A stretch of DNA of 64,000 bases from Fictibacillus nanhaiensis. GTDB taxonomy: Bacteria; Bacillota; Bacilli; Bacillales; Fictibacillaceae. The notes beneath the pieces were generated by a model, which was given only the letters and a program-made list of their open reading frames with translations, did no database searches and was not told the DNA's origin. Both the position numbers and the translations under genes were made by a program. The stretch lies in the NCBI GenBank assembly GCA_016401345.1, contig JAEACG010000001.1, positions 1,054,001-1,118,000 of the forward strand, in the 5' to 3' direction. The stretch's first letter is position 1, and each line of letters begins with the position of its first letter. This document shows positions 1-64,000 of this stretch, piece by piece.

Positions 1-249
1 TTCTAAAAGCATTTCCTCATACATTCTTTCACTCTCTTTTTTGAGGTCTTCAGGATAGAAATAAACAACATCAATATCTGCTATTCTCGTTCTTTCTTGA
101 AAGTCATGAAGTGTATCCCAAACTTTAGATCGAACAAACCCTGCACATATCCACCAATCTGGTAAAGCTAACGTTTTGGCAGCACGTAAAATCTCCATCA
201 TCCAATCATCATTTTTTATCATGTCTATTATGTATTGATGTTGGTCCAA
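1..249 (-). CDS. Nucleotidyltransferase family protein (NTP_transf_6/DUF925-like), 3'-truncated by the window edge
   Basis: The reverse strand is open from a TTG at 249 to base 1, and the C-terminus lies beyond the left edge. The first 83 residues contain LALPDWWICAGFVRSKVWD followed by RIADIDVVYF. I recognise this as the start of the DUF925/NTP_transf_6 group: an aromatic DWW stretch, a GxVR loop, then a DIDV metal-binding pair of the nucleotidyltransferase fold. An in-frame TGA just upstream restricts the start to TTG 249 or ATG 222. No strong ribosome binding site is visible for either, so the start is uncertain. The substrate of this family is not known to me. It is transcribed away from the TerC gene. 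Confidence 0.7.
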   Translation of the reverse strand, partial: MDQHQYIIDMIKNDDWMMEILRAAKTLALPDWWICAGFVRSKVWDTLHDFQERTRIADIDVVYFYPEDLKKESERMYEEMLLE

Positions 250-376
250 CTTTCATCCACTCTTTTCCTGTATATATGTTAAAGATACTACAATTAGTTG
301 TGTCTACATTTTTCCTGACATAAAATAATTGACAATTTCCAAGAGAGCATAATATGATAATAGTAACTTCATAACT

Positions 377-497
377 CCTAAAGGGGAGTAGCTTTTACAA
401 TATAGTCGTCATTTCGGAGCTTCGTGCTCTCGGCTATATTGGCAACTTCATTGTTGTTAGCAAGACCTTTACCGTTCGGTTGGTAAGGGTCTTTTTA
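377..497 (+). promoter_or_regulatory. yybP-ykoY (manganese) riboswitch with terminator
   Basis: The leader of the TerC gene carries the conserved yybP-ykoY elements in order: AAAGGGGAGTAGC (381-392), an internal stem with GTCGTC and CGG, and GCAAGACCTTTACC closing near 473. P1 can form between TAAAGG (379-384) and CCTTTA (466-471). That same 3' strand is the left arm of a terminator hairpin (462-473 with 482-493) followed by TTTTT. Metal binding would stabilise P1 and prevent termination, giving Mn-induced expression. This is the known logic of the family; the fold was drawn by eye. Confidence 0.9.
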
Positions 498-503
498 TTT
501 GTT

Positions 504-538
504 AGACCTTTACCTGCTATTGGTAGAGGTCTTTTTTA
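504..538 (+). terminator. Second, near-duplicate terminator after the riboswitch
   Basis: AGACCTTTACC (504-514) pairs with GGTAGAGGTCT (522-532), followed by TTTTTT. The left arm is identical to that of the riboswitch terminator about 40 nt upstream, so it too could pair with the 5' strand of P1. It lies between the riboswitch and the TerC ribosome binding site. Confidence 0.75.
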
Positions 539-615
539 TTTGTTATCAGGAGGTCGCTTCATGTAAATCGTTCTCGTTTCATTCATGCATCTATCATTTT
601 AAAGGAGGAACCAAA

Positions 616-1392
616 ATGGAACTATCTATCTTGTTAGAATATGGTTGGATCTTGTTAGTGCTGATCGCATTAGAAGGCTTACTAGCGGCAGACAATGCAC
701 TGGTCTTAGCCATTATGGTAAAACACTTACCAGAAGAACAACGAAAAAAAGCATTATTCTATGGTTTAGTTGGTGCATTCTTTTTCCGTTTCGCATCACT
801 GTTTGCCATTTCATTCTTAGTCAACGTATGGCAGGTTCAAGCTATAGGAGCTGTGTACCTTCTGTTTATCGCCCTCAACCATATTTTCAGAAAAGTTGTG
901 GTTAAAAAAGCAGATGATTCTACGGAAAAGTCTAAATCTGAAAAGAAGAAATCTGGTTTTTGGACTACAGTATTAAAAGTTGAACTAGCTGATATCGCAT
1001 TTGCTGTGGATTCAATCCTAGCAGCTGTTGCATTAGCGGTGGCACTTCCCGATTCAGGTCTTCCGAACATCGGCGGTTTGGATGGTGGAAAGTTCTTAGT
1101 GATCTTTGCCGGTGGGTTGATCGGCCTCATCATCATGCGTTTTGCCGCTAACTTTTTTGTTAAGCTTTTACAATCGAAACCCGGCCTTGAAATTGCAGCC
1201 TTTCTCATCGTAGGTTGGGTTGGGGTTAAGTTGGCCGTATATACACTCGCACATCCTGACTTAGCAATCCTTTCTGAAGGTTTCGCAAAGTCACCAGAGT
1301 GGAAAATCACGTTTTATGTTGTTCTCATCTTGATCGCTGTAAGCGGTTGGTTTCTCTCTAAAGAAAAATCACCACAATCACAAGCTGAATAA
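616..1392 (+). CDS. TerC family integral membrane protein (YceF/YkoY-like, probable metal exporter)
   Basis: This is a 258-residue polytopic membrane protein. Segment one contains LEGLLAADNALVLAIMVKHLP and a later segment contains ELADIAFAVDSILAAVALA, the two acidic DNA/DS motifs that define TerC. A charged Lys-rich cytoplasmic loop lies near residues 92-112. The start at ATG 616 is chosen because AAAGGAGG sits 6-8 nt upstream; the reading frame stays open to 499, but that would run through the terminator. In Bacillus the YceF/YkoY proteins are linked to Mn2+ efflux and metalation of secreted enzymes, which agrees with the yybP-ykoY riboswitch here. Which of the two paralogues this is cannot be settled by eye. 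Confidence 0.9.
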   Translation: MELSILLEYGWILLVLIALEGLLAADNALVLAIMVKHLPEEQRKKALFYGLVGAFFFRFASLFAISFLVNVWQVQAIGAVYLLFIALNHIFRKVVVKKADDSTEKSKSEKKKSGFWTTVLKVELADIAFAVDSILAAVALAVALPDSGLPNIGGLDGGKFLVIFAGGLIGLIIMRFAANFFVKLLQSKPGLEIAAFLIVGWVGVKLAVYTLAHPDLAILSEGFAKSPEWKITFYVVLILIAVSGWFLSKEKSPQSQAE

Positions 1393-1400
1393 TTGAATAC

Positions 1401-1433
1401 AAAAAGAGGAGCTTATCGTAGCTCCTCTTCCTT
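1401..1433. terminator. Bidirectional terminator between TerC and the LacI-type gene
   Basis: AAGAGGAGC (1404-1412) pairs with GCTCCTCTT (1421-1429) between two convergent genes. A-rich and T-rich flanks could serve both directions. Confidence 0.75.
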
Positions 1434-1435
1434 GT

Positions 1436-2404
1436 TTATCGTTTTCGTACGGAATCCCCTTCGATCAGGCTTACGTTGATTCTCTCATGTTCAGGACTTT
1501 GCTTTTTTTGGATTAAATTCAGCAGCAGTTCAGAAGCTAATGCTCCCCACTTATGCTTTGAATAATTGATCGTCGCAAGTCTCGGTTGGATATATTGAGA
1601 CACTTCAATATTATCAAAACCGATAATATGAACATCTTCACCAATGCGTAGATTTGTACGGCTGAAATAATTATACATACCGATCGCCATCTCATCATTC
1701 AAACAAAATACACCTACAGGTTCTGTAAAGTCTTGATGAATCTTCTTTCCTGCTTCTTCACCTGAATGCTTGTTAAAATCACCATCGATTTCGATGTACT
1801 CGATATGCGAATAGCGTTGTACCGCTTTTTGTACAGCTTCTAACCGCTGCCTCGCATCAAACGAGATATCTGGACCTTTAACAACACAGATCTTTCGATG
1901 ACCTTTTTCAGCCAGATAATCAATCGCGAGGGTAGCCCCAGCTTTATTATCAAGCAGTACTTGAGAGATGTTCGGATGATCCATTCTGCGATCCATCACG
2001 ACCAGCTTATGTCCTCGTTCTGCATGACTTAACAATTCTTTCGTTTCATATGTGGCATCTAGAATAATCGCACCATCAATCATGCGCTCGGGAAGAAAAC
2101 GATGTGACTCTTTTCCGCTACATACGATTAATTCATAGCCGTTCTCGCTTAATGTCTCCATCATTCCCTGCAGAAGCTGACCATAAAAAGCCCCACTATA
2201 GTTCGTTAAATAGATTCCAATGATTTTTGTTTCTCGTTTTTTCAAGGAACGAGCGGCTGCGCTAGGAATATAATTGAGTTCTTTAGCGATCGCTAGAATT
2301 CGTGCTGATGTTTCCTTCGTAACTTTCGGACTTCCGTTCAAGGCATAGGAGACCGTGGAAATGGATACACCTGCTTGTTTTGCAATGTCTTTAATACTTA
2401 CCAA
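1436..2404 (-). CDS. LacI/GalR family transcriptional repressor of the glucan locus
   Basis: The 322-residue protein starts VSIKDIAKQAGVSISTVSYALNG, a textbook LacI helix-turn-helix with hinge (residues 1-55, ending in YIPSAAARSLKK). A periplasmic-binding-like effector domain follows, with IGIYLTN, DGAIILDA, GFDNIEVSQYIQPRLATI and EHERINVSLIEGDSVRKR. It is 55 nt downstream of the GH94 gene on the same strand and close to the divergent transporter. The matched GAAACGTTTC palindromes on the neighbouring promoters are typical of LacI-family operators, so it probably controls uptake and breakdown of the same sugar. The inducer is inferred to be a sophoro-oligosaccharide; the sequence does not show it. 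Confidence 0.9.
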   Translation of the reverse strand: MVSIKDIAKQAGVSISTVSYALNGSPKVTKETSARILAIAKELNYIPSAAARSLKKRETKIIGIYLTNYSGAFYGQLLQGMMETLSENGYELIVCSGKESHRFLPERMIDGAIILDATYETKELLSHAERGHKLVVMDRRMDHPNISQVLLDNKAGATLAIDYLAEKGHRKICVVKGPDISFDARQRLEAVQKAVQRYSHIEYIEIDGDFNKHSGEEAGKKIHQDFTEPVGVFCLNDEMAIGMYNYFSRTNLRIGEDVHIIGFDNIEVSQYIQPRLATINYSKHKWGALASELLLNLIQKKQSPEHERINVSLIEGDSVRKR

Positions 2405-2429
2405 CGAACTTCTCTCCTATCTCTCATGT

Positions 2430-2443
2430 TGCAAACGTTTCCT
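2430..2443 (-). promoter_or_regulatory. Operator/cre-like site upstream of the LacI-type gene
   Basis: TGCAAACGTTTCCT carries the AAACGTTT core of the locus operators but lacks the flanking GA. It matches the cre consensus TGNAANCGNTNNCA at all but the last fixed base. It may give autoregulation, CcpA control or both. Confidence 0.5.
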
Positions 2444-2459
2444 TTATTATAACGAAAGG

Positions 2460-5400
2460 TTATGAATAAATCTCTACGGTATTCACGTCTGCTGACAATT
2501 TATTTACAAATTCAGAGCGGTTCACGCTCACTCCACCTTTTCGGTAGATATTTTGATATGTGCTGCTCTCCACTTCTTGACCATTAACGACGAGTCGCTT
2601 CGTTTCTCCACCGCGATCTCGGAATACCATTTTGACAGGTTTGTTGTCGATCATATACTGCAATTCTAGACCATTCATTTCTTCTGTTAATATTGGATCA
2701 ATAATTAGGTTCTCCCCTTGTGGACGGATACCTAAACAATTTGAGATCAACTGGTTCATGTAAATTCCCGGACCAGAAGAATAAATTCTCCATCCACCTT
2801 TAACCTTGGCTTCACCATCTTTTAGTTCACCAAAACGTTCTTGAGCTTCATAGCGAGTTTTAAAATCACCATCAGAGCTTGAGAAATAAGCATTACTCTG
2901 ACGTCGCTCTGCGTTTGGAACTTTTTCTTGGATCATAACAGGATTGATTTTTTCTAATCCGCTCCACACTTCTTCTTTTTTACCTAACTTCGCCATCGCT
3001 TCAACAAAACGAATATGAGCATGAACATATTGAAGTCCGATCTCACGTCCAAAGTTCGATGCTTGTTCAGCACGTTTGAAATGTGTACTCACACCGCCTT
3101 TATAATGAGCAGGTTTGTCCATCAATCTTACGCCATCTGGGCAATAAAACTTATCCATGATCAGATCAAGGTGCTGTTCAGCCTGTTCAGGTGTTAACAA
3201 TTCTGCGATCATACTGCGCGTCATGGGTAATAGACGATAGTTGATACCAGTCGTGTTATCACTAGGATGAAGCATCAGTTTTGGTGATTTTGGATCCTCC
3301 ATGTACACAAAACCAGGGATTACATCGGTTCCTAACATATGTTCTTGATAGTCTGCCTGAATATTTTTAGCGAGCTCGCTTAGTTTAGAAGCCTCTACTT
3401 CGTCCACATGCTGTAACTGTTGAGAGAACTGAGTCATAACTTGATACGTTAAGGCAACTGTCCATGAACTCACCATGAATTTTTTAAGCTGTGGATTTGC
3501 AGGTTGAAGCGTATCATCCCAATCACCGTCTCCATACGAGGAAAGGTGCGTATCATGTAAAAAGTTCTCTTTCATGTAGCGTATCTGTTTTTGAATATGC
3601 TGTAATAATGTTTCTTTTTTCTCAGTAAAGCTAAAATCACGGTTAGACGTGTAAGGTACTTCAGCACGTAAAATTTCAAAATCATTCGTAGCTGCAAGGT
3701 AATCTGTCACTAACTTCAGTGGCCATACAATGATATCTCCATGTGAATCATCTTGCTGGATTTTGAAATATTGATCAAACATAAACCATTGTGGCCAGTT
3801 ACCCGTCTCGTCAAACTGATGAGAATATACCGTAAGCAAGATGTCTTTTACTGCACCATAATGCTGAGTTGCTAAGAAGTATTCAGCAGGTCCTTGGCAA
3901 ACGTCACGCGTTCCCCAAGCTGCACCACCATATTGCTCAAGACCATGTGGTACCGAATAATGAATAAGCATGTTATGGGTATACCAATGAGCTAAGGCAT
4001 TCATCTTCTGAAGCTCGTGTGTCTCAACTCCATCCTTAGTCAAACGGAATCCGCGGTTCGTGTTTTGAATGAATGTACGATAGCGCTCGATTTCCGTTTC
4101 AATCGTCTTATTTGTGAACGGAATCTTGTTCCCGTCGATTAGACCTTGATGAGAGATGCCCCACTCATTTGTTGGTTCAAGATCGCAAACCACGAGAGAA
4201 GCAGATCCACGATCCATGTTATCCCCAAAGATTGTCTCGTCTATTACGTTCCACTCGGTACCCGTAATCTTCATTCGATAGCTTAAATTTTCATACGTTT
4301 TTGCACTGTCAGAAGCATCATCTGCAAAGAATGAAAGGATCCCATCTTCTTTTTCCATTTTAAATGGCACTTCGTATTCTTGATTATTCATGGATACTTG
4401 GTTCGTTACAACGAATCGATATGATCTACCGCTAAGAGCCTTAACATGCAGCTCAACTTCAGGGGTATCGACTGTTGTGTAATTTGTGATGATAAACGTC
4501 TCACCTTCCGTTTTATAGAACCAACGCGTATAGTTAAAGCCCATCTCGAACAACGATGGCATCGTTAATAGTTTCAGCTTCCCATCTAACTCAACATAGA
4601 TTCGTTGACCAGATGTTTTCATAACATTCAACGCATTGCGTGCATTTGTCATCATCTTATGAAACGAAGTGTTTCCTACTACTAATTGAGAATTGAAAAT
4701 GCCATACATATAAGAAGTAGTCGTGATTGTGTCCTCTTTTAATGACACATTATCTCCCGTAACGAGAATATGTCCATGAGGTCGCTCTACGATTCTTTCT
4801 TTTTCTTTTAAAACGATATGTTCATAGGTCGGTGTAAAAAAGGATAGCAGCGTATCTCCTTCATACTCTTCTAAAATACGCTCCGGGAAAAGAGCTTCCA
4901 CTTCTTCCATTTGAAGATCAACTGTTTTTAATGTTCCGTCAAAATGGTCATTACGATTAACTTTTTCAAGCGCAATCGTATCTTCAATTAGCTGAGCTTG
5001 AACTTCATTCCAAGCTAATTCAACCTCATCCTTATATTCAATGGACGTAACAGCTTCTTGATGATCCTCTTTAAAACATCCATAAAAATTGATGTGATGT
5101 TTACCATTTAGTGCAAATTGCTCTGATTGAAGTGCAATATAAGCGAATTCGTATTGATACACTTCACTCGCTAAGTTTTCGTTATAAAGTGCTTGTGGTA
5201 CATCTGTTTCTTTATATGAAGTACCGAAGAACTGAAAACCATCAGTTATATAACCAACAGATTTCGTTAACGATCCTTGTTGTAGGTAAGGAAAGGCTTT
5301 TCCATTAGGCTGATTTTGACGTGAACAGATCACATAACCTAGCTTCTCATCTTCAAACACACCATGGTCTACATACTGAGCGATGAATGCTTCATTTGTT

Positions 5401-5804
5401 CGAACAGCTCCGATATGAGCAAGTCCCACGTCTTGCCCATAAATAATATCAGCCTTCTCAGCCTTTCCTTCGAGTTCAACATCCCAAAACCATATACCAC
5501 TTTCTTTTAATGAAAAAGTGACTATATAAGAGATGTCTTGAAACTTACCTTTCCAATAAACTTGATTCTCATTATACGAAACGGTGCTGTTAGATTTACT
5601 ACCCAGAAGCGGAGTTACATGGATACCCTCACTGTTGAACACACGTAAATAAAGATTGTTCAAAGAACCATCGATCGGATTACTCATCCATTGATTGATC
5701 ATCGTATTATGGTGGGAAGCTTTGTAGATATCACCAGTACTTAAGAACGCAAATGCAAAGTCACCAGCTTTAATCGTGATGTTCCCTTTCGTTAATGTTG
5801 TCAT
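2460..5804 (-). CDS. GH94 phosphorylase, probable 1,2-beta-oligoglucan (sophoro-oligosaccharide) phosphorylase
   Basis: This cytoplasmic enzyme has 1114 residues and no signal peptide. An N-terminal beta-sandwich region leads into an (alpha/alpha)6 barrel with WGTRDVCQGPAEY (630-642), GNWPQWFMFD (668-677), the acidic YGDGDWDD motif (757-764, where GH94 enzymes carry the proton donor, GDWND in cellobiose phosphorylases) and HPSDNTTGI (846-854). Cellobiose-type GH94s are near 800-900 residues. The 1,100-residue size and these motifs fit the 1,2-beta-oligoglucan phosphorylases described from Listeria and Lachnoclostridium. It would convert imported oligomers plus phosphate to glucose 1-phosphate. 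Divergent from a sugar ABC transporter and followed by a LacI gene. The exact linkage specificity is inference. Confidence 0.8.
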   Translation of the reverse strand: MTTLTKGNITIKAGDFAFAFLSTGDIYKASHHNTMINQWMSNPIDGSLNNLYLRVFNSEGIHVTPLLGSKSNSTVSYNENQVYWKGKFQDISYIVTFSLKESGIWFWDVELEGKAEKADIIYGQDVGLAHIGAVRTNEAFIAQYVDHGVFEDEKLGYVICSRQNQPNGKAFPYLQQGSLTKSVGYITDGFQFFGTSYKETDVPQALYNENLASEVYQYEFAYIALQSEQFALNGKHHINFYGCFKEDHQEAVTSIEYKDEVELAWNEVQAQLIEDTIALEKVNRNDHFDGTLKTVDLQMEEVEALFPERILEEYEGDTLLSFFTPTYEHIVLKEKERIVERPHGHILVTGDNVSLKEDTITTTSYMYGIFNSQLVVGNTSFHKMMTNARNALNVMKTSGQRIYVELDGKLKLLTMPSLFEMGFNYTRWFYKTEGETFIITNYTTVDTPEVELHVKALSGRSYRFVVTNQVSMNNQEYEVPFKMEKEDGILSFFADDASDSAKTYENLSYRMKITGTEWNVIDETIFGDNMDRGSASLVVCDLEPTNEWGISHQGLIDGNKIPFTNKTIETEIERYRTFIQNTNRGFRLTKDGVETHELQKMNALAHWYTHNMLIHYSVPHGLEQYGGAAWGTRDVCQGPAEYFLATQHYGAVKDILLTVYSHQFDETGNWPQWFMFDQYFKIQQDDSHGDIIVWPLKLVTDYLAATNDFEILRAEVPYTSNRDFSFTEKKETLLQHIQKQIRYMKENFLHDTHLSSYGDGDWDDTLQPANPQLKKFMVSSWTVALTYQVMTQFSQQLQHVDEVEASKLSELAKNIQADYQEHMLGTDVIPGFVYMEDPKSPKLMLHPSDNTTGINYRLLPMTRSMIAELLTPEQAEQHLDLIMDKFYCPDGVRLMDKPAHYKGGVSTHFKRAEQASNFGREIGLQYVHAHIRFVEAMAKLGKKEEVWSGLEKINPVMIQEKVPNAERRQSNAYFSSSDGDFKTRYEAQERFGELKDGEAKVKGGWRIYSSGPGIYMNQLISNCLGIRPQGENLIIDPILTEEMNGLELQYMIDNKPVKMVFRDRGGETKRLVVNGQEVESSTYQNIYRKGGVSVNRSEFVNKLSADVNTVEIYS

Positions 5805-5903
5805 TGTCTATCCCTCAATTCTTTTATGATGTCTATTTTGTAATAAGGTAAATTCTGTTGATATAAACATGAAGTTTTCATCTCTTTTAACATAAATGAA
5901 AGC

Positions 5904-5933
5904 ATTTTATCGAAACGTTTCAATTAAATTCAA
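5904..5933 (-). promoter_or_regulatory. GH94 promoter with operator in the spacer
   Basis: On the minus strand TTGAAT (5933-5928) and TAAAAT (5909-5904) are separated by 18 nt. The palindrome GAAACGTTTC (5912-5921) lies inside the spacer, so a bound repressor would block RNA polymerase. The 17-nt block TTATCGAAACGTTTCAA (5907-5923) recurs exactly at 6096-6112. The rest of the 380-nt divergent region (5805-6184) is AT-rich with no further gene. Confidence 0.7.
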
Positions 5934-6061
5934 GAGAGTTTCTAGGTTTTTGAGTTTCATACTGTTATCTTCTTTATTCCTTTTGTAACAAGGAAAATAG
6001 TATATGAAACCTTTTGTTTCCAACAATTTATGGAAGGAAACCTCTTTTTGAAAATTCCATG

Positions 6062-6112
6062 TTGTAAACGATTACAACTTGAATTATAATGTGCTTATCG
6101 AAACGTTTCAAC
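6062..6112 (+). promoter_or_regulatory. Transporter promoter with cre site and LacI-type operator
   Basis: TTGTAA (6062-6067), a 17-nt spacer and TATAAT (6085-6090) form a strong sigma-A promoter. TGTAAACGATTACA (6063-6076) matches the cre consensus TGWAANCGNTNWCA at every fixed position and covers the -35. The operator TTATCGAAACGTTTCAA (6096-6112) covers the expected start point. This predicts CcpA catabolite repression plus specific repression. Confidence 0.8.
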
Positions 6113-6184
6113 AATAATCTCAAAGAAAATTCGGGAATAATAAAAATTGATTGCTTTCACAGGCAAATTATAGGGGGAACTCAC

Positions 6185-7435
6185 ATGAAAAAACGTTGGT
6201 TTAAAAAATCGATGGTTACGTCAATGGTTGGTGCACTTGTACTATCCGGCGTCTTAGCTGGCTGCTCTTCAGGTTCAGAAGACGGAAAAACAACAATTAC
6301 GGTTTGGGGAATGGGTGAAGAAGCAAAGTCACTTCCTAAGATCGCTGAAGAATTTGAAAAAGAAAATCCAAAGATTGACGTTAAAGTACAAGCCCTTCCT
6401 TGGGATCAAGCACACGATAAGCTTTTAACAGCCGTTGCTTCTAAAAAAGGACCTGATGTTGTTCAGATGGGTACAACTTGGATTCCTGAGTTTGCATCAG
6501 CTGGAGCATTAAAAGATTTAACACCTCATGTTAAAGATTACCCGGAACTAGATCCAAAACATTTCTTTGAAGGTTCTGTTGAAACGACAAAGTTTGAAGA
6601 CAAAATGGTCGGTGTACCTTGGTACGTAGATACTCGCTTGCTCTACTATCGTACAGACCTGCTCGAGAAAGCTGGATTTAAAGAAGCTCCAAAAACGTGG
6701 GACGAGTTGAAGGAAGCCGCTGACAAGCTAGCTGATCGTGGAAAAGGGAAATATGGAATTTCGATCGATGCTAAAGAACAAAGCTTGTCATTCATGTTCG
6801 CACGCCAAAACGGCGCTGAACTATTAGGACCTAACAATGAGCCTAAATTCAATGATCCTAAGTTCGTTGAAGCGGTTGAGTACTTGAACAGCTTCTATGA
6901 AAGTGGAGCAGCTCCAAAAGAAGAACTAGGAATGGACATCGTTCAAGGTTTCCGTGGAGACGGAATTCTGCCAATGTTCATCAGTGGTCCTTGGATGATC
7001 AAACTGATTAACGATCAAGCTCCTGAGCTTAAAGGTAAATGGGGTACGGCTGTTCTTCCGGCAAAAGAAAATAACATTTCAGCACTAGGTGGATCTAACC
7101 TTTCTGTATTTGAACATACGAAGCACGAAAAAGAAGCGTTAAAATTCGCAGCATATATGAGTAAGCCTGAAACACAATTAAAATGGATGGAGATGACAAA
7201 TTCCCTTCCGGCAACTCAAAAAGCATGGGAAGACGAATCTCTTACTGGAAATGAATTTTACAAAGCATTCGGTGAACAGATGGAAGCTTCACAACCGATG
7301 CCTGTTATTAAGCAATGGGAAGAAATCGCTCAATCTTATTTAAAGAGTTTTGAGAAGATCTACAGAGGCGGAGCAGATGTTCAGAAAGAATTAGATAACT
7401 TCGACAAAAAAGCTGAAGAGATCTTAAAGAAATAA
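6185..7435 (+). CDS. ABC transporter sugar-binding lipoprotein (family 1 extracellular solute-binding protein)
   Basis: The mature start is marked by a lipoprotein signal: basic MKKRWFKK, a hydrophobic stretch, then LAGC (lipobox). The fold is a SBP_bac_1 oligosaccharide-binding protein, with ITVWGMGEEAKSLPKIAEEFEKE near the N-terminus, then KGPDVVQMGTTWIPEFA, GVPWYVDTRLLYYRTDLLEKAG and GPWMIK. ATG 6185 is used because GGGGGAAC lies just upstream; 416 residues result. The gene heads a three-gene uptake operon divergent from the GH94 phosphorylase. I infer the ligand to be a short beta-1,2-glucan, as in the Listeria system where the binding protein neighbours the phosphorylase. Confidence 0.88.
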   Translation: MKKRWFKKSMVTSMVGALVLSGVLAGCSSGSEDGKTTITVWGMGEEAKSLPKIAEEFEKENPKIDVKVQALPWDQAHDKLLTAVASKKGPDVVQMGTTWIPEFASAGALKDLTPHVKDYPELDPKHFFEGSVETTKFEDKMVGVPWYVDTRLLYYRTDLLEKAGFKEAPKTWDELKEAADKLADRGKGKYGISIDAKEQSLSFMFARQNGAELLGPNNEPKFNDPKFVEAVEYLNSFYESGAAPKEELGMDIVQGFRGDGILPMFISGPWMIKLINDQAPELKGKWGTAVLPAKENNISALGGSNLSVFEHTKHEKEALKFAAYMSKPETQLKWMEMTNSLPATQKAWEDESLTGNEFYKAFGEQMEASQPMPVIKQWEEIAQSYLKSFEKIYRGGADVQKELDNFDKKAEEILKK

Positions 7436-7454
7436 ATCCTGTTGATCCGGGGTA

Positions 7455-7487
7455 TAACGAGCAGGTTATCCTGCTCGTTACCTTTTT
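7455..7487 (+). terminator. Intra-operon attenuator hairpin between binding protein and permeases
   Basis: TAACGAGCAGG (7455-7465) and CCTGCTCGTTA (7470-7480) form a perfect 11-bp stem with a TTAT loop, followed by CCTTTTT. The position between the binding-protein and permease genes suggests partial termination or 3'-end protection, giving more binding protein than permease. Confidence 0.7.
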
Positions 7488-7523
7488 ATCATCAACATGG
7501 GTAACGATGAAGGATGTGAAAAC

Positions 7524-8408
7524 ATGAAAAGCTATTCAAAAACGACTCCTTACCTCTTCATTGGACCAGCGCTTGCACTATTGGCTTTATTCTCTCTTTT
7601 TCCCATTGTTCTTGCATTGGTGATTAGTTTTACAGATATTGACCTAGCTGGACTTGCAGACTATTCAAATATTAGCTTTATTGGAATCGAAAACTATATC
7701 AATATCTTTAAAGATCCTATTTTTCTAAAATCGATCGGCAACACTGTCTTTTATGTCGTATTCGGTGTTCCTCTCGTTATCGCATGTTCACTTGGTATCG
7801 CTCTTTTGATCAACTTTGGAACAGCGCGTATCTTCAAGGCTTTTCGTCTTGTTTTTTATATGCCTTCGATCACAAACGTTGTAGCAGTAGCTGTTGTGTG
7901 GACGTATCTATACAACCCACAGTTCGGTCTGTTCAACTATCTACTCGGTCTAGTCGGCATTCCTGCTATACCCTGGTTACAAGACCCAACGATCGCCAAA
8001 GGATCATTGATCGCATTAGCTGTTTGGCGCGCGATTGGTGTGAACATGATTATTTTCTTAGCAGCTTTACAAGGAATTCCGAAAACGTATTATGAGGCAG
8101 CTCAACTAGACGGTGCAAACAACTGGAAACAGCTCACAAAGATTACGATTCCTCTTCTTCGTTACGCTATCTTCTTCGTGTCGATCACAACGATGATCGG
8201 ATGGATTCAGTTCTTCGAAGAACCATTCGTTATGACGAACGGCGGACCGTTGGATAGCACTACATCTGTTGCCCTCTTCATCTATCGCAACGGGTTCCAG
8301 CTAAGCAACTTTGGTTATGCCGCTGCAGGATCTTTTGTACTGTTTGTAACAATCATCATCATCACGATGATTCAGTTCCGATTGCAAAAGAAAGATACCG
8401 ACATTTAG
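7524..8408 (+). CDS. Sugar ABC transporter permease (MalF/UgpA/MsmF type)
   Basis: About six membrane helices and the binding-protein-dependent permease loop EAAQLDGANNWKQLTKITIPLL, which contacts the ATPase, identify this as an MsmF/UgpA-type subunit. N-terminal KTTPYLFIGPALALLALFSLFPI is typical. ATG 7524 is preferred over ATG 7497 because GAAGGATG precedes it at normal spacing; it gives 294 residues. It sits between the binding-protein gene and a partner permease 16 nt downstream. No ATPase gene is present, so the importer presumably borrows a shared MsmX-like ATPase, as many Bacillus sugar importers do (inference). Confidence 0.88.
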   Translation: MKSYSKTTPYLFIGPALALLALFSLFPIVLALVISFTDIDLAGLADYSNISFIGIENYINIFKDPIFLKSIGNTVFYVVFGVPLVIACSLGIALLINFGTARIFKAFRLVFYMPSITNVVAVAVVWTYLYNPQFGLFNYLLGLVGIPAIPWLQDPTIAKGSLIALAVWRAIGVNMIIFLAALQGIPKTYYEAAQLDGANNWKQLTKITIPLLRYAIFFVSITTMIGWIQFFEEPFVMTNGGPLDSTTSVALFIYRNGFQLSNFGYAAAGSFVLFVTIIIITMIQFRLQKKDTDI

Positions 8409-8424
8409 GACGTGAGGTGAGAAC

Positions 8425-9267
8425 ATGAAATCAAAAGTATCTGATGCGAAAAAAGCATACAAAATGCAGCAATGGATCGCAGGAATCGTCTTAACGCTTG
8501 GCGGTCTTTTAGTAGCCATCCCCTTTATTTGGATGATCCTTTCTGCATTCAAACCTGAAAGTGAAGTCCTTCAGCTCACACCGACTCTGTGGCCTGAAAC
8601 CTTTACAACAGAGAACTTCATCTACCTGTTTGAGAACATGAACTTTGGTGTTTATTTACGAAATACGATCGTCGTCGTCCTCTGTTCTTTCGTCGGACTT
8701 TTCTTTAATGCGATGGCTGGATACGCATTTGCGAAGTACAAGTTTAAAGGAAGAGAAAAGCTTTTCTACCTTGTACTAGCAACAATGATGATTCCTGGAC
8801 AAGTAACGATGATCCCTGTTTATTTAATCTTAAACCAGATGGGCTTGACGAACACGATGGCTGGTGTTGTTCTGCCAGGATTAGTTGGTGCATTCAGCAT
8901 CTTCTTGTTCCGCCAGTTCATGTCTACTATCCCAGACGAATTGCTTGAAGCTGCTCGTCTAGATGGAGCAAGTGAGTTCCGCGTGTTCATGCAACTCGTC
9001 CTGCCTATATCTAAACCGATTATGGCCGTTCAAGGTATTCTAACTTTTATCGCGGGCTGGAACAGCTTCTTATGGCCGTTAATCATCGCGAATGACGAAA
9101 GTCTGTATACACTGTCTGTCGGATTAAGCCTTTTGAAAGGACAATACGGAGGAAACTTCGCGTTGCAGATGGCAGGATCAACGTTCATGGTTGTTCCAAT
9201 CGTCATTATTTTCATCATCTTCCAAAAGCACATTATTGAAGGCTATACCATCTCTGGTATGAAATAG
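8425..9267 (+). CDS. Sugar ABC transporter permease (MalG/UgpE/MsmG type)
   Basis: The 280-residue partner permease has IVLTLGGLLVAIPFIWMILSAFKPESE at the N-terminus and the cytoplasmic EAARLDGASEFRVFMQLVLP coupling loop. It ends HIIEGYTISGMK, the usual C-terminus of MsmG-type subunits. GAGGTGAG lies upstream of ATG 8425 and the gene follows the first permease by 16 nt, so both are co-transcribed. A strong terminator follows at 9281. The substrate is inferred from the neighbouring GH94 phosphorylase and the GH144-like glucanase that carries the same operator. Confidence 0.9.
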   Translation: MKSKVSDAKKAYKMQQWIAGIVLTLGGLLVAIPFIWMILSAFKPESEVLQLTPTLWPETFTTENFIYLFENMNFGVYLRNTIVVVLCSFVGLFFNAMAGYAFAKYKFKGREKLFYLVLATMMIPGQVTMIPVYLILNQMGLTNTMAGVVLPGLVGAFSIFLFRQFMSTIPDELLEAARLDGASEFRVFMQLVLPISKPIMAVQGILTFIAGWNSFLWPLIIANDESLYTLSVGLSLLKGQYGGNFALQMAGSTFMVVPIVIIFIIFQKHIIEGYTISGMK

Positions 9268-9280
9268 AAGTTTGACGTTG

Positions 9281-9320
9281 AAGAACCCTCGATTCGAATA
9301 TGTAATCGGGGGTTCTTTTT
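9281..9320 (+). terminator. Terminator of the transporter operon
   Basis: AGAACCCTCGATT (9282-9294) pairs with AATCGGGGGTTCT (9304-9316) with one wobble, followed by TTTTT. It closes the binding-protein/permease operon. Confidence 0.85.
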
Positions 9321-9324
9321 GTTT

Positions 9325-9522
9325 TTATTTGTCTACTTTTTGGAGCTTGGTTTTCTTTCTATAATGAAGATGGATGAGGATTGCAAATATGAACCCTGAA
9401 GCATAAACAATATCATTTAGGATGCTGTTGAAATGATACATTTTTGAAAAGATAGAGTACAGAAACAGGATTCCAGTTAATAGTAAAAAAGCGTTTAATC
9501 TTTTCTCCGATGTTTTCTTCAT
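9325..9522 (-). CDS. Small two-helix membrane protein, unknown function
   Basis: This 65-residue protein has two predicted membrane segments (FLLLTGILFLYSIF and DIVYASGFIFAILIHL) and a basic tail HYRKKTKLQK. The start is ATG 9522 because GGAGG lies 5 nt upstream; an ATG 18 nt earlier would place that site inside the gene. I recognise no family. It lies tail-to-tail with the transporter operon, inside the glucan locus but on the other strand. Its promoter region contains the tandem array at 9570-9691. There is no evidence of a role in sugar use. Confidence 0.6.
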   Translation of the reverse strand: MKKTSEKRLNAFLLLTGILFLYSIFSKMYHFNSILNDIVYASGFIFAILIHLHYRKKTKLQKVDK

Positions 9523-9569
9523 ATGTACCTCCATTATCATTCATGTAGAAATGTAGATTTTTGTCGAAA

Positions 9570-9691
9570 AGCCTATAAGTTATTTATTAGGGCCTATAAA
9601 CAATTTTGAAGGCCCATAAATCGATTTGAAGGACTATAAATTTTCTTGAAGGACTATAAATCAAAGACTACGGCCTATAAAGCAAAATTGA
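9570..9691. repeat. Six-copy intergenic array, core GGCCTATAAA, period 20-21 nt
   Basis: Cores begin at 9570 (variant), 9591, 9611, 9631, 9651 and 9672. The core is GGMCYATAAA, followed by about 10 variable A/T-rich bases that often end TTGAA. It fills the gap between the Ntn-hydrolase gene stop and the 65-residue membrane gene start. See the similar arrays at 32816 and 61046. Confidence 0.85.
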
Positions 9692-9732
9692 TTGCTTTCA
9701 AACTTCACAATACCGCAAATCCATTATTTACT

Positions 9733-10539
9733 TCATCCCCAACTCTCAAGCTCTGACAATAAAACTCCTTTTTTCTTTACCAAAAAACTTAGATTACGCT
9801 CAAAGCCCCTCTCTGTTGTTATCAACAGATCTGAGAAAGAAAACCTATAGATTTTATTGAAATCTCCTTTAAGAGAAAAATAGATGTTCTCTTCTTCTGG
9901 ACTAAATATTGTAGATAACTGTGTAGGAAAGTCCCCTTCTCTTTGAGCGGTTTGCTTCAGGATGGATAGTCCTTGTTCAACGGAAAAGTCACCTCTTTTG
10001 TTAACCAATCCACCATGTGCTAGCTGATAACGATCACTTCCTGGTCCTTGTAATGTCATATCTTCATGTTCCATGGCATCTTGAACTGAAAAATTTGTAA
10101 GAACCATAAAGTCATCCTCCAGCTGATCTGTGTCTATATATTTTCTTCCAGGCTCTACAATGAATGACTTCTTGTTAGGACCAACTATTAAACTTTGAAC
10201 ACTATAATCAGGAACATTCACGATTTCTTTTTCTTGAAGATAGGTAGGCAGCACTGATATTTTTACTTTTTCAGACAACACTTCTTCAAATAACCTCATC
10301 ATATGTATACTGTTTTTGTTCCTTTTATATTTGCCTTCTTCATTCGGGTTCACCATATGAAGATTCATAAAGATTCCTTTTTTATTAAAGCCAATGGCTG
10401 GTAGGAAACGGCCGCCTTCTTTTTGCAAAATAAGGAGCTGATTATCACCTGATAGAGCCATTTTAATTGGCCGCTCAGACAGATCAAAGTTCATTCCAAT
10501 ATACGTCTCATCTTCATGCAAAACAAAACTCGTGCACAT
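9733..10539 (-). CDS. Ntn-hydrolase of the choloylglycine/linear-amide C-N hydrolase type
   Basis: Starting at ATG 10539 the product begins MCTSFVLHEDETYIGMNFD, the hallmark of choloylglycine/penicillin-V-acylase-like Ntn-hydrolases. After Met removal, Cys2 becomes the N-terminal nucleophile, followed by the G(R/M)N(F/M)D motif. The C-terminal region has TLQGPGSDRYQLAHGGL and LSTIFSPEEENIYFSLKGDF, as in acyltransferase-like relatives. The frame stays open upstream to a TTG at 10737 (66 more residues), but an extension would bury the nucleophile, so I prefer the shorter 268-residue form. The visible ribosome binding site (GGAAGTGAAG) is weak. The substrate is unknown, and a link to glucan use is not supported. 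Confidence 0.6.
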   Translation of the reverse strand: MCTSFVLHEDETYIGMNFDLSERPIKMALSGDNQLLILQKEGGRFLPAIGFNKKGIFMNLHMVNPNEEGKYKRNKNSIHMMRLFEEVLSEKVKISVLPTYLQEKEIVNVPDYSVQSLIVGPNKKSFIVEPGRKYIDTDQLEDDFMVLTNFSVQDAMEHEDMTLQGPGSDRYQLAHGGLVNKRGDFSVEQGLSILKQTAQREGDFPTQLSTIFSPEEENIYFSLKGDFNKIYRFSFSDLLITTERGFERNLSFLVKKKGVLLSELESWG

Positions 10540-10857
10540 CTCTTCTTCACTTCCATTTTTAAATTTCCAGCTGAATAAATGATAGGTACAGCTGTCAGTA
10601 AAAATAAATTCTACATAAAAATCCTGGACCCTTTTATCCTTGTTTACGGTACGTGTTTTTATTTTTCTTACACGTTCACCGTTAAATTGTATCTTTTCAC
10701 CGATAAGCATCTCGGTTTTACTGATAAACTCATACAAAGCACCTATGAATCACTGCTGACCACCGCTAAACTCTACACTTCCACCTGAAAGCCCACAAAA
10801 CAAGCTAACTCCAACAAAAAACACCCTCATCCATTTGGAATCAGGTGCCGCATACAA
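10540..10857 (-). other. 318-nt stretch: open extension and degenerate terminator, no clear separate gene
   Basis: On the minus strand this holds the 66-codon upstream extension of the Ntn-hydrolase frame (10540-10737), and a TGA in the same frame at 10750-10752. Near 10820-10850, CACC and GGTG bracket an imperfect stem followed by TTTTTT, probably the terminator of the glucanase gene. A 26-codon piece (10750-10830) reads like a signal peptide but overlaps that T-run. Confidence 0.4.
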
Positions 10858-12195
10858 TTATTGAATAGAAAACTTTTCTTTTCTCAACAGATCCTCTGGT
10901 TTCTTACCAATCGGATCTTGGTGGAAGTAATCGCGAATCACACCATCTTTTAGATAGTTAGCGATCGAAACCATAATCATTCCTTGGTCGAGCGCGAGAT
11001 AAGCTTTAGCGATTTCACCTGTTTCCACGTTTACAGAATCATAGAATCCGTACTTGCTATACGTATTGAGCTCTTTTAATGCTTTGATGTTTTTTCGAAC
11101 AGCTTTTGGATCATAGTCTAGTGCTAAGAAAGATGCATGAGCCGTTACGGTCGCGCCATCTTTGTATCCAGAAGTTCCTAGTGGTGTTGCTGCAAACTCA
11201 CTGTAACCATCTGGTGTTGCAGATGGAGAGAAGCCCCATGCTTTATATCCTTTTTCTTCTGCAAAAGCTTGCTGTAACTCAACATGACGCTTGTTGTTCA
11301 GCCCAAGCGCATTCTTGCCAAGTTCAACCTCATTTAATACGATTCCAGGCATAAGACTTTCAAACATGCTTCCGCCCCAGCTCGGAACGAATTTTACACC
11401 TTTGTATTCATAATGGCCTTCAAATACAGAAACGCCATCATATTCATGAGTTTCACCTTCTGGAATTTGTGCTTGCCAATCCCATTCTTTTGGCATCGTA
11501 CGATACATCTTCCACCAGTGATCGCTTGGCACATCACCTTTACCAATCGAGATATAACTTGCTACACGTGGTTCTGTGTTAAACAAACCGTAGTGATGAT
11601 CGGTTAATTTCCCTTGTGCTACATCATATCCACCACGGAATTGTCCCACTTCTGGATCATATAGTGTCGTATAATTCATGTTTTCAACGAGCTTACTCGT
11701 TTGTGGATTCAGCTCATCATAAGCTTGTCCAACTACTATCAGCCCTGCAGACAGCCAGCCGTTATCCACTTGTGAGATGAACTGTCCCCAATCCTTTTTA
11801 ACCGAACCATCTTTTGTGTTATACCAGTTGTAGTATAAGCCATTCCATTTTTCTAAATCTTCAAGTGTATTCAACGTGACTTGTATACGTTTTACCGCTT
11901 CCTTTTTAGAGATGATACCTAACTCTTGAGCGGAGATCGTACTCATCATATACATCCCAATGTTTGTAGGAGATGTATGTGTTGCGTCTTTCTTACCCTC
12001 TGCTGTATATCGAGTCTCATCATAGGTCAAACCTGTTTTTGGATCAGTATGATCTTGATAAAATTTGTATGTCTTCTTAGCAATTGATTTTAACTCCATT
12101 TGAAATGCATGATCTTTTCCTCTGTCAGTTGCGGACGCAGATGATGTTACAAAAACATTCGCAAACAAACTGAACATTAATACAAAGCTAATCAT
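10858..12195 (-). CDS. Secreted GH144-like (PF10091 fold) endo-beta-1,2-glucanase candidate
   Basis: The product begins with a hydrophobic export segment (FVLMFSLFANVFV, likely cut after SASA) and continues as an (alpha/alpha)6 enzyme with the PF10091 landmarks: NGLYYNWYNTKDG (118-130), SQVDNGWLSAGL (141-152), NTEPRVASYISIGKG (206-220), SWGGSMFESLMPG (272-284) and YKAWGFSPSA (317-326). PF10091 covers GH144 beta-1,2-glucanases and the C-terminal part of cyclic beta-1,2-glucan synthases. The gene carries the same operator as the GH94 and transporter genes. No good ribosome binding site precedes ATG 12195; see the upstream overlapping reading frame at 12192-12218. Confidence 0.75.
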   Translation of the reverse strand: MISFVLMFSLFANVFVTSSASATDRGKDHAFQMELKSIAKKTYKFYQDHTDPKTGLTYDETRYTAEGKKDATHTSPTNIGMYMMSTISAQELGIISKKEAVKRIQVTLNTLEDLEKWNGLYYNWYNTKDGSVKKDWGQFISQVDNGWLSAGLIVVGQAYDELNPQTSKLVENMNYTTLYDPEVGQFRGGYDVAQGKLTDHHYGLFNTEPRVASYISIGKGDVPSDHWWKMYRTMPKEWDWQAQIPEGETHEYDGVSVFEGHYEYKGVKFVPSWGGSMFESLMPGIVLNEVELGKNALGLNNKRHVELQQAFAEEKGYKAWGFSPSATPDGYSEFAATPLGTSGYKDGATVTAHASFLALDYDPKAVRKNIKALKELNTYSKYGFYDSVNVETGEIAKAYLALDQGMIMVSIANYLKDGVIRDYFHQDPIGKKPEDLLRKEKFSIQ

Positions 12196-12218
12196 TTTAC
12201 TTGTTTACATGGATGCAT
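12192..12218 (-). CDS. Eight-codon leader or frameshifted signal-peptide start of the glucanase
   Basis: ATG 12218 follows GAGAGGAG, the only good ribosome binding site here, and reads MHPCKQVK then TGA. Its stop overlaps the glucanase ATG (ATGA). The two frames are offset at an AAAA run; joined, MHPCKQVK plus MISFVLMFSLF would make a normal signal peptide with a basic n-region. It is either translational coupling, a natural frameshift mutation or a sequencing indel. Confidence 0.5.
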   Translation of the reverse strand: MHPCKQVK

Positions 12219-12248
12219 TGCTCCTCTCCATACTTAGAAATCATCAGT

Positions 12249-12262
12249 CGAAACGTTTCACC
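12249..12262 (-). promoter_or_regulatory. LacI-type operator upstream of the GH144-like gene
   Basis: TCGAAACGTTTCA shares its 13-nt core with the two operators in the GH94/transporter intergenic region. It lies about 33 nt upstream of the leader ATG and just downstream of a TAAACT -10-like hexamer on the minus strand. It links this gene to the same repressor. Confidence 0.75.
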
Positions 12263-12466
12263 AATAGTTTATCACGTTTGAATGAAATAAATAAGAAGAT
12301 TACAGTCTTTTGCGCCAAAGGTTGTATGCGCTTTCATAATAAACGGTATAAAGGTAGGAGAAAACTGATAATAACAGGAAATCAATCCGATTATTAGGGA
12401 AATAAAGGATAATGGTTTCTTTTACGAGAAGAAAGTAGTAAATAGTCTTAAAAAGGGGTTTTTGCT

Positions 12467-12946
12467 ATGAACAACAAGGCAGTTTATGAAACACCCGTTG
12501 TAAAAGAACGGAAAGAAATAAAGTTAGTTGGATTAAGGGTGCTATGTGAGGGAGATCAATACATTCACGAAATTCCTAAAGCTTCAACTGAGCTGCAATC
12601 ACAATTACCGTCCATTCAGCATGTCGTGGATCCATCAAAACAAATAGGTGCGTTCGTCGTTGATGCACAAACTAAACAAGAAGATGGATACTGGGTTTGT
12701 GTTGAAGTAGAAAAATATGAAGATGTTCCGGCTGACATGGTGAAGTTAACCATACCACCTCAAAAATATGCAGTGACCAAACATATGGGAAGAAACGATG
12801 AAATTAAAAACAGCTATGAAATGTTGCACAACTGGATACAAAAGAATGGATATAACAGACTCCTTAAAAACTGGCACATCGAGATATTTCATACCTTTGA
12901 TGTAAGTAATCAATTAGAAATCGATTTGTACGATACCATTCAATAA
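12467..12946 (+). CDS. GyrI-like/effector-binding domain protein
   Basis: The 159-residue single-domain protein resembles the AraC effector-binding (GyrI-like) fold: KERKEIKLVGLRVLCEGD at the N-terminus, then PADMVKLTIPPQKYAVTKHMG and LLKNWHIEIFHTFDVSNQLEIDLYDTI. The last acidic strand and the 'fpay' type strand before it are typical of this fold. Such stand-alone domains bind small amphipathic ligands or sometimes hydrolyse cyclopropanoids, but the ligand here is unknown. AAAAAGGGG precedes the ATG. It heads a probable three-gene run with the hydrolase and DinB genes (gap 16 nt, then an 11-nt overlap). Confidence 0.75.
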   Translation: MNNKAVYETPVVKERKEIKLVGLRVLCEGDQYIHEIPKASTELQSQLPSIQHVVDPSKQIGAFVVDAQTKQEDGYWVCVEVEKYEDVPADMVKLTIPPQKYAVTKHMGRNDEIKNSYEMLHNWIQKNGYNRLLKNWHIEIFHTFDVSNQLEIDLYDTIQ

Positions 12947-12962
12947 AATCGGGGGTTAGGAT

Positions 12963-13640
12963 ATGAAAGAAAGTTCTCGATCTGTACTGGGTTATAAAAA
13001 GATGAAAATTCCTTACGTTATACAAAGTAAAACAGAGAATCCAAAAGGGTTAACAATCATGCTTCCTGGTATAGGATATACGGTTAAATCACCGTTATTC
13101 CATTTTTCTTCAAGCGCTTTTTTAAACAAAGAATATGATGTCTTGCATGTGAACTATCCTTATTATTCAACAGATTACGAAGATTTTAGCTTTGATGAAC
13201 TTACATCAGCACTAATTAAAGATGTTTCCGCTGTCTTACATGAAGTGCTTGACCAAACGAATTATAATTCTTATTACGTGTTAGGAAAATCCTTTGGCAC
13301 GATCGCCATTCCTACCGTTTTAAAACTTTTACCTATAAACGACACAAAAGCTGTATGGTTAACACCCCGTTTAATAGATGCACCTGTTTTTGAAACGATA
13401 AGAACGTGTATACAAGATGGACTCTGTATAATTGGTGATAAGGATCCCTTCTATGACGTAGAAAAGATGAATCAAATACTACTTAACTCCTCTATAGAGT
13501 GTATAATCCCCCCTGGCGCAAACCATGCACTTGAAGTGGACAACGATATTCTAACATCTATTGATATCGTTAAAAGTGTTGTAAAAAGGATTGATGATTT
13601 TATCACTTTGAAGAACGGAGTATTAAACAATGAACTTTAA
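12963..13640 (+). CDS. Alpha/beta hydrolase
   Basis: The 225-residue protein has an oxyanion-side strand GLTIMLPGIGYT, a nucleophile elbow YYVLGKSFGT (GxSxG-like GKSFG), a late Asp in IIGDKDPFYD and the catalytic His in PPGANHALEV, a complete Ser-Asp-His set in the right order. No signal peptide is seen. GGGGGTTAGG precedes the ATG. It ends 11 nt inside the next gene, so the two are translationally coupled. The substrate cannot be told from the sequence. Confidence 0.8.
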   Translation: MKESSRSVLGYKKMKIPYVIQSKTENPKGLTIMLPGIGYTVKSPLFHFSSSAFLNKEYDVLHVNYPYYSTDYEDFSFDELTSALIKDVSAVLHEVLDQTNYNSYYVLGKSFGTIAIPTVLKLLPINDTKAVWLTPRLIDAPVFETIRTCIQDGLCIIGDKDPFYDVEKMNQILLNSSIECIIPPGANHALEVDNDILTSIDIVKSVVKRIDDFITLKNGVLNNEL

Positions 13641-14145
13641 ACAAAGAGAAGCTCTCGAAATTCTAGAACGTACACCTGCCGTTTTATCACACTTGTTATC
13701 AGGGCTCTCTCATGAATGGTTAGTCAGCAATGAAGGCGGTGATTCGTGGAATTCTCTCGAAGTTGTCGCTCACTTAATCGAATGTGAAAAGAGCAATTGG
13801 ATACCACGGATTAACAGCATTCTTTCAAGTCATGAAATTGAACCCCTTCCATCCTTTGATCGGTTCTCTCATCTGGGAAAAGAAACAGGGATTGAAGAGC
13901 TGCTGCGTGAATTTTTGCAGTGCCGACAACAGAGCTTATACCAATTAGGGAATTTGAAAATTGGTACCTTTAATTTAAATAAAACTGGAATACACCCTGA
14001 GTTTGGCTCTATAACCCTACACCAATTACTCTCAACCTGGGCCGTTCATGATCTTACACACATTAATCAGATTACTAGAATTCTGGCTAAGCGTTATGCT
14101 TGTGACGTCGGTCCATGGAAAACATACTTAAGCATACTCAAATAA
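13630..14145 (+). CDS. DinB family (DinB_2) protein
   Basis: The 171-residue four-helix protein has the DinB metal-site pattern: an early His in SLEVVAHLIECE and a late pair in WAVHDLTHINQITRIL. The trailing PWKTYLSIL is common in DinB_2 proteins. Members are metal-dependent enzymes acting with bacillithiol or other thiols, or are of unknown role. It overlaps the end of the hydrolase gene by 11 nt, and a terminator with a T7 run follows. Confidence 0.8.
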   Translation: MNFKQREALEILERTPAVLSHLLSGLSHEWLVSNEGGDSWNSLEVVAHLIECEKSNWIPRINSILSSHEIEPLPSFDRFSHLGKETGIEELLREFLQCRQQSLYQLGNLKIGTFNLNKTGIHPEFGSITLHQLLSTWAVHDLTHINQITRILAKRYACDVGPWKTYLSILK

Positions 14146-14146
14146 C

Positions 14147-14170
14147 GTTCCCCCCGTGGGAGCTTTTTTT
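14147..14170 (+). terminator. Terminator after the DinB gene
   Basis: GTTCCC (14147-14152) pairs with GGGAGC (14158-14163), followed by seven T. It ends the GyrI-hydrolase-DinB unit. Confidence 0.75.
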
Positions 14171-14265
14171 ATTTTTACCATGGAGGAAAATAATGGATTA
14201 TGTCGAATGATTATAGTTAACTTTATTAGATAAAAAGAGATAAAGAGATTTAGGGGGAAAATTTT

Positions 14266-15219
14266 ATGTATTTGCTTGTCCTTCGGCGCATTGTTTATTT
14301 CTTGATGCCGATCGTAGGTGTTTTTTTTATTGGTGCACTTCCTTATCTTTTCTTCAGCAATGTTCAAGGTATTGAAGCTGTTGCTCGTTTACTAGATTCT
14401 GGTGCACTCGAGAATGCACTCTTTTTAAATCAGGATTTGGGATTATTTTTCGAGCCTTATCTTGATAAGATATGGGATTTGTTCATAAACCTCATAAAGT
14501 TTTCAAACGTGACTTTTTATGAATATCAACAAGAGAAGTTACTATTCCCAACCATTTTAAAACCTTATCTTTATTCTATAAAACTAGTATTAGGTGCATT
14601 CTTTCTAGCCATAGCTTCATCGATCATACTAGCTTTGATCATCAAGATTTTATCTGACCGCATTCAAAAAGGAATTCGCTTCTTGTTTTTTTCACTCGAG
14701 TCCTTACCCGATATCTTTATCGTTGTTATCATTCAATATAGCATGATTCTGTATGTTAGAAATACGGGAAATCTCTTGTTCCCAATCGTACATAGCGATC
14801 AAAATCCTAGCTATTTCTTACCGATTTTTTGCTTGAGCATCTTGCCAACTCTTTTCTTAATAAGAACGTTGCTGTTTCTACTCGATGATGAAGATTCAAA
14901 AACGTATGTAGAATTTGCTCGCGCAAAAGGAATACGATATGCGCTGATCCTTTATATTCACATGCTAAGAAATTCACTTTTAAGTCTGTTCTATTATTCA
15001 AAGAACGTGTATTGGTTACTAATCTCTACACTCTTTATGGTAGAAACCATTATGGCGATTCCCGGCATCACTGATTTTATGCTAGATAACGGTCCTACGA
15101 CACCGGATGTCATTACAGTTAGCGTTTTGCTCATGTTCGTTCCGTTTTATCTATTATTTACACTTTCCTCTTACGTTCTGGAGTATAAGCTAGGGCGTAC
15201 TAATGAGGAGGTGGCGTAA
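14266..15219 (+). CDS. ABC permease of the oligopeptide/nickel type (DppB-like)
   Basis: This 317-residue membrane protein has an N-terminal MYLLVLRRIVYFLMP anchor, a long extracellular loop (about residues 35-100) and a permease core with FARAKGIRYALILYIHMLRNSLL, the EAA-type coupling loop of DppB/OppB proteins. IPGITDFM and ITVSVLLMFVPFYLL near the end are also typical. TAGGGGGAAA precedes ATG 14266. It is followed after 1 nt by a DppC-like gene. Neither a binding protein nor ATPase genes are nearby, which is unusual for this class. Confidence 0.8.
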   Translation: MYLLVLRRIVYFLMPIVGVFFIGALPYLFFSNVQGIEAVARLLDSGALENALFLNQDLGLFFEPYLDKIWDLFINLIKFSNVTFYEYQQEKLLFPTILKPYLYSIKLVLGAFFLAIASSIILALIIKILSDRIQKGIRFLFFSLESLPDIFIVVIIQYSMILYVRNTGNLLFPIVHSDQNPSYFLPIFCLSILPTLFLIRTLLFLLDDEDSKTYVEFARAKGIRYALILYIHMLRNSLLSLFYYSKNVYWLLISTLFMVETIMAIPGITDFMLDNGPTTPDVITVSVLLMFVPFYLLFTLSSYVLEYKLGRTNEEVA

Positions 15220-15220
15220 G

Positions 15221-16249
15221 ATGTCTGTATGGAGAAGTCCGTTATTTTTAAGTGGCTTTCTAATTATTGTCACCTTGTTTTTCGGAAGCATTATCTATTC
15301 ACATTTTGTACCGAATGAAAAACAACCCGTGATGCAAATTCGATTTGACGAACAAAAACAACCTGTTGATTCAGCACCAATCGCTCCTTTTAAAGAAATG
15401 CCATTTGGAACAGATCGATTTGGTGTCAGCATGTTGCACAAGGTGATCGACGGCGCAAAGTATACACTAGGATTTGCCTTCTTAGTCGCATTCGCTCGCC
15501 TATTTTTCGGAACGATACTAGGATTAATCCTGAGTCAGCTGCCTAAGCCTGTCCTTCGGGCTTCAAGCAAGCTCTTTGAATCCTTTTATTATGCACCTGC
15601 AACCATTGTTGCCTATTTACTTATCTATCCTGTTCTCCAAATTTTCACATGGTCTGTACCGAAAGAACAACAAACCATATTTTCTTTGCTGATTCTCATA
15701 TTAATTGCAGTCCCTACCGTGATGGTAACAGTAGCCAACGAAACGTCAAAGTTTTTAGAGAATGAATTTATATCTTCCGTTAAAGTTCTTGGTGGAGGCA
15801 GAATTCACAAGCTTCGGAAACACGTATTACCTTATCTAAAACCGCGATTAAGCATTCTATACAGCCAACAGCTGATCGCAACGCTACTACTGGCAGCACA
15901 TCTTGGCATTTTACAAGTTTTTATCGGTGGAACCGACTTTATCACTCTCGATCCACTAGAAAATAATACGGTGCCTGTTGCTATGATCAACGAATGGTCG
16001 AGCATGATCGGTGCTAACTACTATCAAATTCGTGGCGATCGCTGGATCGTATTTGCTCCTCTCGCAGGATTTGCAATTACGATTCTCGCGTTGAACTTTA
16101 TGGTTGAAGCCATGAAACGTCAATACCTCGCAAAAGGTGCTTACACGAAAAGAACAAGAAGAGTAAGAAAGACAAAAACTCCTGTACAAGTTAAGAAATT
16201 GTCTCAAGAGCAGTTTGATAGGATTATGAAAACAGGAACGGACAATTAA
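15221..16249 (+). CDS. ABC permease of the oligopeptide/nickel type (DppC-like)
   Basis: The 342-residue partner has one N-terminal helix (SPLFLSGFLIIVTLFFGSII), an extracellular segment with PFGTDRFGVSMLHKVIDGAKYTLG (the DppC 'GTD..GRD' region) and a permease domain with NEFISSVKVLGGGRIHKLRKHVLPYL as coupling loop. The C-terminus is highly basic (KRTRRVRKTKTPVQVKK). ATG 15221 is chosen because AGGAGGT lies 8 nt upstream; the ATG 18 nt earlier overlaps the preceding gene. It must pair with the preceding DppB-like subunit; the substrate is unknown and the ATPase must come from elsewhere. Confidence 0.8.
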   Translation: MSVWRSPLFLSGFLIIVTLFFGSIIYSHFVPNEKQPVMQIRFDEQKQPVDSAPIAPFKEMPFGTDRFGVSMLHKVIDGAKYTLGFAFLVAFARLFFGTILGLILSQLPKPVLRASSKLFESFYYAPATIVAYLLIYPVLQIFTWSVPKEQQTIFSLLILILIAVPTVMVTVANETSKFLENEFISSVKVLGGGRIHKLRKHVLPYLKPRLSILYSQQLIATLLLAAHLGILQVFIGGTDFITLDPLENNTVPVAMINEWSSMIGANYYQIRGDRWIVFAPLAGFAITILALNFMVEAMKRQYLAKGAYTKRTRRVRKTKTPVQVKKLSQEQFDRIMKTGTDN

Positions 16250-16258
16250 TGTATAAGA

Positions 16259-16300
16259 AGGACTCGATGAGGCAAGGATTTACCTTATCGAGTCTTTTAT
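16259..16300 (+). terminator. Terminator of the DppBC-like pair
   Basis: GACTCGATGAGG (16261-16272) pairs with CCTTATCGAGTC (16283-16294) with one wobble, followed by TTTTA. Confidence 0.8.
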
Positions 16301-16365
16301 CATTTGTCATGTTTTTCGTTCTTTTTGAATAAAGGAGTATTACACAATAAAAAGGAGTGAACCCT

Positions 16366-16695
16366 TTGAGTGAAGCAGACCTTAACGTCATTTTTTATAC
16401 CTTGTTTCTTCTACTAGGTTTACCGATCAGCTATAAATACGCTAAATTTACAGTATCACATACAGGCATGGTGCTTCCCCACTTCTTTGTCAGCCTAATG
16501 CTTAACTTATGCATAGGTACAGTAGGCGTTGTAGGATGGATTTTCTTTTCTGTAAAAATCTCAAGAGCATTTACGATCGGTGGTATCTATTTAGGGGCAT
16601 GGATTATTTCAATAAGTCTAATGGCCTTATTGGTTCTCCTCTTAGTGAAACGCAAATCGATGATACAACGTTTTCACTATCATTACGGTAGATAG
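16366..16695 (+). CDS. Small membrane protein, three predicted helices, unknown function
   Basis: The 109-residue hydrophobic protein has helices near residues 8-22, 34-60 and 70-95 and ends in a basic, His-rich tail (KRKSMIQRFHYHYGR). The start is the TTG at 16366, which has AAAGGAG 8 nt upstream; a GTG at 16357 would overlap that site. I know no named family. It stands alone between the permease pair and hmp, with its own ribosome binding site and a shared terminator downstream. Confidence 0.65.
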   Translation: MSEADLNVIFYTLFLLLGLPISYKYAKFTVSHTGMVLPHFFVSLMLNLCIGTVGVVGWIFFSVKISRAFTIGGIYLGAWIISISLMALLVLLLVKRKSMIQRFHYHYGR

Positions 16696-16697
16696 CA

Positions 16698-16733
16698 AAA
16701 CACCTTCCGCGTTCAGGAAGGTGTTTTGCTTCT
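16698..16733. terminator. Bidirectional terminator between convergent genes
   Basis: CAAAACACCTTCC and GGAAGGTGTTTTG form a perfect 13-bp stem with a short loop between the small membrane gene and hmp. Confidence 0.85.
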
Positions 16734-17945
16734 TTATGCCTTGATACTTTCCTTCTGTAGATCAGAGGCAGGTCCAAAGAATTCAAAATGAATGTTTTCT
16801 TTTGGTATATTCAACTCTTGCAGAGCTGTATTTATCACTCTCATAAATGGAATCGGGCCACAGAAATAGTATTCTGCATCATCTTTTATAGGTAAGATCT
16901 CCTTCAACCAAGCTTGATCGATATAACCCTTCTTCGTGAAGCCTAAATCTTCATCTAACGGACTTTCATACACAAAGTGTGTAGTGATATGATCTGAAGC
17001 TTCTGCAATATCTAGTACTTCTCTCTTTAAAGCGTGTGTTTGGCCATTGATCGCAGCATGAATAAATGTAACTCCTCGTTCCGGTTGCTCACTTGCTATA
17101 GTTTTCAACATACTTACCATAGGAGTAAGTCCCACACCACCACTTATAAGGACAACGTGCTTTTCACAATCTGTATTTAAATAAAAATCACCTGCTGGAG
17201 CGCTCAAATGAAGGATGTCTCCTTCTTTAACACTCTCGTGCAAATAAACGGAAACCATTCCATCGACAGTATCTCTACCGATTTCTTTTTTAACAGAGAT
17301 CCGATAACTGCTTTGTCCTGGAGCGTCAGACAAGCTGTATTGTCTGATATGTGTGTGTTCCTGACCTGGTATATCCATCTTGATACTCACATATTGGCCG
17401 GGCTTAAATTTTGCAAGTGGCATGCCATCTTCCGGTTCTAAATAGAAGGACGTGATAACAGAGCTTTCTTCTACTTTACGAGTTACGGCAAAAGGTCTGA
17501 AACCTTCCCAACCCGCATCACTATACATGTTACGTTCAATACCGATAAAGACATCCGCGATCACACCATACGCTTCTGCCCAAGCGTTGATGATCTCATC
17601 TGTTGCAGCATCTCCAAGAACATCTTTAATGGCAAGTAGCAGGTTTTCACCGACCACAGGATAATGCTCCGGCTTAACGCCTAGACTCCGATGTTTATGG
17701 GCAATTCCTTTTACGACTGGAATGATGGTTTCAAGCTTATCAATATTGGCTGCTGCTGCATATACTGCGTTTGCTAATGCGGCTTGTTGACGTCCTTTTT
17801 TCTGGTTTGCGTGGTTAAAGATATTCAAAAGCTCGGGATGCTTCTGAAACAGCATTTCATAAAAACGGGAAGTAATCGCTTCTCCGTGTACTTGCAGAAC
17901 AGGTACGGTTGACTTAATAATTTCAATGGTTCTTTGCTGTAGCAT
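16734..17945 (-). CDS. hmp: Flavohaemoglobin, nitric oxide dioxygenase
   Basis: The 403-residue protein matches Hmp along its length. The globin domain has Tyr29 (RFYE) and proximal His85 (IAHKHRSL), followed by a ferredoxin-NADP-reductase-like half with RQYSLS (FAD), LISGGVGLTPMVSML (NAD(P)H) and YYFCGPIPFM. It oxidises NO to nitrate aerobically and protects against nitrosative stress. An Fnr-like box lies about 68 nt upstream of the ATG, and AAGGGGGAA lies before the start. In B. subtilis hmp responds to ResDE and NsrR; here an Fnr-type input is also suggested. Confidence 0.95.
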   Translation of the reverse strand: MLQQRTIEIIKSTVPVLQVHGEAITSRFYEMLFQKHPELLNIFNHANQKKGRQQAALANAVYAAAANIDKLETIIPVVKGIAHKHRSLGVKPEHYPVVGENLLLAIKDVLGDAATDEIINAWAEAYGVIADVFIGIERNMYSDAGWEGFRPFAVTRKVEESSVITSFYLEPEDGMPLAKFKPGQYVSIKMDIPGQEHTHIRQYSLSDAPGQSSYRISVKKEIGRDTVDGMVSVYLHESVKEGDILHLSAPAGDFYLNTDCEKHVVLISGGVGLTPMVSMLKTIASEQPERGVTFIHAAINGQTHALKREVLDIAEASDHITTHFVYESPLDEDLGFTKKGYIDQAWLKEILPIKDDAEYYFCGPIPFMRVINTALQELNIPKENIHFEFFGPASDLQKESIKA

Positions 17946-17978
17946 GTCAATTCCCCCTTATATTCTTCTTACAACTCT

Positions 17979-18021
17979 ATCGTAAAAGAATGATAAAAGA
18001 GAATGTGTGATTTGAATCACT
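17979..18021 (-). promoter_or_regulatory. hmp promoter with Fnr/CRP-type box
   Basis: TGTGA-TTTGAA-TCACT lies at 18006-18021. On the minus strand a TACGAT -10-like hexamer lies at 17984-17979, so a start near 17972 would put the box centre at about -41.5, the class II activation position. Confidence 0.6.
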
Positions 18022-18054
18022 TTTCTTTAGGACGTTTTGTGAACATAAATAGTG

Positions 18055-18558
18055 CTATTTTCTTAGCCATATTTCTGCTTTTTGCTTCATTTCCTCTTGA
18101 AGATCTGCTGAATTTTTCGTGTCTTCTAATGCTTTTCCTGCGTATTTTCTCGGAAAGATTTTATATAATGATCGTTTAAAATCAGCTCCATCCCGCGGTT
18201 CCTCATAATGTGCGATCACATACTTGCCGCCTTCACTCCTGAGTTTGATTATGGCAGGAACGGAATGACCGGACTGCCCCTCAGTCTTCGTTTTTTCGTT
18301 AAAGCCCAAAAACAATGAATATAGATAGACCGATGTTACTCCTCCAGTTTCTTTCGCTCCATAGATCTTATGAACTTCAAACTGTTTATCTGTTTCGGGA
18401 TATACGCCAGCATAATGTTGGATGATATAATCCGAGATCAACTCATTCATTTCAGAAGTTACTTTTACTTCATTAGAGGAGCGGAATGAAGTACACCCCG
18501 CTAATAAGAATAGCAGACTCCACGTGATCACCGTTATTCTCTTAAGACACGGTAACAT
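18055..18558 (-). CDS. Predicted lipoprotein, unknown function
   Basis: The 167-residue product has a lipoprotein signal (KRITVITWSLLFLLAGC, lipobox LAGC at residues 19-22). The mature domain is alpha/beta with ISDYIIQHYAGVYPETDKQFEVHKIYGAKE and SVPAIIKLRSEGGKYVIAHYEEPRDGADFKRSLYKIFP, resembling small Bacillus lipoproteins of unknown role. It is 17 nt downstream of a membrane protein gene on the same strand, so the two probably form a cell-envelope pair. I cannot name the family. Confidence 0.65.
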   Translation of the reverse strand: MLPCLKRITVITWSLLFLLAGCTSFRSSNEVKVTSEMNELISDYIIQHYAGVYPETDKQFEVHKIYGAKETGGVTSVYLYSLFLGFNEKTKTEGQSGHSVPAIIKLRSEGGKYVIAHYEEPRDGADFKRSLYKIFPRKYAGKALEDTKNSADLQEEMKQKAEIWLRK

Positions 18559-18575
18559 CTAATCCCCCGCTTTCT

Positions 18576-19022
18576 TTACGTAAGATCTTGCCCCCATAAC
18601 GATTGTAGAAGAATCATGTATACAATAAACAGCACGGAAATTATCATAAAGATAACAGAAATGAATCGATAGCTATCCACTTTAGAGAGCGTGATTCCAA
18701 ACACAATCATCCCTAGTATAGCTGCTGGATAATACACAAAAAACATAGAAAAATAATGCAACGGCCCTAAAAACAAACCTAGAACTGCAAACTGAACACA
18801 AAACGCTACGATTGAAAGTAAGACCCACTTTTCTTTTTCTTTTGTTTTAACGGCACCGGTTAAAGACATTAAACCCGCTCCAAGTACAACCACTATTAAC
18901 GTCCACTCATATAGAAAGAACAGATTCTCATGATTTACTGCAAAATAATAACCCACCAATAATACAGGAATTATAGCTAGCAGCAGCAACGAACATCGCT
19001 TTACATATTGGCTGCTATTCAT
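18576..19022 (-). CDS. Membrane protein, four to five helices, unknown function
   Basis: The 148-residue hydrophobic protein has helices near residues 10-27, 35-55, 65-85, 90-110 and 117-140. ATG 19022 is preferred because AAAGGAGG lies 9 nt upstream, whereas the ATG at 19031 directly abuts that site. The product is upstream of, and likely co-transcribed with, the lipoprotein gene at 18055. No motif tells its function. Confidence 0.6.
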   Translation of the reverse strand: MNSSQYVKRCSLLLLAIIPVLLVGYYFAVNHENLFFLYEWTLIVVVLGAGLMSLTGAVKTKEKEKWVLLSIVAFCVQFAVLGLFLGPLHYFSMFFVYYPAAILGMIVFGITLSKVDSYRFISVIFMIISVLFIVYMILLQSLWGQDLT

Positions 19023-19201
19023 TTTAACCATCCTCCTTTATTTAACTTAACACTATCATATTACCATTTAATGGTTCTATATCCTTTAGTTCTTTTCAAA
19101 CTATTCAAACGATTTTATAATAATATGATACTATTGAAAGATACAAAACTTCACTAAGTGAATGAAACGGAACACTTATCGATTAATCAGGAGTTGGAAA
19201 A

Positions 19202-20056
19202 GTGATGAGAAGATCTTCAATCACATACAAAGAAAAAACAGTCCACCTAACAGAATGGGGTGAAGCTCACAATCCTACTATTGTTTGCTTACACGGATTA
19301 GGAAGTACGAGCCTTAGCTTTCTAGAAATAGCTGAGGAGTTACAGAAGAATTTTAATATTATTGCGTTTGATGCTCCAGGACACGGGAGATCTGAGCCCT
19401 TTAACTCAGCTATAGATTACGAGCTGCCTAGACTTGTTGAATGGCTTCATGGCTTGTTAGCTCAGTTAAATGTAAGCGATTTCTATCTCTTATCGCATTC
19501 ATGGGGAAGCTTTCTGGCTCTACACTATTTGGTTCGTTATCCTGAACACGTTTTGGATACGATTTTGATCGACGGAGGCTATCAAACAAAGCGTATATGG
19601 TCTTCGTCTTTAGAAGAAGAAATGGATCATTATGAAAATGATTTTGATGAGTATGTGTTCGATTCTTGGGATGACTTTTTCCAAGCAGAAAAAAAGAACT
19701 ACTTGATGTGGTCACCGTTAAAAGATATTGCTGTAAAGGATCTAGGTGTCGAAAGAGAAGGTAAGGTTTGCTGGCATGCTAAAGGTGAAACTGCCCGTCA
19801 TATCATTCGTGGCATGCATCTGAACGAAACAGTAGATATCTATCACCTTCTTCCGCCAGGCATCACTCTACTTGTCGCCACCGTACCTGAGCGATTGTCT
19901 GAAATGAGATTGCAGACCGCTGAAACGTTTAGAAAGAACGCGAACGGCGAACTACATATAGTGCCAAATACGACACACTTATTGCACTGGGACAGACCCA
20001 GCGTTGTAATCGATGGAGTTTTATCAAAATGGCTAAAAAAATCGGAGGTTAAATGA
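19202..20056 (+). CDS. Alpha/beta hydrolase
   Basis: The 284-residue protein has the strand-loop TIVCLHGLGSTSLSF (HG oxyanion motif), the second strand IIAFDAPGHGRSEPF, the nucleophile elbow YLLSHSWGSFLALHYLVRYPE (SHSWGS) and a late His in PNTTHLLHWDRPSVV, so a complete hydrolase triad set. AGGAG lies upstream; GTG 19202 (8-nt spacing) or ATG 19205 could start it. The stop overlaps the next gene by 4 nt (ATGA), so the two are coupled. The substrate is unknown. Confidence 0.82.
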   Translation: MMRRSSITYKEKTVHLTEWGEAHNPTIVCLHGLGSTSLSFLEIAEELQKNFNIIAFDAPGHGRSEPFNSAIDYELPRLVEWLHGLLAQLNVSDFYLLSHSWGSFLALHYLVRYPEHVLDTILIDGGYQTKRIWSSSLEEEMDHYENDFDEYVFDSWDDFFQAEKKNYLMWSPLKDIAVKDLGVEREGKVCWHAKGETARHIIRGMHLNETVDIYHLLPPGITLLVATVPERLSEMRLQTAETFRKNANGELHIVPNTTHLLHWDRPSVVIDGVLSKWLKKSEVK

Positions 20057-20430
20057 TGGCATACCTACTCGTATATTTTTATAAATTGAAACCTGAAGTG
20101 AAAGAGAAGTTCCTTGAAATATCGTCAAGATCGAATAAAAAGTTTCAAGAATACGGAGGTGTAACAGAACAGATATTTAAATTATCCACTTCTCCAAAAA
20201 ATTATGGGTTCTCCTCTATTTCTGAAAAACTACAAGTTGATGAAGGAGAAGAACTTTGGATCGGCCTTCTGCGCTTCCAATCTGAAGAACATGCACGCAT
20301 GACTATGGAGGACTTCGATCAAGATCCAGAGATGAAAGAACGTTTAGACGAATTTGTAACTCTTGTAGCACCACTTGAAAAATTAGTTTTTGGTGAGTTT
20401 GTTTCTGAAACTGAGGTAGTGAACGTATAA
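20053..20430 (+). CDS. Small DUF1428/ABM-like protein
   Basis: The 125-residue protein reads as a ferredoxin-like alpha+beta domain: AYLLVYFYKLKPEVKEKFLEISSRSNKKFQEYGGV at the start and LWIGLLRFQSEEHARMTMEDFDQDPEMKERLDEF later. The latter resembles DUF1428 and antibiotic-biosynthesis-monooxygenase-like dimers. It overlaps the stop of the preceding hydrolase gene, with GGAGGTTAA in front, so it is made with the hydrolase. The assignment is by general resemblance; function unknown. Confidence 0.55.
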   Translation: MMAYLLVYFYKLKPEVKEKFLEISSRSNKKFQEYGGVTEQIFKLSTSPKNYGFSSISEKLQVDEGEELWIGLLRFQSEEHARMTMEDFDQDPEMKERLDEFVTLVAPLEKLVFGEFVSETEVVNV

Positions 20431-20465
20431 TTGAACGACCAGCACTATAATGAAGATGAATAAAA

Positions 20466-20496
20466 AATGCATCTCCTTGCTAGAAGGAGATGCTTA
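20466..20496. terminator. Bidirectional terminator
   Basis: GCATCTCCTT and AAGGAGATGC form a 10-bp stem with a short loop. On the minus strand it is followed by TTTTTT, so it mainly serves the DUF4385 gene. Confidence 0.75.
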
Positions 20497-20940
20497 CCCA
20501 AATTCTTTTTGATGTGCTTTTTTCATTTTTAAATATTCTTCATCCGTCCGTGCTAATTTCCACTTTTCCTCAAAGATTGACGCTGATTTTGCTTTTACAG
20601 GATCTATTTTTCGTTTGTTCACCTCACCTTCTTCATTATACTTCCTTCCGCCTTTATAGTTCGTGTACCGTCTTGCGCGTGTGTATCCCATCTGTAAAAA
20701 CTTCCTTGCCATATCCGCTCCAACAAAGTCATTATTTTTCTTATAGTCTAGAAACTGTTCATAGATTTTCTTAGAAGATTTTTCTGCTTCTTCTGGGGTC
20801 TTAAAGCGCCAATGAGGCAAGATCTCACTCTTATAAGGTTCCACTAATAATACCCCTTGCTCACCACGGCCGACACGATACTTTTCAGGATGTTTTCGAA
20901 AATCGATAGTATCAAAGTCAAGATCATAATCAAAAGCCAT
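20494..20940 (-). CDS. DUF4385 family protein
   Basis: The 148-residue protein contains FDYDLDFDTIDFRKHPEKYRVGRGEQGVL and PYKSEILPHWRFKTPEEAE, then DMARKFLQMGYTRARRYTNYKGGRKY. I recognise this as the DUF4385 family, conserved among soil bacteria, with no known activity. The strongly conserved HWRF and basic RARRY/KGGRKY segments may bind nucleic acid, but that is a guess. It is monocistronic, with AAGGAGG-like sequence before the ATG and a terminator overlapping its stop region. Confidence 0.8.
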   Translation of the reverse strand: MAFDYDLDFDTIDFRKHPEKYRVGRGEQGVLLVEPYKSEILPHWRFKTPEEAEKSSKKIYEQFLDYKKNNDFVGADMARKFLQMGYTRARRYTNYKGGRKYNEEGEVNKRKIDPVKAKSASIFEEKWKLARTDEEYLKMKKAHQKEFG

Positions 20941-21009
20941 TTCCTTTTCCTCCTTTTTGTTATCGTTACCCTAAAAGAAAGAAATCAAAAATAAAGAGTG
21001 TTTTCGTAT

Positions 21010-21165
21010 TCATCGTTGCTTTTGAAAGTAGTTGGTTTCCGCTGCAGATTGCTCGCTTTCCACGGGGCGAACGGTGAGCCTCCTGCCTTCGCGCCATTAG
21101 GAGTCTCACCTGACCGCTCGTTCCGTAGGAGTCGGCAACCTTCCGCTACAACCAACTTGCAAAGA
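21010..21165. repeat. Dispersed Bacillaceae-type palindromic intergenic repeat
   Basis: A GC-richer block in an AT-rich gap contains GCTCGCTTTCCACGGGG, CGGTGAGCCTCCTGCC, GGAGTCTCACCTG and CTTCCGCTACAACCAACTT, with AGTTGGT and ACCAACT at its ends. From memory this composition recurs in many Bacillus-group genomes as a dispersed element of about 150 bp, sometimes mis-called as genes. It fills the 336-nt gap between DUF4385 and helD. Confidence 0.65.
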
Positions 21166-21227
21166 AGAAAGGAATGGATCAATAGCAACATATTAAGATA
21201 ACAACAAAAAGTAACAGGTTTTATGAG

Positions 21228-21268
21228 AGAAAAAAATCCGCTGCTTCTTTATAGAAACAACGGATTTC
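21228..21268 (-). terminator. Terminator of helD
   Basis: On the minus strand AAATCCG and CGGATTT bracket an imperfect stem (TTGTTTC/GAAGCAG), followed by TTTTTTT. Confidence 0.75.
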
Positions 21269-21276
21269 ATTACTTT

Positions 21277-23592
21277 TTACTGAACAACCTCATACAAACT
21301 CTTCGATGCACCTTCTACAAATGGACATGGTTTCCCTGAGTAAAAAACGGTTAATTCATGCATCGCTCGAGTACAAACCGTGTAAAACAATTTACGTTCT
21401 CGTTCAATTTGATAACCGGATGCATCAAAGATCGTTACTGCGTCAAACTCGATTCCTTTGGCTAAATAGGATGGGATGACGATTACTCCTTTTTGAAAAG
21501 AAGCATCCTCATCAATCATCAGCCGCACATCTAGATTAACTTTCAGCTTCTCATAAACTGCCTTGCTCTCTTTAGCCGAACGACAGATCACCGCTATCGT
21601 TTCATGGCCTTTGTTCAACCAATTCCCAACAAGATCCTTCACCTGATCAAGATGATCTTCTTCACGTTCTACTGCTGCAATAACGGGTTTTTCACCTGAA
21701 CGATTAAACGGAATAATCTCGCTTCCGTCTTTCAATAGACTTTTCGTAAACTCTACAATTTCTTTTGTAGAGCGATAACTTCTCTGCAAAGTAATCGTTT
21801 CAGGATTCTTCTTGTTTAATAAGTTTTTGAGCATACTGAACGTTTCATCTGACGCATGCGCGTAAATCGATTGGTTCAAGTCACCTAGTATCGTTAGATT
21901 TGCTCTTGGGAAAATACGCTGAATGAAAGCAAACTGAAACGGCGAGAAATCTTGTGCTTCATCAATAAAAACATGACGTACTGCTGCATTCGATTGAAAA
22001 CCTACTAATAGCTCTTTTACATATAATAGTGGAGTGGCATCTTCATTCGCTAGATGGTTTTGTTTCAAGTTAAACAACGTTTGATTGCAGATTTCGTTCC
22101 AAGTGTTCACGTCCTCAATCAATCGTTTATTCTTCTGAAACAACTTAGCATATAAACTCTTTATATCAATAAACGAAAACTGTTCGATGCTCTCTCTAAG
22201 TGATTTAAAGGCGATTCGCGTCACATATGCCGAAAGCACTTTTTGTTCACTTGAAAGATCGTTAAATGAGTCAGCTCCATATTTATTTCGTTCCTCTAAC
22301 TTCTCATATAGCCTTGTATAAACATTTTTATCAAGAAGCTGTATCTCTTTTTCAACCCATGGTTTCTTGCGTTCTCTTCGTTCGATTTTCTTCAGCTCTT
22401 CTAAAATCCAAGCCACCGTCTTTTTCATTCGATAAGGAACGGTTTCTTTTTGATCGAGAGAATAAAAGTATTCACTGATCTGTTTAGCACGAATCACGAT
22501 ACGGTCTCGAAATTTCACATTTGAAAATTGAATGCCCGATGTACTTAACTTCTCAGCATAGAGATGGATCGCTTTTAAAAATTCAACTGATGCTTTAAAC
22601 TGTATCGCTTCTACACGCTTTGAATCTTCTCGTTCAGATAAGAGCTCCTCCATCTGCTCAAAAGGTGTTTCTATCGAGTAGTCTCCTCCTAAGTGATGGT
22701 CCACATAAGCATGAAACGTTGTTTGTTCCATGTTTTCTTCACCAAGTTCAGGCAGGACATTAGCAACATAGCTGTTGAACATATTGTTTGGAGAAAATAA
22801 TACAACATGGTGCGACTGAATGGTTTCTCGATCTCGGTATAACAGAAATGCTACACGCTGAAGAGCCGCTGATGTCTTCCCACATCCTGCTGCACCTTGA
22901 ACAACAAGTAAATCACTTGCTGTATTTCGTATGATAGCATTTTGTTCTTTTTGAATTGTCGCCACAATGCTTTTCATTTGTGTATTCGCTTGGTTGCCTA
23001 ATACATGCTGTAACAATTCGTCCCCGATCGCTTCTCCCGTATCAAACATTCCTGTTATATGAGCATTCTTAATCATAAATTGTCTTTTTAGTTCTAACTT
23101 TCCTTCAATGGTACCACTCGGTGCACGAAAATCAGCTTCGCCAAGAGAGTGATCATAATACAGACTCGATATCGGCGCACGCCAATCATGAACAAGAAAC
23201 GTACTTGAAGGTTCATCGTAATAAGATGCTATTCCAATATAAACTTGTTCTGTTTCCTCTTCACCGTCTTCTTTAAAATCAATTCGACCAAAGTAAGGGG
23301 AGCTTTTTAATTTTTCATAAGTTTTAAGTCGAGCTTCTGCAGAAGTGTGACTTCTTTCAATCTCAGATAATAACTCTGACTGCTGTTTGATGCTAGCTGC
23401 CGTTTCAATCGCATCGTCGGCATCTTCTAGGTTAACTGTCACATCAGACCAAAAATTCTTTCGGATTTGAACAACATCTGCCTTCTTTCCTCCGAGATGA
23501 TCTTGAAGTTTATCTGTTGCATCAGAAAGTTTATAAATGACTTGATCTACCCGCTTTTGTTCATTTCGTTGTTCCTGATCCCATGTTGTCAT
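21277..23592 (-). CDS. helD: RNA polymerase recycling motor ATPase HelD
   Basis: At 771 residues it matches Bacillus HelD (YvgS) in size. The N-terminal coiled coil (about 1-95), which enters the polymerase secondary channel, is followed by HDWRAPISSLYY (135-146), Walker A GAAGCGKT (233-240), Walker B FIDEAQDFSPFQ, LGDLNQSIYA and the UvrD-like C-terminal motor with GIEFDAVTIFDASGY and FYTVCTRAMHELTVFY. It removes RNA polymerase from stalled or post-termination complexes using ATP. Monocistronic; GGGGGAAA precedes the ATG. Confidence 0.93.
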   Translation of the reverse strand: MTTWDQEQRNEQKRVDQVIYKLSDATDKLQDHLGGKKADVVQIRKNFWSDVTVNLEDADDAIETAASIKQQSELLSEIERSHTSAEARLKTYEKLKSSPYFGRIDFKEDGEEETEQVYIGIASYYDEPSSTFLVHDWRAPISSLYYDHSLGEADFRAPSGTIEGKLELKRQFMIKNAHITGMFDTGEAIGDELLQHVLGNQANTQMKSIVATIQKEQNAIIRNTASDLLVVQGAAGCGKTSAALQRVAFLLYRDRETIQSHHVVLFSPNNMFNSYVANVLPELGEENMEQTTFHAYVDHHLGGDYSIETPFEQMEELLSEREDSKRVEAIQFKASVEFLKAIHLYAEKLSTSGIQFSNVKFRDRIVIRAKQISEYFYSLDQKETVPYRMKKTVAWILEELKKIERRERKKPWVEKEIQLLDKNVYTRLYEKLEERNKYGADSFNDLSSEQKVLSAYVTRIAFKSLRESIEQFSFIDIKSLYAKLFQKNKRLIEDVNTWNEICNQTLFNLKQNHLANEDATPLLYVKELLVGFQSNAAVRHVFIDEAQDFSPFQFAFIQRIFPRANLTILGDLNQSIYAHASDETFSMLKNLLNKKNPETITLQRSYRSTKEIVEFTKSLLKDGSEIIPFNRSGEKPVIAAVEREEDHLDQVKDLVGNWLNKGHETIAVICRSAKESKAVYEKLKVNLDVRLMIDEDASFQKGVIVIPSYLAKGIEFDAVTIFDASGYQIERERKLFYTVCTRAMHELTVFYSGKPCPFVEGASKSLYEVVQ

Positions 23593-23629
23593 CCGATTTC
23601 CCCCTACAAAAAAATTTATTAGTTAATCG

Positions 23630-23659
23630 TTGACACACGTTCCTGTTTTATCGTATAAT
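23630..23659 (+). promoter_or_regulatory. Near-consensus sigma-A promoter facing a gene-free stretch
   Basis: TTGACA (23630-23635) and TATAAT (23654-23659) are exact consensus hexamers with an 18-nt spacer on the plus strand. No plus-strand protein gene follows; a hairpin with a T7 run lies 90-125 nt downstream. Confidence 0.65.
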
Positions 23660-23665
23660 AAAATT

Positions 23666-23785
23666 AGGAACAATTATAATTAAAATTAATGAGTTAGTGC
23701 GTCTTTTCTATAATAGCACATTTCTGTATATAAAGTACATATATAAAAACAGTGAATCCCTAAAAGGTTTTCACTGTTTTTTTGT
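23666..23785 (+). ncRNA. Candidate small RNA, about 115 nt
   Basis: The consensus promoter at 23630-23659 and the terminator hairpin AAAACAGTGAA/TTCACTGTTTT ending in a T run (23749-23785) delimit a short plus-strand transcript with no convincing coding capacity. The same hairpin also ends the opposing DinB gene, so the RNA's 3' end would be antisense to that gene's 3' end. No known RNA family is recognised. Confidence 0.35.
23749..23785. terminator. Bidirectional terminator
   Basis: An 11-bp stem AAAACAGTGAA/TTCACTGTTTT with T runs on both strands. It ends the DinB gene at 23795 and the proposed small RNA. Confidence 0.8.
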
Positions 23786-23794
23786 TCAAAAAAA

Positions 23795-24268
23795 CTATGC
23801 TTGTTTAGCTGTTTGATTTTCGATGACTCTTTTTATCGCATGCATTTGTCCGAGGTGATACGTTTCGTGAAAAACAGCGAAATTCACAAGCTCACCAAAA
23901 GTAGTAAAATTGAATACCGGTTTCTCCAGCTTTTCAAACAAGCGTTCTTCTGGCATCTCTTTTACACGTACTAACTGTTCTTCTAATTGCAGTTTGAGTT
24001 CTTTAAGTGTAGGAACTTCACCTTTCCAATCTGCAGGACTTGTACCTCTATTAAATAGCTCAACATAGTGCGTAGATAGATTAGCAGAATGTTCCGGGAA
24101 CCCAAACATAAAGTATTCCGCAGTCGTGAGGACGTGTCCAATGTGCCAGCGGATATTATTATTGAACCCAAGGGGTTGGATATCTGCTGCAGACTCATCC
24201 ATACCATCCAATTGCTTCAGAAAGAAACTTCTCGCTAGTTCAAAGTTTTGAATTGTTAATTGATTCAT
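23795..24268 (-). CDS. DinB family protein
   Basis: The 157-residue helical protein has the DinB metal-ligand pattern, an early His in NIRWHIGHVLTTAEYF and a late pair in FAVFHETYHLGQMHAIKR. The start is ATG 24268, with AAGGAGG 6-7 nt upstream; the frame is open 33 nt further but without a ribosome binding site. It differs from the DinB protein at 13630. Members of this fold include thiol transferases that use bacillithiol; the activity here is unknown. Confidence 0.82.
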   Translation of the reverse strand: MNQLTIQNFELARSFFLKQLDGMDESAADIQPLGFNNNIRWHIGHVLTTAEYFMFGFPEHSANLSTHYVELFNRGTSPADWKGEVPTLKELKLQLEEQLVRVKEMPEERLFEKLEKPVFNFTTFGELVNFAVFHETYHLGQMHAIKRVIENQTAKQA

Positions 24269-24349
24269 AATAAACCTCCTTAGAATTTGCTCTTTCACCA
24301 TTCATCATACGTATACACTCACTTCAAAACAAACGTTTTGCTATTTGTT

Positions 24350-24907
24350 TTATCGGTAATTATCGTGAATAGGATTGAACAGATCTTCCTCTGTCTTGCG
24401 TACAACTGAAAAATGATCGACATTATAGTGGCCATGCAGAACTTTATTGTGATGGCTTACGATCTGCTCTGCTTTTAACACTTCTGAATCTGAAGTAGAG
24501 TGACCATCTTCAACAAGGGTGGCATCGAAGCCAGAGACAGTTGCGAATCTTACAGCAGTATCGATGCAATGTTCTGTTTTGCAACCCATTAGAACAAGAT
24601 GGCCGATATTTTCATCTTTTAGATAACTTAATAAAGGTGTGTTGTAAAAGGCATTCGTTGCTTTTTTATCAAAAACTTCAGCATCCTCTAGTACATTAAT
24701 GACAGAATGAACCTCAAAGCCTGGTCCCCTTCCCTCAGAGACATCTAAGTCTCTAACAAAAACAATCGAAGCTTCGGCTTTCTTCGCTTTTTCAATTACA
24801 CTATTTATGTTTTGAAGCAATCCCTCTTTGTTATAAACTCCCTGCTCACTCGCATTCCCCTCGATCAGTTCTTGCTGTGCATCAATAACCAATAAAGCAT
24901 GTTTCAA
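24350..24907 (-). CDS. Isochorismatase-family cysteine hydrolase
   Basis: The 185-residue protein starts KHALLVIDAQQELIEG, with the catalytic Asp of the isochorismatase fold. It has a central FDKKATNAFYNTPL that supplies the Lys, and LVLMGCKTEHCIDTAVRFATVSGFDATLVEDGHST, which contains the nucleophilic Cys and the typical Asp/Ser-Thr turn. Such enzymes hydrolyse amides such as nicotinamide or unknown ureides. It is monocistronic, divergent from nupC; the substrate is not evident. Confidence 0.85.
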   Translation of the reverse strand: MKHALLVIDAQQELIEGNASEQGVYNKEGLLQNINSVIEKAKKAEASIVFVRDLDVSEGRGPGFEVHSVINVLEDAEVFDKKATNAFYNTPLLSYLKDENIGHLVLMGCKTEHCIDTAVRFATVSGFDATLVEDGHSTSDSEVLKAEQIVSHHNKVLHGHYNVDHFSVVRKTEEDLFNPIHDNYR

Positions 24908-25098
24908 ATGATCCGCTCCTTTTTCCTTTTATCCCATTAATACTTCTTCTAAAACAACTAAAATCCTTGCAACTCAATTATTTATTTCGTTTAATGGTTA
25001 ATACTAACAAAGAAGGAATTTTTTATAGTTGCGAAAAACAGGATATTATCTAATAATAGTAAGGTTCAACAAGTGAGTTATTTAGGAGGAAAAGAAAA

Positions 25099-26277
25099 AT
25101 GAAGTACATCATCTTTCTGGCTGGAGTGGCAGCAGTTTTCTTGTTAGCCTTTCTTGTCAGCAATGATCGCAAAAAGATCAAATACAAGCCGATCTTGGTT
25201 ATGCTTGGGTTACAGCTTGTCCTTACATACTTTCTATTAAATACAGGCGTTGGCCTTGTCATTATAAAAGGTATCTCAAAACTGTTCGAAAAGTTGTTAA
25301 GTTATGCAGGTGCAGGGGTTGAATTCGTGTTCGGCGGCCTCGCAAATGAAGCTGCGATGCCTTTTTTCTTAACTGTTTTATTGCCGATCGTCTTTATTTC
25401 TGTATTAATAGGAATCGCACAGCACTTTAGAATTCTTCCATTCATCATCAAATGGATCGGTTTTGCGCTAAGTAAGGTAAACGGCTTAGGAAGACTGGAG
25501 TCTTACAACGCTGTGGCTTCTGCTGTTTTTGGACAATCAGAAGTATTTATCTCTGTAAAAAAATTATTAGGTCATCTACCAAAGCATCGCCTATATACGC
25601 TTTGTACTTCTGCCATGTCGACTGTATCCGCTTCTATCCTAGGAGCATACATGGCTATGATCGATCCAAAATACGTTGTAACAGCACTCGTACTCAACTT
25701 ATTTGGCGGATTCATCATCGCAAACATTATCAATCCTTATGAAGTAACTGAAGATGATGACATCATCGAAATTGAAGAAGAAAAGCAAACCTTTTTCGAG
25801 ATGCTTGGTGAGTACATCATGGACGGCTTTAAAGTAGCTGTAATTGTCGGTGCCATGCTTCTTGGATTTGTAGCATTAATCGCGTTAATCAACGATGTGT
25901 TTGATATGATTTTCGGGATTACGTTCCAAACGATGCTCGGATATGTATTTGCTCCCGTTGCATTTTTAGTTGGTATCCCTTGGGCAGAAGCTGTTTCTGC
26001 AGGTACGATCATGGCAACCAAACTTGTTTCGAATGAATTTGTAGCTATGATCGATCTAGCAAAATACGCGAAAGACATGTCTGATCGAACGGTTGGGATC
26101 GTCTCTGTCTTTCTTGTTTCATTCGCCAATTTCTCTTCTATCGGTATCATTACTGGTGCTGTTAAAGGGCTACATGAAGAACAAGGAAATACCGTTGCTC
26201 GCTTTGGATTAAAACTTCTATACGGTGCAACATTAGTAAGTATCTTATCTGCTGCAATTGCGGGTCTGTTTCTATAA
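25099..26277 (+). CDS. nupC: Concentrative nucleoside transporter (NupC type)
   Basis: The 392-residue protein carries CNT-family landmarks: an N-terminal helix set, the core VEFVFGGLANEAAMPFFLTVLLPIVFISVLIGIA, GLGRLESYNAVASAVFGQSEVFISVKKLLG (the nucleoside-binding GQSE region), STVSASILGAYMAM, and KLVSNEFVAMIDLA and SFANFSSIGIITGAVKGL at the end. It imports nucleosides with a proton or sodium ion. A strong TTTAGGAGG precedes the ATG, and a T7 terminator follows at 26286. Monocistronic. The symbol follows the family; the exact paralogue is not resolved. Confidence 0.85.
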   Translation: MKYIIFLAGVAAVFLLAFLVSNDRKKIKYKPILVMLGLQLVLTYFLLNTGVGLVIIKGISKLFEKLLSYAGAGVEFVFGGLANEAAMPFFLTVLLPIVFISVLIGIAQHFRILPFIIKWIGFALSKVNGLGRLESYNAVASAVFGQSEVFISVKKLLGHLPKHRLYTLCTSAMSTVSASILGAYMAMIDPKYVVTALVLNLFGGFIIANIINPYEVTEDDDIIEIEEEKQTFFEMLGEYIMDGFKVAVIVGAMLLGFVALIALINDVFDMIFGITFQTMLGYVFAPVAFLVGIPWAEAVSAGTIMATKLVSNEFVAMIDLAKYAKDMSDRTVGIVSVFLVSFANFSSIGIITGAVKGLHEEQGNTVARFGLKLLYGATLVSILSAAIAGLFL

Positions 26278-26285
26278 GGAAATTC

Positions 26286-26316
26286 AAAAAAAGAAGCCGT
26301 CGGCTTCTTTTTTTGT
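26286..26316 (+). terminator. Terminator of nupC
   Basis: AAAGAAGCCG and CGGCTTCTTT with a minimal loop, followed by T7. Confidence 0.8.
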
Positions 26317-26327
26317 ATCCAAATATA

Positions 26328-26356
26328 AAAAAACAGCTGTCTCTTTAAGAGACAGC
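26328..26356 (-). terminator. Terminator of the lipoprotein gene
   Basis: On the minus strand GCTGTCTCTT pairs with AAGAGACAGC, followed by TGTTTTTTT. Confidence 0.8.
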
Positions 26357-26367
26357 AATATCAACTA

Positions 26368-26904
26368 TTATTGAACTTCTTTAGCAAATTGACCTGGGAT
26401 CAACTTTAATTTTTCGTGAACTGAATTCAACTTTTCTTCAAAGCCTGTGAACAACTCGTCAGCTTCAGTTGCTTTAGCTTCATCTTCTAAGCCAGCTACA
26501 CGAGCTTCATAAGATTTTTTAAGCTCTTCAAGAGAACCTTTTACAGCTTCTTGGTTTTCTTTTGAAAGATCTGATGGTACTTCAATGGATGGAATCTCTG
26601 CAACTGCTTTTTCACCGCTTGCTTTTGCATCTGCTTTTAATTTATCAAGCTCTGCTTGCGGAAGTGCTTCTTCGCCTTCTTTTTCAAGACCTGCAGCGTA
26701 TGCGTTGAATGGAGCGTGGTATCCACGAAGCTGGTTCATAAGATCACCTTCAAAGTTAAGAAGTGTGATTTTTTCAGCATTTCCATCTTCTTTCTTTTCT
26801 GCAGCCGCTGGCTTAGCCTCTTCTTTTGGTTTCTCTTCTTCCTTGCTGCAACCTACGCTAAGCGCAAGTACAGCAGCCGCTGTTACCGCTAAAAACTTTT
26901 TCAT
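26368..26904 (-). CDS. Predicted lipoprotein, helical, unknown function
   Basis: The 178-residue product has a lipoprotein signal peptide ending LSVGC, then a Lys/Glu/Ala-rich linker (EEEKPKEEAKPAAAEKKE) and a helical domain (about residues 45-178) with FEGDLMNQLRGYHAPFNAYAAGLEKEG. It resembles small Bacillus lipoproteins of unknown function. The helical content with regular charged heptads suggests a coiled-coil bundle. Monocistronic, with GGGGGCTTTCTCG before the ATG and its own terminator. Confidence 0.7.
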   Translation of the reverse strand: MKKFLAVTAAAVLALSVGCSKEEEKPKEEAKPAAAEKKEDGNAEKITLLNFEGDLMNQLRGYHAPFNAYAAGLEKEGEEALPQAELDKLKADAKASGEKAVAEIPSIEVPSDLSKENQEAVKGSLEELKKSYEARVAGLEDEAKATEADELFTGFEEKLNSVHEKLKLIPGQFAKEVQ

Positions 26905-27096
26905 CGAGAAAGCCCCCTATATATTTCTATTTTTTGGAACTTTCTCATTTTAATACTTTTTCTTACTATTGTAAATTAAAATGTATCCGTTTTCTTATAA
27001 AGGGTTAAAAATAATCCTGAAGCCTTAATATGATTGAATTATCTAACTATTCTTGTAATTAACGTTCTTATTTCTTTTAATATAAAAGTTATCTTT

Positions 27097-27585
27097 CTAT
27101 ACTAATCGTGATTCTTTAACCTTTTTCTCATGATGTAATAGCCATTCCTTTCTCCATAAGCCTCCCGCATAACCTGTTAGGCTCCCGCTTGAACCTATTA
27201 TTCGATGACAAGGAACCACAATACTTAACTTGTTCTTGCCATTGGCATTCCCTACCGCCCGAACCGCTTTTTCTTTTTGAAGCGTGATGGCAATATCTCG
27301 ATAAGAGGCGGTTTCTGCGAACGGAATACCGATTAGTGAATTCCAGACTGTTTGTTGAAAAGGAGTACCGCTATATTGGAATGGAAACGTAAAAGTTTGC
27401 CTTACACCTTGAAAGTATTCTATAAGTTGATTTCTGCAGTCGAGTAGAACTGCAGGAATCTCCTCTTGGTTCTCAAGCGCCTTCTCTTTTTCTAAGAAAA
27501 GAATGGACTGAACGACGTCTTCGGTTCCTAAAATCTCGATAACGCCTAAAGGAGAATCTAACTCTACTTTATAGTGCTTACTCAT
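27097..27585 (-). CDS. ogt: Methylated-DNA-[protein]-cysteine S-methyltransferase
   Basis: The 162-residue protein has the helix-turn-helix TPFQQTVWNSLIGIPFAETASYRDIA, then VGNANGKNKLSIVVPCHRIIGSSGSLTGYAGG. The PCHR Cys is the methyl acceptor and the following loop binds DNA. It directly repairs O6-methylguanine by suicidal methyl transfer. ATG 27585 is chosen because GGAGG lies about 7 nt upstream; it overlaps the alkA stop by 8 nt. It is the third gene of an adaptive-response operon and corresponds to AdaB/Ogt of Bacillus. Confidence 0.92.
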   Translation of the reverse strand: MSKHYKVELDSPLGVIEILGTEDVVQSILFLEKEKALENQEEIPAVLLDCRNQLIEYFQGVRQTFTFPFQYSGTPFQQTVWNSLIGIPFAETASYRDIAITLQKEKAVRAVGNANGKNKLSIVVPCHRIIGSSGSLTGYAGGLWRKEWLLHHEKKVKESRLV

Positions 27586-28474
27586 ATAACGACCTCCATA
27601 AATAAAAAGTGGCGTATGCTTCCCATCCACTCCAATTTTCCGCTTGTTTCTTTAATTCATTCATTGTTGGCTTTTGCTGCCATTCTAACTGTTTCATCAC
27701 GGCATTCTGCAGCCCTACGTCAGCGACTGGAAAAGCATCGGGCTTTAGTAAGCATTTCATCAACACATAATCTGCTGTCCAAGGTCCGATCCCTCTGAGG
27801 GAGATAAGTTGTTTAGCAGGATCTTCAGAAGATCTCAGTTTTTCCTTTGACAGACGACCTTCCACTATTTCTTTTGCTATACCAATCACATATTCCGCTT
27901 TTCGCGTTGTAAATTGGAGATTTCTTAAATCATCAATCTGGAGATCTGCGATGATTTCAGGAGATGGATATGCCCAGTATTCATTCTCATGAAGGACTAG
28001 CTTCTTCCCATAGTTCTCAACCAACCTCTTCTTCAAAGTATAGGCAAAAGTTAAATTGATCTGCTGTCCCATGATCGCCCAAGTCAATGCTTCAAAAAGA
28101 TCAGGAATACCAATCATACGTAAACCATAATACCGTTCTACGAGCGGCTGTAATAGGCTATCTTCTGAAACAGCTTCATAAAATGATGAAAGATCCTGAT
28201 TCAGGTCAAACCAATTCCCTATATATTCAACGACCGTATCCATGTTAGGTGGCTCCCTATCTGGGAACTCGATGATGAGGACGTGCACTCTGTAACTGAT
28301 TTTGATCAAGATCAGTTCAGCATTCACAATTATTAACTTATAAATATGTTTATCATGTATGTGGTGAAGAACTTCTAGTGGTGATCTTTCAAGAAAAACA
28401 AGACATTCTCTATAGGAGAATTCCGGTGGCAACTCTATCTCCAATGTTCCATCTAATTCTTCAGTCCATCTCAT
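27578..28474 (-). CDS. alkA: DNA-3-methyladenine glycosylase (AlkA)
   Basis: The 298-residue protein has the AlkA N-terminal beta domain, then a helical core with FEALTWAIMGQQINLTFAYTLKKRLVENYG and the helix-hairpin-helix LISLRGIGPWTADYVLMKCL. PDAFPVADVGLQNAV follows, carrying the catalytic Asp. It excises N-alkylated purines. Its start overlaps the adaA stop by 14 nt and its stop overlaps ogt by 8 nt, so the three products are made together. Confidence 0.92.
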   Translation of the reverse strand: MRWTEELDGTLEIELPPEFSYRECLVFLERSPLEVLHHIHDKHIYKLIIVNAELILIKISYRVHVLIIEFPDREPPNMDTVVEYIGNWFDLNQDLSSFYEAVSEDSLLQPLVERYYGLRMIGIPDLFEALTWAIMGQQINLTFAYTLKKRLVENYGKKLVLHENEYWAYPSPEIIADLQIDDLRNLQFTTRKAEYVIGIAKEIVEGRLSKEKLRSSEDPAKQLISLRGIGPWTADYVLMKCLLKPDAFPVADVGLQNAVMKQLEWQQKPTMNELKKQAENWSGWEAYATFYLWRSLYE

Positions 28475-29045
28475 GATTCGTAACCTTAGCTTCTATGGAC
28501 TTTCGGTAGTCACTTGGTGAGCAATTCTTATACGTGCGGAACGTTTTATAAAAGTTAGAAGGGCTCTGAAACCCTGATTCGTAGCATATCTCCAGGCTGG
28601 TTTTTGAAGTGTTGCTTAACAGATAAGCCGCTTTATCTATTCGAATGTTCTCCACATATTCTCGGGGCGTAACATTCAATTCTTCTTTAAATAATCGTTC
28701 GAGATAAAATGGACTCACTCCAGAATGTTCGGCTACATCTTGTAAAAGAATTCTTTTTTGATGATTGTTTACTAAGAAACTGGTAGCTTTTCTAATCAGA
28801 TTGATTTGTGGACAATGTTCGATCTCTGGCTGACATCTTTTACACGCTCGATAGCCTGCTTCCTCACATTGAGAAATTGAGTCATAAAATACTACGTTTT
28901 GCTTTTTAGGTTTTCGCGAACGACAAGATGGACGGCAATAAATCTTTGTTGTTTTTACTGCTGTATAAAAAAGGCCATCATATGACCTGTTACATTCCAT
29001 AATTTTATCCCACATCTCATCAAACGACATTTGTATCGTACCCAC
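28461..29045 (-). CDS. adaA: Ada-type methylphosphotriester-DNA methyltransferase and AraC activator
   Basis: The protein joins an N-terminal Ada zinc domain (TKIYCRPSCRSR and AGYRACKRCQPE, four Cys, the first the likely methyl acceptor) to a C-terminal AraC helix-turn-helix pair (VAEHSGVSPFYLERLFKEELNVTPREYV and SLEICYESGFQSPSNFYKTFR). There is no methylguanine transferase domain, as in B. subtilis AdaA. Methylation of the Cys turns it into an activator of its own operon. The best ribosome binding site (GGAGGTG) points to GTG 29045 as start (194 residues) rather than TTG 29063. Confidence 0.9.
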   Translation of the reverse strand: MGTIQMSFDEMWDKIMECNRSYDGLFYTAVKTTKIYCRPSCRSRKPKKQNVVFYDSISQCEEAGYRACKRCQPEIEHCPQINLIRKATSFLVNNHQKRILLQDVAEHSGVSPFYLERLFKEELNVTPREYVENIRIDKAAYLLSNTSKTSLEICYESGFQSPSNFYKTFRTYKNCSPSDYRKSIEAKVTNHEMD

Positions 29046-29167
29046 AGACCACACCTCCATCAATCATCTTTTCATTATTTTAACCATTTTAACTGAGCAA
29101 ATCGTCCTCAATCTTGCTGTTATGGTCCTATAATTGAAACGCTAAACCCAGAACCAAAGTATTAAAA

Positions 29168-29192
29168 AAGAGTGACGGTTAGCCACTCTCAT
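29168..29192 (-). terminator. Terminator of the MFS gene
   Basis: On the minus strand GAGTG and CACTC close a short stem followed by TTTTTT, between the MFS gene stop and the adaA promoter region. Confidence 0.6.
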
Positions 29193-29204
29193 TCGAACCC
29201 GTAT

Positions 29205-30422
29205 TTATTTAATGGCTGCCATTCTATCATTCTTATTTGATCCACTCTTAGTCTTATATTGATAATAGATGACTGTTGCAATGAAGAAAGATGTAATACC
29301 AAACCCTATGACCATTTTATGAAATCCAATTGTGTCTAGGAACAAGCCTGTTAGCAGCATCAAAACCTGGAATATAATATTATCAACCATTCCTTTAATA
29401 GAGAAAAACCTGCCGTGATAGTCTGATGGGACATCTGTCTGGAAAATGGTAGTAACAACAGGAAACAGCGTTCCAGCAGCAAGACCAAATAATCCGAAAG
29501 AAAAAACCGACATGATTGGATGATCTGCTAAGAACAAAGATGTGTGTGCAGCAGCGATAACAAAGGTAATAGCGAACATATAGCTTAACTTCGGGTTATC
29601 TCTAAAGAATTTCTTTGATAAAAATGTTCCAATGAATACACAAACGCCTTCAGTCGTATAAAGAATTCCTTTAATACCGGCATTATCCTGCAACTCACTG
29701 ATCTCAATCACCATTAAGTTGAATCCAGATAAAAATAGGTAAGCAGGAATTAATAAAAAGATACCATACACAACTTTACGTTCGTTCTTTATAATGGGAT
29801 ACAATTCCCCAAGCGTTCTGAAGAAATTATCCTTTCTACCTGAGGAATCTACTTTCTTAGGTTGTTCCTCCACATCTAAAAAGAAAGTAGATATAAGAAG
29901 GATTACATATGAAATAAGAGTAACCGTGTACAAAGAAAATAGCGACATGCCAACTAGCATCACTCCGCCGAGTGCAGTACCTACGATCCTTGATGCCGTA
30001 AAGATGTTCATGTTGACACCATTGGCATCTAAAAGTTCTTCTTTTTTTACGATTAAGGGCAACATGGTTTGCATAGCAGGCTGAGAAAACGTTCCAGATA
30101 TACCGATAACAAGCGTATACACGACCATCCACCAAACATTGTTATAAGCGATTGCTAAATACATAAAGAAGATTGCCGCACATCGAGCAAATCCAGCGTA
30201 GATCAGTATCTTTTTCTTATTGCTGCGATCAATGATTCGACCCGCCATCGGTGCAAGAAAGATTCCTACTAGGAACCCCGCCAAGATAATCAGTGCCTGT
30301 AGAAAAGATGATTCAACATTCATCTGTAAAAATTCAAGATTCCCAATAATCCCTACCCATAGACCCGTGCTAGATACAGCAAGTCCAAACATCAAAATTA
30401 AAAAATTCCGGTTTCTCCACAT
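29205..30422 (-). CDS. MFS transporter, twelve helices
   Basis: The 405-residue carrier has an N-terminal half with LAPMAGRIIDRSNKKKILIYAG (the MFS motif A loop between helices 2 and 3), MQTMLPLIVKKEELLDANGVNMNIFTASRIVGTALGG as in the DHA3/enterobactin-exporter group, and a C-terminal half ending YYQYKTKSGSNKNDR. Members export drugs or siderophores; the substrate here is unknown. Monocistronic, convergent with no partner, divergent from topB by 191 nt. GGGGAAAGGGAGC precedes the ATG. Confidence 0.85.
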   Translation of the reverse strand: MWRNRNFLILMFGLAVSSTGLWVGIIGNLEFLQMNVESSFLQALIILAGFLVGIFLAPMAGRIIDRSNKKKILIYAGFARCAAIFFMYLAIAYNNVWWMVVYTLVIGISGTFSQPAMQTMLPLIVKKEELLDANGVNMNIFTASRIVGTALGGVMLVGMSLFSLYTVTLISYVILLISTFFLDVEEQPKKVDSSGRKDNFFRTLGELYPIIKNERKVVYGIFLLIPAYLFLSGFNLMVIEISELQDNAGIKGILYTTEGVCVFIGTFLSKKFFRDNPKLSYMFAITFVIAAAHTSLFLADHPIMSVFSFGLFGLAAGTLFPVVTTIFQTDVPSDYHGRFFSIKGMVDNIIFQVLMLLTGLFLDTIGFHKMVIGFGITSFFIATVIYYQYKTKSGSNKNDRMAAIK

Positions 30423-30613
30423 GCTCCCTTTCCCCTCTCAGTTATACCGAAACTGTGTCACTATATTGATTAAAAATTACTTAACAAAGTAAAATAGACT
30501 CACTATTCAGTATACAGTATTTAGAAAACATACAGGAGATATAAATCTTCATTTTTTTCTTATTTTTACACTCTGTTATAATGACTAAAGTAGAAGTTTG
30601 AAAGGGGTACACT

Positions 30614-32707
30614 ATGAAACAATTAATCCTTGCTGAAAAGCCTAGTGTGGCACGTGATCTTGCCCGTGTTCTTGGCTGCAAGCAACAGAATAAAAGTTAT
30701 ATTGAAGGACCGAAGCACATCGTTACTTGGGCACTCGGTCATTTAGTTGAGTTAAAGATGCCAGAAGACTATGACAAGCAATACAAACAATGGCGCTTAG
30801 AAGATCTTCCGATTATTCCAAACCATATGGGACTAAAAGTAATCCGACAAGTGAGTCACCAGTTTCGTGCAGTTGAACAACTTTCTAAACGGAAAGACAT
30901 TAGTGAGCTTGTAATCGCAACAGATGCTGGGCGTGAAGGCGAACTTGTGGCTCGCTGGATCATGGAAAAAGTGAGATGGCAAAAATCTGTGAAACGATTA
31001 TGGATTTCATCTCAAACGGATAAAGCGATTCGTGATGGATTTAATCAGCTAAAACCCGCTAAGCAATACGAAAATCTTTACCAATCTGCCGTTTGCCGAT
31101 CTGAGGCAGACTGGCTGATCGGGCTAAACGTAACAAGAGCGTTAACGACGAAGTACAACGATCCGCTTTCTGCAGGTCGAGTGCAGACGCCAACACTTGC
31201 GATGATCCTAGACCGCGAGCAAGAGATCAACGCGTTCCAACCGAAGGATTTTTGGACGATTGATGCGGCGATTGGTATGTTAAAAGCGGCTTGGGAACAT
31301 AACGGTGAGAAGCGTCTTTTTGAAGAGAAAAAAGCGAACGACATAGTAAGCAAAGTAAAGGGACAGCAAGCAACGGTCTCTTCACTTCAAAAGAAAGAAA
31401 AAACAGAGGCGCATCCGATGCCTTATGATCTTACTGAGTTACAGCGTGATGCCAATCGTCGTTTCGGTTTCTCTGCTAAGAAGACCTCTTCTGTACTACA
31501 AAAACTTTATGAGCAATACAAGCTCGTTACGTATCCAAGAACAGATTCCCGCTACTTAACAAAAGATATGGAAAATACGATGTATGATCGTCTTCAAGGG
31601 ATGTCTTCAGGATATCGTGAAGAAGTGCAGCCCTTGCTCAAGCACAAAGGAAACGTAGTAGCTAAGAAAGTATTTAACGATTCAAAAGTAACGGATCACC
31701 ATGCGATTATACCGACAGATGAACCATTGCACTTAGGTGATCTCGATAACGATGAGCGTAAATTATATGACTTGATCGCACGCCGCTTCTTGGCTCTTTT
31801 CTATCCGGCTTATCGATCTGAAACGTTGACCGCTACATTAAACGTTGCGGGTGAAACATTTATGGCCCGTGAAACGCTAGTGCTTGATCCAGGATTTAAA
31901 GTGCTGTCTGGTAAAGAAGAAGAAAGCCCGCGTGCACTCGCTCATTTAAAAGAAGGGCAATCCCTTTCTGTTAAAGAAGTAAATGCGGAGAAAAAGCTCA
32001 CTGAGCCGCCTTCCCGTTTTACTGAAGCTGACCTTTTATCTCGTATGGAAAAATACAGTCTAGGTACACCTGCAACACGGGCTGATATCATTGAAAGACT
32101 TCTAGGATCTGAAGTGCTTGATCGTAAAAACAATAAGCTGCATCCTACTCCAAAAGGAAAACAGTTGATCGATCTTGTGAATGATGAGCTGAAGTCACCT
32201 GAATTGACTGCTAAATGGGAGCAAGACCTTGAAGCCATTGCCCGTGGAAAAGGAAATCCAAAAGAGTTTTTAGAGAACATCCGTAAACAAACGAAACAGC
32301 TTGTAATGGAAATCAAGACGAGCTCGCAGGAATATCGCGCACATAACCTTACAGGTTCAAAATGTCCTGAATGCGGCAAGTTGTTGAAAGAAGTTAAAGG
32401 GCGGGACGGCAAGGTGCTTGTCTGCTCTGATCGTGAGTGTTCATATCGCCGACGTAAAGACCCTAAACTATCGAACCGACGCTGTCCTCAATGTCACAAA
32501 AAGATGGAACTGCATAACGGAAAGGCTGGGACTTATTTTCAGTGTAAACCATGTAATGTAGTGGAAAAAGCAGAAGACAAGAAAAAGAAGGTTACAAAGC
32601 GAGAAGAACGCCAGCTTCTTAAGAAATATAGTAACAACAAAGAAGATGAAGGCTTTGGAAACAGTCTAGCAGATGCTCTAAAAGCAGCGATGAAAGATAA
32701 AAAATAG
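30614..32707 (+). CDS. topB: DNA topoisomerase III
   Basis: The 697-residue type IA topoisomerase has the TOPRIM acidic cluster LVIATDAGREGELVARW (99-115), the catalytic Tyr307 in TYPRTDSRYL and DHHAIIPTDEP. It ends with C-terminal zinc ribbons CPEC...CSDREC and CPQC...CKPC, then a basic tail. It relaxes and decatenates DNA and works with RecQ-type helicases at replication or recombination intermediates. AAAGGGG precedes the ATG. Monocistronic, closed by a long hairpin at 32711. Confidence 0.95.
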   Translation: MKQLILAEKPSVARDLARVLGCKQQNKSYIEGPKHIVTWALGHLVELKMPEDYDKQYKQWRLEDLPIIPNHMGLKVIRQVSHQFRAVEQLSKRKDISELVIATDAGREGELVARWIMEKVRWQKSVKRLWISSQTDKAIRDGFNQLKPAKQYENLYQSAVCRSEADWLIGLNVTRALTTKYNDPLSAGRVQTPTLAMILDREQEINAFQPKDFWTIDAAIGMLKAAWEHNGEKRLFEEKKANDIVSKVKGQQATVSSLQKKEKTEAHPMPYDLTELQRDANRRFGFSAKKTSSVLQKLYEQYKLVTYPRTDSRYLTKDMENTMYDRLQGMSSGYREEVQPLLKHKGNVVAKKVFNDSKVTDHHAIIPTDEPLHLGDLDNDERKLYDLIARRFLALFYPAYRSETLTATLNVAGETFMARETLVLDPGFKVLSGKEEESPRALAHLKEGQSLSVKEVNAEKKLTEPPSRFTEADLLSRMEKYSLGTPATRADIIERLLGSEVLDRKNNKLHPTPKGKQLIDLVNDELKSPELTAKWEQDLEAIARGKGNPKEFLENIRKQTKQLVMEIKTSSQEYRAHNLTGSKCPECGKLLKEVKGRDGKVLVCSDRECSYRRRKDPKLSNRRCPQCHKKMELHNGKAGTYFQCKPCNVVEKAEDKKKKVTKREERQLLKKYSNNKEDEGFGNSLADALKAAMKDKK

Positions 32708-32710
32708 ACG

Positions 32711-32778
32711 AAAAGCTAACTTCCGAGAACCAAAACTAGCATAATATTGCTGTTTTGACTCGTGAAGTTAGCTTTCTT
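32711..32778 (+). terminator. Long hairpin terminator after topB
   Basis: AAAGCTAACTTC and GAAGTTAGCTTT form a perfect 12-bp outer stem. CGAG/CTCG, AAAAC/GTTTT and AGCA/TGCT extend it inward to a TAATAT loop, and CTTTAAA follows. Confidence 0.7.
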
Positions 32779-32815
32779 TAAATAGAGTAAATTGGACTTG
32801 TACGCTTTAAACGTT

Positions 32816-32941
32816 AATCTGTCCGATTGCATAACGAATCTGTCTGATTAGAGTGTTAATCTGTCCAATTGAACGAGTAATCTGTCCAATTCGAGCATTT
32901 ATCTGTCCGATTGAACAGTTAATCTGTCCAATCTCAAAGTA
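32816..32941. repeat. Six-copy intergenic array, core AATCTGTCCRATT, exact 21-nt period
   Basis: Cores begin at 32816, 32837, 32858, 32879, 32900 and 32921, every 21 nt exactly. The 13-nt core is followed by 8 variable bases. An inverted half-core, AATTGGAC, lies just before the array at 32790. The array fills the space between the convergent topB and phoD genes. Confidence 0.9.
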
Positions 32942-33004
32942 GCTCTTCTTACTTACTCTTATATGTGGCAGAAGCTTCTATGTCACAACCGCATCTAACT
33001 AAAT

Positions 33005-34753
33005 TTATTGCCCAGCTTCTACACCGATTTTCTTCATCTGCTTCTCATGTGCTTTACCATGAGCTCTGTTTCGATCTTCCTCTACCTCACGAGATACCTT
33101 AACTCCTTCTGCAACCTTCGTTGCTCCGACCTGTTGCAGACCGTTCTGATCTTTTTGATAGACAAAGGAAGCACGCGTTGAGATAGCAGCACCTGGTGAA
33201 GTGACAAACGGAACGACTTTATAATCTGTTCGCCATTCTTCTGGTGTAACCGTACATCGTACATACCCACGGTAATCATTGAAGAATTTAATATGTGGAT
33301 TCAACCCTAGTATTTTATCAGTATCAGAACGTTTATCAGCACCATTTCCACCAGAGGTGATGGATGTACCTACAAATTCAGCTCCAATCACATTAGATGA
33401 TGAATCATTGTAATCCACTTTCAGGTCACACGCCCAGCTTGCATGTACATCGCCTGTCAGTACAATAATATTATTTAAATTCTTTGATTGTATAAAATTT
33501 GTGATACGTTCACGGGATGCCGTATACCCGTCCCATGCATCCATACTCAGCCTAGGCGCCTCAGCTGTCCCATAGTTTCTTTGTGCAAAGAATACTTGCT
33601 GAGCTAGAACATTCCAATGCGCTTTAGAGTTCCCTAAGTTTTGAAGCAACCATCGTTCCTGTTCTATTCCTGTTAACGTCCTATTCGGATCTTGAGATTC
33701 AGGAGTAGGCGGTTTACTTCCGTCTCCATTTGCTTGATCATCACGATATTGTCGTGTATCCATAACGTTGAACATTGCCAAGTTTCCATAAGTGAAGTCT
33801 CGATAGAGTAGCATGTCAGCTCCGTGTGGTAAAGAAGATCGACGAAGTGGCATGTGCTCGTAATACGCTTGATAACCCGCAGCACGTCGTTTGACAAACG
33901 CTTCAACAGACTGTCCTTTTTCGGGAATCATGTTTGCATAGTTGTTCTCTACTTCATGATCATCCCATGTTACGACCCAAGGGAATGCTGCATGAGCTGC
34001 CTTCAAATTACCATCTGAACGATACTGTGCATGTCTGTTTCGATAGTCTTCGAGTGTCATGATCTCAGGACCGCTATGTGTTCGAACATTGCCAGACGGT
34101 GATACATATTCATTCGGTCCGTACTCGTATATGTAGTCACCTAAGTGAACAACAAAATCTAATTCTTCTTCTGACATATGCTGATAGGCTGTAAAGAAAC
34201 CATGTTCATATTGCTGACAAGATGCAAATGCAAAAGTCATACTTTTAACATTCGCACCTTTTCTAGGAAGTGTCTTCGTTCTTCCTACAGGGCTATACTC
34301 ATATCCACTTTTGAATCGGTAGTAGTATACGTGGTTTGGCTTAAGTCCATCTACTTCAACGTGGACAGAGTGTGCGAGATTAGGACGCGCTAGCTCCGTT
34401 CCCTTTTGCACAACCTTTTTAAATCGTTCATCTTCTGCGATCTCCCATTTTACAGGTACAGCTTGATTTGGCATTCCTCCTCCATTCAATGGATCTGGTG
34501 CTAATCTTGTCCATAAAACAACGCCGTCTGCTAACGGGTCACCTGAAGCTACACCTAGCGTAAACGGATAATTTCTAAATTTTGGTGCCGCATTCACTTC
34601 GTAGCTGCCTAGCGACTGAGCAATTGTGAGTCCCAGTGAAATTCCTGCAATTTTTCCGGCACCCGAGAGAAAAGTTCTGCGATTCAGTTTGTTTTTATTA
34701 AAGCTGTCTTCCGTAAGCTTCTTAATCCATTCATCCATCGGTCTTTCATCCAT
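33005..34753 (-). CDS. phoD: Tat-exported alkaline phosphatase/phosphodiesterase PhoD
   Basis: The 582-residue protein has a twin-arginine signal (NRRTFLSGAGKIAGISLGL, RR at 25-26) and the PhoD core: PFTLGVASGDPLADGVVLWTRLAP, FAFASCQQYEHGFFTAY, DFVVHLGDYIYEYGPN, WVVTWDDHEVENNYAN and NIIVLTGDVHASWA, which supply the Fe/Ca ligands. Folded in the cytoplasm and exported by TatAdCd in Bacillus, it releases phosphate from phosphodiesters such as teichoic acid. AAAGGGG precedes the ATG. A TATAAT and a TTAACA lie upstream on the minus strand, compatible with, but not proof of, PhoP control. Confidence 0.93.
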   Translation of the reverse strand: MDERPMDEWIKKLTEDSFNKNKLNRRTFLSGAGKIAGISLGLTIAQSLGSYEVNAAPKFRNYPFTLGVASGDPLADGVVLWTRLAPDPLNGGGMPNQAVPVKWEIAEDERFKKVVQKGTELARPNLAHSVHVEVDGLKPNHVYYYRFKSGYEYSPVGRTKTLPRKGANVKSMTFAFASCQQYEHGFFTAYQHMSEEELDFVVHLGDYIYEYGPNEYVSPSGNVRTHSGPEIMTLEDYRNRHAQYRSDGNLKAAHAAFPWVVTWDDHEVENNYANMIPEKGQSVEAFVKRRAAGYQAYYEHMPLRRSSLPHGADMLLYRDFTYGNLAMFNVMDTRQYRDDQANGDGSKPPTPESQDPNRTLTGIEQERWLLQNLGNSKAHWNVLAQQVFFAQRNYGTAEAPRLSMDAWDGYTASRERITNFIQSKNLNNIIVLTGDVHASWACDLKVDYNDSSSNVIGAEFVGTSITSGGNGADKRSDTDKILGLNPHIKFFNDYRGYVRCTVTPEEWRTDYKVVPFVTSPGAAISTRASFVYQKDQNGLQQVGATKVAEGVKVSREVEEDRNRAHGKAHEKQMKKIGVEAGQ

Positions 34754-35035
34754 GATTGATGCAACCCCTTTTAAATGAATTTAGTACAACGTTCATTATA
34801 GAGAGGAAATGTTAAGAAACTATTTTTTTATGTAAACGTATAAAGGACTACACATAGGAACAACTTACTAATCTTAATAATGCAACGAAAGAGACGAACT
34901 GTTGCATTAGTTATTAATCACAATTGGCTAAAATACCTTATGCTTCTTATGTCCTGTTCTTCTTTATTAAATCTTTACTTCATAAACATAATCTATGATA
35001 TTTCATCTTAATTAAAAGGAATTGGTGATGGCAAA
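34754..35035. other. 282-nt intergenic stretch with phoD promoter region
   Basis: On the minus strand TATAAT lies near 34796-34801, with TTAACA and TTTACA hexamers about 9-30 nt further upstream, 21 nt apart; PhoP boxes repeat TTWACA-like hexamers every 11 nt, so this is only suggestive. Nothing else is evident before the small gene at 35036. Confidence 0.35.
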
Positions 35036-35191
35036 ATGGCACTCAGACGGAGAAAGAAAAAAAAGTCCAACAATGAAACATACACATGGGTAGACTTAAT
35101 TGTTGATCTTGTATTAGTAATTCCTGAACTTATTTTTTGGCTGATTCGACTACTTGGAAGAAGTGTTTTTAGGCTGTTTGACGGAATTTAA
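35036..35191 (+). CDS. 51-residue basic membrane-associated protein, unknown function
   Basis: The product begins with a highly basic block (MALRRRKKKKSNN) and continues with one predicted helix (VDLIVDLVLVIPELIFWLIRLLG), ending RSVFRLFDGI. The frame is bounded by ATG 35036 and TAA 35191 and directly followed by a perfect terminator, which argues that it is expressed. The helix contains Asp and Glu, so it may lie at the membrane surface. I know similar 50-residue proteins in Bacillus but no function. Confidence 0.6.
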   Translation: MALRRRKKKKSNNETYTWVDLIVDLVLVIPELIFWLIRLLGRSVFRLFDGI

Positions 35192-35226
35192 AAAGACTGA
35201 ACTCTCATTTCGAGTTCAGTCTTTTT
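35192..35226. terminator. Bidirectional terminator
   Basis: AAAGACTGAACTC and GAGTTCAGTCTTT form a 13-bp stem with a 7-nt loop and T5. It is shared by the small basic gene and the histidine kinase gene. Confidence 0.85.
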
Positions 35227-35249
35227 AATTCAGAACTTTAAGCTCTAAA

Positions 35250-37076
35250 TTATTCCGTTTTTCGTAAAGTGATAGAAACCGTTGTTCCTTTACCAGGGTA
35301 ACTTTCTACTTTTAAGTCTCCCTTATGTTCCGTAATAATTTTATTACTTACCGTTAGCCCTAGCCCAATTCCTTTTTCCTTATTGGTAAAGAAAGGGACG
35401 CCAATGCTCTTTAATCTTTCTTCTTCAATTCCAATCCCATTATCTACAAAGATAAGTTTGATTTTTTGATCAGTCGTTTCTTCAATGGCTATCGTGAGAA
35501 TTCCACCATCATTCATAGCTTCGATCGCATTTTTAATCACATTGATAAAAACTTGTTTAATCTGGTTCTTTTCACAAGAGACAAAGAGATCTCTCTCTTT
35601 AAATAATAGACGAATTTCTACATTGTACAAATTAGCTTCAGACGTTAGTAACATTACAGTGTCTTGCAGAAGTTGAATTATGTTCACGTTCTTCATATAT
35701 TGAGTAGCGTCTGGTTTTGCTAATGCCATAAACTCATTCACGATAGATTCAATCCGATGAAGTTCCTCACAAATTACTTCATTGTATAAATAGAGTTTGT
35801 TTTGATCGATCTCACTATTTTTCATTAAAGAAAACAGTCCTTTAATGGATGTGAGTGGATTTCTGATTTCATGAGCAACACCTGCTGCTAGTTCTCCCAA
35901 TACGGCAAGTTTTTCACTATTTCGTATATATTCATCTGCTTTTTTCTTTTCCGTAATATCTCTAGAGATAAATACGAGACCTTCTATGTCCCCTTCATCA
36001 GACACCATCGGCATGCCCTTCCCCTCTAATAAAACAGGATGACCTGAAGCATGTACCTTGCGATAAACAAGAGGTAGCGGATTTTCCAATGCGGCAACTA
36101 ATTTAATATATTTCTCTACACTCTCATGATCCTCCAAATGAACACAATTCAATGCGCTCGTACCGAGGAGTGAGCTTGGTTCGATTCCTAGTACATTTTT
36201 ATAAGATCGTGAGGCATATAAATAGTTTCCATTCATGTCAACTGAGCAGATTAAATCATTGCTATGATCCAAGATAATCTTATGTTTAAATTCATTCTTT
36301 CTTAAGGCAGCTTCTGCTTCTTTTCTCTTTGTAATATCTCGAGACGCAACAATCGCAGAGAGGTTGTCTTTATGACTAATAGGGGTCCCTTTAGACTCTA
36401 GCCAAATATAACTCCCATCTTTTTTCAAGTATCTATACTCAATCGAAAGAGGTATTTCCTTCATGATCATTCGAGTAAACTCTTGAATCACACGGTCTCT
36501 ATCTTCATGATGAACAAGGTTAAATGGAGTGGTACCTATCGCTTCACTTTGAGTGTAACCAGTTACCCAAAAATAGGACGGTGTCAAATAGGTGAAGATC
36601 CCCTCATGACTAACAATTCCAATAATATCTATCATGTTTTCAGTTATAAGCTTTAAATGATTAAGCGTTTCTTTCTTTTCAAGATGCTGCTGTGTTAAAT
36701 TCCGAATAATTATTTGTGTGGCGTGTGATGTAAACATTAGGGGAAATCCGATGACTTCTAATTGAATAGAATTACCTTTTTGGGTGATCCATGTTTGTTC
36801 ACTTGGCTTAGGGGCTATACCTTTGTCGCATGTTTGAATTCTTTCCTCCACTAGATGATGCAACTCATTTGGGAGGTTGTTCCATATCGGCTGACCGATT
36901 ATTTCTTCTTCCGCTTCTAATATCTTTCTTGCTGCGGGATTTACATATACCCAAGTTCGGTCTTTCTGGATAAGAAAAGGTGTTTCAGAATGTTCAAATT
37001 GATTGGCGTATGTTTTCATTTGATTAATGAAAAGGCTGTCTCCTAATACTTGACCATCTGAAGTTTCCATACCCAT
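35250..37076 (-). CDS. Soluble multi-PAS sensor histidine kinase (KinA/KinE-like), orphan
   Basis: The 608-residue kinase has no membrane helix. Three PAS domains lie near residues 15-130, 140-255 and 265-378 (each of the last two closing with RDITxxKxA). HisKA follows with the phospho-His in GELAAGVAHEIRNPLTSIKGL (His402), then HATPase_c with NAIEAMNDGG, DNGIGIEEE and GIGLGLTVSNKII. No response regulator is adjacent. This architecture is that of Bacillus kinases feeding the Spo0F/Spo0A phosphorelay, so a sporulation input is a reasonable guess. Confidence 0.87.
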   Translation of the reverse strand: MGMETSDGQVLGDSLFINQMKTYANQFEHSETPFLIQKDRTWVYVNPAARKILEAEEEIIGQPIWNNLPNELHHLVEERIQTCDKGIAPKPSEQTWITQKGNSIQLEVIGFPLMFTSHATQIIIRNLTQQHLEKKETLNHLKLITENMIDIIGIVSHEGIFTYLTPSYFWVTGYTQSEAIGTTPFNLVHHEDRDRVIQEFTRMIMKEIPLSIEYRYLKKDGSYIWLESKGTPISHKDNLSAIVASRDITKRKEAEAALRKNEFKHKIILDHSNDLICSVDMNGNYLYASRSYKNVLGIEPSSLLGTSALNCVHLEDHESVEKYIKLVAALENPLPLVYRKVHASGHPVLLEGKGMPMVSDEGDIEGLVFISRDITEKKKADEYIRNSEKLAVLGELAAGVAHEIRNPLTSIKGLFSLMKNSEIDQNKLYLYNEVICEELHRIESIVNEFMALAKPDATQYMKNVNIIQLLQDTVMLLTSEANLYNVEIRLLFKERDLFVSCEKNQIKQVFINVIKNAIEAMNDGGILTIAIEETTDQKIKLIFVDNGIGIEEERLKSIGVPFFTNKEKGIGLGLTVSNKIITEHKGDLKVESYPGKGTTVSITLRKTE

Positions 37077-37201
37077 CCTCCATTAAAAACGTTAATCAAA
37101 ACGTTTCGTTCATGATTACCTAAATTATAAACACATGTCCTTTTACAAATAAAGATATTTTTTAAAAAATATTCTTACTATAAAATGATTAATTTTTTCT
37201 T

Positions 37202-37447
37202 TTAGTTAATTATAGATAGTTGTTTTTGATCATAGATGAATTTAGTTTCGTAAAAAGTATGGAATGCCTGTTTCAAAGCAGTTTTTCGATCCGGAGCTGT
37301 ATGAGAGGACATGATAATATGTTCTTGTTTGTAATAGAGCATACTTACCACTACAGTTGTTTTGTTGGTATAGAGAAATAAATCAACATCCATTATTTCA
37401 TTACCTGTTATCAAACGAATAAAGCGATATTGCGGTGTTCTTACCAT
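37202..37447 (-). CDS. Hypothetical 81-residue protein
   Basis: The product (N-terminal MVRTPQYRFIRLITGNEIMDVD, then LFLYTNKTTVVVSMLYYKQEHIIMSS, then a helix KTALKQAFHTFYETKF) looks like a small beta-beta-beta-alpha domain. It is soluble and has no signal peptide. GAGGGAT precedes the ATG. It stands between the histidine kinase and another small gene on the same strand. I recognise no family and can propose no function. Confidence 0.55.
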   Translation of the reverse strand: MVRTPQYRFIRLITGNEIMDVDLFLYTNKTTVVVSMLYYKQEHIIMSSHTAPDRKTALKQAFHTFYETKFIYDQKQLSIIN

Positions 37448-37590
37448 ATCCCTCAGCCCCCTTTTAATCTTTCATCCCCTTTTACTTTTGTCTTAAAAGT
37501 TTAGTTATTTAAATAGTAAATAATCACTATAAATTTGTCAATATATTCTGTCAATTTAAGTCGATTTCCTGGGAAATTAGAATGATAAAG

Positions 37591-37616
37591 AAAAAAAGAC
37601 GGGAAATCCCGTCTTA
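37591..37616 (-). terminator. Terminator of the 74-residue gene
   Basis: AAGACGGG and CCCGTCTT pair around a 4-nt loop, followed on the minus strand by T7. The stem starts inside the stop codon region. Confidence 0.8.
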
Positions 37617-37838
37617 ATTTCTGTTAGGTGGCTTTTCATTATCAGGGGAAGTTTGTCCACCAGCTCCTGTAGAGTCTTTATCTTTAATTCCGTTAGTCGT
37701 ATTATGTTCTGAAGATGAGGATAAGGAAACTAATTTAAATCCTGTTCTAGAAAGTGGTTCTTCTAATAATCTTTCTATATTTTGCGATGCTTGGATTGTT
37801 GTTTCATCGTATTCTAATTGAATAGTAATAGTTTTCAA
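37614..37838 (-). CDS. Hypothetical 74-residue protein
   Basis: The protein starts with two strands (LKTITIQLEYDETTIQASQNIERLL), then a helix, and ends in a polar low-complexity tail (SSSSEHNTTNGIKDKDSTG... PDNEKPPNRN). The start is the TTG at 37838, because AAAGGAGGAG lies 8 nt upstream; an ATG 24 nt earlier would leave the ribosome site inside the gene. No family is recognised. The stop overlaps a terminator. Confidence 0.55.
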   Translation of the reverse strand: MKTITIQLEYDETTIQASQNIERLLEEPLSRTGFKLVSLSSSSEHNTTNGIKDKDSTGAGGQTSPDNEKPPNRN

Positions 37839-37890
37839 AGTAATCTCCTCCTTTACCTTCATTTGTTCCCTGCATCAAAAATAATAAACA

Positions 37891-37924
37891 AGAAAAGAGA
37901 CCATCTGTTAACGATGGTCTCTTA
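37891..37924 (-). terminator. Terminator of the CNNM/CorC gene
   Basis: AAGAGACCATC and GATGGTCTCTT form an 11-bp stem with a 7-nt loop just after the stop; the tail on the minus strand is TTCTTG. Confidence 0.7.
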
Positions 37925-37928
37925 AAAC

Positions 37929-39290
37929 TTAAGCTTCTTTTTCAACTAAGTTGTGCTCTAATTCTTTGGATGAAGAAGAGGTTTCTTCATCCTGATTAAG
38001 CCTTTTCGTAATTTCGATTTTTTTAACTTGATGTCCATCAATCTCAATCACCTTGAAATCATATTCATCATACGATATGACCTGATTTTCTTGTATTTCT
38101 GAGTTCTGTGAAAGGACCCAGCCACCAATCGTATCAAGTTCACTATCATCAATTTCAAGTCCATAAATGTCGTTCACTTCTGCGATCAATACTTTACCGT
38201 CAAAGTGCTTAACATTTGGACTAACTGCATGAATCATTGGTGATTCATCTTCATCAAATTCATCACGTATTTCACCAACAAGCTCTTCCAAAATATCTTC
38301 AATGGTAACAATACCTGCTGTTCCACCATATTCATCAACTAAAACGGCCATATGAAAGCCTTTTTTCTGCAGCTTTAATAGTGTTTCTTTGATCGGTGTG
38401 TTTTCAAATACGCTCAATGTTGGTCTAATGTAATGTTCAAGTGGGTATTCTTTTCCTTTAATCAAGTCAAAAAATACTTCTTTCGCATTCACCATACCAA
38501 GAACATTATCTTTATCTTCCCCTACAACAGGGTAACGTGTATATTTTTCTTCTGCAATTATATTAATATTTTCTGCAACGGTATTATCTTCGTAAAGACA
38601 AACCATTTCAGTACGAGGGACCATGATCTCTTTTGCAGTTCTGTCGTCAAATTCGAATACCTTTTCTACATAACTGAACTCAGATTTGTTGATTTCACCA
38701 CTTTTGTAGCTCTCACTTAGAATTAAACGTAGTTCTTCCTCGGTGTGTGCCATATCATGCTCTGACGCTGGTTTTAATCCAAACATTCTTACTAAAAGCT
38801 GCGCACTTCCGTTCAAGAACCAAATGAATGGATACATAACTCTGTAGAATCCAATCAATGCAGGTGATAACAATAAGCTGATAGTTTCAGCTTTTTGAAT
38901 AGCTACTGTTTTTGGTGCAAGCTCACCAAGAACAACGTGTAAAAAAGTAATGGATGCAAAAGCAATTGCAAATGATAATGTATGAACAATCGCCGGGCTT
39001 AAATCCATTTTTTCAAATACTGGACCGAGAATTGCTTCTACCGTAGGCTCACCTAACCAACCTAAACCTAGTGCTGTAATTGTAATACCTAACTGACAGG
39101 CAGAGAGTGATCCATCAAGGTTTGAAATAACCTTTTGTGCTGCAATCGCTCGTTTGTTGCCTTCTTCAGCTAATTGGTCAATTCTTGATTTACGAATCTT
39201 AACAATCGCAAATTCTGCTGCTACGAAAAAAGCGGTTAGTAGAATAAGTACGGCTACTGCAAGTAATTTCAATAAGGTCAAACTGTCCAA
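37929..39290 (-). CDS. CNNM/CorC (HlyC) family transporter with CBS pair
   Basis: The 453-residue protein has a DUF21/CNNM membrane domain (about 1-200) with FVAAEFAIVKIRKSRIDQLAEEGN, LDGSLSACQLGITITALGLGWLGEPTVE and HVVLGELAPKTVAIQKAE. A CBS pair follows (about 215-345), with REIMVPRTEM-like KEIMVPRTEMVCL and VLVDEYGGTAGIVTIEDILEELVGEI, then a CorC_HlyC C-terminal domain. Relatives such as B. subtilis MpfA export Mg2+. It starts at TTG 39290 with AAGGAG in front. No magnesium riboswitch is visible upstream. Confidence 0.9.
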   Translation of the reverse strand: MDSLTLLKLLAVAVLILLTAFFVAAEFAIVKIRKSRIDQLAEEGNKRAIAAQKVISNLDGSLSACQLGITITALGLGWLGEPTVEAILGPVFEKMDLSPAIVHTLSFAIAFASITFLHVVLGELAPKTVAIQKAETISLLLSPALIGFYRVMYPFIWFLNGSAQLLVRMFGLKPASEHDMAHTEEELRLILSESYKSGEINKSEFSYVEKVFEFDDRTAKEIMVPRTEMVCLYEDNTVAENINIIAEEKYTRYPVVGEDKDNVLGMVNAKEVFFDLIKGKEYPLEHYIRPTLSVFENTPIKETLLKLQKKGFHMAVLVDEYGGTAGIVTIEDILEELVGEIRDEFDEDESPMIHAVSPNVKHFDGKVLIAEVNDIYGLEIDDSELDTIGGWVLSQNSEIQENQVISYDEYDFKVIEIDGHQVKKIEITKRLNQDEETSSSSKELEHNLVEKEA

Positions 39291-39456
39291 AAAGACTCCT
39301 TATACCCCAAGTTACTGGAATATAAGTTGTCACCTCCTAAGTGTTATAAATTTTTATAATCAAGAAAAAGTATATCATATAATTGAAGAACTTACTTAAT
39401 AAAACAACTTACTTGTATTTTACATTTACTTTTGTGATCCATAAAACCCTTTCCCA

Positions 39457-39765
39457 TCATTCTGAAATTTCTACTGTGTCTAAGTCTTCTTCTTTTTTTA
39501 ACACAAGTTTATTTTCTTTTTCATCATAATAATAAATCTTCATTCCATGCTCCGAACCAGTTTCTTCAAAGTTGGAGTACAGTCCAAAATACCCATTACC
39601 TAATGGAACAAGATTATTCTCTACATTTGTTGTAATAACAGGATAATCTTCATTCTCTTCGCTACCACCATTATTGATAGATCCGATTACAAATAATAAC
39701 AAGATTCCTAATACAATCAATGTCCTACGAATGCTGCGCAATTCAGAAGCTGTATCTGAATACAT
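39457..39765 (-). CDS. Small single-helix membrane protein, unknown function
   Basis: The 102-residue protein has a short cytoplasmic head (MYSDTASELRSIRR), one membrane helix (TLIVLGILLLFVIGSI) and an extracytoplasmic acidic domain (EENEDYPVITTNVENNLVPLGNGYFGLYSNFEE and YYYDEKENKLVL). The start at ATG 39765 has GGAGTGA 6 nt upstream. It may be a surface-exposed sensor or chaperone-like piece, but I recognise no family. It lies upstream of the CNNM gene on the same strand, 167 nt away. Confidence 0.6.
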   Translation of the reverse strand: MYSDTASELRSIRRTLIVLGILLLFVIGSINNGGSEENEDYPVITTNVENNLVPLGNGYFGLYSNFEETGSEHGMKIYYYDEKENKLVLKKEEDLDTVEISE

Positions 39766-39921
39766 AAAAATCACTCCGTTTTTTATATTCTTTTCCTGTT
39801 AATTATCACATAATAGCAAAGAGAAATGATACTAAATATGGGAGACTTACCCATTTTTAAGTGGTATTCTATTAATGAGAAACACTGATTTAAAATGTAG
39901 CAAAGAAAGGATGAACATCAA

Positions 39922-40572
39922 ATGGATTTTGTACTGGATCATAAATGGGTATTTCTTATTCTGGCAGAGACCGTATTTTGGGTTTCTACTTTATCTTTTT
40001 TAGTGGTACGTTATTGGTTCAATCTGAAGAAATTAAGCATTGCATTCTTCGTTCTTTTTCTCTTAAATGACCTCTGGATTGCTGCGATGGGATATTTCGA
40101 TTATTTAAGAACAGGAGAATTCTCAACATATCAAATCATAATTCTGGTTGTCATAGCTTATGCCTTTTTGTATGGGAAAAGCGATTTTCAGAAGTTGGAT
40201 CGCTTTATTCAGCGAAAGGTCGCAAAATGGCGTGGATTGCCTGAACCCGAACTGCTCGATTCAAAACCACTGTATGGGATGCAACACGCGAAGCAAGAAA
40301 GACGAAATCTTTTTAAGCACATTTTTTTATTCATCACGGTACAAGGTGTTTTTTGGCTAGTATTCGGACTATCAGATGCCGTATCATCCATACACCTAGA
40401 TACTTTTTTAAAAGATTGGTATGACACAACAGATACAGATCTGTTCTACAAAAACGATACTGCTAATAATGTCACACGTATTTGGGCTCTGATACTTGCG
40501 ATTGATGTAGTCGTATCGTTGCCCTATACGGTTGCTCCAAAAAAAGAAAAGAAAGCAACGCGTGCCGCTTAA
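39922..40572 (+). CDS. Integral membrane protein, unknown function
   Basis: The 216-residue protein has about five helices: residues 9-27, 37-55, 68-85, 131-150 and 185-205. A basic loop (RFIQRKVAKWRGLPEPELLDSKPLYGMQHAKQERRN) lies between the third and fourth. The tail PYTVAPKKEKKATRAA is basic. AAAGGATG lies ahead of ATG 39922 and a perfect terminator follows. I have seen similar Bacillus membrane proteins, but no function is known to me. Confidence 0.65.
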   Translation: MDFVLDHKWVFLILAETVFWVSTLSFLVVRYWFNLKKLSIAFFVLFLLNDLWIAAMGYFDYLRTGEFSTYQIIILVVIAYAFLYGKSDFQKLDRFIQRKVAKWRGLPEPELLDSKPLYGMQHAKQERRNLFKHIFLFITVQGVFWLVFGLSDAVSSIHLDTFLKDWYDTTDTDLFYKNDTANNVTRIWALILAIDVVVSLPYTVAPKKEKKATRAA

Positions 40573-40577
40573 CCTAA

Positions 40578-40616
40578 AAGAGCTTGGGATATTATCATCC
40601 CAAGCTCTTTTATAAT
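40578..40616. terminator. Bidirectional terminator
   Basis: AAAGAGCTTGGGAT and ATCCCAAGCTCTTT form a perfect 14-bp stem with a 6-nt loop between convergent genes, with T and A tails. Confidence 0.88.
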
Positions 40617-40617
40617 A

Positions 40618-42138
40618 TTATTTTGCTTCTTTATGTTGTTTCGATGTCTCTACTCGTTCATTACCCATAAACAATATGACAACAGCCGAAATCGCGATTG
40701 GGATTAGTGCATATGTGAATACTGTTGTAATGGAGTCAGACATAGAAGCTGAAATTCCATCAAGTATTTCAGGTGGTATTTTATCACGCTCTCCGGACTG
40801 AAACACTTTTTGTGGATCAAGATCTTTAATAGTAGCAGACCCTTGACCTGCAAAGCCTTTTAAATTTTCGCTTATTCTTTCATAAAAAATCCGGTTTTGA
40901 AGTGCTCCAAAAATGGTTACACCAAGTGTCATACCTAATGATCGTAAAAAGGCATTTGTGGAGTTTGCTGAACCTCGGTAACGAAACTCCATTTTGTTGA
41001 TAGTCGCTGCAGGTAATAAAGAGAACGAGAACCCCATACCAAAACCTACAGTGACCATAAAGAATGTAAGCATCGTTCTAGAAGTATCTGGTGTCATACC
41101 ACTAAGCATATACATGCCAGTAAAATAAGAAATTACGGATACAATCATAAGGTTACGGAAGCTGGTTTTCGTTTGAAAAATACCACCGATCATACTTCCA
41201 GCAACAGAACCTAACATCATTGGTGTAAGAATTAAGCCTGCACTTGTTGCAGAACCTCCATAAACCGCTTGAACGAAAATAGGAATAAAAACGGCTAGTA
41301 TAATGAATGTTCCACCGTATAGAAAACCTAGAATCTGTGAAGTAGCAAATAGTCTCTTCTTAAACATCCAAAATGAAATAATCGGTTCGGATGCTTTTTG
41401 TTCTACAGCAAAGAACACAATGAAAAAGACAGTAAATATCGTAAACAAAGCTACGATCTGCGTTGAATCCCATGCATATGTCTTGCCACCAAGTTCAAGG
41501 GCAAACATCAAACTAACAACTGCGATCACAAGTGTGATGGCACCCCACCAGTCAATCTTTTGCTCACGATGCTCCAGTGTTTCTTTGTAATAACGGAAGA
41601 TCAAGTAAAACGAAGCTGCACCTATTGGAACGTTAATATAGAACACCCAATGCCAGCTGATCGCATCTGTAATGAACGCTCCGAGTAAAGGTCCGAGAAC
41701 ACTCGAAGTTCCGAAAACCGCCCCAAGAAGCCCTGTCATCTTCCCTCTCTTTTCTGGAGGGAAAATATCAAAAACAATCGTAAATGCGATCGGCATCAAT
41801 GCTCCACCGCCGATACCTTGAATCGCTCGAAACGCTATCAGCTGCTCCATACTTTGAGCAAGACCGCAAAGGGCAGAACCGATAAGGAAAACGACAAGTC
41901 CAAAAATGAAGAATCGTTTTCTGCCATACATGTCGGATAACTTACCGTAAATTGGCATCCCTGCCATTACTGCCACCATATAAGAGCCAGTAACCCAAAC
42001 GAATTTATCAAAACCACCTAGGTCGGCTACAATCGTCCCCATCGCAGTTGCAACAATGGTATTATCCATTGCAGCCATTAGAATACCTAGCAACAAACCA
42101 GCTACGACTAACTTTAGATTTGTTTCTTTATGCACCAT
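40618..42138 (-). CDS. DHA2-type MFS multidrug exporter (EmrB/QacA group)
   Basis: The 506-residue protein has about 14 helices. Helix 1 contains GILMAAMDNTIVATAMGTIVADLGG (the D-N-T-I-V motif of DHA2 carriers), the 2-3 loop GKLSDMYGRKRFFIFG (motif A) and FRAIQGIGGGALMPIAFTIVFDIFPPEKRG with motif C-like GAVFGTSSVLGPLLGAFITD. It exports drugs or other lipophilic compounds using the proton gradient. A large inverted repeat 23 nt upstream of the ATG looks like a repressor operator, but no regulator gene adjoins it. Confidence 0.9.
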   Translation of the reverse strand: MVHKETNLKLVVAGLLLGILMAAMDNTIVATAMGTIVADLGGFDKFVWVTGSYMVAVMAGMPIYGKLSDMYGRKRFFIFGLVVFLIGSALCGLAQSMEQLIAFRAIQGIGGGALMPIAFTIVFDIFPPEKRGKMTGLLGAVFGTSSVLGPLLGAFITDAISWHWVFYINVPIGAASFYLIFRYYKETLEHREQKIDWWGAITLVIAVVSLMFALELGGKTYAWDSTQIVALFTIFTVFFIVFFAVEQKASEPIISFWMFKKRLFATSQILGFLYGGTFIILAVFIPIFVQAVYGGSATSAGLILTPMMLGSVAGSMIGGIFQTKTSFRNLMIVSVISYFTGMYMLSGMTPDTSRTMLTFFMVTVGFGMGFSFSLLPAATINKMEFRYRGSANSTNAFLRSLGMTLGVTIFGALQNRIFYERISENLKGFAGQGSATIKDLDPQKVFQSGERDKIPPEILDGISASMSDSITTVFTYALIPIAISAVVILFMGNERVETSKQHKEAK

Positions 42139-42160
42139 AGCGCCATCTCCTAACCTAACA

Positions 42161-42199
42161 CCCTCATGTATACTTAATAAACTTAAGTATACATGAGGG
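42161..42199. promoter_or_regulatory. 17-bp-arm perfect inverted repeat upstream of the MFS exporter
   Basis: CCCTCATGTATACTTAA (42161-42177) and TTAAGTATACATGAGGG (42183-42199) with a 5-nt spacer lie 23 nt before the exporter ATG. The size and symmetry suit a TetR- or MarR-type operator or a 5'-UTR hairpin. Confidence 0.7.
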
Positions 42200-42335
42200 A
42201 CAGTCCCCCAACAATTTATTTCCTTCGCTATTTCTCTCCATTTAATTAGGGTGTTTTCTCCATATCAACCTATAAAAATAGTTGAATTTCGAATTTAATA
42301 AATTATCCACACCCCTTATTCCTATTCTTTCACAT

Positions 42336-42371
42336 AGAAAAAGAGACAGCACGTCTGCCGTCTCTTTTTAG
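42336..42371 (-). terminator. Terminator of the acidic repeat protein gene
   Basis: AAAAGAGAC and GTCTCTTTT form the stem with a 12-nt loop; T5 follows on the minus strand. Confidence 0.75.
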
Positions 42372-42379
42372 CTTACCTA

Positions 42380-44302
42380 TTAAAGTTCTAAGATAGAATC
42401 TTCATTATCTTGTCCTTCATACATTGCATCTAGCATTAAACCTGTCCAAAGATTTAGATTCAACCCACGGTCTTCATCATCGCCTTCAAGTCCAAGTTCA
42501 AGACCAGCGTCTAATGAAGAGTATAGAGAAGAACGATCTTCATCTTCATCAAGTGAGCTCATTAAGTCTGCCATGATTGAAGTATTTAACTTAAGAGAAG
42601 TATTTTCAAGCTCATCTTCAGAAGATAAAGAAAGTGCTGTATCCGTGTTAAGCATTGAGCTTAAAGAAGAACGATCTTCTTCGTCTTCAGACATAATAGC
42701 CGCCATCACGTCTGTGCCTAGATCTACTTTTGCACTTGACGCTTCGTCTTCTTCAGTTGCTTCTACTCCTGCCCATAGACCAGCATCAGCCATTACAGAA
42801 GAGTTCTCTTCTTCATCTTCAGAAGTTACGTTTGCCATCACATCTGTGCCTAGATCTACTTTCGTACTTGACTCTTCGTCTTCTTCAGTTGCTTCTACTC
42901 CTGCCCATAGACCAGCATCAGCCATCAAAGAAGAGTTATTCTCTTCATCTTCAGAAGTAACGTTCGCCATTACATCTGTGCCTAGATCTACTTTCGAACT
43001 TGACTTCTCGTCTTCTTCAGTTGCTTCTACTCCTGCCCATAGACCAGCATCAGCCATCAAAGAAGAGTTATTCTCTTCGTCTTCAGAAGTTTCGTTTGCC
43101 ATCACATCTGTGCCTAGATCTACTTTCGCACTTGACTTCTCGTCTTCTTCAGTTGCTTCTACTCCTGCCCATAGACCAGCATCAGCCATCAAAGAAGAGT
43201 TATTCTCTTCGTCTTCAGAAGTTACGTTCGCCATTACATCTGTGCCTAGATCTACTTTTGCACTTGACTTCTCGTCTTCTTCCGTTGCTTCTACTCCTGC
43301 CCATAGACCAGTGTCAGCCATTAGAGAAGAGTTATCCTCTTCATCTTCAGAAGATACGTTTGCCATCACATCTGTACCTAGATTTACATTCGCACTTGAC
43401 TTCTCGTCTTCCTCCGTTGCTTCAACTCCTGCCCATAGACCAGCATCAGCCATTACAGAAGAGTTATTCTCTTCATCTTCAGAAGTAACGTTCGCCATCA
43501 CATCTGTGCCTAGATCTACTTTCGCACTTGACGCTTCGTCTTCCTCAGATGCTTCTACTCCTGCCCATAGACCAGCATCAGCCATCAAAGAAGAGTTATT
43601 CTCTTCATCTTCAGAAGTTACGTTCGCCATTACATCTGTGCCTAGATCTACTTTCGCACTTGACGCTTCGTCTTCCTCCGTTGCTTCTACTCCTGCAGTT
43701 ACACCTGCATTCACAGCAGCTTCTGTATTTGATTCTTCCTCATCTTGAGTTTCAACAGCTGCATGAACATCTGCTCCCGCATTTAGAGAACTAGAATCTT
43801 TGTTATCTTCTTCATTAGAACGTACTTCCGCTTCAACGTTTGTATCTGCGTTTACAGACGCTTTACTTTCATCATCAGAAGAACTTTTAACTGTGGCATC
43901 AGTTCCGACTGCCGCATTAGCTTTAGCACCGTCGTTATGATCTTCAGTTTTTGATTCCGCTTCAACTCCAGCATTTACAGTTGTACCTACTTGAGCTTTT
44001 TCATCTTCTTCACCGGAAGCTTCAGCATTCACATTTGCACCAACGTTTGTTTTTACGCTATTGTGGTTCGAATCATCATCTGAGCTCTCTAATTCGATGC
44101 CTGTTACGGCACCTAGATCAAGGTTAAGATTAGACTCTTCATCTTTCTCAGAAAGCTGAATGTTACTGATCAACCCTGTTCCGATTTTAAGACTTGATGA
44201 CCCTTCATCTGCAAATGTTTCACTTCCTCCAAAAAATAACCCAGCCGCAGCAGCACCTGTAATCGCAAATGTTCTAATAAAGTTTGATCTTTTCATTGTC
44301 AT
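42380..44302 (-). CDS. Secreted acidic tandem-repeat protein, unknown function
   Basis: The 640-residue protein has a signal peptide (KRSNFIRTFAITGAAAAGLFFGG, cut near TFA) followed by tandem repeats to the end. The unit is about 22 residues: a hydrophobic-alternating half (for example VDLGTDVMANV) and an acidic turn (SEDEENNSS). Pairs form near-identical 44-residue (132-bp) blocks in the centre. Such a pattern predicts a beta-solenoid-like surface protein with stacked acidic loops, possibly binding cations. No known family is recognised. It is 45 nt downstream of another secreted protein gene on the same strand, so they may be co-expressed. The start is ATG 44302 or 44296. Confidence 0.8.
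   Translation of the reverse strand: MTMKRSNFIRTFAITGAAAAGLFFGGSETFADEGSSSLKIGTGLISNIQLSEKDEESNLNLDLGAVTGIELESSDDDSNHNSVKTNVGANVNAEASGEEDEKAQVGTTVNAGVEAESKTEDHNDGAKANAAVGTDATVKSSSDDESKASVNADTNVEAEVRSNEEDNKDSSSLNAGADVHAAVETQDEEESNTEAAVNAGVTAGVEATEEDEASSAKVDLGTDVMANVTSEDEENNSSLMADAGLWAGVEASEEDEASSAKVDLGTDVMANVTSEDEENNSSVMADAGLWAGVEATEEDEKSSANVNLGTDVMANVSSEDEEDNSSLMADTGLWAGVEATEEDEKSSAKVDLGTDVMANVTSEDEENNSSLMADAGLWAGVEATEEDEKSSAKVDLGTDVMANETSEDEENNSSLMADAGLWAGVEATEEDEKSSSKVDLGTDVMANVTSEDEENNSSLMADAGLWAGVEATEEDEESSTKVDLGTDVMANVTSEDEEENSSVMADAGLWAGVEATEEDEASSAKVDLGTDVMAAIMSEDEEDRSSLSSMLNTDTALSLSSEDELENTSLKLNTSIMADLMSSLDEDEDRSSLYSSLDAGLELGLEGDDEDRGLNLNLWTGLMLDAMYEGQDNEDSILEL
42676..43725 (-). repeat. 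132-bp tandem repeats inside the acidic protein gene
   Basis: TGTGCCTAGATCTAC recurs every 132 nt (for example at 42713 and 42845), and the block is repeated about eight times with few differences, so recent expansion by unequal recombination or gene conversion is likely. The opposite strand is also open (Ser-rich) only because of the repeat composition. Confidence 0.9.
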
Positions 44303-44347
44303 TTCTCTCCTTCTTCTTCTTAATTTTTTTGTTTTACCAAATTTGAA

Positions 44348-45397
44348 TTAGAAGAAGAAAGATTGTGGTGGTTGCCCAGGTGGAGCATTTAGCCATTGAT
44401 CATAATAGTGTCGAACTCCCTCACCAAGTCGACTTCCTGTTTCAAGCTGAGTATCATTTTGTCCACCATCTAGAATAGCCAAGAACGTAACAGAGCTTGA
44501 AGAAGTCATCGGTCCATTGGATGAACCTGAAGGAGATTGTCCACCTTGTGATGATGGGGTTAGCATTTGTGTTTGAGTTACCTTTTGAGTTGCCGGATAA
44601 ACCGGACTTGTTTTTTGCCGTACAGGTTTCTCAGTTTCTTTTTGATCCCTGCTCATTTTAAGTACTTCTCCACTCGTACTCGTACTAACGGAATTCTCTA
44701 TGTCTTTTACAAATACTTCTTTTGTCGTCACAACAACCGGTTTTTTAGTTATTGCACCTTCCGTTTCATTAATCGTTTCACTAGTGTTCGGTTTGTTCTC
44801 CACAACAGGTTCAGTGACTGGTGTTGTGACAGGAGCTGGTTCTGGTTTTGCTTCGACCACTTCCTCAACTTCCGGCTTAGTAGTAACAATCTCAGAAACG
44901 ACTGGAAGCTTCACCTCTACTTGAGGTTTTTCCGGTGTAACAGGAACCGTAACGTTCACCTCTTGATCTACCACATCGACTTTTATCGATGGTTTTTCAG
45001 AAAGGTTCACATCCACGATAGGCTTAGAACTTTTTAGCTTTTCTGTCGGTACTGCTTCTTTTACCGTATCGACTGTATTCGTTACCGTTTTGACCGCTTG
45101 ATCTACTGGCTTTACGGTCTCGGTAACTTTGTTAACCGTTTGATCCACCTTGTCGACAGCACGAGTTGTGTCTTTCACAATATTTGTAACTGTGTTAAGA
45201 GTAGGTCTCACAACCTCATCGGTAACCGAATGATTTTTCGTTGAAATGTTCACTTTGTCTGGAACCCTTTCAACAATCTCAGTTGTTTCTTTTGTAAGGT
45301 CTGTGACTGGAGAAAGAATACCTCCGCTATCCGCCGATACGATTGCGGGAATACTCATCCCAGCTGCGAATACTACCAATTGTACAAATCGTTTCAC
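44348..45397 (-). CDS. Secreted Val/Thr/Pro-rich surface protein, unknown function
   Basis: From GTG 45397 (with AAGGAGGTGATAACC in front) the 349-residue product has a signal peptide (VKRFVQLVVFAAGMSIPAIVSA). It continues with amphipathic V/T/D/K repeats (TVNKVTETVKPVDQAVKTVTN), a P/V/T/E-rich stalk (KPEPAPVTTPVTEPVVENKP), a Ser/Gly-rich stretch and a conserved-looking C-terminus ending GVRHYYDQWLNAPPGQPPQS then FFF. No LPXTG anchor is seen. It precedes the acidic repeat protein gene by 45 nt. I cannot name the family. Confidence 0.65.
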   Translation of the reverse strand: MKRFVQLVVFAAGMSIPAIVSADSGGILSPVTDLTKETTEIVERVPDKVNISTKNHSVTDEVVRPTLNTVTNIVKDTTRAVDKVDQTVNKVTETVKPVDQAVKTVTNTVDTVKEAVPTEKLKSSKPIVDVNLSEKPSIKVDVVDQEVNVTVPVTPEKPQVEVKLPVVSEIVTTKPEVEEVVEAKPEPAPVTTPVTEPVVENKPNTSETINETEGAITKKPVVVTTKEVFVKDIENSVSTSTSGEVLKMSRDQKETEKPVRQKTSPVYPATQKVTQTQMLTPSSQGGQSPSGSSNGPMTSSSSVTFLAILDGGQNDTQLETGSRLGEGVRHYYDQWLNAPPGQPPQSFFF

Positions 45398-45568
45398 CTG
45401 GTTATCACCTCCTTCTGTAAGTGTTTTCAAATAGCTAACGAAGATAAATTTGATTTGGATCACTAAAAAAACAAAAAAATTTACATTTTGTACACTTTAA
45501 ACAGGAAATGTGACGTAAAAGCTCGCTTGCTTTACACTTAAAGAAGTAAAAATTTGAGGTGATTTATA

Positions 45569-46015
45569 ATGGCACAACATGTTTTTTATCTGAATGCGCA
45601 TTGGCCAGGCGGAAGAAATAATATAGGAACGATAGAAACACAGAATTTGAAGACTAAGGTATCGATACCTCCTGAGATGGATGGACCAGGAATTGGAACG
45701 AATCCCGATGAGATGTTGCTTGGAGCAGCGGCAACTTGTTATATCATCACACTTGCTGCCATGATCGAACGAAGTAAGATAGATAACATAAATTTAACGA
45801 TGGAGTCTGAAGGATATGTCGATGTTACAAACGGAGTGATTACGTATCAAAAAATCATCCATCGACCGGTCGTCACGATCAAACATGGCACGTCAAAAAA
45901 CATTTCGACACTTCTTCAAAAACTCGCCATTAAAGCTGAGCATTCGTGTATGATTTCACGAGCATTGAAAGGTAATGTCGAAATAGAGGCGATTTTGACG
46001 ATAGAAAATGGATGA
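45569..46015 (+). CDS. OsmC/Ohr family peroxiredoxin
   Basis: The 148-residue protein has the OsmC fold markers: an early strand with FYLNAHWPGGRNNIGTIE, the buried helix PDEMLLGAAATCYIITLAAMIE with Cys57, and AIKAEHSCMISRALKG with Cys127, forming the two-cysteine peroxidatic pair. It reduces organic hydroperoxides with small thiols. It resembles the SACOL1771-type subgroup more than Ohr itself. TTTGAGGTGA precedes the ATG. No MarR-type OhrR gene is adjacent. Confidence 0.85.
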   Translation: MAQHVFYLNAHWPGGRNNIGTIETQNLKTKVSIPPEMDGPGIGTNPDEMLLGAAATCYIITLAAMIERSKIDNINLTMESEGYVDVTNGVITYQKIIHRPVVTIKHGTSKNISTLLQKLAIKAEHSCMISRALKGNVEIEAILTIENG

Positions 46016-46148
46016 ATTTAGAAGAACAGTCCTTTCGTTACCTGTACTTAAAAAATTACTTATGTTAGCATAAATGTTAAGGAAGGAAAGTAATTTATTA
46101 TTTGGGTTCCTAACAAGTTCCCCCATAATAGAAAGGGGACGATGTATC

Positions 46149-46376
46149 ATGAACCAACAAGATGTGAAAACCATACTCTTAAATTTACAAAACAAACAGT
46201 ATATTGAATCCGATATTACACACACTTTTAGTGAAAACAATTCAGCTGTTTTTTCTGTAAAGTATTTAAAGAACGATCAATCGTTCGAAGTGATTCAGAT
46301 TGAAACTAACTCCCTGGAGCGGTTCGATGATGTCGATTCTGCCGTTCATTGTATAAACAACTTAATCGCTAAATAG
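46149..46376 (+). CDS. Hypothetical 75-residue protein
   Basis: The small protein (MNQQDVKTILLNLQNKQYIESDITHTF...SAVFSVKYLKNDQSFEVIQIETNSLERFDDVDSAVHCI) looks like an alpha-beta domain of three strands and two helices. ATG 46149 has GAAAGGGGACG upstream; the frame is open further up but lacks a ribosome site. It follows the OsmC gene by 133 nt and ends at a good terminator. Similar small Bacillus proteins exist, but I know no function. Confidence 0.6.
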   Translation: MNQQDVKTILLNLQNKQYIESDITHTFSENNSAVFSVKYLKNDQSFEVIQIETNSLERFDDVDSAVHCINNLIAK

Positions 46377-46393
46377 AGATTTACTCTTTTTCA

Positions 46394-46436
46394 TAATAAA
46401 AGAGGTCAACCAAAATAATGGTGACCTCTTTTTTTG
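46394..46436. terminator. Bidirectional terminator
   Basis: AAAAGAGGTCA and TGACCTCTTTT form an 11-bp stem around a 12-nt loop, followed by T runs. Confidence 0.85.
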
Positions 46437-46437
46437 T

Positions 46438-46824
46438 TTATCTCTGGAGATATTTTATCCAATCATTTTCCTCAATTGAAATAAAGTCATTCGCTTTAGT
46501 ATTCATTACATACATCAGAGCTTCTTTATCTCCAACTGATGTCTTTATTTTAGCAACGATGCGATCATATAAATTATTAGCTCTGTTTTCAACAAAATCT
46601 TCAAGTTCGTCTAATCGTTTTAGTTCCTCCTTGGTTACTTCATATAGCTCACCTGTTACCCATTTATCTTTTTCAAGAATTAATGCTGGGTAACCCCAAC
46701 CTGTATCGTATAGTTGTCCCTCGGCGTAGCATCTATGTTCTATGTATGTTGCATTCTTTAAAAAGTTGGCATTACTTCCCTCTTTTCGAAGCGTCCCGTA
46801 AACAAATACTAGCTGTTTTTTCAT
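46438..46824 (-). CDS. Gamma-glutamylcyclotransferase-like (AIG2/GGCT) protein
   Basis: The 128-residue protein begins KKQLVFVYGTLRKEGSNANFL, with the YGTLR signature of the cyclotransferase fold, continues GWGYPALILEKDKWVTGELYEVTKEELKRLDELEDF (the catalytic Glu region) and ends with YDRIVAKI...YVMNT. Members cleave gamma-glutamyl amines to 5-oxoproline. GAAGGTGAG lies before the ATG. It is the last gene of a run of three on the minus strand (gap 25 nt to the membrane gene upstream). The substrate is unknown. Confidence 0.85.
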   Translation of the reverse strand: MKKQLVFVYGTLRKEGSNANFLKNATYIEHRCYAEGQLYDTGWGYPALILEKDKWVTGELYEVTKEELKRLDELEDFVENRANNLYDRIVAKIKTSVGDKEALMYVMNTKANDFISIEENDWIKYLQR

Positions 46825-46849
46825 AAACTCACCTTCTTTTTTACAAGCA

Positions 46850-47215
46850 TTATCCTTTTGAAAAAAAGACAGCCCAGACCAGTAAACTTAAAAATAGAAT
46901 TCCAGCTATTAAACAGAGGAACATTACTATTAACAACGTCCATCCTAACCCTTTTCGATTTGTTAGAATAAGAAAAATACTTAATGTGTAGGGACCAAAC
47001 ATTAAACCTAATATCGTCCAAAGCCACCGATCTTTATTATACAGCGGAGCTTGAACATATAAATAATAAGCGATAGCAATCTGTGTTATCGCATAGAATA
47101 TGAATCCCAATCTTTTTTCATCCTCTCTAATCTGAAAGTACTCTTGTCCTACCAAATATAACCCTTTTTTCTCCAACAAAAAACTTTCAACCACTGTTTG
47201 GCTGAAAGCTTTCAT
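46850..47215 (-). CDS. Small membrane protein, unknown function
   Basis: The 121-residue protein has a polar N-terminus (about 1-33) and three hydrophobic segments (FIFYAITQIAIAYYLYVQA, RWLWTILGLMFGPYTLSIFLILT and GLGWTLLIVMFLCLIAGILFLSLLVWAVFF). It lies 14 nt downstream of another small membrane protein gene and 25 nt upstream of the cyclotransferase gene, suggesting one transcript. No motif gives a function, and the ribosome binding site (AAAGGC) is only fair. Confidence 0.6.
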   Translation of the reverse strand: MKAFSQTVVESFLLEKKGLYLVGQEYFQIREDEKRLGFIFYAITQIAIAYYLYVQAPLYNKDRWLWTILGLMFGPYTLSIFLILTNRKGLGWTLLIVMFLCLIAGILFLSLLVWAVFFSKG

Positions 47216-47229
47216 GAAGAGTTAAGCCT

Positions 47230-47562
47230 TTAATAACCTTTTCTTACATCAATGATATGCTCGTTCTTCCGTTTTCTGCTCCCTCTTGCAGCGTCAAAAA
47301 ATAAAACAAGCGCTGTAACGATGTGCATGATCATTCCGATGACTGGCAAGTAGCCGACAATAGAAGTAATAAGACCTAACACACTTCCTGTGAATCTTTC
47401 TTTTTGAACGATACAAATGATGAGTGTGATCAAATGAAAAACAAACATGAATTGAAGTGGTCCCCATGCTGAAGCAAGAATGATGGCTCCTCCTAAGAAA
47501 GGAATGCCAAGGAAAGCCTCAATACCGCCTGTTACCATCTTCAATAGTCTCGATATATTCAT
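47230..47562 (-). CDS. Small membrane protein, unknown function
   Basis: The 110-residue protein has helices near residues 13-32, 36-52 and 60-92 and a very basic tail (RGSRKRKNEHIIDVRKGY). GAGGCTGTCTC precedes the ATG. The Gly-rich loop FLGIPFLGGAIILAS recalls small Bacillus membrane proteins of unknown role. It starts the three-gene run ending with the cyclotransferase gene. Confidence 0.6.
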   Translation of the reverse strand: MNISRLLKMVTGGIEAFLGIPFLGGAIILASAWGPLQFMFVFHLITLIICIVQKERFTGSVLGLITSIVGYLPVIGMIMHIVTALVLFFDAARGSRKRKNEHIIDVRKGY

Positions 47563-47651
47563 GAGACAGCCTCCTCAATAATTTCTATCATATATTACGT
47601 GATTACCATGAAAAAAGTTTCCTTTCAAAACATTACCTCTCCTTATAAACA

Positions 47652-47676
47652 AAGAAACCTCCTGGTGTGGAGGTTT
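47652..47676 (-). terminator. Terminator of the peptidase C26 gene
   Basis: AAACCTCC and GGAGGTTT form an 8-bp stem with a 6-nt loop just beyond the stop of the C26 gene; the minus strand continues CTTTGTTT. Confidence 0.65.
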
Positions 47677-47682
47677 TAATCT

Positions 47683-48435
47683 CTATTCCTTCGTTTTCTT
47701 CGCTTCGTTAATAAACGTAGTAATGATCGCCATCATATTCTCGTTTTCATGTCTCAATTCTTCTGGATGCCACTGTGTTCCAAGCAAGAATGTTTTATCC
47801 TGATCTTCAAGTTCTAATGCCTCGATTATACCGTCAGATGCTCTAGCTGCTACTCGTAATCCTTTACCCACTTTCCCGATCGCCTGGTGATGAAAGCTGT
47901 TTACAGCAACCTCTTTTTCTCCAACAATTTTGTAAAGTTTACTACCTTCTTCAATATTAACGGTGTGAGAAGGTTCTGTTCGTGTTGCAGATGATTGAAA
48001 GTGATTAATACTATTTGAATACTCGCTCTCCACATCCTGTATGATTGTACCTCCATAACTCACGTTCAGTAAGTGATATCCTCGACACATAGCTAGAATG
48101 GCCTTTTCGTTCTCACGTGCCTTTTTCACGAGTTCAATCTCAAAATCATCACGGTGTTTGTTCACCTTTTTTACCTTTGGATGAGGTTCTTCGTTATAAG
48201 TGATCGAACTGATGTCTTCTCCACCAGTAAAAATTAATCCATCACATAATTTCGCATAATATTCAGCTTCTTCAGGCTTTCCCATCGGAATAACGATGGG
48301 GATTCCCCCTGCATCTCTAACAGTTTCTGCAAATTTATTATAAACAACGATCGTATCAACGTTTTCATTTTGAGTTTCAATTGTATTGATTGACATGATG
48401 GTACTTGTTAATCCTATTAATGGTTTTTGCGTCAT
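47683..48435 (-). CDS. Gamma-glutamyl-gamma-aminobutyrate hydrolase family (peptidase C26, PuuD-like)
   Basis: The 250-residue class I glutamine-amidotransferase fold has KPLIGLTSTI at the start, DGLIFTGGEDISSITYNEEPHPK, the nucleophile elbow AILAMCRGYHLLNVSYGGTIIQDV (Cys) and FLLGTQWHPEELRHEN (the His-x-Glu pair). PuuD hydrolyses gamma-glutamyl-GABA in putrescine breakdown, but no other puu gene is near. ATG 48435 is chosen because AGAGGAAG lies upstream; an in-frame ATG 33 nt earlier lacks a site. Monocistronic. Confidence 0.87.
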   Translation of the reverse strand: MTQKPLIGLTSTIMSINTIETQNENVDTIVVYNKFAETVRDAGGIPIVIPMGKPEEAEYYAKLCDGLIFTGGEDISSITYNEEPHPKVKKVNKHRDDFEIELVKKARENEKAILAMCRGYHLLNVSYGGTIIQDVESEYSNSINHFQSSATRTEPSHTVNIEEGSKLYKIVGEKEVAVNSFHHQAIGKVGKGLRVAARASDGIIEALELEDQDKTFLLGTQWHPEELRHENENMMAIITTFINEAKKTKE

Positions 48436-48566
48436 ATAAAACTTCCTCTCTAGTAGCTGTTCAATCATGTTTTACCTTAATCACATAATCATAAACACCC
48501 ATAATTTATCATTCCTATTACTATTAACCATATATTCATACGTATTACATTTTTCTTACCTATACA

Positions 48567-48605
48567 TAAAAGAACAGCTCACTAAACGTGTGAGCTGTTC
48601 CTGCT
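48567..48605 (-). terminator. Terminator of the 61-residue gene
   Basis: On the minus strand GAACAGCTCAC and GTGAGCTGTTC form an 11-bp stem, followed by TTTT. Confidence 0.85.
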
Positions 48606-48619
48606 ATTTATATCGTATG

Positions 48620-48805
48620 CTACTGCATCGGTGGTCTCGGCTTTTTTACAGAATAAACGAGTTCAATATCACCGTTCTCCTTCACACGCTTCACCGTGTA
48701 AGTTTTCTCAACACCCTGCTCGGTATTGTGAAAGGTGATCTTGTCGCCTTCTTCAAAATCTGATGTGCCTGTGTCCCATAATTTTTCGTCATCGGGTTTT
48801 CTCAT
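48620..48805 (-). CDS. Hypothetical 61-residue protein
   Basis: The small soluble protein contains LWDTGTSDFEEGDKITFHNTEQGVEKTYTVKRVKENGDIELVYSVKKPRPPMQ, which reads as four short strands with alternating charges, a small SH3-like barrel. ATG 48805 with GAGGGGTGAGAGG in front is preferred over GTG 48814. No named family is recognised. A strong terminator directly follows, so it appears to be a genuine monocistronic gene. Confidence 0.65.
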   Translation of the reverse strand: MRKPDDEKLWDTGTSDFEEGDKITFHNTEQGVEKTYTVKRVKENGDIELVYSVKKPRPPMQ

Positions 48806-48881
48806 ACCTCTCACCCCTCATATTCCGACTAATCTCCCATAACAATATGCCATTTAACTTTGTTTTCCCCTACTTAGGAAA

Positions 48882-49074
48882 ATGAATCCTAAATCGTATG
48901 TTAAAACGTGCATATTTTGCTCTCGTTATTGAGAATCCAGCATACAATCTCCTTTGTTCACTGGGAATAGAGTCCGGCTCAATATCGGAATCGGTATGTC
49001 GGCAGTGCAATGAAATACTTTCTCACCAACCGGTTATGACAAGAATTTATGGACACCTCTTTATTATTAATTGA
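48882..49074 (+). pseudogene. Possible broken ComFC-like zinc-ribbon fragment
   Basis: ATG 48882 opens MNPKSYVKTCIFCSRY then TGA. A one-base shift continues ENPAYNLLCSLGIESGSISESVCRQCNEILSHQ to a stop at 49074. Joined, the two CxxC pairs (CIFC and CRQC) sit at the spacing of the N-terminal zinc ribbon of ComFC-type proteins. No phosphoribosyltransferase domain follows. This lies in a 368-nt gene-poor gap; it could be a relic or chance. Confidence 0.35.
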
Positions 49075-49173
49075 TTTAACATTTCTATATAAAGTGCGCC
49101 TTTTCTAATAGTTCTACTAAATAGATAGAAACCCTTTATATTGTTTAAATTCTTTAATTATTTATTTCTTTAT

Positions 49174-50847
49174 CTAACTAATGGATAGCAGGTTAAGTTC
49201 TTTCGCAACAAACTCCATAAGCTCAGCAATCTTATTGGATGAAAAATCCAACTCAATCCCTGCAGTTTCATAAACTTCCGGAAGTGACTTGGAACTTCCA
49301 AGTTTCAATGCTTGTTTATATTTCTTGATCGTTCCCTCTGGGTCTTCTTTAAAATTTTTGTACAATTGAATAGCTCCAAGTTGGGAAATCGCGTACTCAA
49401 CAAAATAAAAAGGAACTTCGTATATATGAAGCGTATAAAACCATCCTTTTACTTTCCATTCTTCATATCCATTCCAATCTACGATCGAAGCATCATAGCG
49501 ATCTTTCAACTCACCAACCTTCTTCGTGCGTTCTTCCCAAGTATTATTTGGATGTTGGTACAGCCAGTGCTGAAACTGATCAATGACCATAATGTACGGA
49601 AGACTCATTAAAGCCCCCTTTAGCTGATCTTTCTTCGCTCGGTTAAGTTCCTCCTCTGTCTTGTAAAACTCATTCCAACGATCCATCGTGAAAAGCTCCA
49701 TACTCATACTCGCTAGTTCGGCCGACTCCATTGGAATTTGTTTATAAGCATATAATTCTTGATCACTCTTCAGTAGATCATGAATCGCATGTCCCATCTC
49801 ATGCATAAAAACAACAAGATCACTATCCGTGTTGGACATGTTCATAAAGATAAACGGAAGTCCTGTTTCAGGTAGCGATTCACAGAATCCCCCCTGTGCT
49901 TTTCCTTTTCTGCTCGTTAGATCAAAAAGTTTCTTCTCATTCATTTCATGAACAAGTGAACCAAATTCAACATCAAGTTCGCCTAAAACCTTCGCTGATT
50001 TATTGATTAACTCCACATCGGAACTTACAGGTTGTAATGGTTTTCGACCGATTGCTCCTGCTTGAACATCCCATGGCTTATAAACATCAACACCTATTTC
50101 AGCTTTGTGCTCTTTTTGAAGTTGTATCGTGATCGGAAGAACATGCTCACGTATGGATTCAGCGAGTTCTGTACAATCCTCTGGCGTATAGTCAAACCTA
50201 TTATATTTTTTAAACATATAATCGTTAAAGCCGCTCAAACCAGCATTCTCTGCTTTCTTCACACGAAGTTGGATCAACTCGTCAAGAATACTTTGAAGTT
50301 TCTCTTCTTCTTTTAAGATAGGTTCATACAAGGCTTTCATCGCTTTCTCTCTTGTGTCACGCTTAGAATCTCTAATATGAACAAAAAGCTCACTAATCGT
50401 AACTTCTTTTCCTTCCCAATTTGAAGAGAGACTTCCTGTGATCTCAAAATATTGATTCGTAAGAGCATCTTCTTGTTTTTCTATTTCTAGGTTAGCTTCT
50501 TGAAAAAGAGCAAATTGCGTTCTCAGCTTCTTTTTATATTCTCCAAATTCATCGTCAGGAAGTTCTGCCATAAATGGTGATTCTAATACTTTCTCGTCCA
50601 ATATAGATTGGTATTTTTTAAACAATGGCTTTATGTGCTGCTGATCAAATTCATATTGCTGCTTAATTTCGTCATGGTTGCTTTGGCATTGAAAAGCAAT
50701 ATAATGTCGAAGCATCTCTTCTTCTACTTTTTCGTAGGTGTGCTTTTGTTGATTTAAAAAATTCTTGAGATCATCTATGGAAGTTATGGTTACGCTTACA
50801 AGATTCTCGAACTCTTCTTTAAGTGCATTTATTTTCTGCTCGTTCAT
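49174..50847 (-). CDS. M3 family oligoendopeptidase (PepF-like)
   Basis: The 557-residue zinc metallopeptidase has the M3 signature HEMGH in DLVVFMHEMGHAIHDLL, with the third ligand Glu in ESAELASMSMELF. The C-terminal VKGWFYTLHIYEVPFYFVEYAISQLGA carries the substrate-binding Tyr/His. N-terminal helices form the lid. It cleaves short peptides in the cytoplasm; no signal peptide is present. ATG 50847 is used because GGGAGGA lies upstream. Related to oligoendopeptidase F. Monocistronic. Confidence 0.9.
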   Translation of the reverse strand: MNEQKINALKEEFENLVSVTITSIDDLKNFLNQQKHTYEKVEEEMLRHYIAFQCQSNHDEIKQQYEFDQQHIKPLFKKYQSILDEKVLESPFMAELPDDEFGEYKKKLRTQFALFQEANLEIEKQEDALTNQYFEITGSLSSNWEGKEVTISELFVHIRDSKRDTREKAMKALYEPILKEEEKLQSILDELIQLRVKKAENAGLSGFNDYMFKKYNRFDYTPEDCTELAESIREHVLPITIQLQKEHKAEIGVDVYKPWDVQAGAIGRKPLQPVSSDVELINKSAKVLGELDVEFGSLVHEMNEKKLFDLTSRKGKAQGGFCESLPETGLPFIFMNMSNTDSDLVVFMHEMGHAIHDLLKSDQELYAYKQIPMESAELASMSMELFTMDRWNEFYKTEEELNRAKKDQLKGALMSLPYIMVIDQFQHWLYQHPNNTWEERTKKVGELKDRYDASIVDWNGYEEWKVKGWFYTLHIYEVPFYFVEYAISQLGAIQLYKNFKEDPEGTIKKYKQALKLGSSKSLPEVYETAGIELDFSSNKIAELMEFVAKELNLLSIS

Positions 50848-50935
50848 ACCTATTCCTCCCAATTCATTCTACTATCCACTTTACCACAAATAGGAAAATG
50901 CTTGATAGATAGAATGTTCAGTTTATATACTTTTG

Positions 50936-50985
50936 CAGAAAAAAACTGACTCCTACTAGTACCAAGGAAGGCTAGTAAGGGCCAG
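50936..50985 (-). terminator. Terminator of the six-gene 51006-54733 operon
   Basis: On the minus strand AACTG...CTTACTAG pairs with CTAGTAGG...CAGTT, followed by TTTTTTT; the stem is imperfect but long. Confidence 0.7.
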
Positions 50986-51005
50986 TTACTAATCATTTAA
51001 TTTTG

Positions 51006-51398
51006 TTAGCAATTACAAATCATAACTACGTTTCCATCTGGATCTTCTACATTAAACCAAGCCACTTCACCATGCCACTGAATTTCTTTAATGACTTTCA
51101 TGTTTTTTTCTTGTAGCTCTTTGTAAGCTGCATCAATATCCGGTGCAAATACATTAAACATAGGACCTGAACCAGGCGTCCGGTGGAAAGACGGGTCAAA
51201 CGTATGATCATCTAGTGATAATCCAGTTTGTCCTGTCACGGGAATGTTATGTACAGGGGATTCTACTTCACTTAAATCAATCGTTACACCCAACAGATCT
51301 GCATACCACTCTACAGATCTTTTCAAATCAGTAACATGTACGAATACATTGTTGACGTGGCTCTGTATAACAGAGATACTCTTTACTTTCTCACTCAT
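51006..51398 (-). CDS. VOC (glyoxalase/bleomycin-resistance-like) family protein
   Basis: The 130-residue protein has two beta-alpha-beta-beta-beta modules: VNNVFVHVTDLKRSVEWYADLLGVTIDLSE, then GPMFNVFAPDIDAAYKELQEKNMKVIKEIQW and VAWFNVEDPDGNVVMICNC. His and the late Asp-Pro-Asp-Gly-Asn region are as expected for metal-dependent VOC proteins. The substrate is not predictable. It is the last gene of a close-packed operon of six on the minus strand (12 nt downstream of a GNAT gene). Confidence 0.85.
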   Translation of the reverse strand: MSEKVKSISVIQSHVNNVFVHVTDLKRSVEWYADLLGVTIDLSEVESPVHNIPVTGQTGLSLDDHTFDPSFHRTPGSGPMFNVFAPDIDAAYKELQEKNMKVIKEIQWHGEVAWFNVEDPDGNVVMICNC

Positions 51399-51410
51399 AT
51401 AAAACGCCTC

Positions 51411-51818
51411 CTAAGATTTACATTCTTCATACGTTCTTCGATATCCGTAAAAAGACCTAAAGTTTTGCCCTTCATAAAAAGTGTGTGATGTTCGTGATGC
51501 CAGCATCTCCATACGTGCTGTTGGATACTTTTCTTGAATGCTGTTCAACAGCTTTCCACCTAATCCTAGTCCTCGATAAGGCTTTGATATCAGCATCTCG
51601 CATATATAGAGTGTTACGTGTTCATCTGTCAACCCTCGAACATAACCAACTAACTCTTCATTCTTTAACATGACATAGGCTACATTAGACTTTCGCCATG
51701 CTTGTTTTGTTTCTTCATATCTTTCGACTAATTGCGTCCAATTCTCTTTTTTGTTCAACTCTTGTATTCTTTCAAAATGCACCTTTTCTATATAAAGAGC
51801 AAACGTTATATCTTTCAC
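51411..51818 (-). CDS. GNAT family N-acetyltransferase
   Basis: The 135-residue protein has GNAT elements: AYVMLKNEELVGYVRGLTDEHVTLYICEMLISKPYRGLGLGGKLLNSIQEKYP, including the acetyl-CoA pyrophosphate loop (R/Q)xxGxG/A as YRGLGLGGKL, then MEMLASRTSHTFYEGQNFRSFYGYRR, typical of the C-terminal strand. It transfers acetyl groups from acetyl-CoA to an unknown amine. Fifteen nt downstream of the isomerase-like gene and 12 nt before the VOC gene, in the same operon. Confidence 0.85.
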   Translation of the reverse strand: MKDITFALYIEKVHFERIQELNKKENWTQLVERYEETKQAWRKSNVAYVMLKNEELVGYVRGLTDEHVTLYICEMLISKPYRGLGLGGKLLNSIQEKYPTARMEMLASRTSHTFYEGQNFRSFYGYRRTYEECKS

Positions 51819-51832
51819 GACTGGGTTCTCCT

Positions 51833-52585
51833 CTATAAAAGTGCTTTGACGTTCTGCACACCTTTTTCTACTTCCGAAAGAAGATCTCCTTCAAAATGTT
51901 CTTGCTCGATCACACAATAATCCACTTTCTGTTCATCTGCCAATCGTAAGAAGTTACCGATATCAAGCATTCCTGTTCCAGCGATCGTACTCTGTTTTTG
52001 ACCGTTTTTCTCTACCATATCTTTCAGGTGTAGTGACACACAACGGAAGCGATACTTCTTAAGCAGCTCTTCTGGCTCATACCCCGCATATTTTGCCCAA
52101 TACGTGTCGAGCTCCATCTTTACTAAATCAGGATCTGTTTCTTGATAGAGCAAATCGAACGGCATCTTTCCATCAAGCTCGTAAAACTCAAAATCGTGAT
52201 TATGGTATGCCACACGTATCCCATACTCTTTGCTTCTAAATCCTGCTTCGTTCAACACTTCTGCTACACGCTTGTAATCATCGATTGATTTTCTTTGATC
52301 TTCTGTTAAGTAAGGCATGATCATTAAATCGTTCTCTAAGATAAGCTGATCTTCCATTTGCTTTTTAAATGCGTCTCCCGAAAACTGCTGAAGAGGAATA
52401 TGAGCTCCAGCAACGGTTAAAGCATTTTCGTTCAATATTTTTTTTACATCCTTAGCAGATATTCCAAACAATCCAGCAAACTGAACACTGTCATATCCGA
52501 TTTCTTTCACTTTTTCTAATGTACCTAGTAGATTTTTTTCTGCTTCTTGTTGGATGGAGTACAGTTGCAATCCAATTTTTCTCAT
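51833..52585 (-). CDS. Sugar phosphate isomerase/epimerase-like TIM-barrel protein
   Basis: The 250-residue AP_endonuc_2/xylose isomerase-like barrel begins KIGLQLYSIQQEAEKNLLGTLEKVKEIGYDSVQFAGLFG, continues GIRVAYHNHDFEF, MELDTYWAKYAGYEPEELLKKY, VSLHLKDMV and CVIEQEHFEGD. The His/Glu/Asp residues on strand ends match the metal ligands of this group. Members isomerise or dehydrate sugars and inositols. The sugar cannot be told. It is the third gene from the end of the six-gene operon. Confidence 0.87.
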   Translation of the reverse strand: MRKIGLQLYSIQQEAEKNLLGTLEKVKEIGYDSVQFAGLFGISAKDVKKILNENALTVAGAHIPLQQFSGDAFKKQMEDQLILENDLMIMPYLTEDQRKSIDDYKRVAEVLNEAGFRSKEYGIRVAYHNHDFEFYELDGKMPFDLLYQETDPDLVKMELDTYWAKYAGYEPEELLKKYRFRCVSLHLKDMVEKNGQKQSTIAGTGMLDIGNFLRLADEQKVDYCVIEQEHFEGDLLSEVEKGVQNVKALL

Positions 52586-52611
52586 GTTTATCTCTCTCCC
52601 TTTTATAACGT

Positions 52612-53070
52612 TTACAAAACTTTGTTCATCGATATGGATGCTTGTTTGTAGCCTAGCTTTGTATATAGTGCAATTGCCTGTTCATTCGAACCAAAGACAT
52701 GAAGGCCAACATAATCAGCTCCTTCATCTTTTGATTCATTCTCAAAAAAATGAAGAGCATCTTGTGCAATCCCTTGTTTACGGAATGCATCCTTCACAAA
52801 GATATGATAAAGAAAAGCTTTTTTCTCTTCTTTTGAAACATGAAACCAAAGGTAGCCTGCTAGTTCCTTATCGCTTTTGATTTGAAATAAATGCTGTCCT
52901 TCTGTTTTTTCCTCATCTGGGAGCAGTTGTTCCATTTGTTTCTCTGCTTTTTCAGTAGCTAGCTCTGTATCTAGTTTATAATGTTCAGCTGTATCACGAA
53001 TATAATCAGGCAGCATAAACTTCATATAATCTTTAAACTGCTTATTGTCCATTCTTTCAAATGTGATCAA
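52612..53070 (-). CDS. GNAT family N-acetyltransferase
   Basis: The 152-residue protein has a GNAT fold with ELAGYLWFHVSKEEKKAFLYHIFVKDAFRKQGIAQDALHFFENESKDEGADYVGLHVFGSNEQAIALYTKLGYKQASISMNKVL. This shows the acetyl-CoA loop FRKQGIAQDAL and the classic NxxAxxLYxKxGF/Y C-terminal motif. The substrate is unknown. It lies 14 nt downstream of the esterase gene and 26 nt before the isomerase-like gene, in the operon. Confidence 0.88.
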   Translation of the reverse strand: MITFERMDNKQFKDYMKFMLPDYIRDTAEHYKLDTELATEKAEKQMEQLLPDEEKTEGQHLFQIKSDKELAGYLWFHVSKEEKKAFLYHIFVKDAFRKQGIAQDALHFFENESKDEGADYVGLHVFGSNEQAIALYTKLGYKQASISMNKVL

Positions 53071-53084
53071 CGTCTATCTCCCCT

Positions 53085-53858
53085 TTACTTCATCAGGTAA
53101 TCAATGATTTGAGGCATTCTTTCGCGCCATGCGCTCTCATGATGCTTTCCACCTTGTATTAATTCAAATTTCAGTTCGACGTTCTTTTTCTTAAAGACTT
53201 CATAAACATCTTCAGAGGAACGGATGTAATGCGCGGCGTCCACTTTTGATGTGTCCTCTTCAGTTCCAACATCCATATAAAATCTTTTTATACTCGTGAG
53301 ATCACTTTCTTCGATCAAGCTCTCAATCTCGTTTTGATTGAACCAATAAGCGGAAGATAGACTTGCCACCCTGCTAAATACATGAGGGTAACGACAAGCT
53401 GCATACGTCGATATGAGACCACCCATCGAACTGCCTGCCATTAATGTTTCGTCAGTCTTTGTTCTGTATTTTTCATCGATCAGCGGCTTTAGGGTATGAA
53501 GAATGAACTCAATGTATGCGGCTCCTTTTCCTCCATACACCCCTTCACATTTTAAAAGTTCAGGTCCTACTGTAAGGTTTTCCCATGGTGCGTATTCATT
53601 AAAACGCTCGAAGCCTTCATGATTACAGTCGATTCCAACAATGATAAGAGGTGCTTTACTCCTCTTTAGATAATCAGCTAAACCCCACGAGACACCGTAG
53701 CTGGCGTCTTCATCATTAAACAGATTTTGACCGTCATGCATATACAGCACAGGATAATGGTCTTGTCTGTCACTATAATCGCATGGCAAACACACTCGGA
53801 TCTGTCTTTCTATTCCCCCGAATTGTTCAATAGTCACTTTAAATTCTTGTAACATCAT
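53085..53858 (-). CDS. Esterase of the enterochelin-esterase-like (Esterase_D) group
   Basis: The 257-residue alpha/beta hydrolase has CLPCDYSDRQDHYPVLYMHDGQNLFNDEDAS at the start, IIVGIDCNHEGFERFNEYAPW, the nucleophile elbow TLMAGSSMGGLISTYAACRYPHVF (GSSMGG) and ELIQGGKHHESAWRERMPQ with the catalytic His. This pattern matches IroE/Fes-like esterases in Bacillus; the natural ester is unknown. No signal peptide. Eleven nt upstream is the MBL gene, so co-transcribed. Confidence 0.87.
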   Translation of the reverse strand: MMLQEFKVTIEQFGGIERQIRVCLPCDYSDRQDHYPVLYMHDGQNLFNDEDASYGVSWGLADYLKRSKAPLIIVGIDCNHEGFERFNEYAPWENLTVGPELLKCEGVYGGKGAAYIEFILHTLKPLIDEKYRTKTDETLMAGSSMGGLISTYAACRYPHVFSRVASLSSAYWFNQNEIESLIEESDLTSIKRFYMDVGTEEDTSKVDAAHYIRSSEDVYEVFKKKNVELKFELIQGGKHHESAWRERMPQIIDYLMK

Positions 53859-53869
53859 ACTCTCCTATT

Positions 53870-54733
53870 CTATTTATGTAAGTTAAGACTGTAACCGTTA
53901 ACAAAAAACTGTAAGGTCTCACGTTCATCTTCAGTTAGCTCCCGTTTGACCTGGACTTTATATTCTTCTTCAATAGCTTGTTGATTACCTTCAAACTTTT
54001 TCGTAAGGTTAGCGAAACTTCGTAACATGGATGTTTCAGGTTGAAACTCTTGCTTTGTCGCAGCTTTCCAATGAGAAAAAATATAAAAATCTGCGTCAAA
54101 GGACTCTAATTGATCTAACAGATTCAGCGTTCGATCTACCGTATAGTTATTTTTAGGTGCATACATATTTGCGTAGAGGCAATCCGATAAAAATAAAACT
54201 TTTTCTTCCTTTATGTACACAATGATCGAATCTGTTGTATGGTCTCCTCCTACATGTTGAAGAACACACGTTACACCACCTAGATCGATTTCCAATTTTT
54301 GATGAAACGTAATCGTTGGCAGCTTTATGTTAATGTTGCGGTGATCTGGAAATTCTTTTTTTATGGCTTCTGCACAAAATTCGATTTCAATACCTTTCTT
54401 GACTCTTTCATCCAGATCTTCATCACTCCAAGAGAAAGGAAGGAGTTCTTGCATTTTTGTTTTTGTTTCTGCCGAAGAAATAGAAGGAATGTTTAGCGCG
54501 GGGAGTCCAAAAATATGGTCCCAATGCCAATGTGTGATGACGACTAAACTCGGTCCTTTGATACCCTTTTTGCGCAACTCATCTAAAAAGTGCTCTGCAT
54601 GATTCTCTGAATTTCCACTATCAATCATCAAAGTCATTTCGTTTCCCACAACAGCTCCTAAAATAGGACGATCTGTCTCTGAAACAGGTGTTTGGTACCA
54701 AAAACGCTCTGTTAGTTTTTCTAATGTCTGCAT
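53870..54733 (-). CDS. MBL-fold metallo-hydrolase
   Basis: The 287-residue protein has the metallo-beta-lactamase signature VITHWHWDHIFGLPALN (HxHxDH), later HVGGDHTTDSIIVYIKEEKVLFLSDCLY (ligand His and Asp) and FYIFSHWKAAT. ATG 54733 follows AGGGAG with normal spacing; upstream codons add nine residues but no site. It is the first gene of the operon that continues with the esterase, GNAT, isomerase-like, GNAT and VOC genes. The substrate is unknown. Confidence 0.87.
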   Translation of the reverse strand: MQTLEKLTERFWYQTPVSETDRPILGAVVGNEMTLMIDSGNSENHAEHFLDELRKKGIKGPSLVVITHWHWDHIFGLPALNIPSISSAETKTKMQELLPFSWSDEDLDERVKKGIEIEFCAEAIKKEFPDHRNINIKLPTITFHQKLEIDLGGVTCVLQHVGGDHTTDSIIVYIKEEKVLFLSDCLYANMYAPKNNYTVDRTLNLLDQLESFDADFYIFSHWKAATKQEFQPETSMLRSFANLTKKFEGNQQAIEEEYKVQVKRELTEDERETLQFFVNGYSLNLHK

Positions 54734-54786
54734 ACGATCCAACTCCCTATTCAAACACATATGTTACTTCATTATTGTACTTTATA

Positions 54787-55728
54787 TTATCTGCTAGGGT
54801 TAGAAAGATGCACATTCTGTTCAGTCTTAATTTCTTCAGGAATATGAGTTGGTGCGTTCGGTACTCTCCGTTTTCTCTGATCAAGGATTTCAGACGAATA
54901 GAGTTTAATGACTAAACTTCCTCCATAGCGCTTAGCCCGGATAAGGATAGGCTGATTGTATTTGTTTTGAAATTGAAAATCGGGTCCATACCAACTGACG
55001 GTAGCATCTCTACCCGATGGTACGTATGGTACACGTTTGCTGTGCGAATAACGTTGAACAATTTTTAGTCCTGCACGATCTACAGCATTAAACAAGGTGG
55101 AGGATACTTGGCAGATTCCTCCCCCAATACCTTCTGACAATTCACCTCTAACGATGATTGGTGCTCTCATGTATCCTTTTGCAGTCGTTCGTCTGCCTAC
55201 CACTTGGTTGAATGAAAACGTCTCATTTGGAAAAACAACGTGACTATCAAGCGCTTTGGCAGCAAGCTCAATATTTGTGGTTCGGCTCTTATTATTTGAA
55301 TTGAAGTATGTAACGTATTGCCCAATCTGCTGATTTTTAATGTGCGCCAGTACTTCCGTATCGACTTTAGGATAAATATTCATTTCTGGCACATCTATCA
55401 CTTTGGGTCCGTTTTCAAAAAAATAGGTGTAGAACTTTTCTCGAAATAATTTCCGATTTAATTTATAACCAACTTGTCCAGGTATGATAGCACCATAATC
55501 ATTTAATTTAGCGTTAACAGGCGCTTTGTATGATCTCTTATCAAGCAGATCAACAAATTGATTATATTTTGTGTCATCAATCATTGGAAATCCAGGTATA
55601 GAGCCTTCGAACTGTTTGCGGCTTACTTCAGCAATTTTTTGCCCTTCCTGATTCACTATTAATGTTTCAGCGCCTTGTTGACCAGTTGTTGATAATAAAA
55701 GCAGTCCAGCTAACCATACTTGCAACAT
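54787..55728 (-). CDS. Secreted VanW family protein
   Basis: The 313-residue product has a signal peptide (MLQVWLAGLLLLSTT) and a C-terminal VanW domain: SRTTNIELAAKALDSHVVFPNETFSFNQVVGRRTTAKGYMRAPIIV, then GIGGGICQVSSTLFNAVDRAGLKIVQRYSHSKRVPYVPSGRDATVSW. VanW is found by vancomycin-resistance operons and in Bacillus wall proteins; the reaction is undefined, probably peptidoglycan-related. GGAGTGATCG precedes the ATG. The adjacent upstream gene encodes a peptidoglycan-binding protein, suggesting a wall theme. Confidence 0.87.
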   Translation of the reverse strand: MLQVWLAGLLLLSTTGQQGAETLIVNQEGQKIAEVSRKQFEGSIPGFPMIDDTKYNQFVDLLDKRSYKAPVNAKLNDYGAIIPGQVGYKLNRKLFREKFYTYFFENGPKVIDVPEMNIYPKVDTEVLAHIKNQQIGQYVTYFNSNNKSRTTNIELAAKALDSHVVFPNETFSFNQVVGRRTTAKGYMRAPIIVRGELSEGIGGGICQVSSTLFNAVDRAGLKIVQRYSHSKRVPYVPSGRDATVSWYGPDFQFQNKYNQPILIRAKRYGGSLVIKLYSSEILDQRKRRVPNAPTHIPEEIKTEQNVHLSNPSR

Positions 55729-55763
55729 TTATCGATCACTCCGATTAATTATTTCTCTTATTC

Positions 55764-55806
55764 ATAAAAACAAAGAGATCACGGGAGCTGACCTCTTTGT
55801 TATTTT
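55764..55806 (-). terminator. Terminator of the peptidoglycan-binding gene
   Basis: AACAAAGAG...TCA and TGA...CTCTTTGTT pair around a short loop, followed on the minus strand by TTTTATG. Confidence 0.7.
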
Positions 55807-55836
55807 CATTTAAAATTTTGTTTTCATACTATACTT

Positions 55837-56580
55837 TTAGTCTTTTCCATTATCTTTCATTCCTGGTGATGGGCTGTTTTTCCCAGGTTGAACACTTGGA
55901 CCTTGTTTTGAATCTTTTTGTTGCATATCTTGTTTAGGTGCTTGTGGTGCTTGTGGAGTCTCACCTTTTTGTTCTTCCATCTGCTTAGGAGCTTCCTGCT
56001 CTTGTCCTTCTTCTTGCTGTTGCTGTTGCTGTTGCTGACCTTCACCTTGTTCAATTTGGCCTGCTCCGCCACCTTGGTCTGCTCCGCCACCTTGACCTGC
56101 TCCGCCACCTTGGCCTGCTCCGCCGCCTTGGCCTGCTCCGCCGCCTTGACCTGCTCCGCCGCCTTGACCTGCTCCGCCACCTTGACCTGCTCCGCCACCT
56201 TGACCTGCTCCGCCGCCTTGACCTGCTCCGCCGCCTTGGCCTGCTCCGCCGCCTTGGCGAACTTTAGGTAATTTTAACGAAGAGTAAGCGTACAGAATGG
56301 ATTGATACGTACGAGCGTCAACAGATCCTGTTACAGGTAGTCCGTGACTTTTTTGAAAATACTTTACACCCTTAACCGTTGATGCGTTATAGTAACCATT
56401 TATTTTTCCAGAGTAACTGCCTAGGGATTTAAGCATGGATTGAATTGCGTAAACATCTGGACCCTTCGCATTCTTCCCAACTGCAGAAGCTGCATTTGAA
56501 GTACCTAAAAGTAGTGCTAATGCCAATACAAAAGCACTCACATATTTTGAAATATTCTTTGCATTTTTTTGCCAATACAT
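55837..56580 (-). CDS. Secreted peptidoglycan-binding protein with GGGAGQ repeats
   Basis: The 247-residue protein has a signal peptide (YVSAFVLALALLLGTSNAASA) and a PG_binding_1 domain (about 36-97) with GPDVYAIQSMLKSLGSYSGKINGYYNASTVKGVKYFQKSHGLPVTGSVDARTYQSIL. Eleven GGGAGQ hexapeptides (one GGGADQ), a poly-Gln stretch and a Pro/Gln/Lys-rich tail follow. It should attach to the wall and extend a flexible Gly/Gln-rich chain, a good transglutaminase substrate in principle. AAGGAGATG precedes the ATG. The neighbouring VanW gene supports a wall role. Confidence 0.8.
   Translation of the reverse strand: MYWQKNAKNISKYVSAFVLALALLLGTSNAASAVGKNAKGPDVYAIQSMLKSLGSYSGKINGYYNASTVKGVKYFQKSHGLPVTGSVDARTYQSILYAYSSLKLPKVRQGGGAGQGGGAGQGGGAGQGGGAGQGGGAGQGGGAGQGGGAGQGGGAGQGGGAGQGGGADQGGGAGQIEQGEGQQQQQQQQEEGQEQEAPKQMEEQKGETPQAPQAPKQDMQQKDSKQGPSVQPGKNSPSPGMKDNGKD
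56056..56253 (-). repeat. Eleven 18-bp tandem repeats (GGGAGQ coding)
   Basis: Eleven in-frame units of the 18-bp type TTGRCCTGCTCCGCCRCC (plus strand) run without gaps. Being a multiple of three, changes in copy number alter protein length but not frame. Confidence 0.92.
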
Positions 56581-56767
56581 CTTGTGACATCTCCTTCATG
56601 TTTGTTTATTGTTGTAACGCTTTTTAATTTTTCCCAAATTGCATTTTTTATGACCAGTTCTTGCTCTAAAAATAATTTCAATAACTCAGCTTTTGTCGTG
56701 CTTCTACAGTTGTAGTAACCCCTAAAGTCGCTCATTTGTATTAATGGAAAAAATTACTTCAAACAAA

Positions 56768-56796
56768 AATGCCTGAATCCGTTAAGATTCAGGCAA
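56768..56796 (-). terminator. Terminator of the dioxygenase gene
   Basis: GCCTGAATC and GATTCAGGC form a 9-bp stem with a 6-nt loop; on the minus strand ATTTTTG follows. Confidence 0.8.
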
Positions 56797-56804
56797 AGAA
56801 AATT

Positions 56805-57776
56805 TTATTGTTTTGTTTGGAGAGGTTTTAATTTCGCTTCAATATCCTCACGATGAGGCTCTAAGAACGGAGGTAATGCAAGTGACTCTCCTAGATGTTC
56901 CAATTCTTCGTCCGTATCAAAGCCTGGACCGTCTGTTGCAAGTTCGAATAGAATTCGGTTCGGTTCACGGAAATAGAGAGACTTAAAATAAAAACGATCC
57001 ACAAATCCAGAGTTTGGAAACCTAGATGTTTGTACTTTTTCAATCCAGTCACGAAGTTCTTCTTCATTATCTACTCGAAAGGCTACATGGTGCACGCCAC
57101 CCCGACCAAGTCGTTCTTGGGGAAGGTCATTTCGTTCTTCTACATGAATTTCGGCACCACTTCCACCTTCACCCGTTTCTAATACAACAATATCAGGTTG
57201 ACCTGCCACTTCAGGTGAATAGCTTCCCTTTTTCCGAAAACCTAATAGTTCTGTTAGCACTCCAATAGTTGGTTCAGCTGCAGGAACTGTTAACCTAACA
57301 GGTCCAAGCCCAACAATTGCATGTTCTTTTGGTGTTGTACTCTTACTCCAAGGCTGACCACCTACAACCCCTCTGTTGTTCTCATCAGAAACTAAGATCA
57401 TCCTCTGACCTTCAGGATCTCTAAACGCCAGTGTGCTTCGACCTGCCCGATCTTTAATACCTTCTGTTTCGATTCCATGATCCTTTAAACGACCCTGCCA
57501 ATAGTGAAGAGCATCATCATTATTTACGCGAAGCGAGATAGCGGAAATGCTGTTGTTCCCATCATGGTTTCTTCCAGCCATCGGAATTTCAAAAAACGTA
57601 AGCTCCGTTCCTGGATTTCCTTTCTCATCCCCATAAAACAAATGATAAACGCTAGTGTCATCCTGATTTACAGTTTTCTTGATCAGTCTTAATCCCATTA
57701 CTTCTGTATAGAACTTAAAGTTTTCAGGTGCTTTTGCAGTAAGCGCAGAAACGTGGTGAATTCCTTTTAAATTCAT
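56805..57776 (-). CDS. Ring-cleaving dioxygenase of the VOC superfamily (MhqO/YkcA-like)
   Basis: The 323-residue protein has four VOC modules. The first starts LKGIHHVSALTAKAPENFKFYTEVMGLRLIKKTVNQDD, continues GTELTFFEIP; the second half has LGPVRLTVPA, GGVHHVAFRVDNEEELRDW and NRILFELATDGPGFDTDEE. His8, the late HHV pair and the Glu give the metal site of extradiol dioxygenases. B. subtilis MhqO is induced by quinones through MhqR; no mhqR is adjacent. It should cleave hydroquinone-type adducts. Monocistronic. Confidence 0.88.
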   Translation of the reverse strand: MNLKGIHHVSALTAKAPENFKFYTEVMGLRLIKKTVNQDDTSVYHLFYGDEKGNPGTELTFFEIPMAGRNHDGNNSISAISLRVNNDDALHYWQGRLKDHGIETEGIKDRAGRSTLAFRDPEGQRMILVSDENNRGVVGGQPWSKSTTPKEHAIVGLGPVRLTVPAAEPTIGVLTELLGFRKKGSYSPEVAGQPDIVVLETGEGGSGAEIHVEERNDLPQERLGRGGVHHVAFRVDNEEELRDWIEKVQTSRFPNSGFVDRFYFKSLYFREPNRILFELATDGPGFDTDEELEHLGESLALPPFLEPHREDIEAKLKPLQTKQ

Positions 57777-57896
57777 GATTAACCTCTCTTCTATGCCATT
57801 TTCCCCTATTATCTCCCTTTGCTATAAAAATGCCCAATAAAATGCTTTGAAACGTACTTATGAACGTAAACCTGCTGAGGAAGAAAAAGGTTTTGG

Positions 57897-57926
57897 ACAA
57901 AAAAGGAACCCCTAATGAAGGAGTCC
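57897..57926 (-). terminator. Terminator of the egt operon
   Basis: On the minus strand GGACTCC and GGGGTTCC pair imperfectly around TTCATTA, followed by TTTTTT. Confidence 0.6.
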
Positions 57927-57934
57927 ATTCGAGT

Positions 57935-58900
57935 CTATTCTACAACCAAATAATGCATACTGAACCAGCTCTTATCATCACACCATACTTTTTTAGGTGT
58001 GAATCCACACTCTCTTGCCATATTTTGAAACTCTTCAATTGTAAACTTATAAGAATTCTCAGTGTGAATAGTCTCACCTTCAGTAAAGAAGACTTTTTCA
58101 TTACCAATGGTGATCGTCTGATCTGACAAGCTAACAAGGTGCATTTCAATTCTGCCTTTGTCTGCATGATAAAAAGCATGATGCTGAAATTTTTCAAGGT
58201 CAAAGTTTGCCAAAAGTTCTCTGTTCAATCGGTTAAGTAGGTTTGTATTGAACTGACTTGTAATCCCTTTACTATCATTGTAAGCAGCATTCAAAACAGC
58301 ATGATCCTTTTTCATATCTACACCGATCAATAGGCCGCCATCTGGCTGAAGAAAATCGGCTGTCATCTTTAGAAAATTCATTCTTTCTTGTGGCTCAAAG
58401 TTTCCAATAGTAGATCCAGGAAAAAACACAGCTTTCCGTTTAGATGTGAGCTCTGGTAGCTCAAACTTATCCGTGTAATCGGCAGAAACCGCATGAACGT
58501 CCAGATGAGGATATTCTATAGAAAGCGCTCGTGCTGATTGATACAGAAAATCTTTTGAGATATCAATCGGTACATATTCTTTAAGTTCAGGCATCGCCTC
58601 TAGAAGCGTCCTCACCTTTTCACTGCTGCCACTTCCAAACTCTACGAGTGCTGTATCCCTTCCAATTGCATTGGCCATTTCGTCTTTAAATTTATTTAAT
58701 AGAAGCAGCTCCGTTCGGGTCGGATAATATTCCGTAAGCATCGTAATCGCTTCAAACAGCTCAGAACCTTTTTTATCATAAAAGTACTTGGGTGAAATGA
58801 ACTTCTTTTCGCTTTGGAGTCCATGTAGTACCTCACTATACATATCTGTTTCAGGTTCGTTTCCAATATGATAATGAACATTCGATCTTACCGTTTTCAT
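57935..58900 (-). CDS. egtD: L-histidine N-alpha-methyltransferase EgtD
   Basis: The 321-residue protein matches EgtD: SPKYFYDKKGSELFEAITMLTEYYPTRTELLLL, VEFGSGSSEKVRTLLEAM (SAM-binding), YVPIDISKDFL, PHLDVHAVSADYTD, AVFFPGSTIGNFEPQERMNFL and LLIGVDMKKDHAVLNAAYND. It trimethylates histidine to hercynine. ATG 58900 overlaps the EgtB stop as ATGA, with GGGGGACC upstream. It is the third gene of the operon; together with EgtB it supplies the two core ergothioneine enzymes. Confidence 0.92.
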   Translation of the reverse strand: MKTVRSNVHYHIGNEPETDMYSEVLHGLQSEKKFISPKYFYDKKGSELFEAITMLTEYYPTRTELLLLNKFKDEMANAIGRDTALVEFGSGSSEKVRTLLEAMPELKEYVPIDISKDFLYQSARALSIEYPHLDVHAVSADYTDKFELPELTSKRKAVFFPGSTIGNFEPQERMNFLKMTADFLQPDGGLLIGVDMKKDHAVLNAAYNDSKGITSQFNTNLLNRLNRELLANFDLEKFQHHAFYHADKGRIEMHLVSLSDQTITIGNEKVFFTEGETIHTENSYKFTIEEFQNMARECGFTPKKVWCDDKSWFSMHYLVVE

Positions 58901-60180
58901 GAGAGGTCCCCCGCTAAGCGAATTCCGCTGAACTGCCATCTTTTATCTGCTTGAAAAAAGTTGCGATAAGTAGGTCGAATATGCAGCTTTGATGTTACAC
59001 ACGATCCACCACGCAAAACGATCTGATTGCACATGAACTTAGCGTTATATTCTCCGAGCGCACCCTCGAGTGGTTTACTTTGAGGATAAGAAGTGTAAGG
59101 ACTACTGGTCCATTCCCATACATCTCCAAAAGCTTTTTTTATTGGTGATTTTGAATAAGACTCACCGACAACCGGATGAAACGATTCATCCTCAACAAAG
59201 TTCCCTTCTATTGGGATGGAACTCATTGCATGCTCCCATTCTGCTTCTGTTGGCAGCCTTTTTCCACTCCACCTAGCAAAAGCATCCGCTTCATAAAAAC
59301 TTACGTGGCAGATGGGTTCATCAAGATTTAATTTCTTTTCACCTGTTAACGTGAACGTGTACCAACCATCCTCGGTTTTACGCCAATAAAGGGGATGTTT
59401 CCATTTTTCTTTTTTGACTGTTGCCCAGCCATCCGACAACCAATGCTCTGGCTGCTCATATCCACCCGCTTCAATAAAAGAAAGATATTCTCCGTTCGTA
59501 ACTGGATGGGAAGATATCTGATAAGCATCCAACCAAACCTTGTGACGCGGCCGTTCATTATCAAATGAGAACCCCGTTTCTGCAAAACCGATTTCAACGA
59601 GTCCCCCTTCAAACTTAATGTCAGTAACTTGCGATTTTTGATCTGTATTTGTTGATTTGTTTGAGAGTGAAGGTTCTGTGTACGATGGCAGCATCGGATT
59701 GCAGCTGAAGTTATATTTTACATCTGTTAATAGAAGTTCTTGGTGCTGCTGTTCATGTTGAAGACCGATCTCGATCAAATCTTCAACCTCTTTAGGGAGC
59801 TGATCGCCATAGTCCCTAAGCAGACTCAAAATTTCTTCGTTAACATAGTTCCGATAAGCATAGACTTCATCCATTGATGGCCTGGACAGTACGCCCCTAG
59901 AATGTCTAGGATGATAAGAACCGATCGTTTCATAGTAGGAATTAAAGAGGTAATCGAACTTTGGATTAAAAGGAACGTATGAAGGATTCTTTTCTTTTAA
60001 GATGAAACGTTCAAAAAACCACGTCGTGTGCGCAAGGTGCCACTTTGGTGGACTCACATCTGGCATCGCCTGAATAATCGTATCTTCATTTTGAAGCTTT
60101 GATGCCAGTTTTTCAGATAATGACCTAATTCCCCTGAATTGTTCACTTAATCGTTCCACTGCTACTTGATCGATGGCCAT
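58897..60180 (-). CDS. egtB: Hercynine oxygenase (sulfoxide synthase) EgtB
   Basis: The 427-residue protein joins a DinB-like domain with the iron ligands His51 (WHLAHTTWFFE), His142 and His146 (LQHEQQHQELLL) to a formylglycine-generating-enzyme-like domain: VEIGFAETGFSFDNERPRHKVWLDAYQISSHPVTNGEYLSFIEAGGY, AFARWSGKRLPTEAEWEHAM, FGDVWEWTSSPY and VLRGGSCVTSKLHIRPTYRNFF. It couples a thiol to hercynine using O2. The thiol could be Cys or gamma-Glu-Cys; no EgtA, EgtC or EgtE gene is in the window. Overlaps egtD by 4 nt. Confidence 0.93.
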   Translation of the reverse strand: MAIDQVAVERLSEQFRGIRSLSEKLASKLQNEDTIIQAMPDVSPPKWHLAHTTWFFERFILKEKNPSYVPFNPKFDYLFNSYYETIGSYHPRHSRGVLSRPSMDEVYAYRNYVNEEILSLLRDYGDQLPKEVEDLIEIGLQHEQQHQELLLTDVKYNFSCNPMLPSYTEPSLSNKSTNTDQKSQVTDIKFEGGLVEIGFAETGFSFDNERPRHKVWLDAYQISSHPVTNGEYLSFIEAGGYEQPEHWLSDGWATVKKEKWKHPLYWRKTEDGWYTFTLTGEKKLNLDEPICHVSFYEADAFARWSGKRLPTEAEWEHAMSSIPIEGNFVEDESFHPVVGESYSKSPIKKAFGDVWEWTSSPYTSYPQSKPLEGALGEYNAKFMCNQIVLRGGSCVTSKLHIRPTYRNFFQADKRWQFSGIRLAGDLS

Positions 60181-60196
60181 AAATATCCTCCCTTTA

Positions 60197-60826
60197 TTAG
60201 CTGTTGCTTTCTACCACATTGCCTTCTGTCGGAATAGGATGTTCTTTTAATAGCTTTGCAAAGTGAATCAGATTGTACGTCATTATTTTATTGTGCTGCA
60301 TCGTAAAATCATTTTTGTTTCCTTCCGCTTCAATGTAGGAAGGTCCTGGACCTGCTTCACCAACCCAATATGTATCCACATTTGGTGGTAGTGTAAATCC
60401 AATATGAGACAGGCCATATAAAATGGATGCACTCGCGTGTTTCGCTCCATCCTCATTACCTGTCACAACTACACCTGCCACCTTGTTATAAAATATATAT
60501 TGGCCTTTTTCGTTTGTCATACCACTCGCACCGTACAGCCTCTCGATTGCTTGTGTTGCTAAGCTGCTCTTTTCACCAAGCCATAGAGGTGTACCGATAA
60601 TGAGGATATCAGCCGCCTTCACTTTTTCAAAAATCTCAGGCCACTCGTCGCCATCACCTTCATCTGCCGTAACACCATGTGCGATTCTGTAATCAGCAAG
60701 CCTTACCATCTCTGTATCTATGTTGTTCTTATTAAAAATATGCACCGCTTCGTTCATCAAACTTTCCGTATTGGAGACTTCTTCACCACTTTTAAGAGAC
60801 GCATTAAGTAGTAGTGCTTTAATCAC
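60197..60826 (-). CDS. NAD(P)H-dependent FMN reductase/flavodoxin-like protein
   Basis: The 209-residue protein begins KALLLNASLKSGEEVSNTESLMNEAVHIF, with the phosphate-binding loop of the flavodoxin-like reductases, then AADILIIGTPLWLGEKSSLATQAIERL and NKVAGVVVTGNEDGAKHASASILYGLSHIGF, the FMN-binding loops of the NADPH_FMN_red group. It is 16 nt upstream of egtB, with AAGGAGGGACAAGC before the ATG, and so heads the egt operon. A redox role beside ergothioneine synthesis is inferred from position alone. Confidence 0.83.
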   Translation of the reverse strand: MIKALLLNASLKSGEEVSNTESLMNEAVHIFNKNNIDTEMVRLADYRIAHGVTADEGDGDEWPEIFEKVKAADILIIGTPLWLGEKSSLATQAIERLYGASGMTNEKGQYIFYNKVAGVVVTGNEDGAKHASASILYGLSHIGFTLPPNVDTYWVGEAGPGPSYIEAEGNKNDFTMQHNKIMTYNLIHFAKLLKEHPIPTEGNVVESNS

Positions 60827-61045
60827 AAGCTTGTCCCTCCTTGTTAAAAACCATATTAAAGTATAAATAGCCGAAAATTAGAAAATTAAAACAATTTAAA
60901 CGAATTCTTAACATGAACGGTTTGGTTTTAAGATTTTATTGAGATTTTATTCTAATGGGGGGGTAGTTGAGTGTTTGGAGTACAATATCAGGCGAAGTGT
61001 ACATGTGGAAAGTACACCCGCGAATGTAATATAGGTGCGGCGAGT
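60827..61045. other. Upstream region of the egt operon
   Basis: This is the AT-rich 5' part of a 397-nt gap. It holds a G7 run near 60958 and a GTGTAC...GTACAC inverted repeat near 60998-61018. No gene is visible. It is followed by the tandem array at 61046. Confidence 0.5.
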
Positions 61046-61121
61046 TAATTAAGTCGGAATCAGGAGTAATTAAGTCTAATTTGCTAGTAATTAAGTCTAA
61101 ATCAAAATAATTAAGTCTAAA
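61046..61121. repeat. Four-copy intergenic array, core TAATTAAGTC, period 20-21 nt
   Basis: Cores begin at 61046, 61067, 61088 and 61108. The 10-nt core is followed by TAA-type bases and a variable part. A short inverted partial core (TAGACTT) follows directly after the array at about 61131-61138. It lies between the DUF3817 gene and the egt operon. Confidence 0.85.
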
Positions 61122-61181
61122 TTGAAAAATATAGACTTTTCGACAAATCCTGATATATCTCTTCTATCTTTTTTACCTAAC

Positions 61182-61211
61182 AAAAAAAGAGAGCCTGTGA
61201 AAGCAGGCTCC
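61182..61211 (-). terminator. Terminator of the DUF3817 gene
   Basis: GAGCCTG and CAGGCTC form a 7-bp stem with a 6-nt loop; on the minus strand TCTTTTTTTG follows. Confidence 0.8.
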
Positions 61212-61223
61212 CATCTAACAGTA

Positions 61224-61505
61224 TTAATCTTTTAAAAACTTACGATCGAAAATGAACGGGCCAAACGGCAAGACAGAAGAAACTAGCGCCAAGAACGCAC
61301 GCATGATCGGCCACTTCTTCACGTTGTACACATACAGAATAACGAGAATATAGAGAACGAACAATAGACCATGAAGGGCACCAACGATTGATACGGCCAT
61401 CGGCTGATCTAAGAAATACTTCAACGGCATGGCGATGAAAAGAAGGATTAAGAACGAAGCACCTTCAAGATAACCTACTGTTTTTAACGTTTTTATCGGA
61501 TTCAT
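61224..61505 (-). CDS. DUF3817 membrane protein
   Basis: The 93-residue protein has three helices and DUF3817 features: KTLKTVGYLEGASFLILLFIAMPLKYF, AVSIVGALHGLLFVLYILVILYVY and SSVLPFGPFIFDRKFLKD. In the family the HG and the terminal FGPFxxDR are conserved. The start at ATG 61505 is downstream of GGAGG with a longish spacer; the frame is open for eight more codons. The function of the family is unknown; it is common by membrane or respiratory genes in Firmicutes. Confidence 0.83.
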   Translation of the reverse strand: MNPIKTLKTVGYLEGASFLILLFIAMPLKYFLDQPMAVSIVGALHGLLFVLYILVILYVYNVKKWPIMRAFLALVSSVLPFGPFIFDRKFLKD

Positions 61506-61612
61506 AAATGAATATACCTCCATTATCACATAATGACGATTCTATCTTTAGTTTTATCATAAGTAGGTAGAAGTTAGACTTCCAAACCATAACTATTGTG
61601 TGAACAAATGAA

Positions 61613-61659
61613 GAAAAGAAAAATAGTTTGGGGTCAGACCCCAAACTATTTTTCTTTTC
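61613..61659. terminator. 23-bp-arm perfect palindrome, bidirectional terminator-like
   Basis: The two 23-nt arms from 61613 and to 61659 are exactly complementary around a single central A (61636), with the core GGGGTCAGACCCC. The outer arms are A-rich then T-rich (ATTTTTCTTTTC on the plus side). It could end transcription from either side; it lies downstream of the Sco gene. Confidence 0.75.
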
Positions 61660-61720
61660 CTTCGCTTTTCGTTATTCCACTAGGGTGTTTGCTATATTTT
61701 CACTATGTAATACAGCTACT

Positions 61721-62362
61721 TTACTTTTTCAGTCTATTTTTCATATCTGCAATGATCTCTTCGTACGGCGTATTCTCTACTCCATCATATCTAGAAACTA
61801 CTTTTCCTTCTTTATTAACTAAGAAAAATGCAGTCGCATGGATGAATTGATCTGAGTTAGGGTCAGCTACTACAGGTGTTTTAAATGAATCTCTTGCTAA
61901 CTTTTCAATCTGTTTCTGTTCATAGCCACCAAGAAAGTGCCAGTTGGAGAAGTCTGCGTCATAGTTCTCACCAAACTTCGTTAATGCTGCAGCATCATCT
62001 CTTTTTGGATCGATAGAGAAAGAAACAAACTCTACGTCCACATTCTCTTCTTTCGCCATTCCTTGAAGTTTAGCCATATGTGCAGTCATCGGCGGGCAAA
62101 CTGTTGTACAGTTCGTGAAGATAAAATTTGCCATCCACACTTTTCCCTTTAAGTCTTCCAATCCAAATTCAGCATCGTTTTGGTCTTTGAAAGAAAACGA
62201 CTGAACGTCCCAGTCTAATGACTGAGACGTCTCCTTGCTTTCGCTATTATGTTGTTCGTGGTTCTTATGATTCTCGTGTTCGTCCTTTGATCCGCCTGAA
62301 CCGCATGCTGATAAGATTGCCATCGTCAGCACTAGACCGAAAATTATCATCATTTTTTTCAT
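61721..62362 (-). CDS. SCO1/SenC (PrrC) family copper chaperone lipoprotein
   Basis: The 213-residue protein has a lipoprotein signal (LSAC at 17-20), a His/Glu-rich linker (DEHENHKNHEQHNSES) and a thioredoxin-like domain with the copper-binding pair Cys85 and Cys89 (TNCTTVCPP) and His175 (FIHATAFF). SFSIDPKRDD is also typical. It delivers copper to cytochrome c oxidase CuA, like YpmQ of B. subtilis. The His-rich linker may bind metal as well. AGAGGTGA precedes the ATG. It is 28 nt downstream of the PepSY gene. Confidence 0.92.
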   Translation of the reverse strand: MKKMMIIFGLVLTMAILSACGSGGSKDEHENHKNHEQHNSESKETSQSLDWDVQSFSFKDQNDAEFGLEDLKGKVWMANFIFTNCTTVCPPMTAHMAKLQGMAKEENVDVEFVSFSIDPKRDDAAALTKFGENYDADFSNWHFLGGYEQKQIEKLARDSFKTPVVADPNSDQFIHATAFFLVNKEGKVVSRYDGVENTPYEEIIADMKNRLKK

Positions 62363-62390
62363 AATAAGTTCACCTCTAATAAAATTTATA

Positions 62391-63764
62391 TTATGATAGC
62401 CAAGCCTGTAGCGGCTTTACTCTTGGTATAACAAAACGATCAAGCAAGAATACGAAGACGAAAGATATACCTGCAAGTGGCATAACAATACCTGTTATGA
62501 CCATAAGGATAATGATCCACGGCTTTAACTTTTTGTCTGATTTTTTTGGCACTCCCAATTTCCCGGAAGGTTTACGCTTCTTCCACATGATAAGTGAGAA
62601 GATAACGATTGCAACTAAGCCTAGAGCAGCTATTGCTCCTAAAAGCTGATTAGCCAGACCAAAGTAATGACCTTCATGCAGTGCGATTCCGATTGAAATA
62701 GCTTTAGCCATCCATCCGTAATCGCTAAACCTTACATCCTCTACGATATCTCCGTTATACTGGTTAAAATAAACGGTAGCTTCATTTTCAGGTTTATCTC
62801 TTGAAGAAGCAACAGTAAATACTCCATCTTCTCCTACTGGCATTGAAATCGTGTAAGGCTTTTGAATCTTGTTCTCTTGAGCTAAGTACATCACTTGATC
62901 AACAGAGAGTGATCCGTCATCTTTTTTTGATGTTGGAGCAGGATTGTTCTCCGTTGCCCAGGGTATATCTTCTGCGATCTCATCTGTCGTCTTTTCTGCT
63001 GTTGGCGCCATGAATGCATAAGTTGGATATCCCGCATTTGCATTCGTCGCCAGCTTGTTGATCTGTTCTCCCATCACACCTGACCACGGCAGACCCGTTA
63101 CAATAAGAATCAAGATCATCAGTGATAGCCAAAATGCCGTAACTGCATGAAGATCTCGCCAGAACATGCGGCCATTTTTCTTTAAGCGAGGAAAAATCGT
63201 CCCCATGAATGTCTTTTTATTCCTTGGCCACCAAATATAAAGCCCCGTTACTAAAATGATGATCGTCCAACATGCAGCCAGTTCAACGAATCTATTGATG
63301 AATGTTCCACCAACGATCCACTCGCTGTGCAGTTTGGCTACAACGTTTTTGAAATGATCTTCATCGAGAATGGTTCCCGTTATTGACGCTGTGTATGGGT
63401 TTACATAAACCTGTGTAACAACGTCATTTTCGATCACTTTTACTAAAGTAGCTCGATTATCTTCTTTTGGAAGTCTGACGGAACCTATTTCAGCTTCTGG
63501 GTACTCCGTTTTAACGGTGTCGATCTGCTGTGAGAGCGGAAGAGATTGATCGCCTTTTTGAACAATAATCTTGTCTTTGTAGATCATCGTCTCAATTTCA
63601 GCTTGGAATAAATATAGTGCGCCACTTATGGCAAGTAAGATTAAAAAAGGTGCAAAGATGATTCCGCCATAAAAATGCCATCTCCAAAAAGTTTGATAAA
63701 GACTATTGGATTTTTTCGATGGATTTTCATTGTTTTCTGGTAGCTTGTAAGCTGTTGCTTGCAT
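62391..63764 (-). CDS. PepSY-associated TM (iron-regulated) membrane protein
   Basis: The 457-residue protein has four main helices of the PepSY_TM family: FWRWHFYGGIIFAPFLILLAISGALYLF (first helix with HxxxG), FVELAACWTIIILVTGLYIWWPR, FWRDLHAVTAFWLSLMILILIVTGLPW and IALHEGHYFGLANQLLGAIAALGLVAIVIF. Extracytoplasmic PepSY repeats lie between, for example LSVDQVMYLAQENKIQKPYTISMP. The His residues may bind haem; relatives reduce ferric siderophores or act in respiratory metal use. ATG 63764 has AAGGAGAAA upstream. It lies next to the Sco gene, on one probable transcript. Confidence 0.88.
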   Translation of the reverse strand: MQATAYKLPENNENPSKKSNSLYQTFWRWHFYGGIIFAPFLILLAISGALYLFQAEIETMIYKDKIIVQKGDQSLPLSQQIDTVKTEYPEAEIGSVRLPKEDNRATLVKVIENDVVTQVYVNPYTASITGTILDEDHFKNVVAKLHSEWIVGGTFINRFVELAACWTIIILVTGLYIWWPRNKKTFMGTIFPRLKKNGRMFWRDLHAVTAFWLSLMILILIVTGLPWSGVMGEQINKLATNANAGYPTYAFMAPTAEKTTDEIAEDIPWATENNPAPTSKKDDGSLSVDQVMYLAQENKIQKPYTISMPVGEDGVFTVASSRDKPENEATVYFNQYNGDIVEDVRFSDYGWMAKAISIGIALHEGHYFGLANQLLGAIAALGLVAIVIFSLIMWKKRKPSGKLGVPKKSDKKLKPWIIILMVITGIVMPLAGISFVFVFLLDRFVIPRVKPLQAWLS

Positions 63765-63883
63765 AATTATTTTCTCCTTATTCGTACTCAATATGGAAAA
63801 GTATAAACAACAAGCATGAAATGGTAATCACTCTAAAGGGTGATTACCAAAATAAAAATGTGTCAATTGTATGACATTGGAAG

Positions 63884-64000
63884 TTAAACGATTCCATTGT
63901 CGTAAGCATAACTCGCTAATTGTACACGATTTTCTAGATGCAGTTTTCCTAGGATGTTCTTCATATGTGTTTTAACGGTATTCTCAGAAATAGTAAGTAC
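63884..64000 (-). CDS. LuxR/NarL-type response regulator, 5' end beyond the window
   Basis: Thirty-eight C-terminal residues are present: VLTISENTVKTHMKNILGKLHLENRVQLASYAYDNGIV, then TAA. This is the recognition half of a LuxR-family helix-turn-helix (SxxTVKxHxxNILxKL), most like NarL/LiaR-type response regulators. The receiver domain and the start lie past the right edge. Its relation to the Sco-PepSY pair, 119 nt further on the same strand, is unknown. Confidence 0.85.
   Translation of the reverse strand, partial: VLTISENTVKTHMKNILGKLHLENRVQLASYAYDNGIV

What the first reader, a model, noticed from the sequence alone, without database searches (positions are those of the whole stretch)
32816..32941. 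Intergenic array 2: AATCTGTCCRATT core with exact 21-nt period
Six cores are spaced exactly 21 nt apart for 126 nt while the 8-nt tails vary. Keeping the phase with divergent tails suggests selection for spacing (same DNA face or RNA register). An inverted half-core lies beside the array. It sits between convergent topB and phoD genes, where both transcripts may run into it.
Basis: seen in the sequence. Interest (0 to 1): 0.75.

Follow-up and report, generated by a model that had tools for sequence, protein, structure and literature searches.

The report
Helix-phased repeat arrays between genes
Between two genes of this soil bacterium lies a row of six short repeats spaced exactly two DNA turns apart, one of perhaps a hundred such rows scattered through the genomes of its genus, each apparently a docking strip for a DNA-binding protein and built much like one end of a Tn7-type jumping gene.

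Summary
The array is real: six AATCTGTCCRATT-type cores at exactly 21 nt (32816-32933), between convergent topB and phoD, just after a strong topB hairpin. It is not local. The genus (Fictibacillus, by TopB identity) carries many intergenic arrays of 20-21-nt period with many different cores. In a de novo census (window plus 400 kb from each of three congeners) 35 of 44 intergenic arrays have lag 20-22 or 41-43, against 3 of 20 at loci of other genera; this scales to roughly 80-150 per genome. 16 of 35 carry TGTCGA at one end in one polarity, 0 in the other. They avoid divergent promoters and favour convergent 3' ends. Between species whole 21-nt units come and go, cores hold (3% mismatch against 22% in tails), and one site can carry another core. 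TGTCC arrays at 21 nt recur in three other families. The layout (TGT terminus, tandem sites two helical turns apart) resembles single ends of Tn7-type transposons. I read them as DNA-level protein-binding arrays, probably bound by a transposase-like protein; binder and function are unproven. This array itself lacks TGTCGA, a second end and a nearby transposase.

The parts
32816..32828 (+). core 1, AATCTGTCCGATT
   Evidence: exact match
32837..32849 (+). core 2, AATCTGTCTGATT
   Evidence: 1 mismatch, +21; TGTCGGATT in G008 and G015
32858..32870 (+). core 3, AATCTGTCCAATT
   Evidence: exact match, +21
32879..32891 (+). core 4, AATCTGTCCAATT
   Evidence: exact match, +21
32900..32912 (+). core 5, TATCTGTCCGATT
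   Evidence: 1 mismatch, +21
32921..32933 (+). core 6, AATCTGTCCAATC
   Evidence: 1 mismatch, +21
32712..32775 (+). hairpin just after topB and before the array, probably its terminator
   Evidence: 12-nt perfect inverted arms; -32.2 kcal/mol, z -9.4 for 32708-32785; stem changes on both sides between congeners
30614..32707 (+). topB (DNA topoisomerase III-like), convergent neighbour
   Evidence: Topoisom_bac 2.1e-130
33005..34753 (-). phoD-like phosphatase, convergent neighbour
   Evidence: PhoD 2.1e-123
9562..9683 (+). second array of the same class in the window, other core (about GGCCTATAAAT), steps 21, 20, 20, 20, 21, led by TGTCGA at 9562-9567
   Evidence: lag 20, 45/63, anchor in right polarity
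61046..61145 (-). third array of the same class in the window, core about TTAGACTTAATTA on the minus strand, TGTCGA end at 61145-61140
   Evidence: lag 21, 39/63, anchor in right polarity

Best explanation
The array is one of roughly 80-150 intergenic arrays per Fictibacillus genome that work at the DNA level as tandem protein-binding sites. Each 21-bp unit holds one site (a 9-13-nt core flanked by A/T tracts). The two-turn step puts all sites on the same face, so some 4-6 copies of a protein can bind side by side, while the 8-nt tails are only spacers. Nearly half of the arrays begin with TGTCGA, after which the sites follow: the plan of one end of a Tn7/Mu-family transposon. The binder is therefore most likely a TnsB/MuA-like transposase or a domesticated relative, and the arrays are solo or miniature ends kept in the space behind terminators. 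SHOWN: phase, copy number, number of arrays in the samples, many cores, TGTCGA polarity, placement at 3' ends, core conservation, change of the core at a fixed site. INFERRED: protein binding, identity of the binder, origin from transposon ends. Not shown: any effect on the cell.
For: Census: 35 of 44 intergenic arrays in 188,255 intergenic bases of Fictibacillus have lag 20-22 or 41-43 (32 of 41 without the window), against 3 of 20 in 165,972 bases of other genera (Fisher p 1.4e-6). Anchor: 16 of 35 with TGTCGA in one polarity, 0 in the opposite, 0.9 expected by chance. Placement: 15 of 35 convergent and 1 of 35 divergent, against 84 and 113 of 523 background regions. Open spacing: 111 of 112 steps are 21 or 42 in 44 loci; in the open-gap genome search all triplets listed for G000, G008, G094, G187 and G355 have steps of 21 or 42, while G154 also has 19 and 40 and G050 had no match (its reversed control gave one hit, in G008). 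Orthologous units, G000 against G008: TGTCCNNTT 3.2%, tails 22% mismatch in 45 unit pairs from 12 loci; unit positions 2-4, not used for detection, 0 mismatches. A+T at the second harmonic (10.5 bp): mean share 0.24 against 0.10 by chance, p below 0.05 in 10 of 26 (24 arrays and 2 pooled types). Same site, other core: L019/L234 and L210/L238, topB site, syntenic sites s1 and s2. Yardstick: the TnsABCD element beside glmS in G015 has four sites at exactly 20 nt behind TGTTGAATG, a PF09299-bearing element in G013 three at 20 nt; ShCAST TnsB sites are 22 bp and overlap by 1 bp, behind an 8-bp terminal sequence (PMC9371665, passages).
Against: The topB array has no TGTCGA, and 19 of 35 census arrays have none. 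No second inverted end, no cargo between ends and no clean target duplication was seen; the best empty site (G008, s1) lacks 134 bp and looks like a deletion with 2-bp microhomology, not an excision. PF09299 found no TnsB in the window's own genome and one in only 4 of 18 congeners. The real ends have 20-nt steps, not 21. Compound arrays (L016, L017, L020) have their TGTCG ends facing each other, the wrong way round for one transposon. Taken whole, arrays diverge as much as flanks (9.7% against 10.8% in 11 pairs), tails even faster than flanks, and the alignments show 11 indels inside arrays that are not multiples of 21, against 6 that are and 33 in flanks; I take most of the 11 as alignment artefacts but did not resolve each. 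Whole-unit gain and loss also fits plain slippage. No binding protein was identified.
Confidence: 0.5

Rival explanations
1. Dead transposon ends: the arrays are relics of Tn7/Mu-type elements or MITE-like copies with no present role; similar cores mark descent, not function.
For: TGTCGA polarity 16:0; some arrays of different loci share tails over about 120 nt at 86-92%; vertical inheritance with losses; arrays as a whole diverge like flanks.
Against: Cores stay constant while tails drift; phase is kept; the same site carries another core in other species; no second ends seen and no PF09299 protein in the own genome.
Confidence: 0.25
2. Ordinary tandem repeats kept in step by slippage and unequal exchange; the 21-nt period is inherited, not selected.
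For: Unit gains and losses are mostly whole 21-nt units; the topB array has 4 to 8 copies in nine genomes and an internal 42-nt duplication in G002 and G003.
Against: Many different cores share the period; three other families show 21 nt with TGTCC cores; slippage does not explain TGTCGA at one end or the near absence from divergent regions. On the other hand at least 3 of the 35 census arrays (L322, L345, L346) look, by eye, like simple tandem or A+T-rich repeats.
Confidence: 0.15
3. Sites of a host nucleoid, insulator or gyrase-like protein at gene 3' ends, like BIMEs in E. coli (recalled), unrelated to transposons.
For: Enriched between convergent genes, nearly absent from divergent regions; most TGTCC arrays are 84-126 bp long.
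Against: Many different cores in one genome would need many binding specificities; TGTCGA end in 16 of 35.
Confidence: 0.12
4. RNA element in 3' UTRs (structure, decoy or small RNA).
For: Minus strand of the array folds somewhat better than shuffles, z -2.3.
Against: Either orientation to the neighbouring gene; plus strand z -0.6; only a chance-level Rfam match (mir-759, 20.7 bits against a cut-off of 100, E 0.66, and in the topB hairpin); the array lies behind the topB hairpin.
Confidence: 0.05

Closest known systems
Ends of Tn7-like transposons and V-K CAST (tandem TnsB sites)
   Same: terminal TGT, then several transposase sites stepped by about two helical turns; compared with a TnsABCD element of congener G015, a PF09299-bearing element of G013 and ShCAST in PMC9371665 (passages)
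   Different: only one end seen, no cargo, no transposase nearby, 21 instead of 20 nt, many cores per genome, old vertically inherited sites
STAR elements of staphylococci
   Same: interspersed intergenic direct repeats with variable spacers that expand and contract, locus-specific and stable within lineages (abstract and outline of PMC3532100)
   Different: here a fixed 21-nt step, many core families side by side, a TGTCGA end in nearly half, and sites shared between species with another core; the STAR core itself was not compared
TAACTGA intergenic direct repeats of Beggiatoaceae
   Different: heptamers mostly just upstream of start codons; here 21-nt units mostly at gene 3' ends
BIME/REP elements (recalled)
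   Same: many copies, 3' ends and convergent regions
   Different: not palindromic hairpins, but direct repeats in helical phase

Membership tests
Tn7/Mu-type transposon end | tandem transposase sites about two helical turns apart | tested here: met
   spacing only: 21-nt steps; yardstick 20 nt in G015 and G013; that the sites bind a transposase was not tested
Tn7/Mu-type transposon end | fixed terminal 5'-TGT sequence | tested here: not met
   no TGTCGA at the topB array; TGTCGA in 16 of 35 arrays of the class
Tn7/Mu-type transposon end | second end in inverted orientation with cargo between | tested here: not met
   none seen at the topB, s1 and s2 sites in the stretches read; compound arrays face the wrong way
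Tn7/Mu-type transposon end | target-site duplication at an insertion | tested here: inconclusive
   only deletion-like empty sites found
Tn7/Mu-type transposon end | cognate transposase in the genome | tested here: inconclusive
   PF09299: 0 in the own genome, 4 of 18 congeners; the 14 control genomes also gave 0
Interspersed intergenic direct repeats (STAR-like class) | intergenic direct repeats with variable spacers at many loci | tested here: met
   census
Interspersed intergenic direct repeats (STAR-like class) | the STAR core consensus | not tested
   no STAR sequence was compared
Neutral tandem repeat | phase and all parts of the unit drift alike | tested here: not met
   core 3.2%, tail 22% mismatch; 111 of 112 steps 21 or 42; but see the unresolved indels
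CRISPR array | near-identical repeats with unique spacers of roughly 30 nt (recalled) | tested here: not met
   13-nt cores, 8-nt tails; cas genes were not searched

The most novel reading that the evidence does not exclude
A genus-wide system of docking arrays at fixed 3'-end sites, in which the site and the two-turn geometry are conserved while the recognised core is exchanged between lineages. It would be bound by a diversifying family of domesticated transposase-like proteins, for instance as chromosomal immunity or decoy sites against Tn7-like elements, or as insulators between convergent genes.
Probability: 0.18. Interest if true: 0.85.

Novelty: new variant of a known kind. Interest (0 to 1): 0.6.

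Why it matters
If the arrays are bound, a whole genus carries of the order of a hundred multi-site docking strips per genome with several recognition codes, an unusual case in which geometry and place are kept and sequence is exchanged. That gives a direct way to ask how transposon ends turn into host elements, whether solo ends give target immunity, and what keeps order between convergent genes.

Tried and rejected
Coding: the 21-nt unit can be read as heptads (SDRL.., TVHF..), but the frame has a stop inside the first unit of the topB array and changes between arrays (read by eye), so I rejected it. RNA. Plasmid or phage iterons: no similar DNA for the topB array in the plasmid or phage collections nor for an ACTCGTGGATT array in the plasmids (phages not tried); 54 viral stretches with the TGTCC triple and 1 with the ACTCG pair. 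I printed the viral arrays of 4 or more units and by eye saw none like the genus's arrays, but did not identify the contigs. Spo0A box (TGTCGAA, recalled): rejected because the base after TGTCGA is A in only about half of the cases seen (by eye). Replication polarity: type B arrays in G015 follow the replichore in 8 of 9, type A in 7 of 13, read by eye; dropped. 'TGTCG cap unit at the start of the array': holds in several Fictibacillus arrays, but the variant sits further in in others; dropped.

Faulty or weak steps: one search used a wrong gap length (8 instead of 9) and its hits are meaningless. The reversed-pattern control rang in 15 of 60 genomes, 12 of them Fictibacillus, so it is not a clean control; this fits another 21-nt core (ACTCGC) but those hits were not read out. 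Reversed controls also gave one hit in G004 and three in other genomes, one in G008 and three in 397 genomes. admits only steps of 20, 21, 22 and 42, and one search is biased at the TGTC positions by its detection rule; one search left out two of 14 locus pairs (other core in G008), three. The other-genera loci all surround topB, whereas the congener samples are spread over the chromosome; a few of them are MAGs of distant phyla. The window was chosen because of this finding and holds 3 of the 35 arrays.

Full report
OBSERVATION. The window has six cores at 32816, 32837, 32858, 32879, 32900 and 32921, each exactly 21 nt from the last. Three match AATCTGTCCRATT fully and three with one change; tails of 8 nt differ. 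The array lies between topB (ends 32707) and phoD (minus strand, ends 33005). The inverted half-core AATTGGAC (32790-32797) is there but not conserved. Directly after topB lies a hairpin, 32712-32775 (z -9.4), whose stem changes on both sides between congeners; it probably ends the topB transcript before the array, although the simple terminator scan did not list it.

NOT LOCAL. In the own genome the same core occurs in 21-nt phase at seven further loci that I read. TopB is 92-98% identical to ten named Fictibacillus records and 81% to F. aquaticus, so the genus is Fictibacillus by inference; the species is not known. Of 18 genomes of the genus, own included, 11 have seven or more matches to a two-unit 21-nt pattern and seven have 0 to 2. 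A second type, TTACTGTCCACTT, is at least as common in G000 and G008, also at 21 nt. Some loci are compound: type A on one strand, a gap of 71-93 nt in the three read, then type B on the other strand.

PERIOD. With spacing left open, 111 of 112 steps of up to 60 nt between successive TGTCCNNTT motifs in 44 fetched loci of five genomes are 21 (91) or 42 (20); one is 35 (loci chosen for having arrays). In the open-gap search of seven genomes all triplets listed for G000, G008, G094, G187 and G355 have steps of 21 or 42; G154 also has 19 and 40; G050 had none (read from the listing). Of 397 genomes of the order 13 hold the exact TGTCC triple: eight Fictibacillus and five in three other families. 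The ACTCG-type pair is in 12 of 397: 11 Fictibacillus and one genome of another family (reversed control three hits). TGTCC arrays have mostly 4 to 6 units, with a minimum of 3 required.

CENSUS. I sampled 20 stretches of 20 kb from each of G015, G007 and G005 and scanned intergenic DNA for self-match at lags from 10 to 45. With the window this gave 44 arrays in 188,255 intergenic bases (523 regions); 35 have lag 20-22 or 41-43 (window 3, G015 14, G007 8, G005 10). Shuffled sequence gave 0 to 1.7 arrays of any lag per set. The same scan of 43 TopB loci outside Fictibacillus (165,972 bases, 400 regions) gave 20 arrays, 3 with these lags; two of the three look like one small repetitive gene (not tested). 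Scaled to the genome this suggests about 150 (G015), 80 (G007) and 100 (G005), with the caveat that at least three of the 35 look like plain tandem or A+T-rich repeats. Cores are many: ACTCGTGGATT, ACTCGCCGGATT, TTATCCGTGAAAT, TTAGACTTAATT, TTTTATGTGAT, CGCTCAAA, GGCCTATAAAT and others.

ANCHOR AND PLACE. TGTCGA lies at one end of 16 of the 35, each time with TGT outward and never the other way round; about 0.9 would be expected. The topB array does not have it. 15 of 35 arrays lie between convergent genes, 19 between tandem and 1 between divergent genes; background 84, 326 and 113 of 523 (p 1.6e-4 for convergent, 2.1e-3 for divergent).

EVOLUTION. In orthologous arrays of G000 and G008 cores differ in 3.2% of positions and tails in 22% (45 unit pairs from 12 loci). 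Arrays as a whole differ in 9.7% and flanks in 10.8% (11 loci), so tails change faster than flanks, which I cannot explain. One search also counted 6 indels of multiples of 21 and 11 others inside arrays, and 33 in flanks; most of the 11 are probably alignment artefacts, since one search shows intact steps, but I did not resolve each. 18 of 108 units had no partner. At the topB site nine genomes have 4 to 8 type A units, G001 a worn remnant, G005, G006, G012 and G014 a CGCTCA array, G017 a CCGTAAAT-like array; in G007, G009 and G010 none shows in the 520 nt printed. At L019/L234 and L210/L238 one species has type A and the other type B in the same intergenic space. At two other syntenic sites clades carry different cores, and some species have none. 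The closest empty site (G008, s1) lacks 134 bp and looks like a deletion.

MECHANISM. Orientation to genes is free, RNA folding is weak, and among the first five harmonics A+T content is strongest at 10.5 bp (mean share 0.24; p below 0.05 in 10 of 26). This fits DNA-level binding with all sites on one face. The nearest architecture is a transposon end. The TnsABCD element beside glmS in G015 has an end that reads TGTTGAATG and then four sites at exactly 20 nt; G013 has three at 20 nt. In ShCAST the 22-bp TnsB sites overlap by 1 bp behind an 8-bp terminal sequence (PMC9371665, passages seen). But one end alone, no cargo, no clean duplication and no PF09299 protein in the own genome mean that it cannot be filed as a transposon. 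I give 0.5 to DNA-binding arrays with a transposase-like binder, 0.25 to dead ends, 0.15 to plain tandem repeats.

LITERATURE. Six full-text searches of the held PMC library for such arrays, plus one each for TnsB sites and STAR elements, listed no paper that I recognise from title or start of abstract as describing them; most papers of subscription journals are not held. STAR elements (PMC3532100, abstract and outline) and TAACTGA repeats (PMC4679880, abstract and outline) are the nearest printed kinds seen.

Noticed in passing
   Followed up: no
window 42701-43696: 132-bp tandem repeat, 7.5 copies at 92% matches, inside the 640-aa reading frame 42380-44302.
   Followed up: no
window 56056-56256: 18-bp tandem repeat, 11 copies, inside the 247-aa frame 55837-56580.
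   Followed up: no
window 463-545: Two head-to-tail copies of a 41-bp unit that looks like a hairpin terminator (AGACCTTTACC..GGTAAAGGTCTTTTTT).
   Followed up: no
L300/L301 (G015), L302 (G013): Tn7-like elements downstream of glmS; TnsA, TnsB, TnsC and TnsD domains and glmS were checked in G015, in G013 only PF09299; their ends have sites at exactly 20 nt.
   Followed up: partly
L226, L247 (G154): TGTCC arrays of 21-nt steps in higher-order repeats, often about 124 nt apart; elsewhere in this genome also 19-nt steps.
   Followed up: no
L141 (IMG/VR contig): A viral contig stretch with 25 TGTCC-type units in 21-nt phase and matches every 63 nt.
   Followed up: no
window 27097-29063: Cluster of alkylation-repair genes: Ada-like regulator, HhH-GPD glycosylase (AlkA-like), methylguanine methyltransferase.
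   Followed up: no
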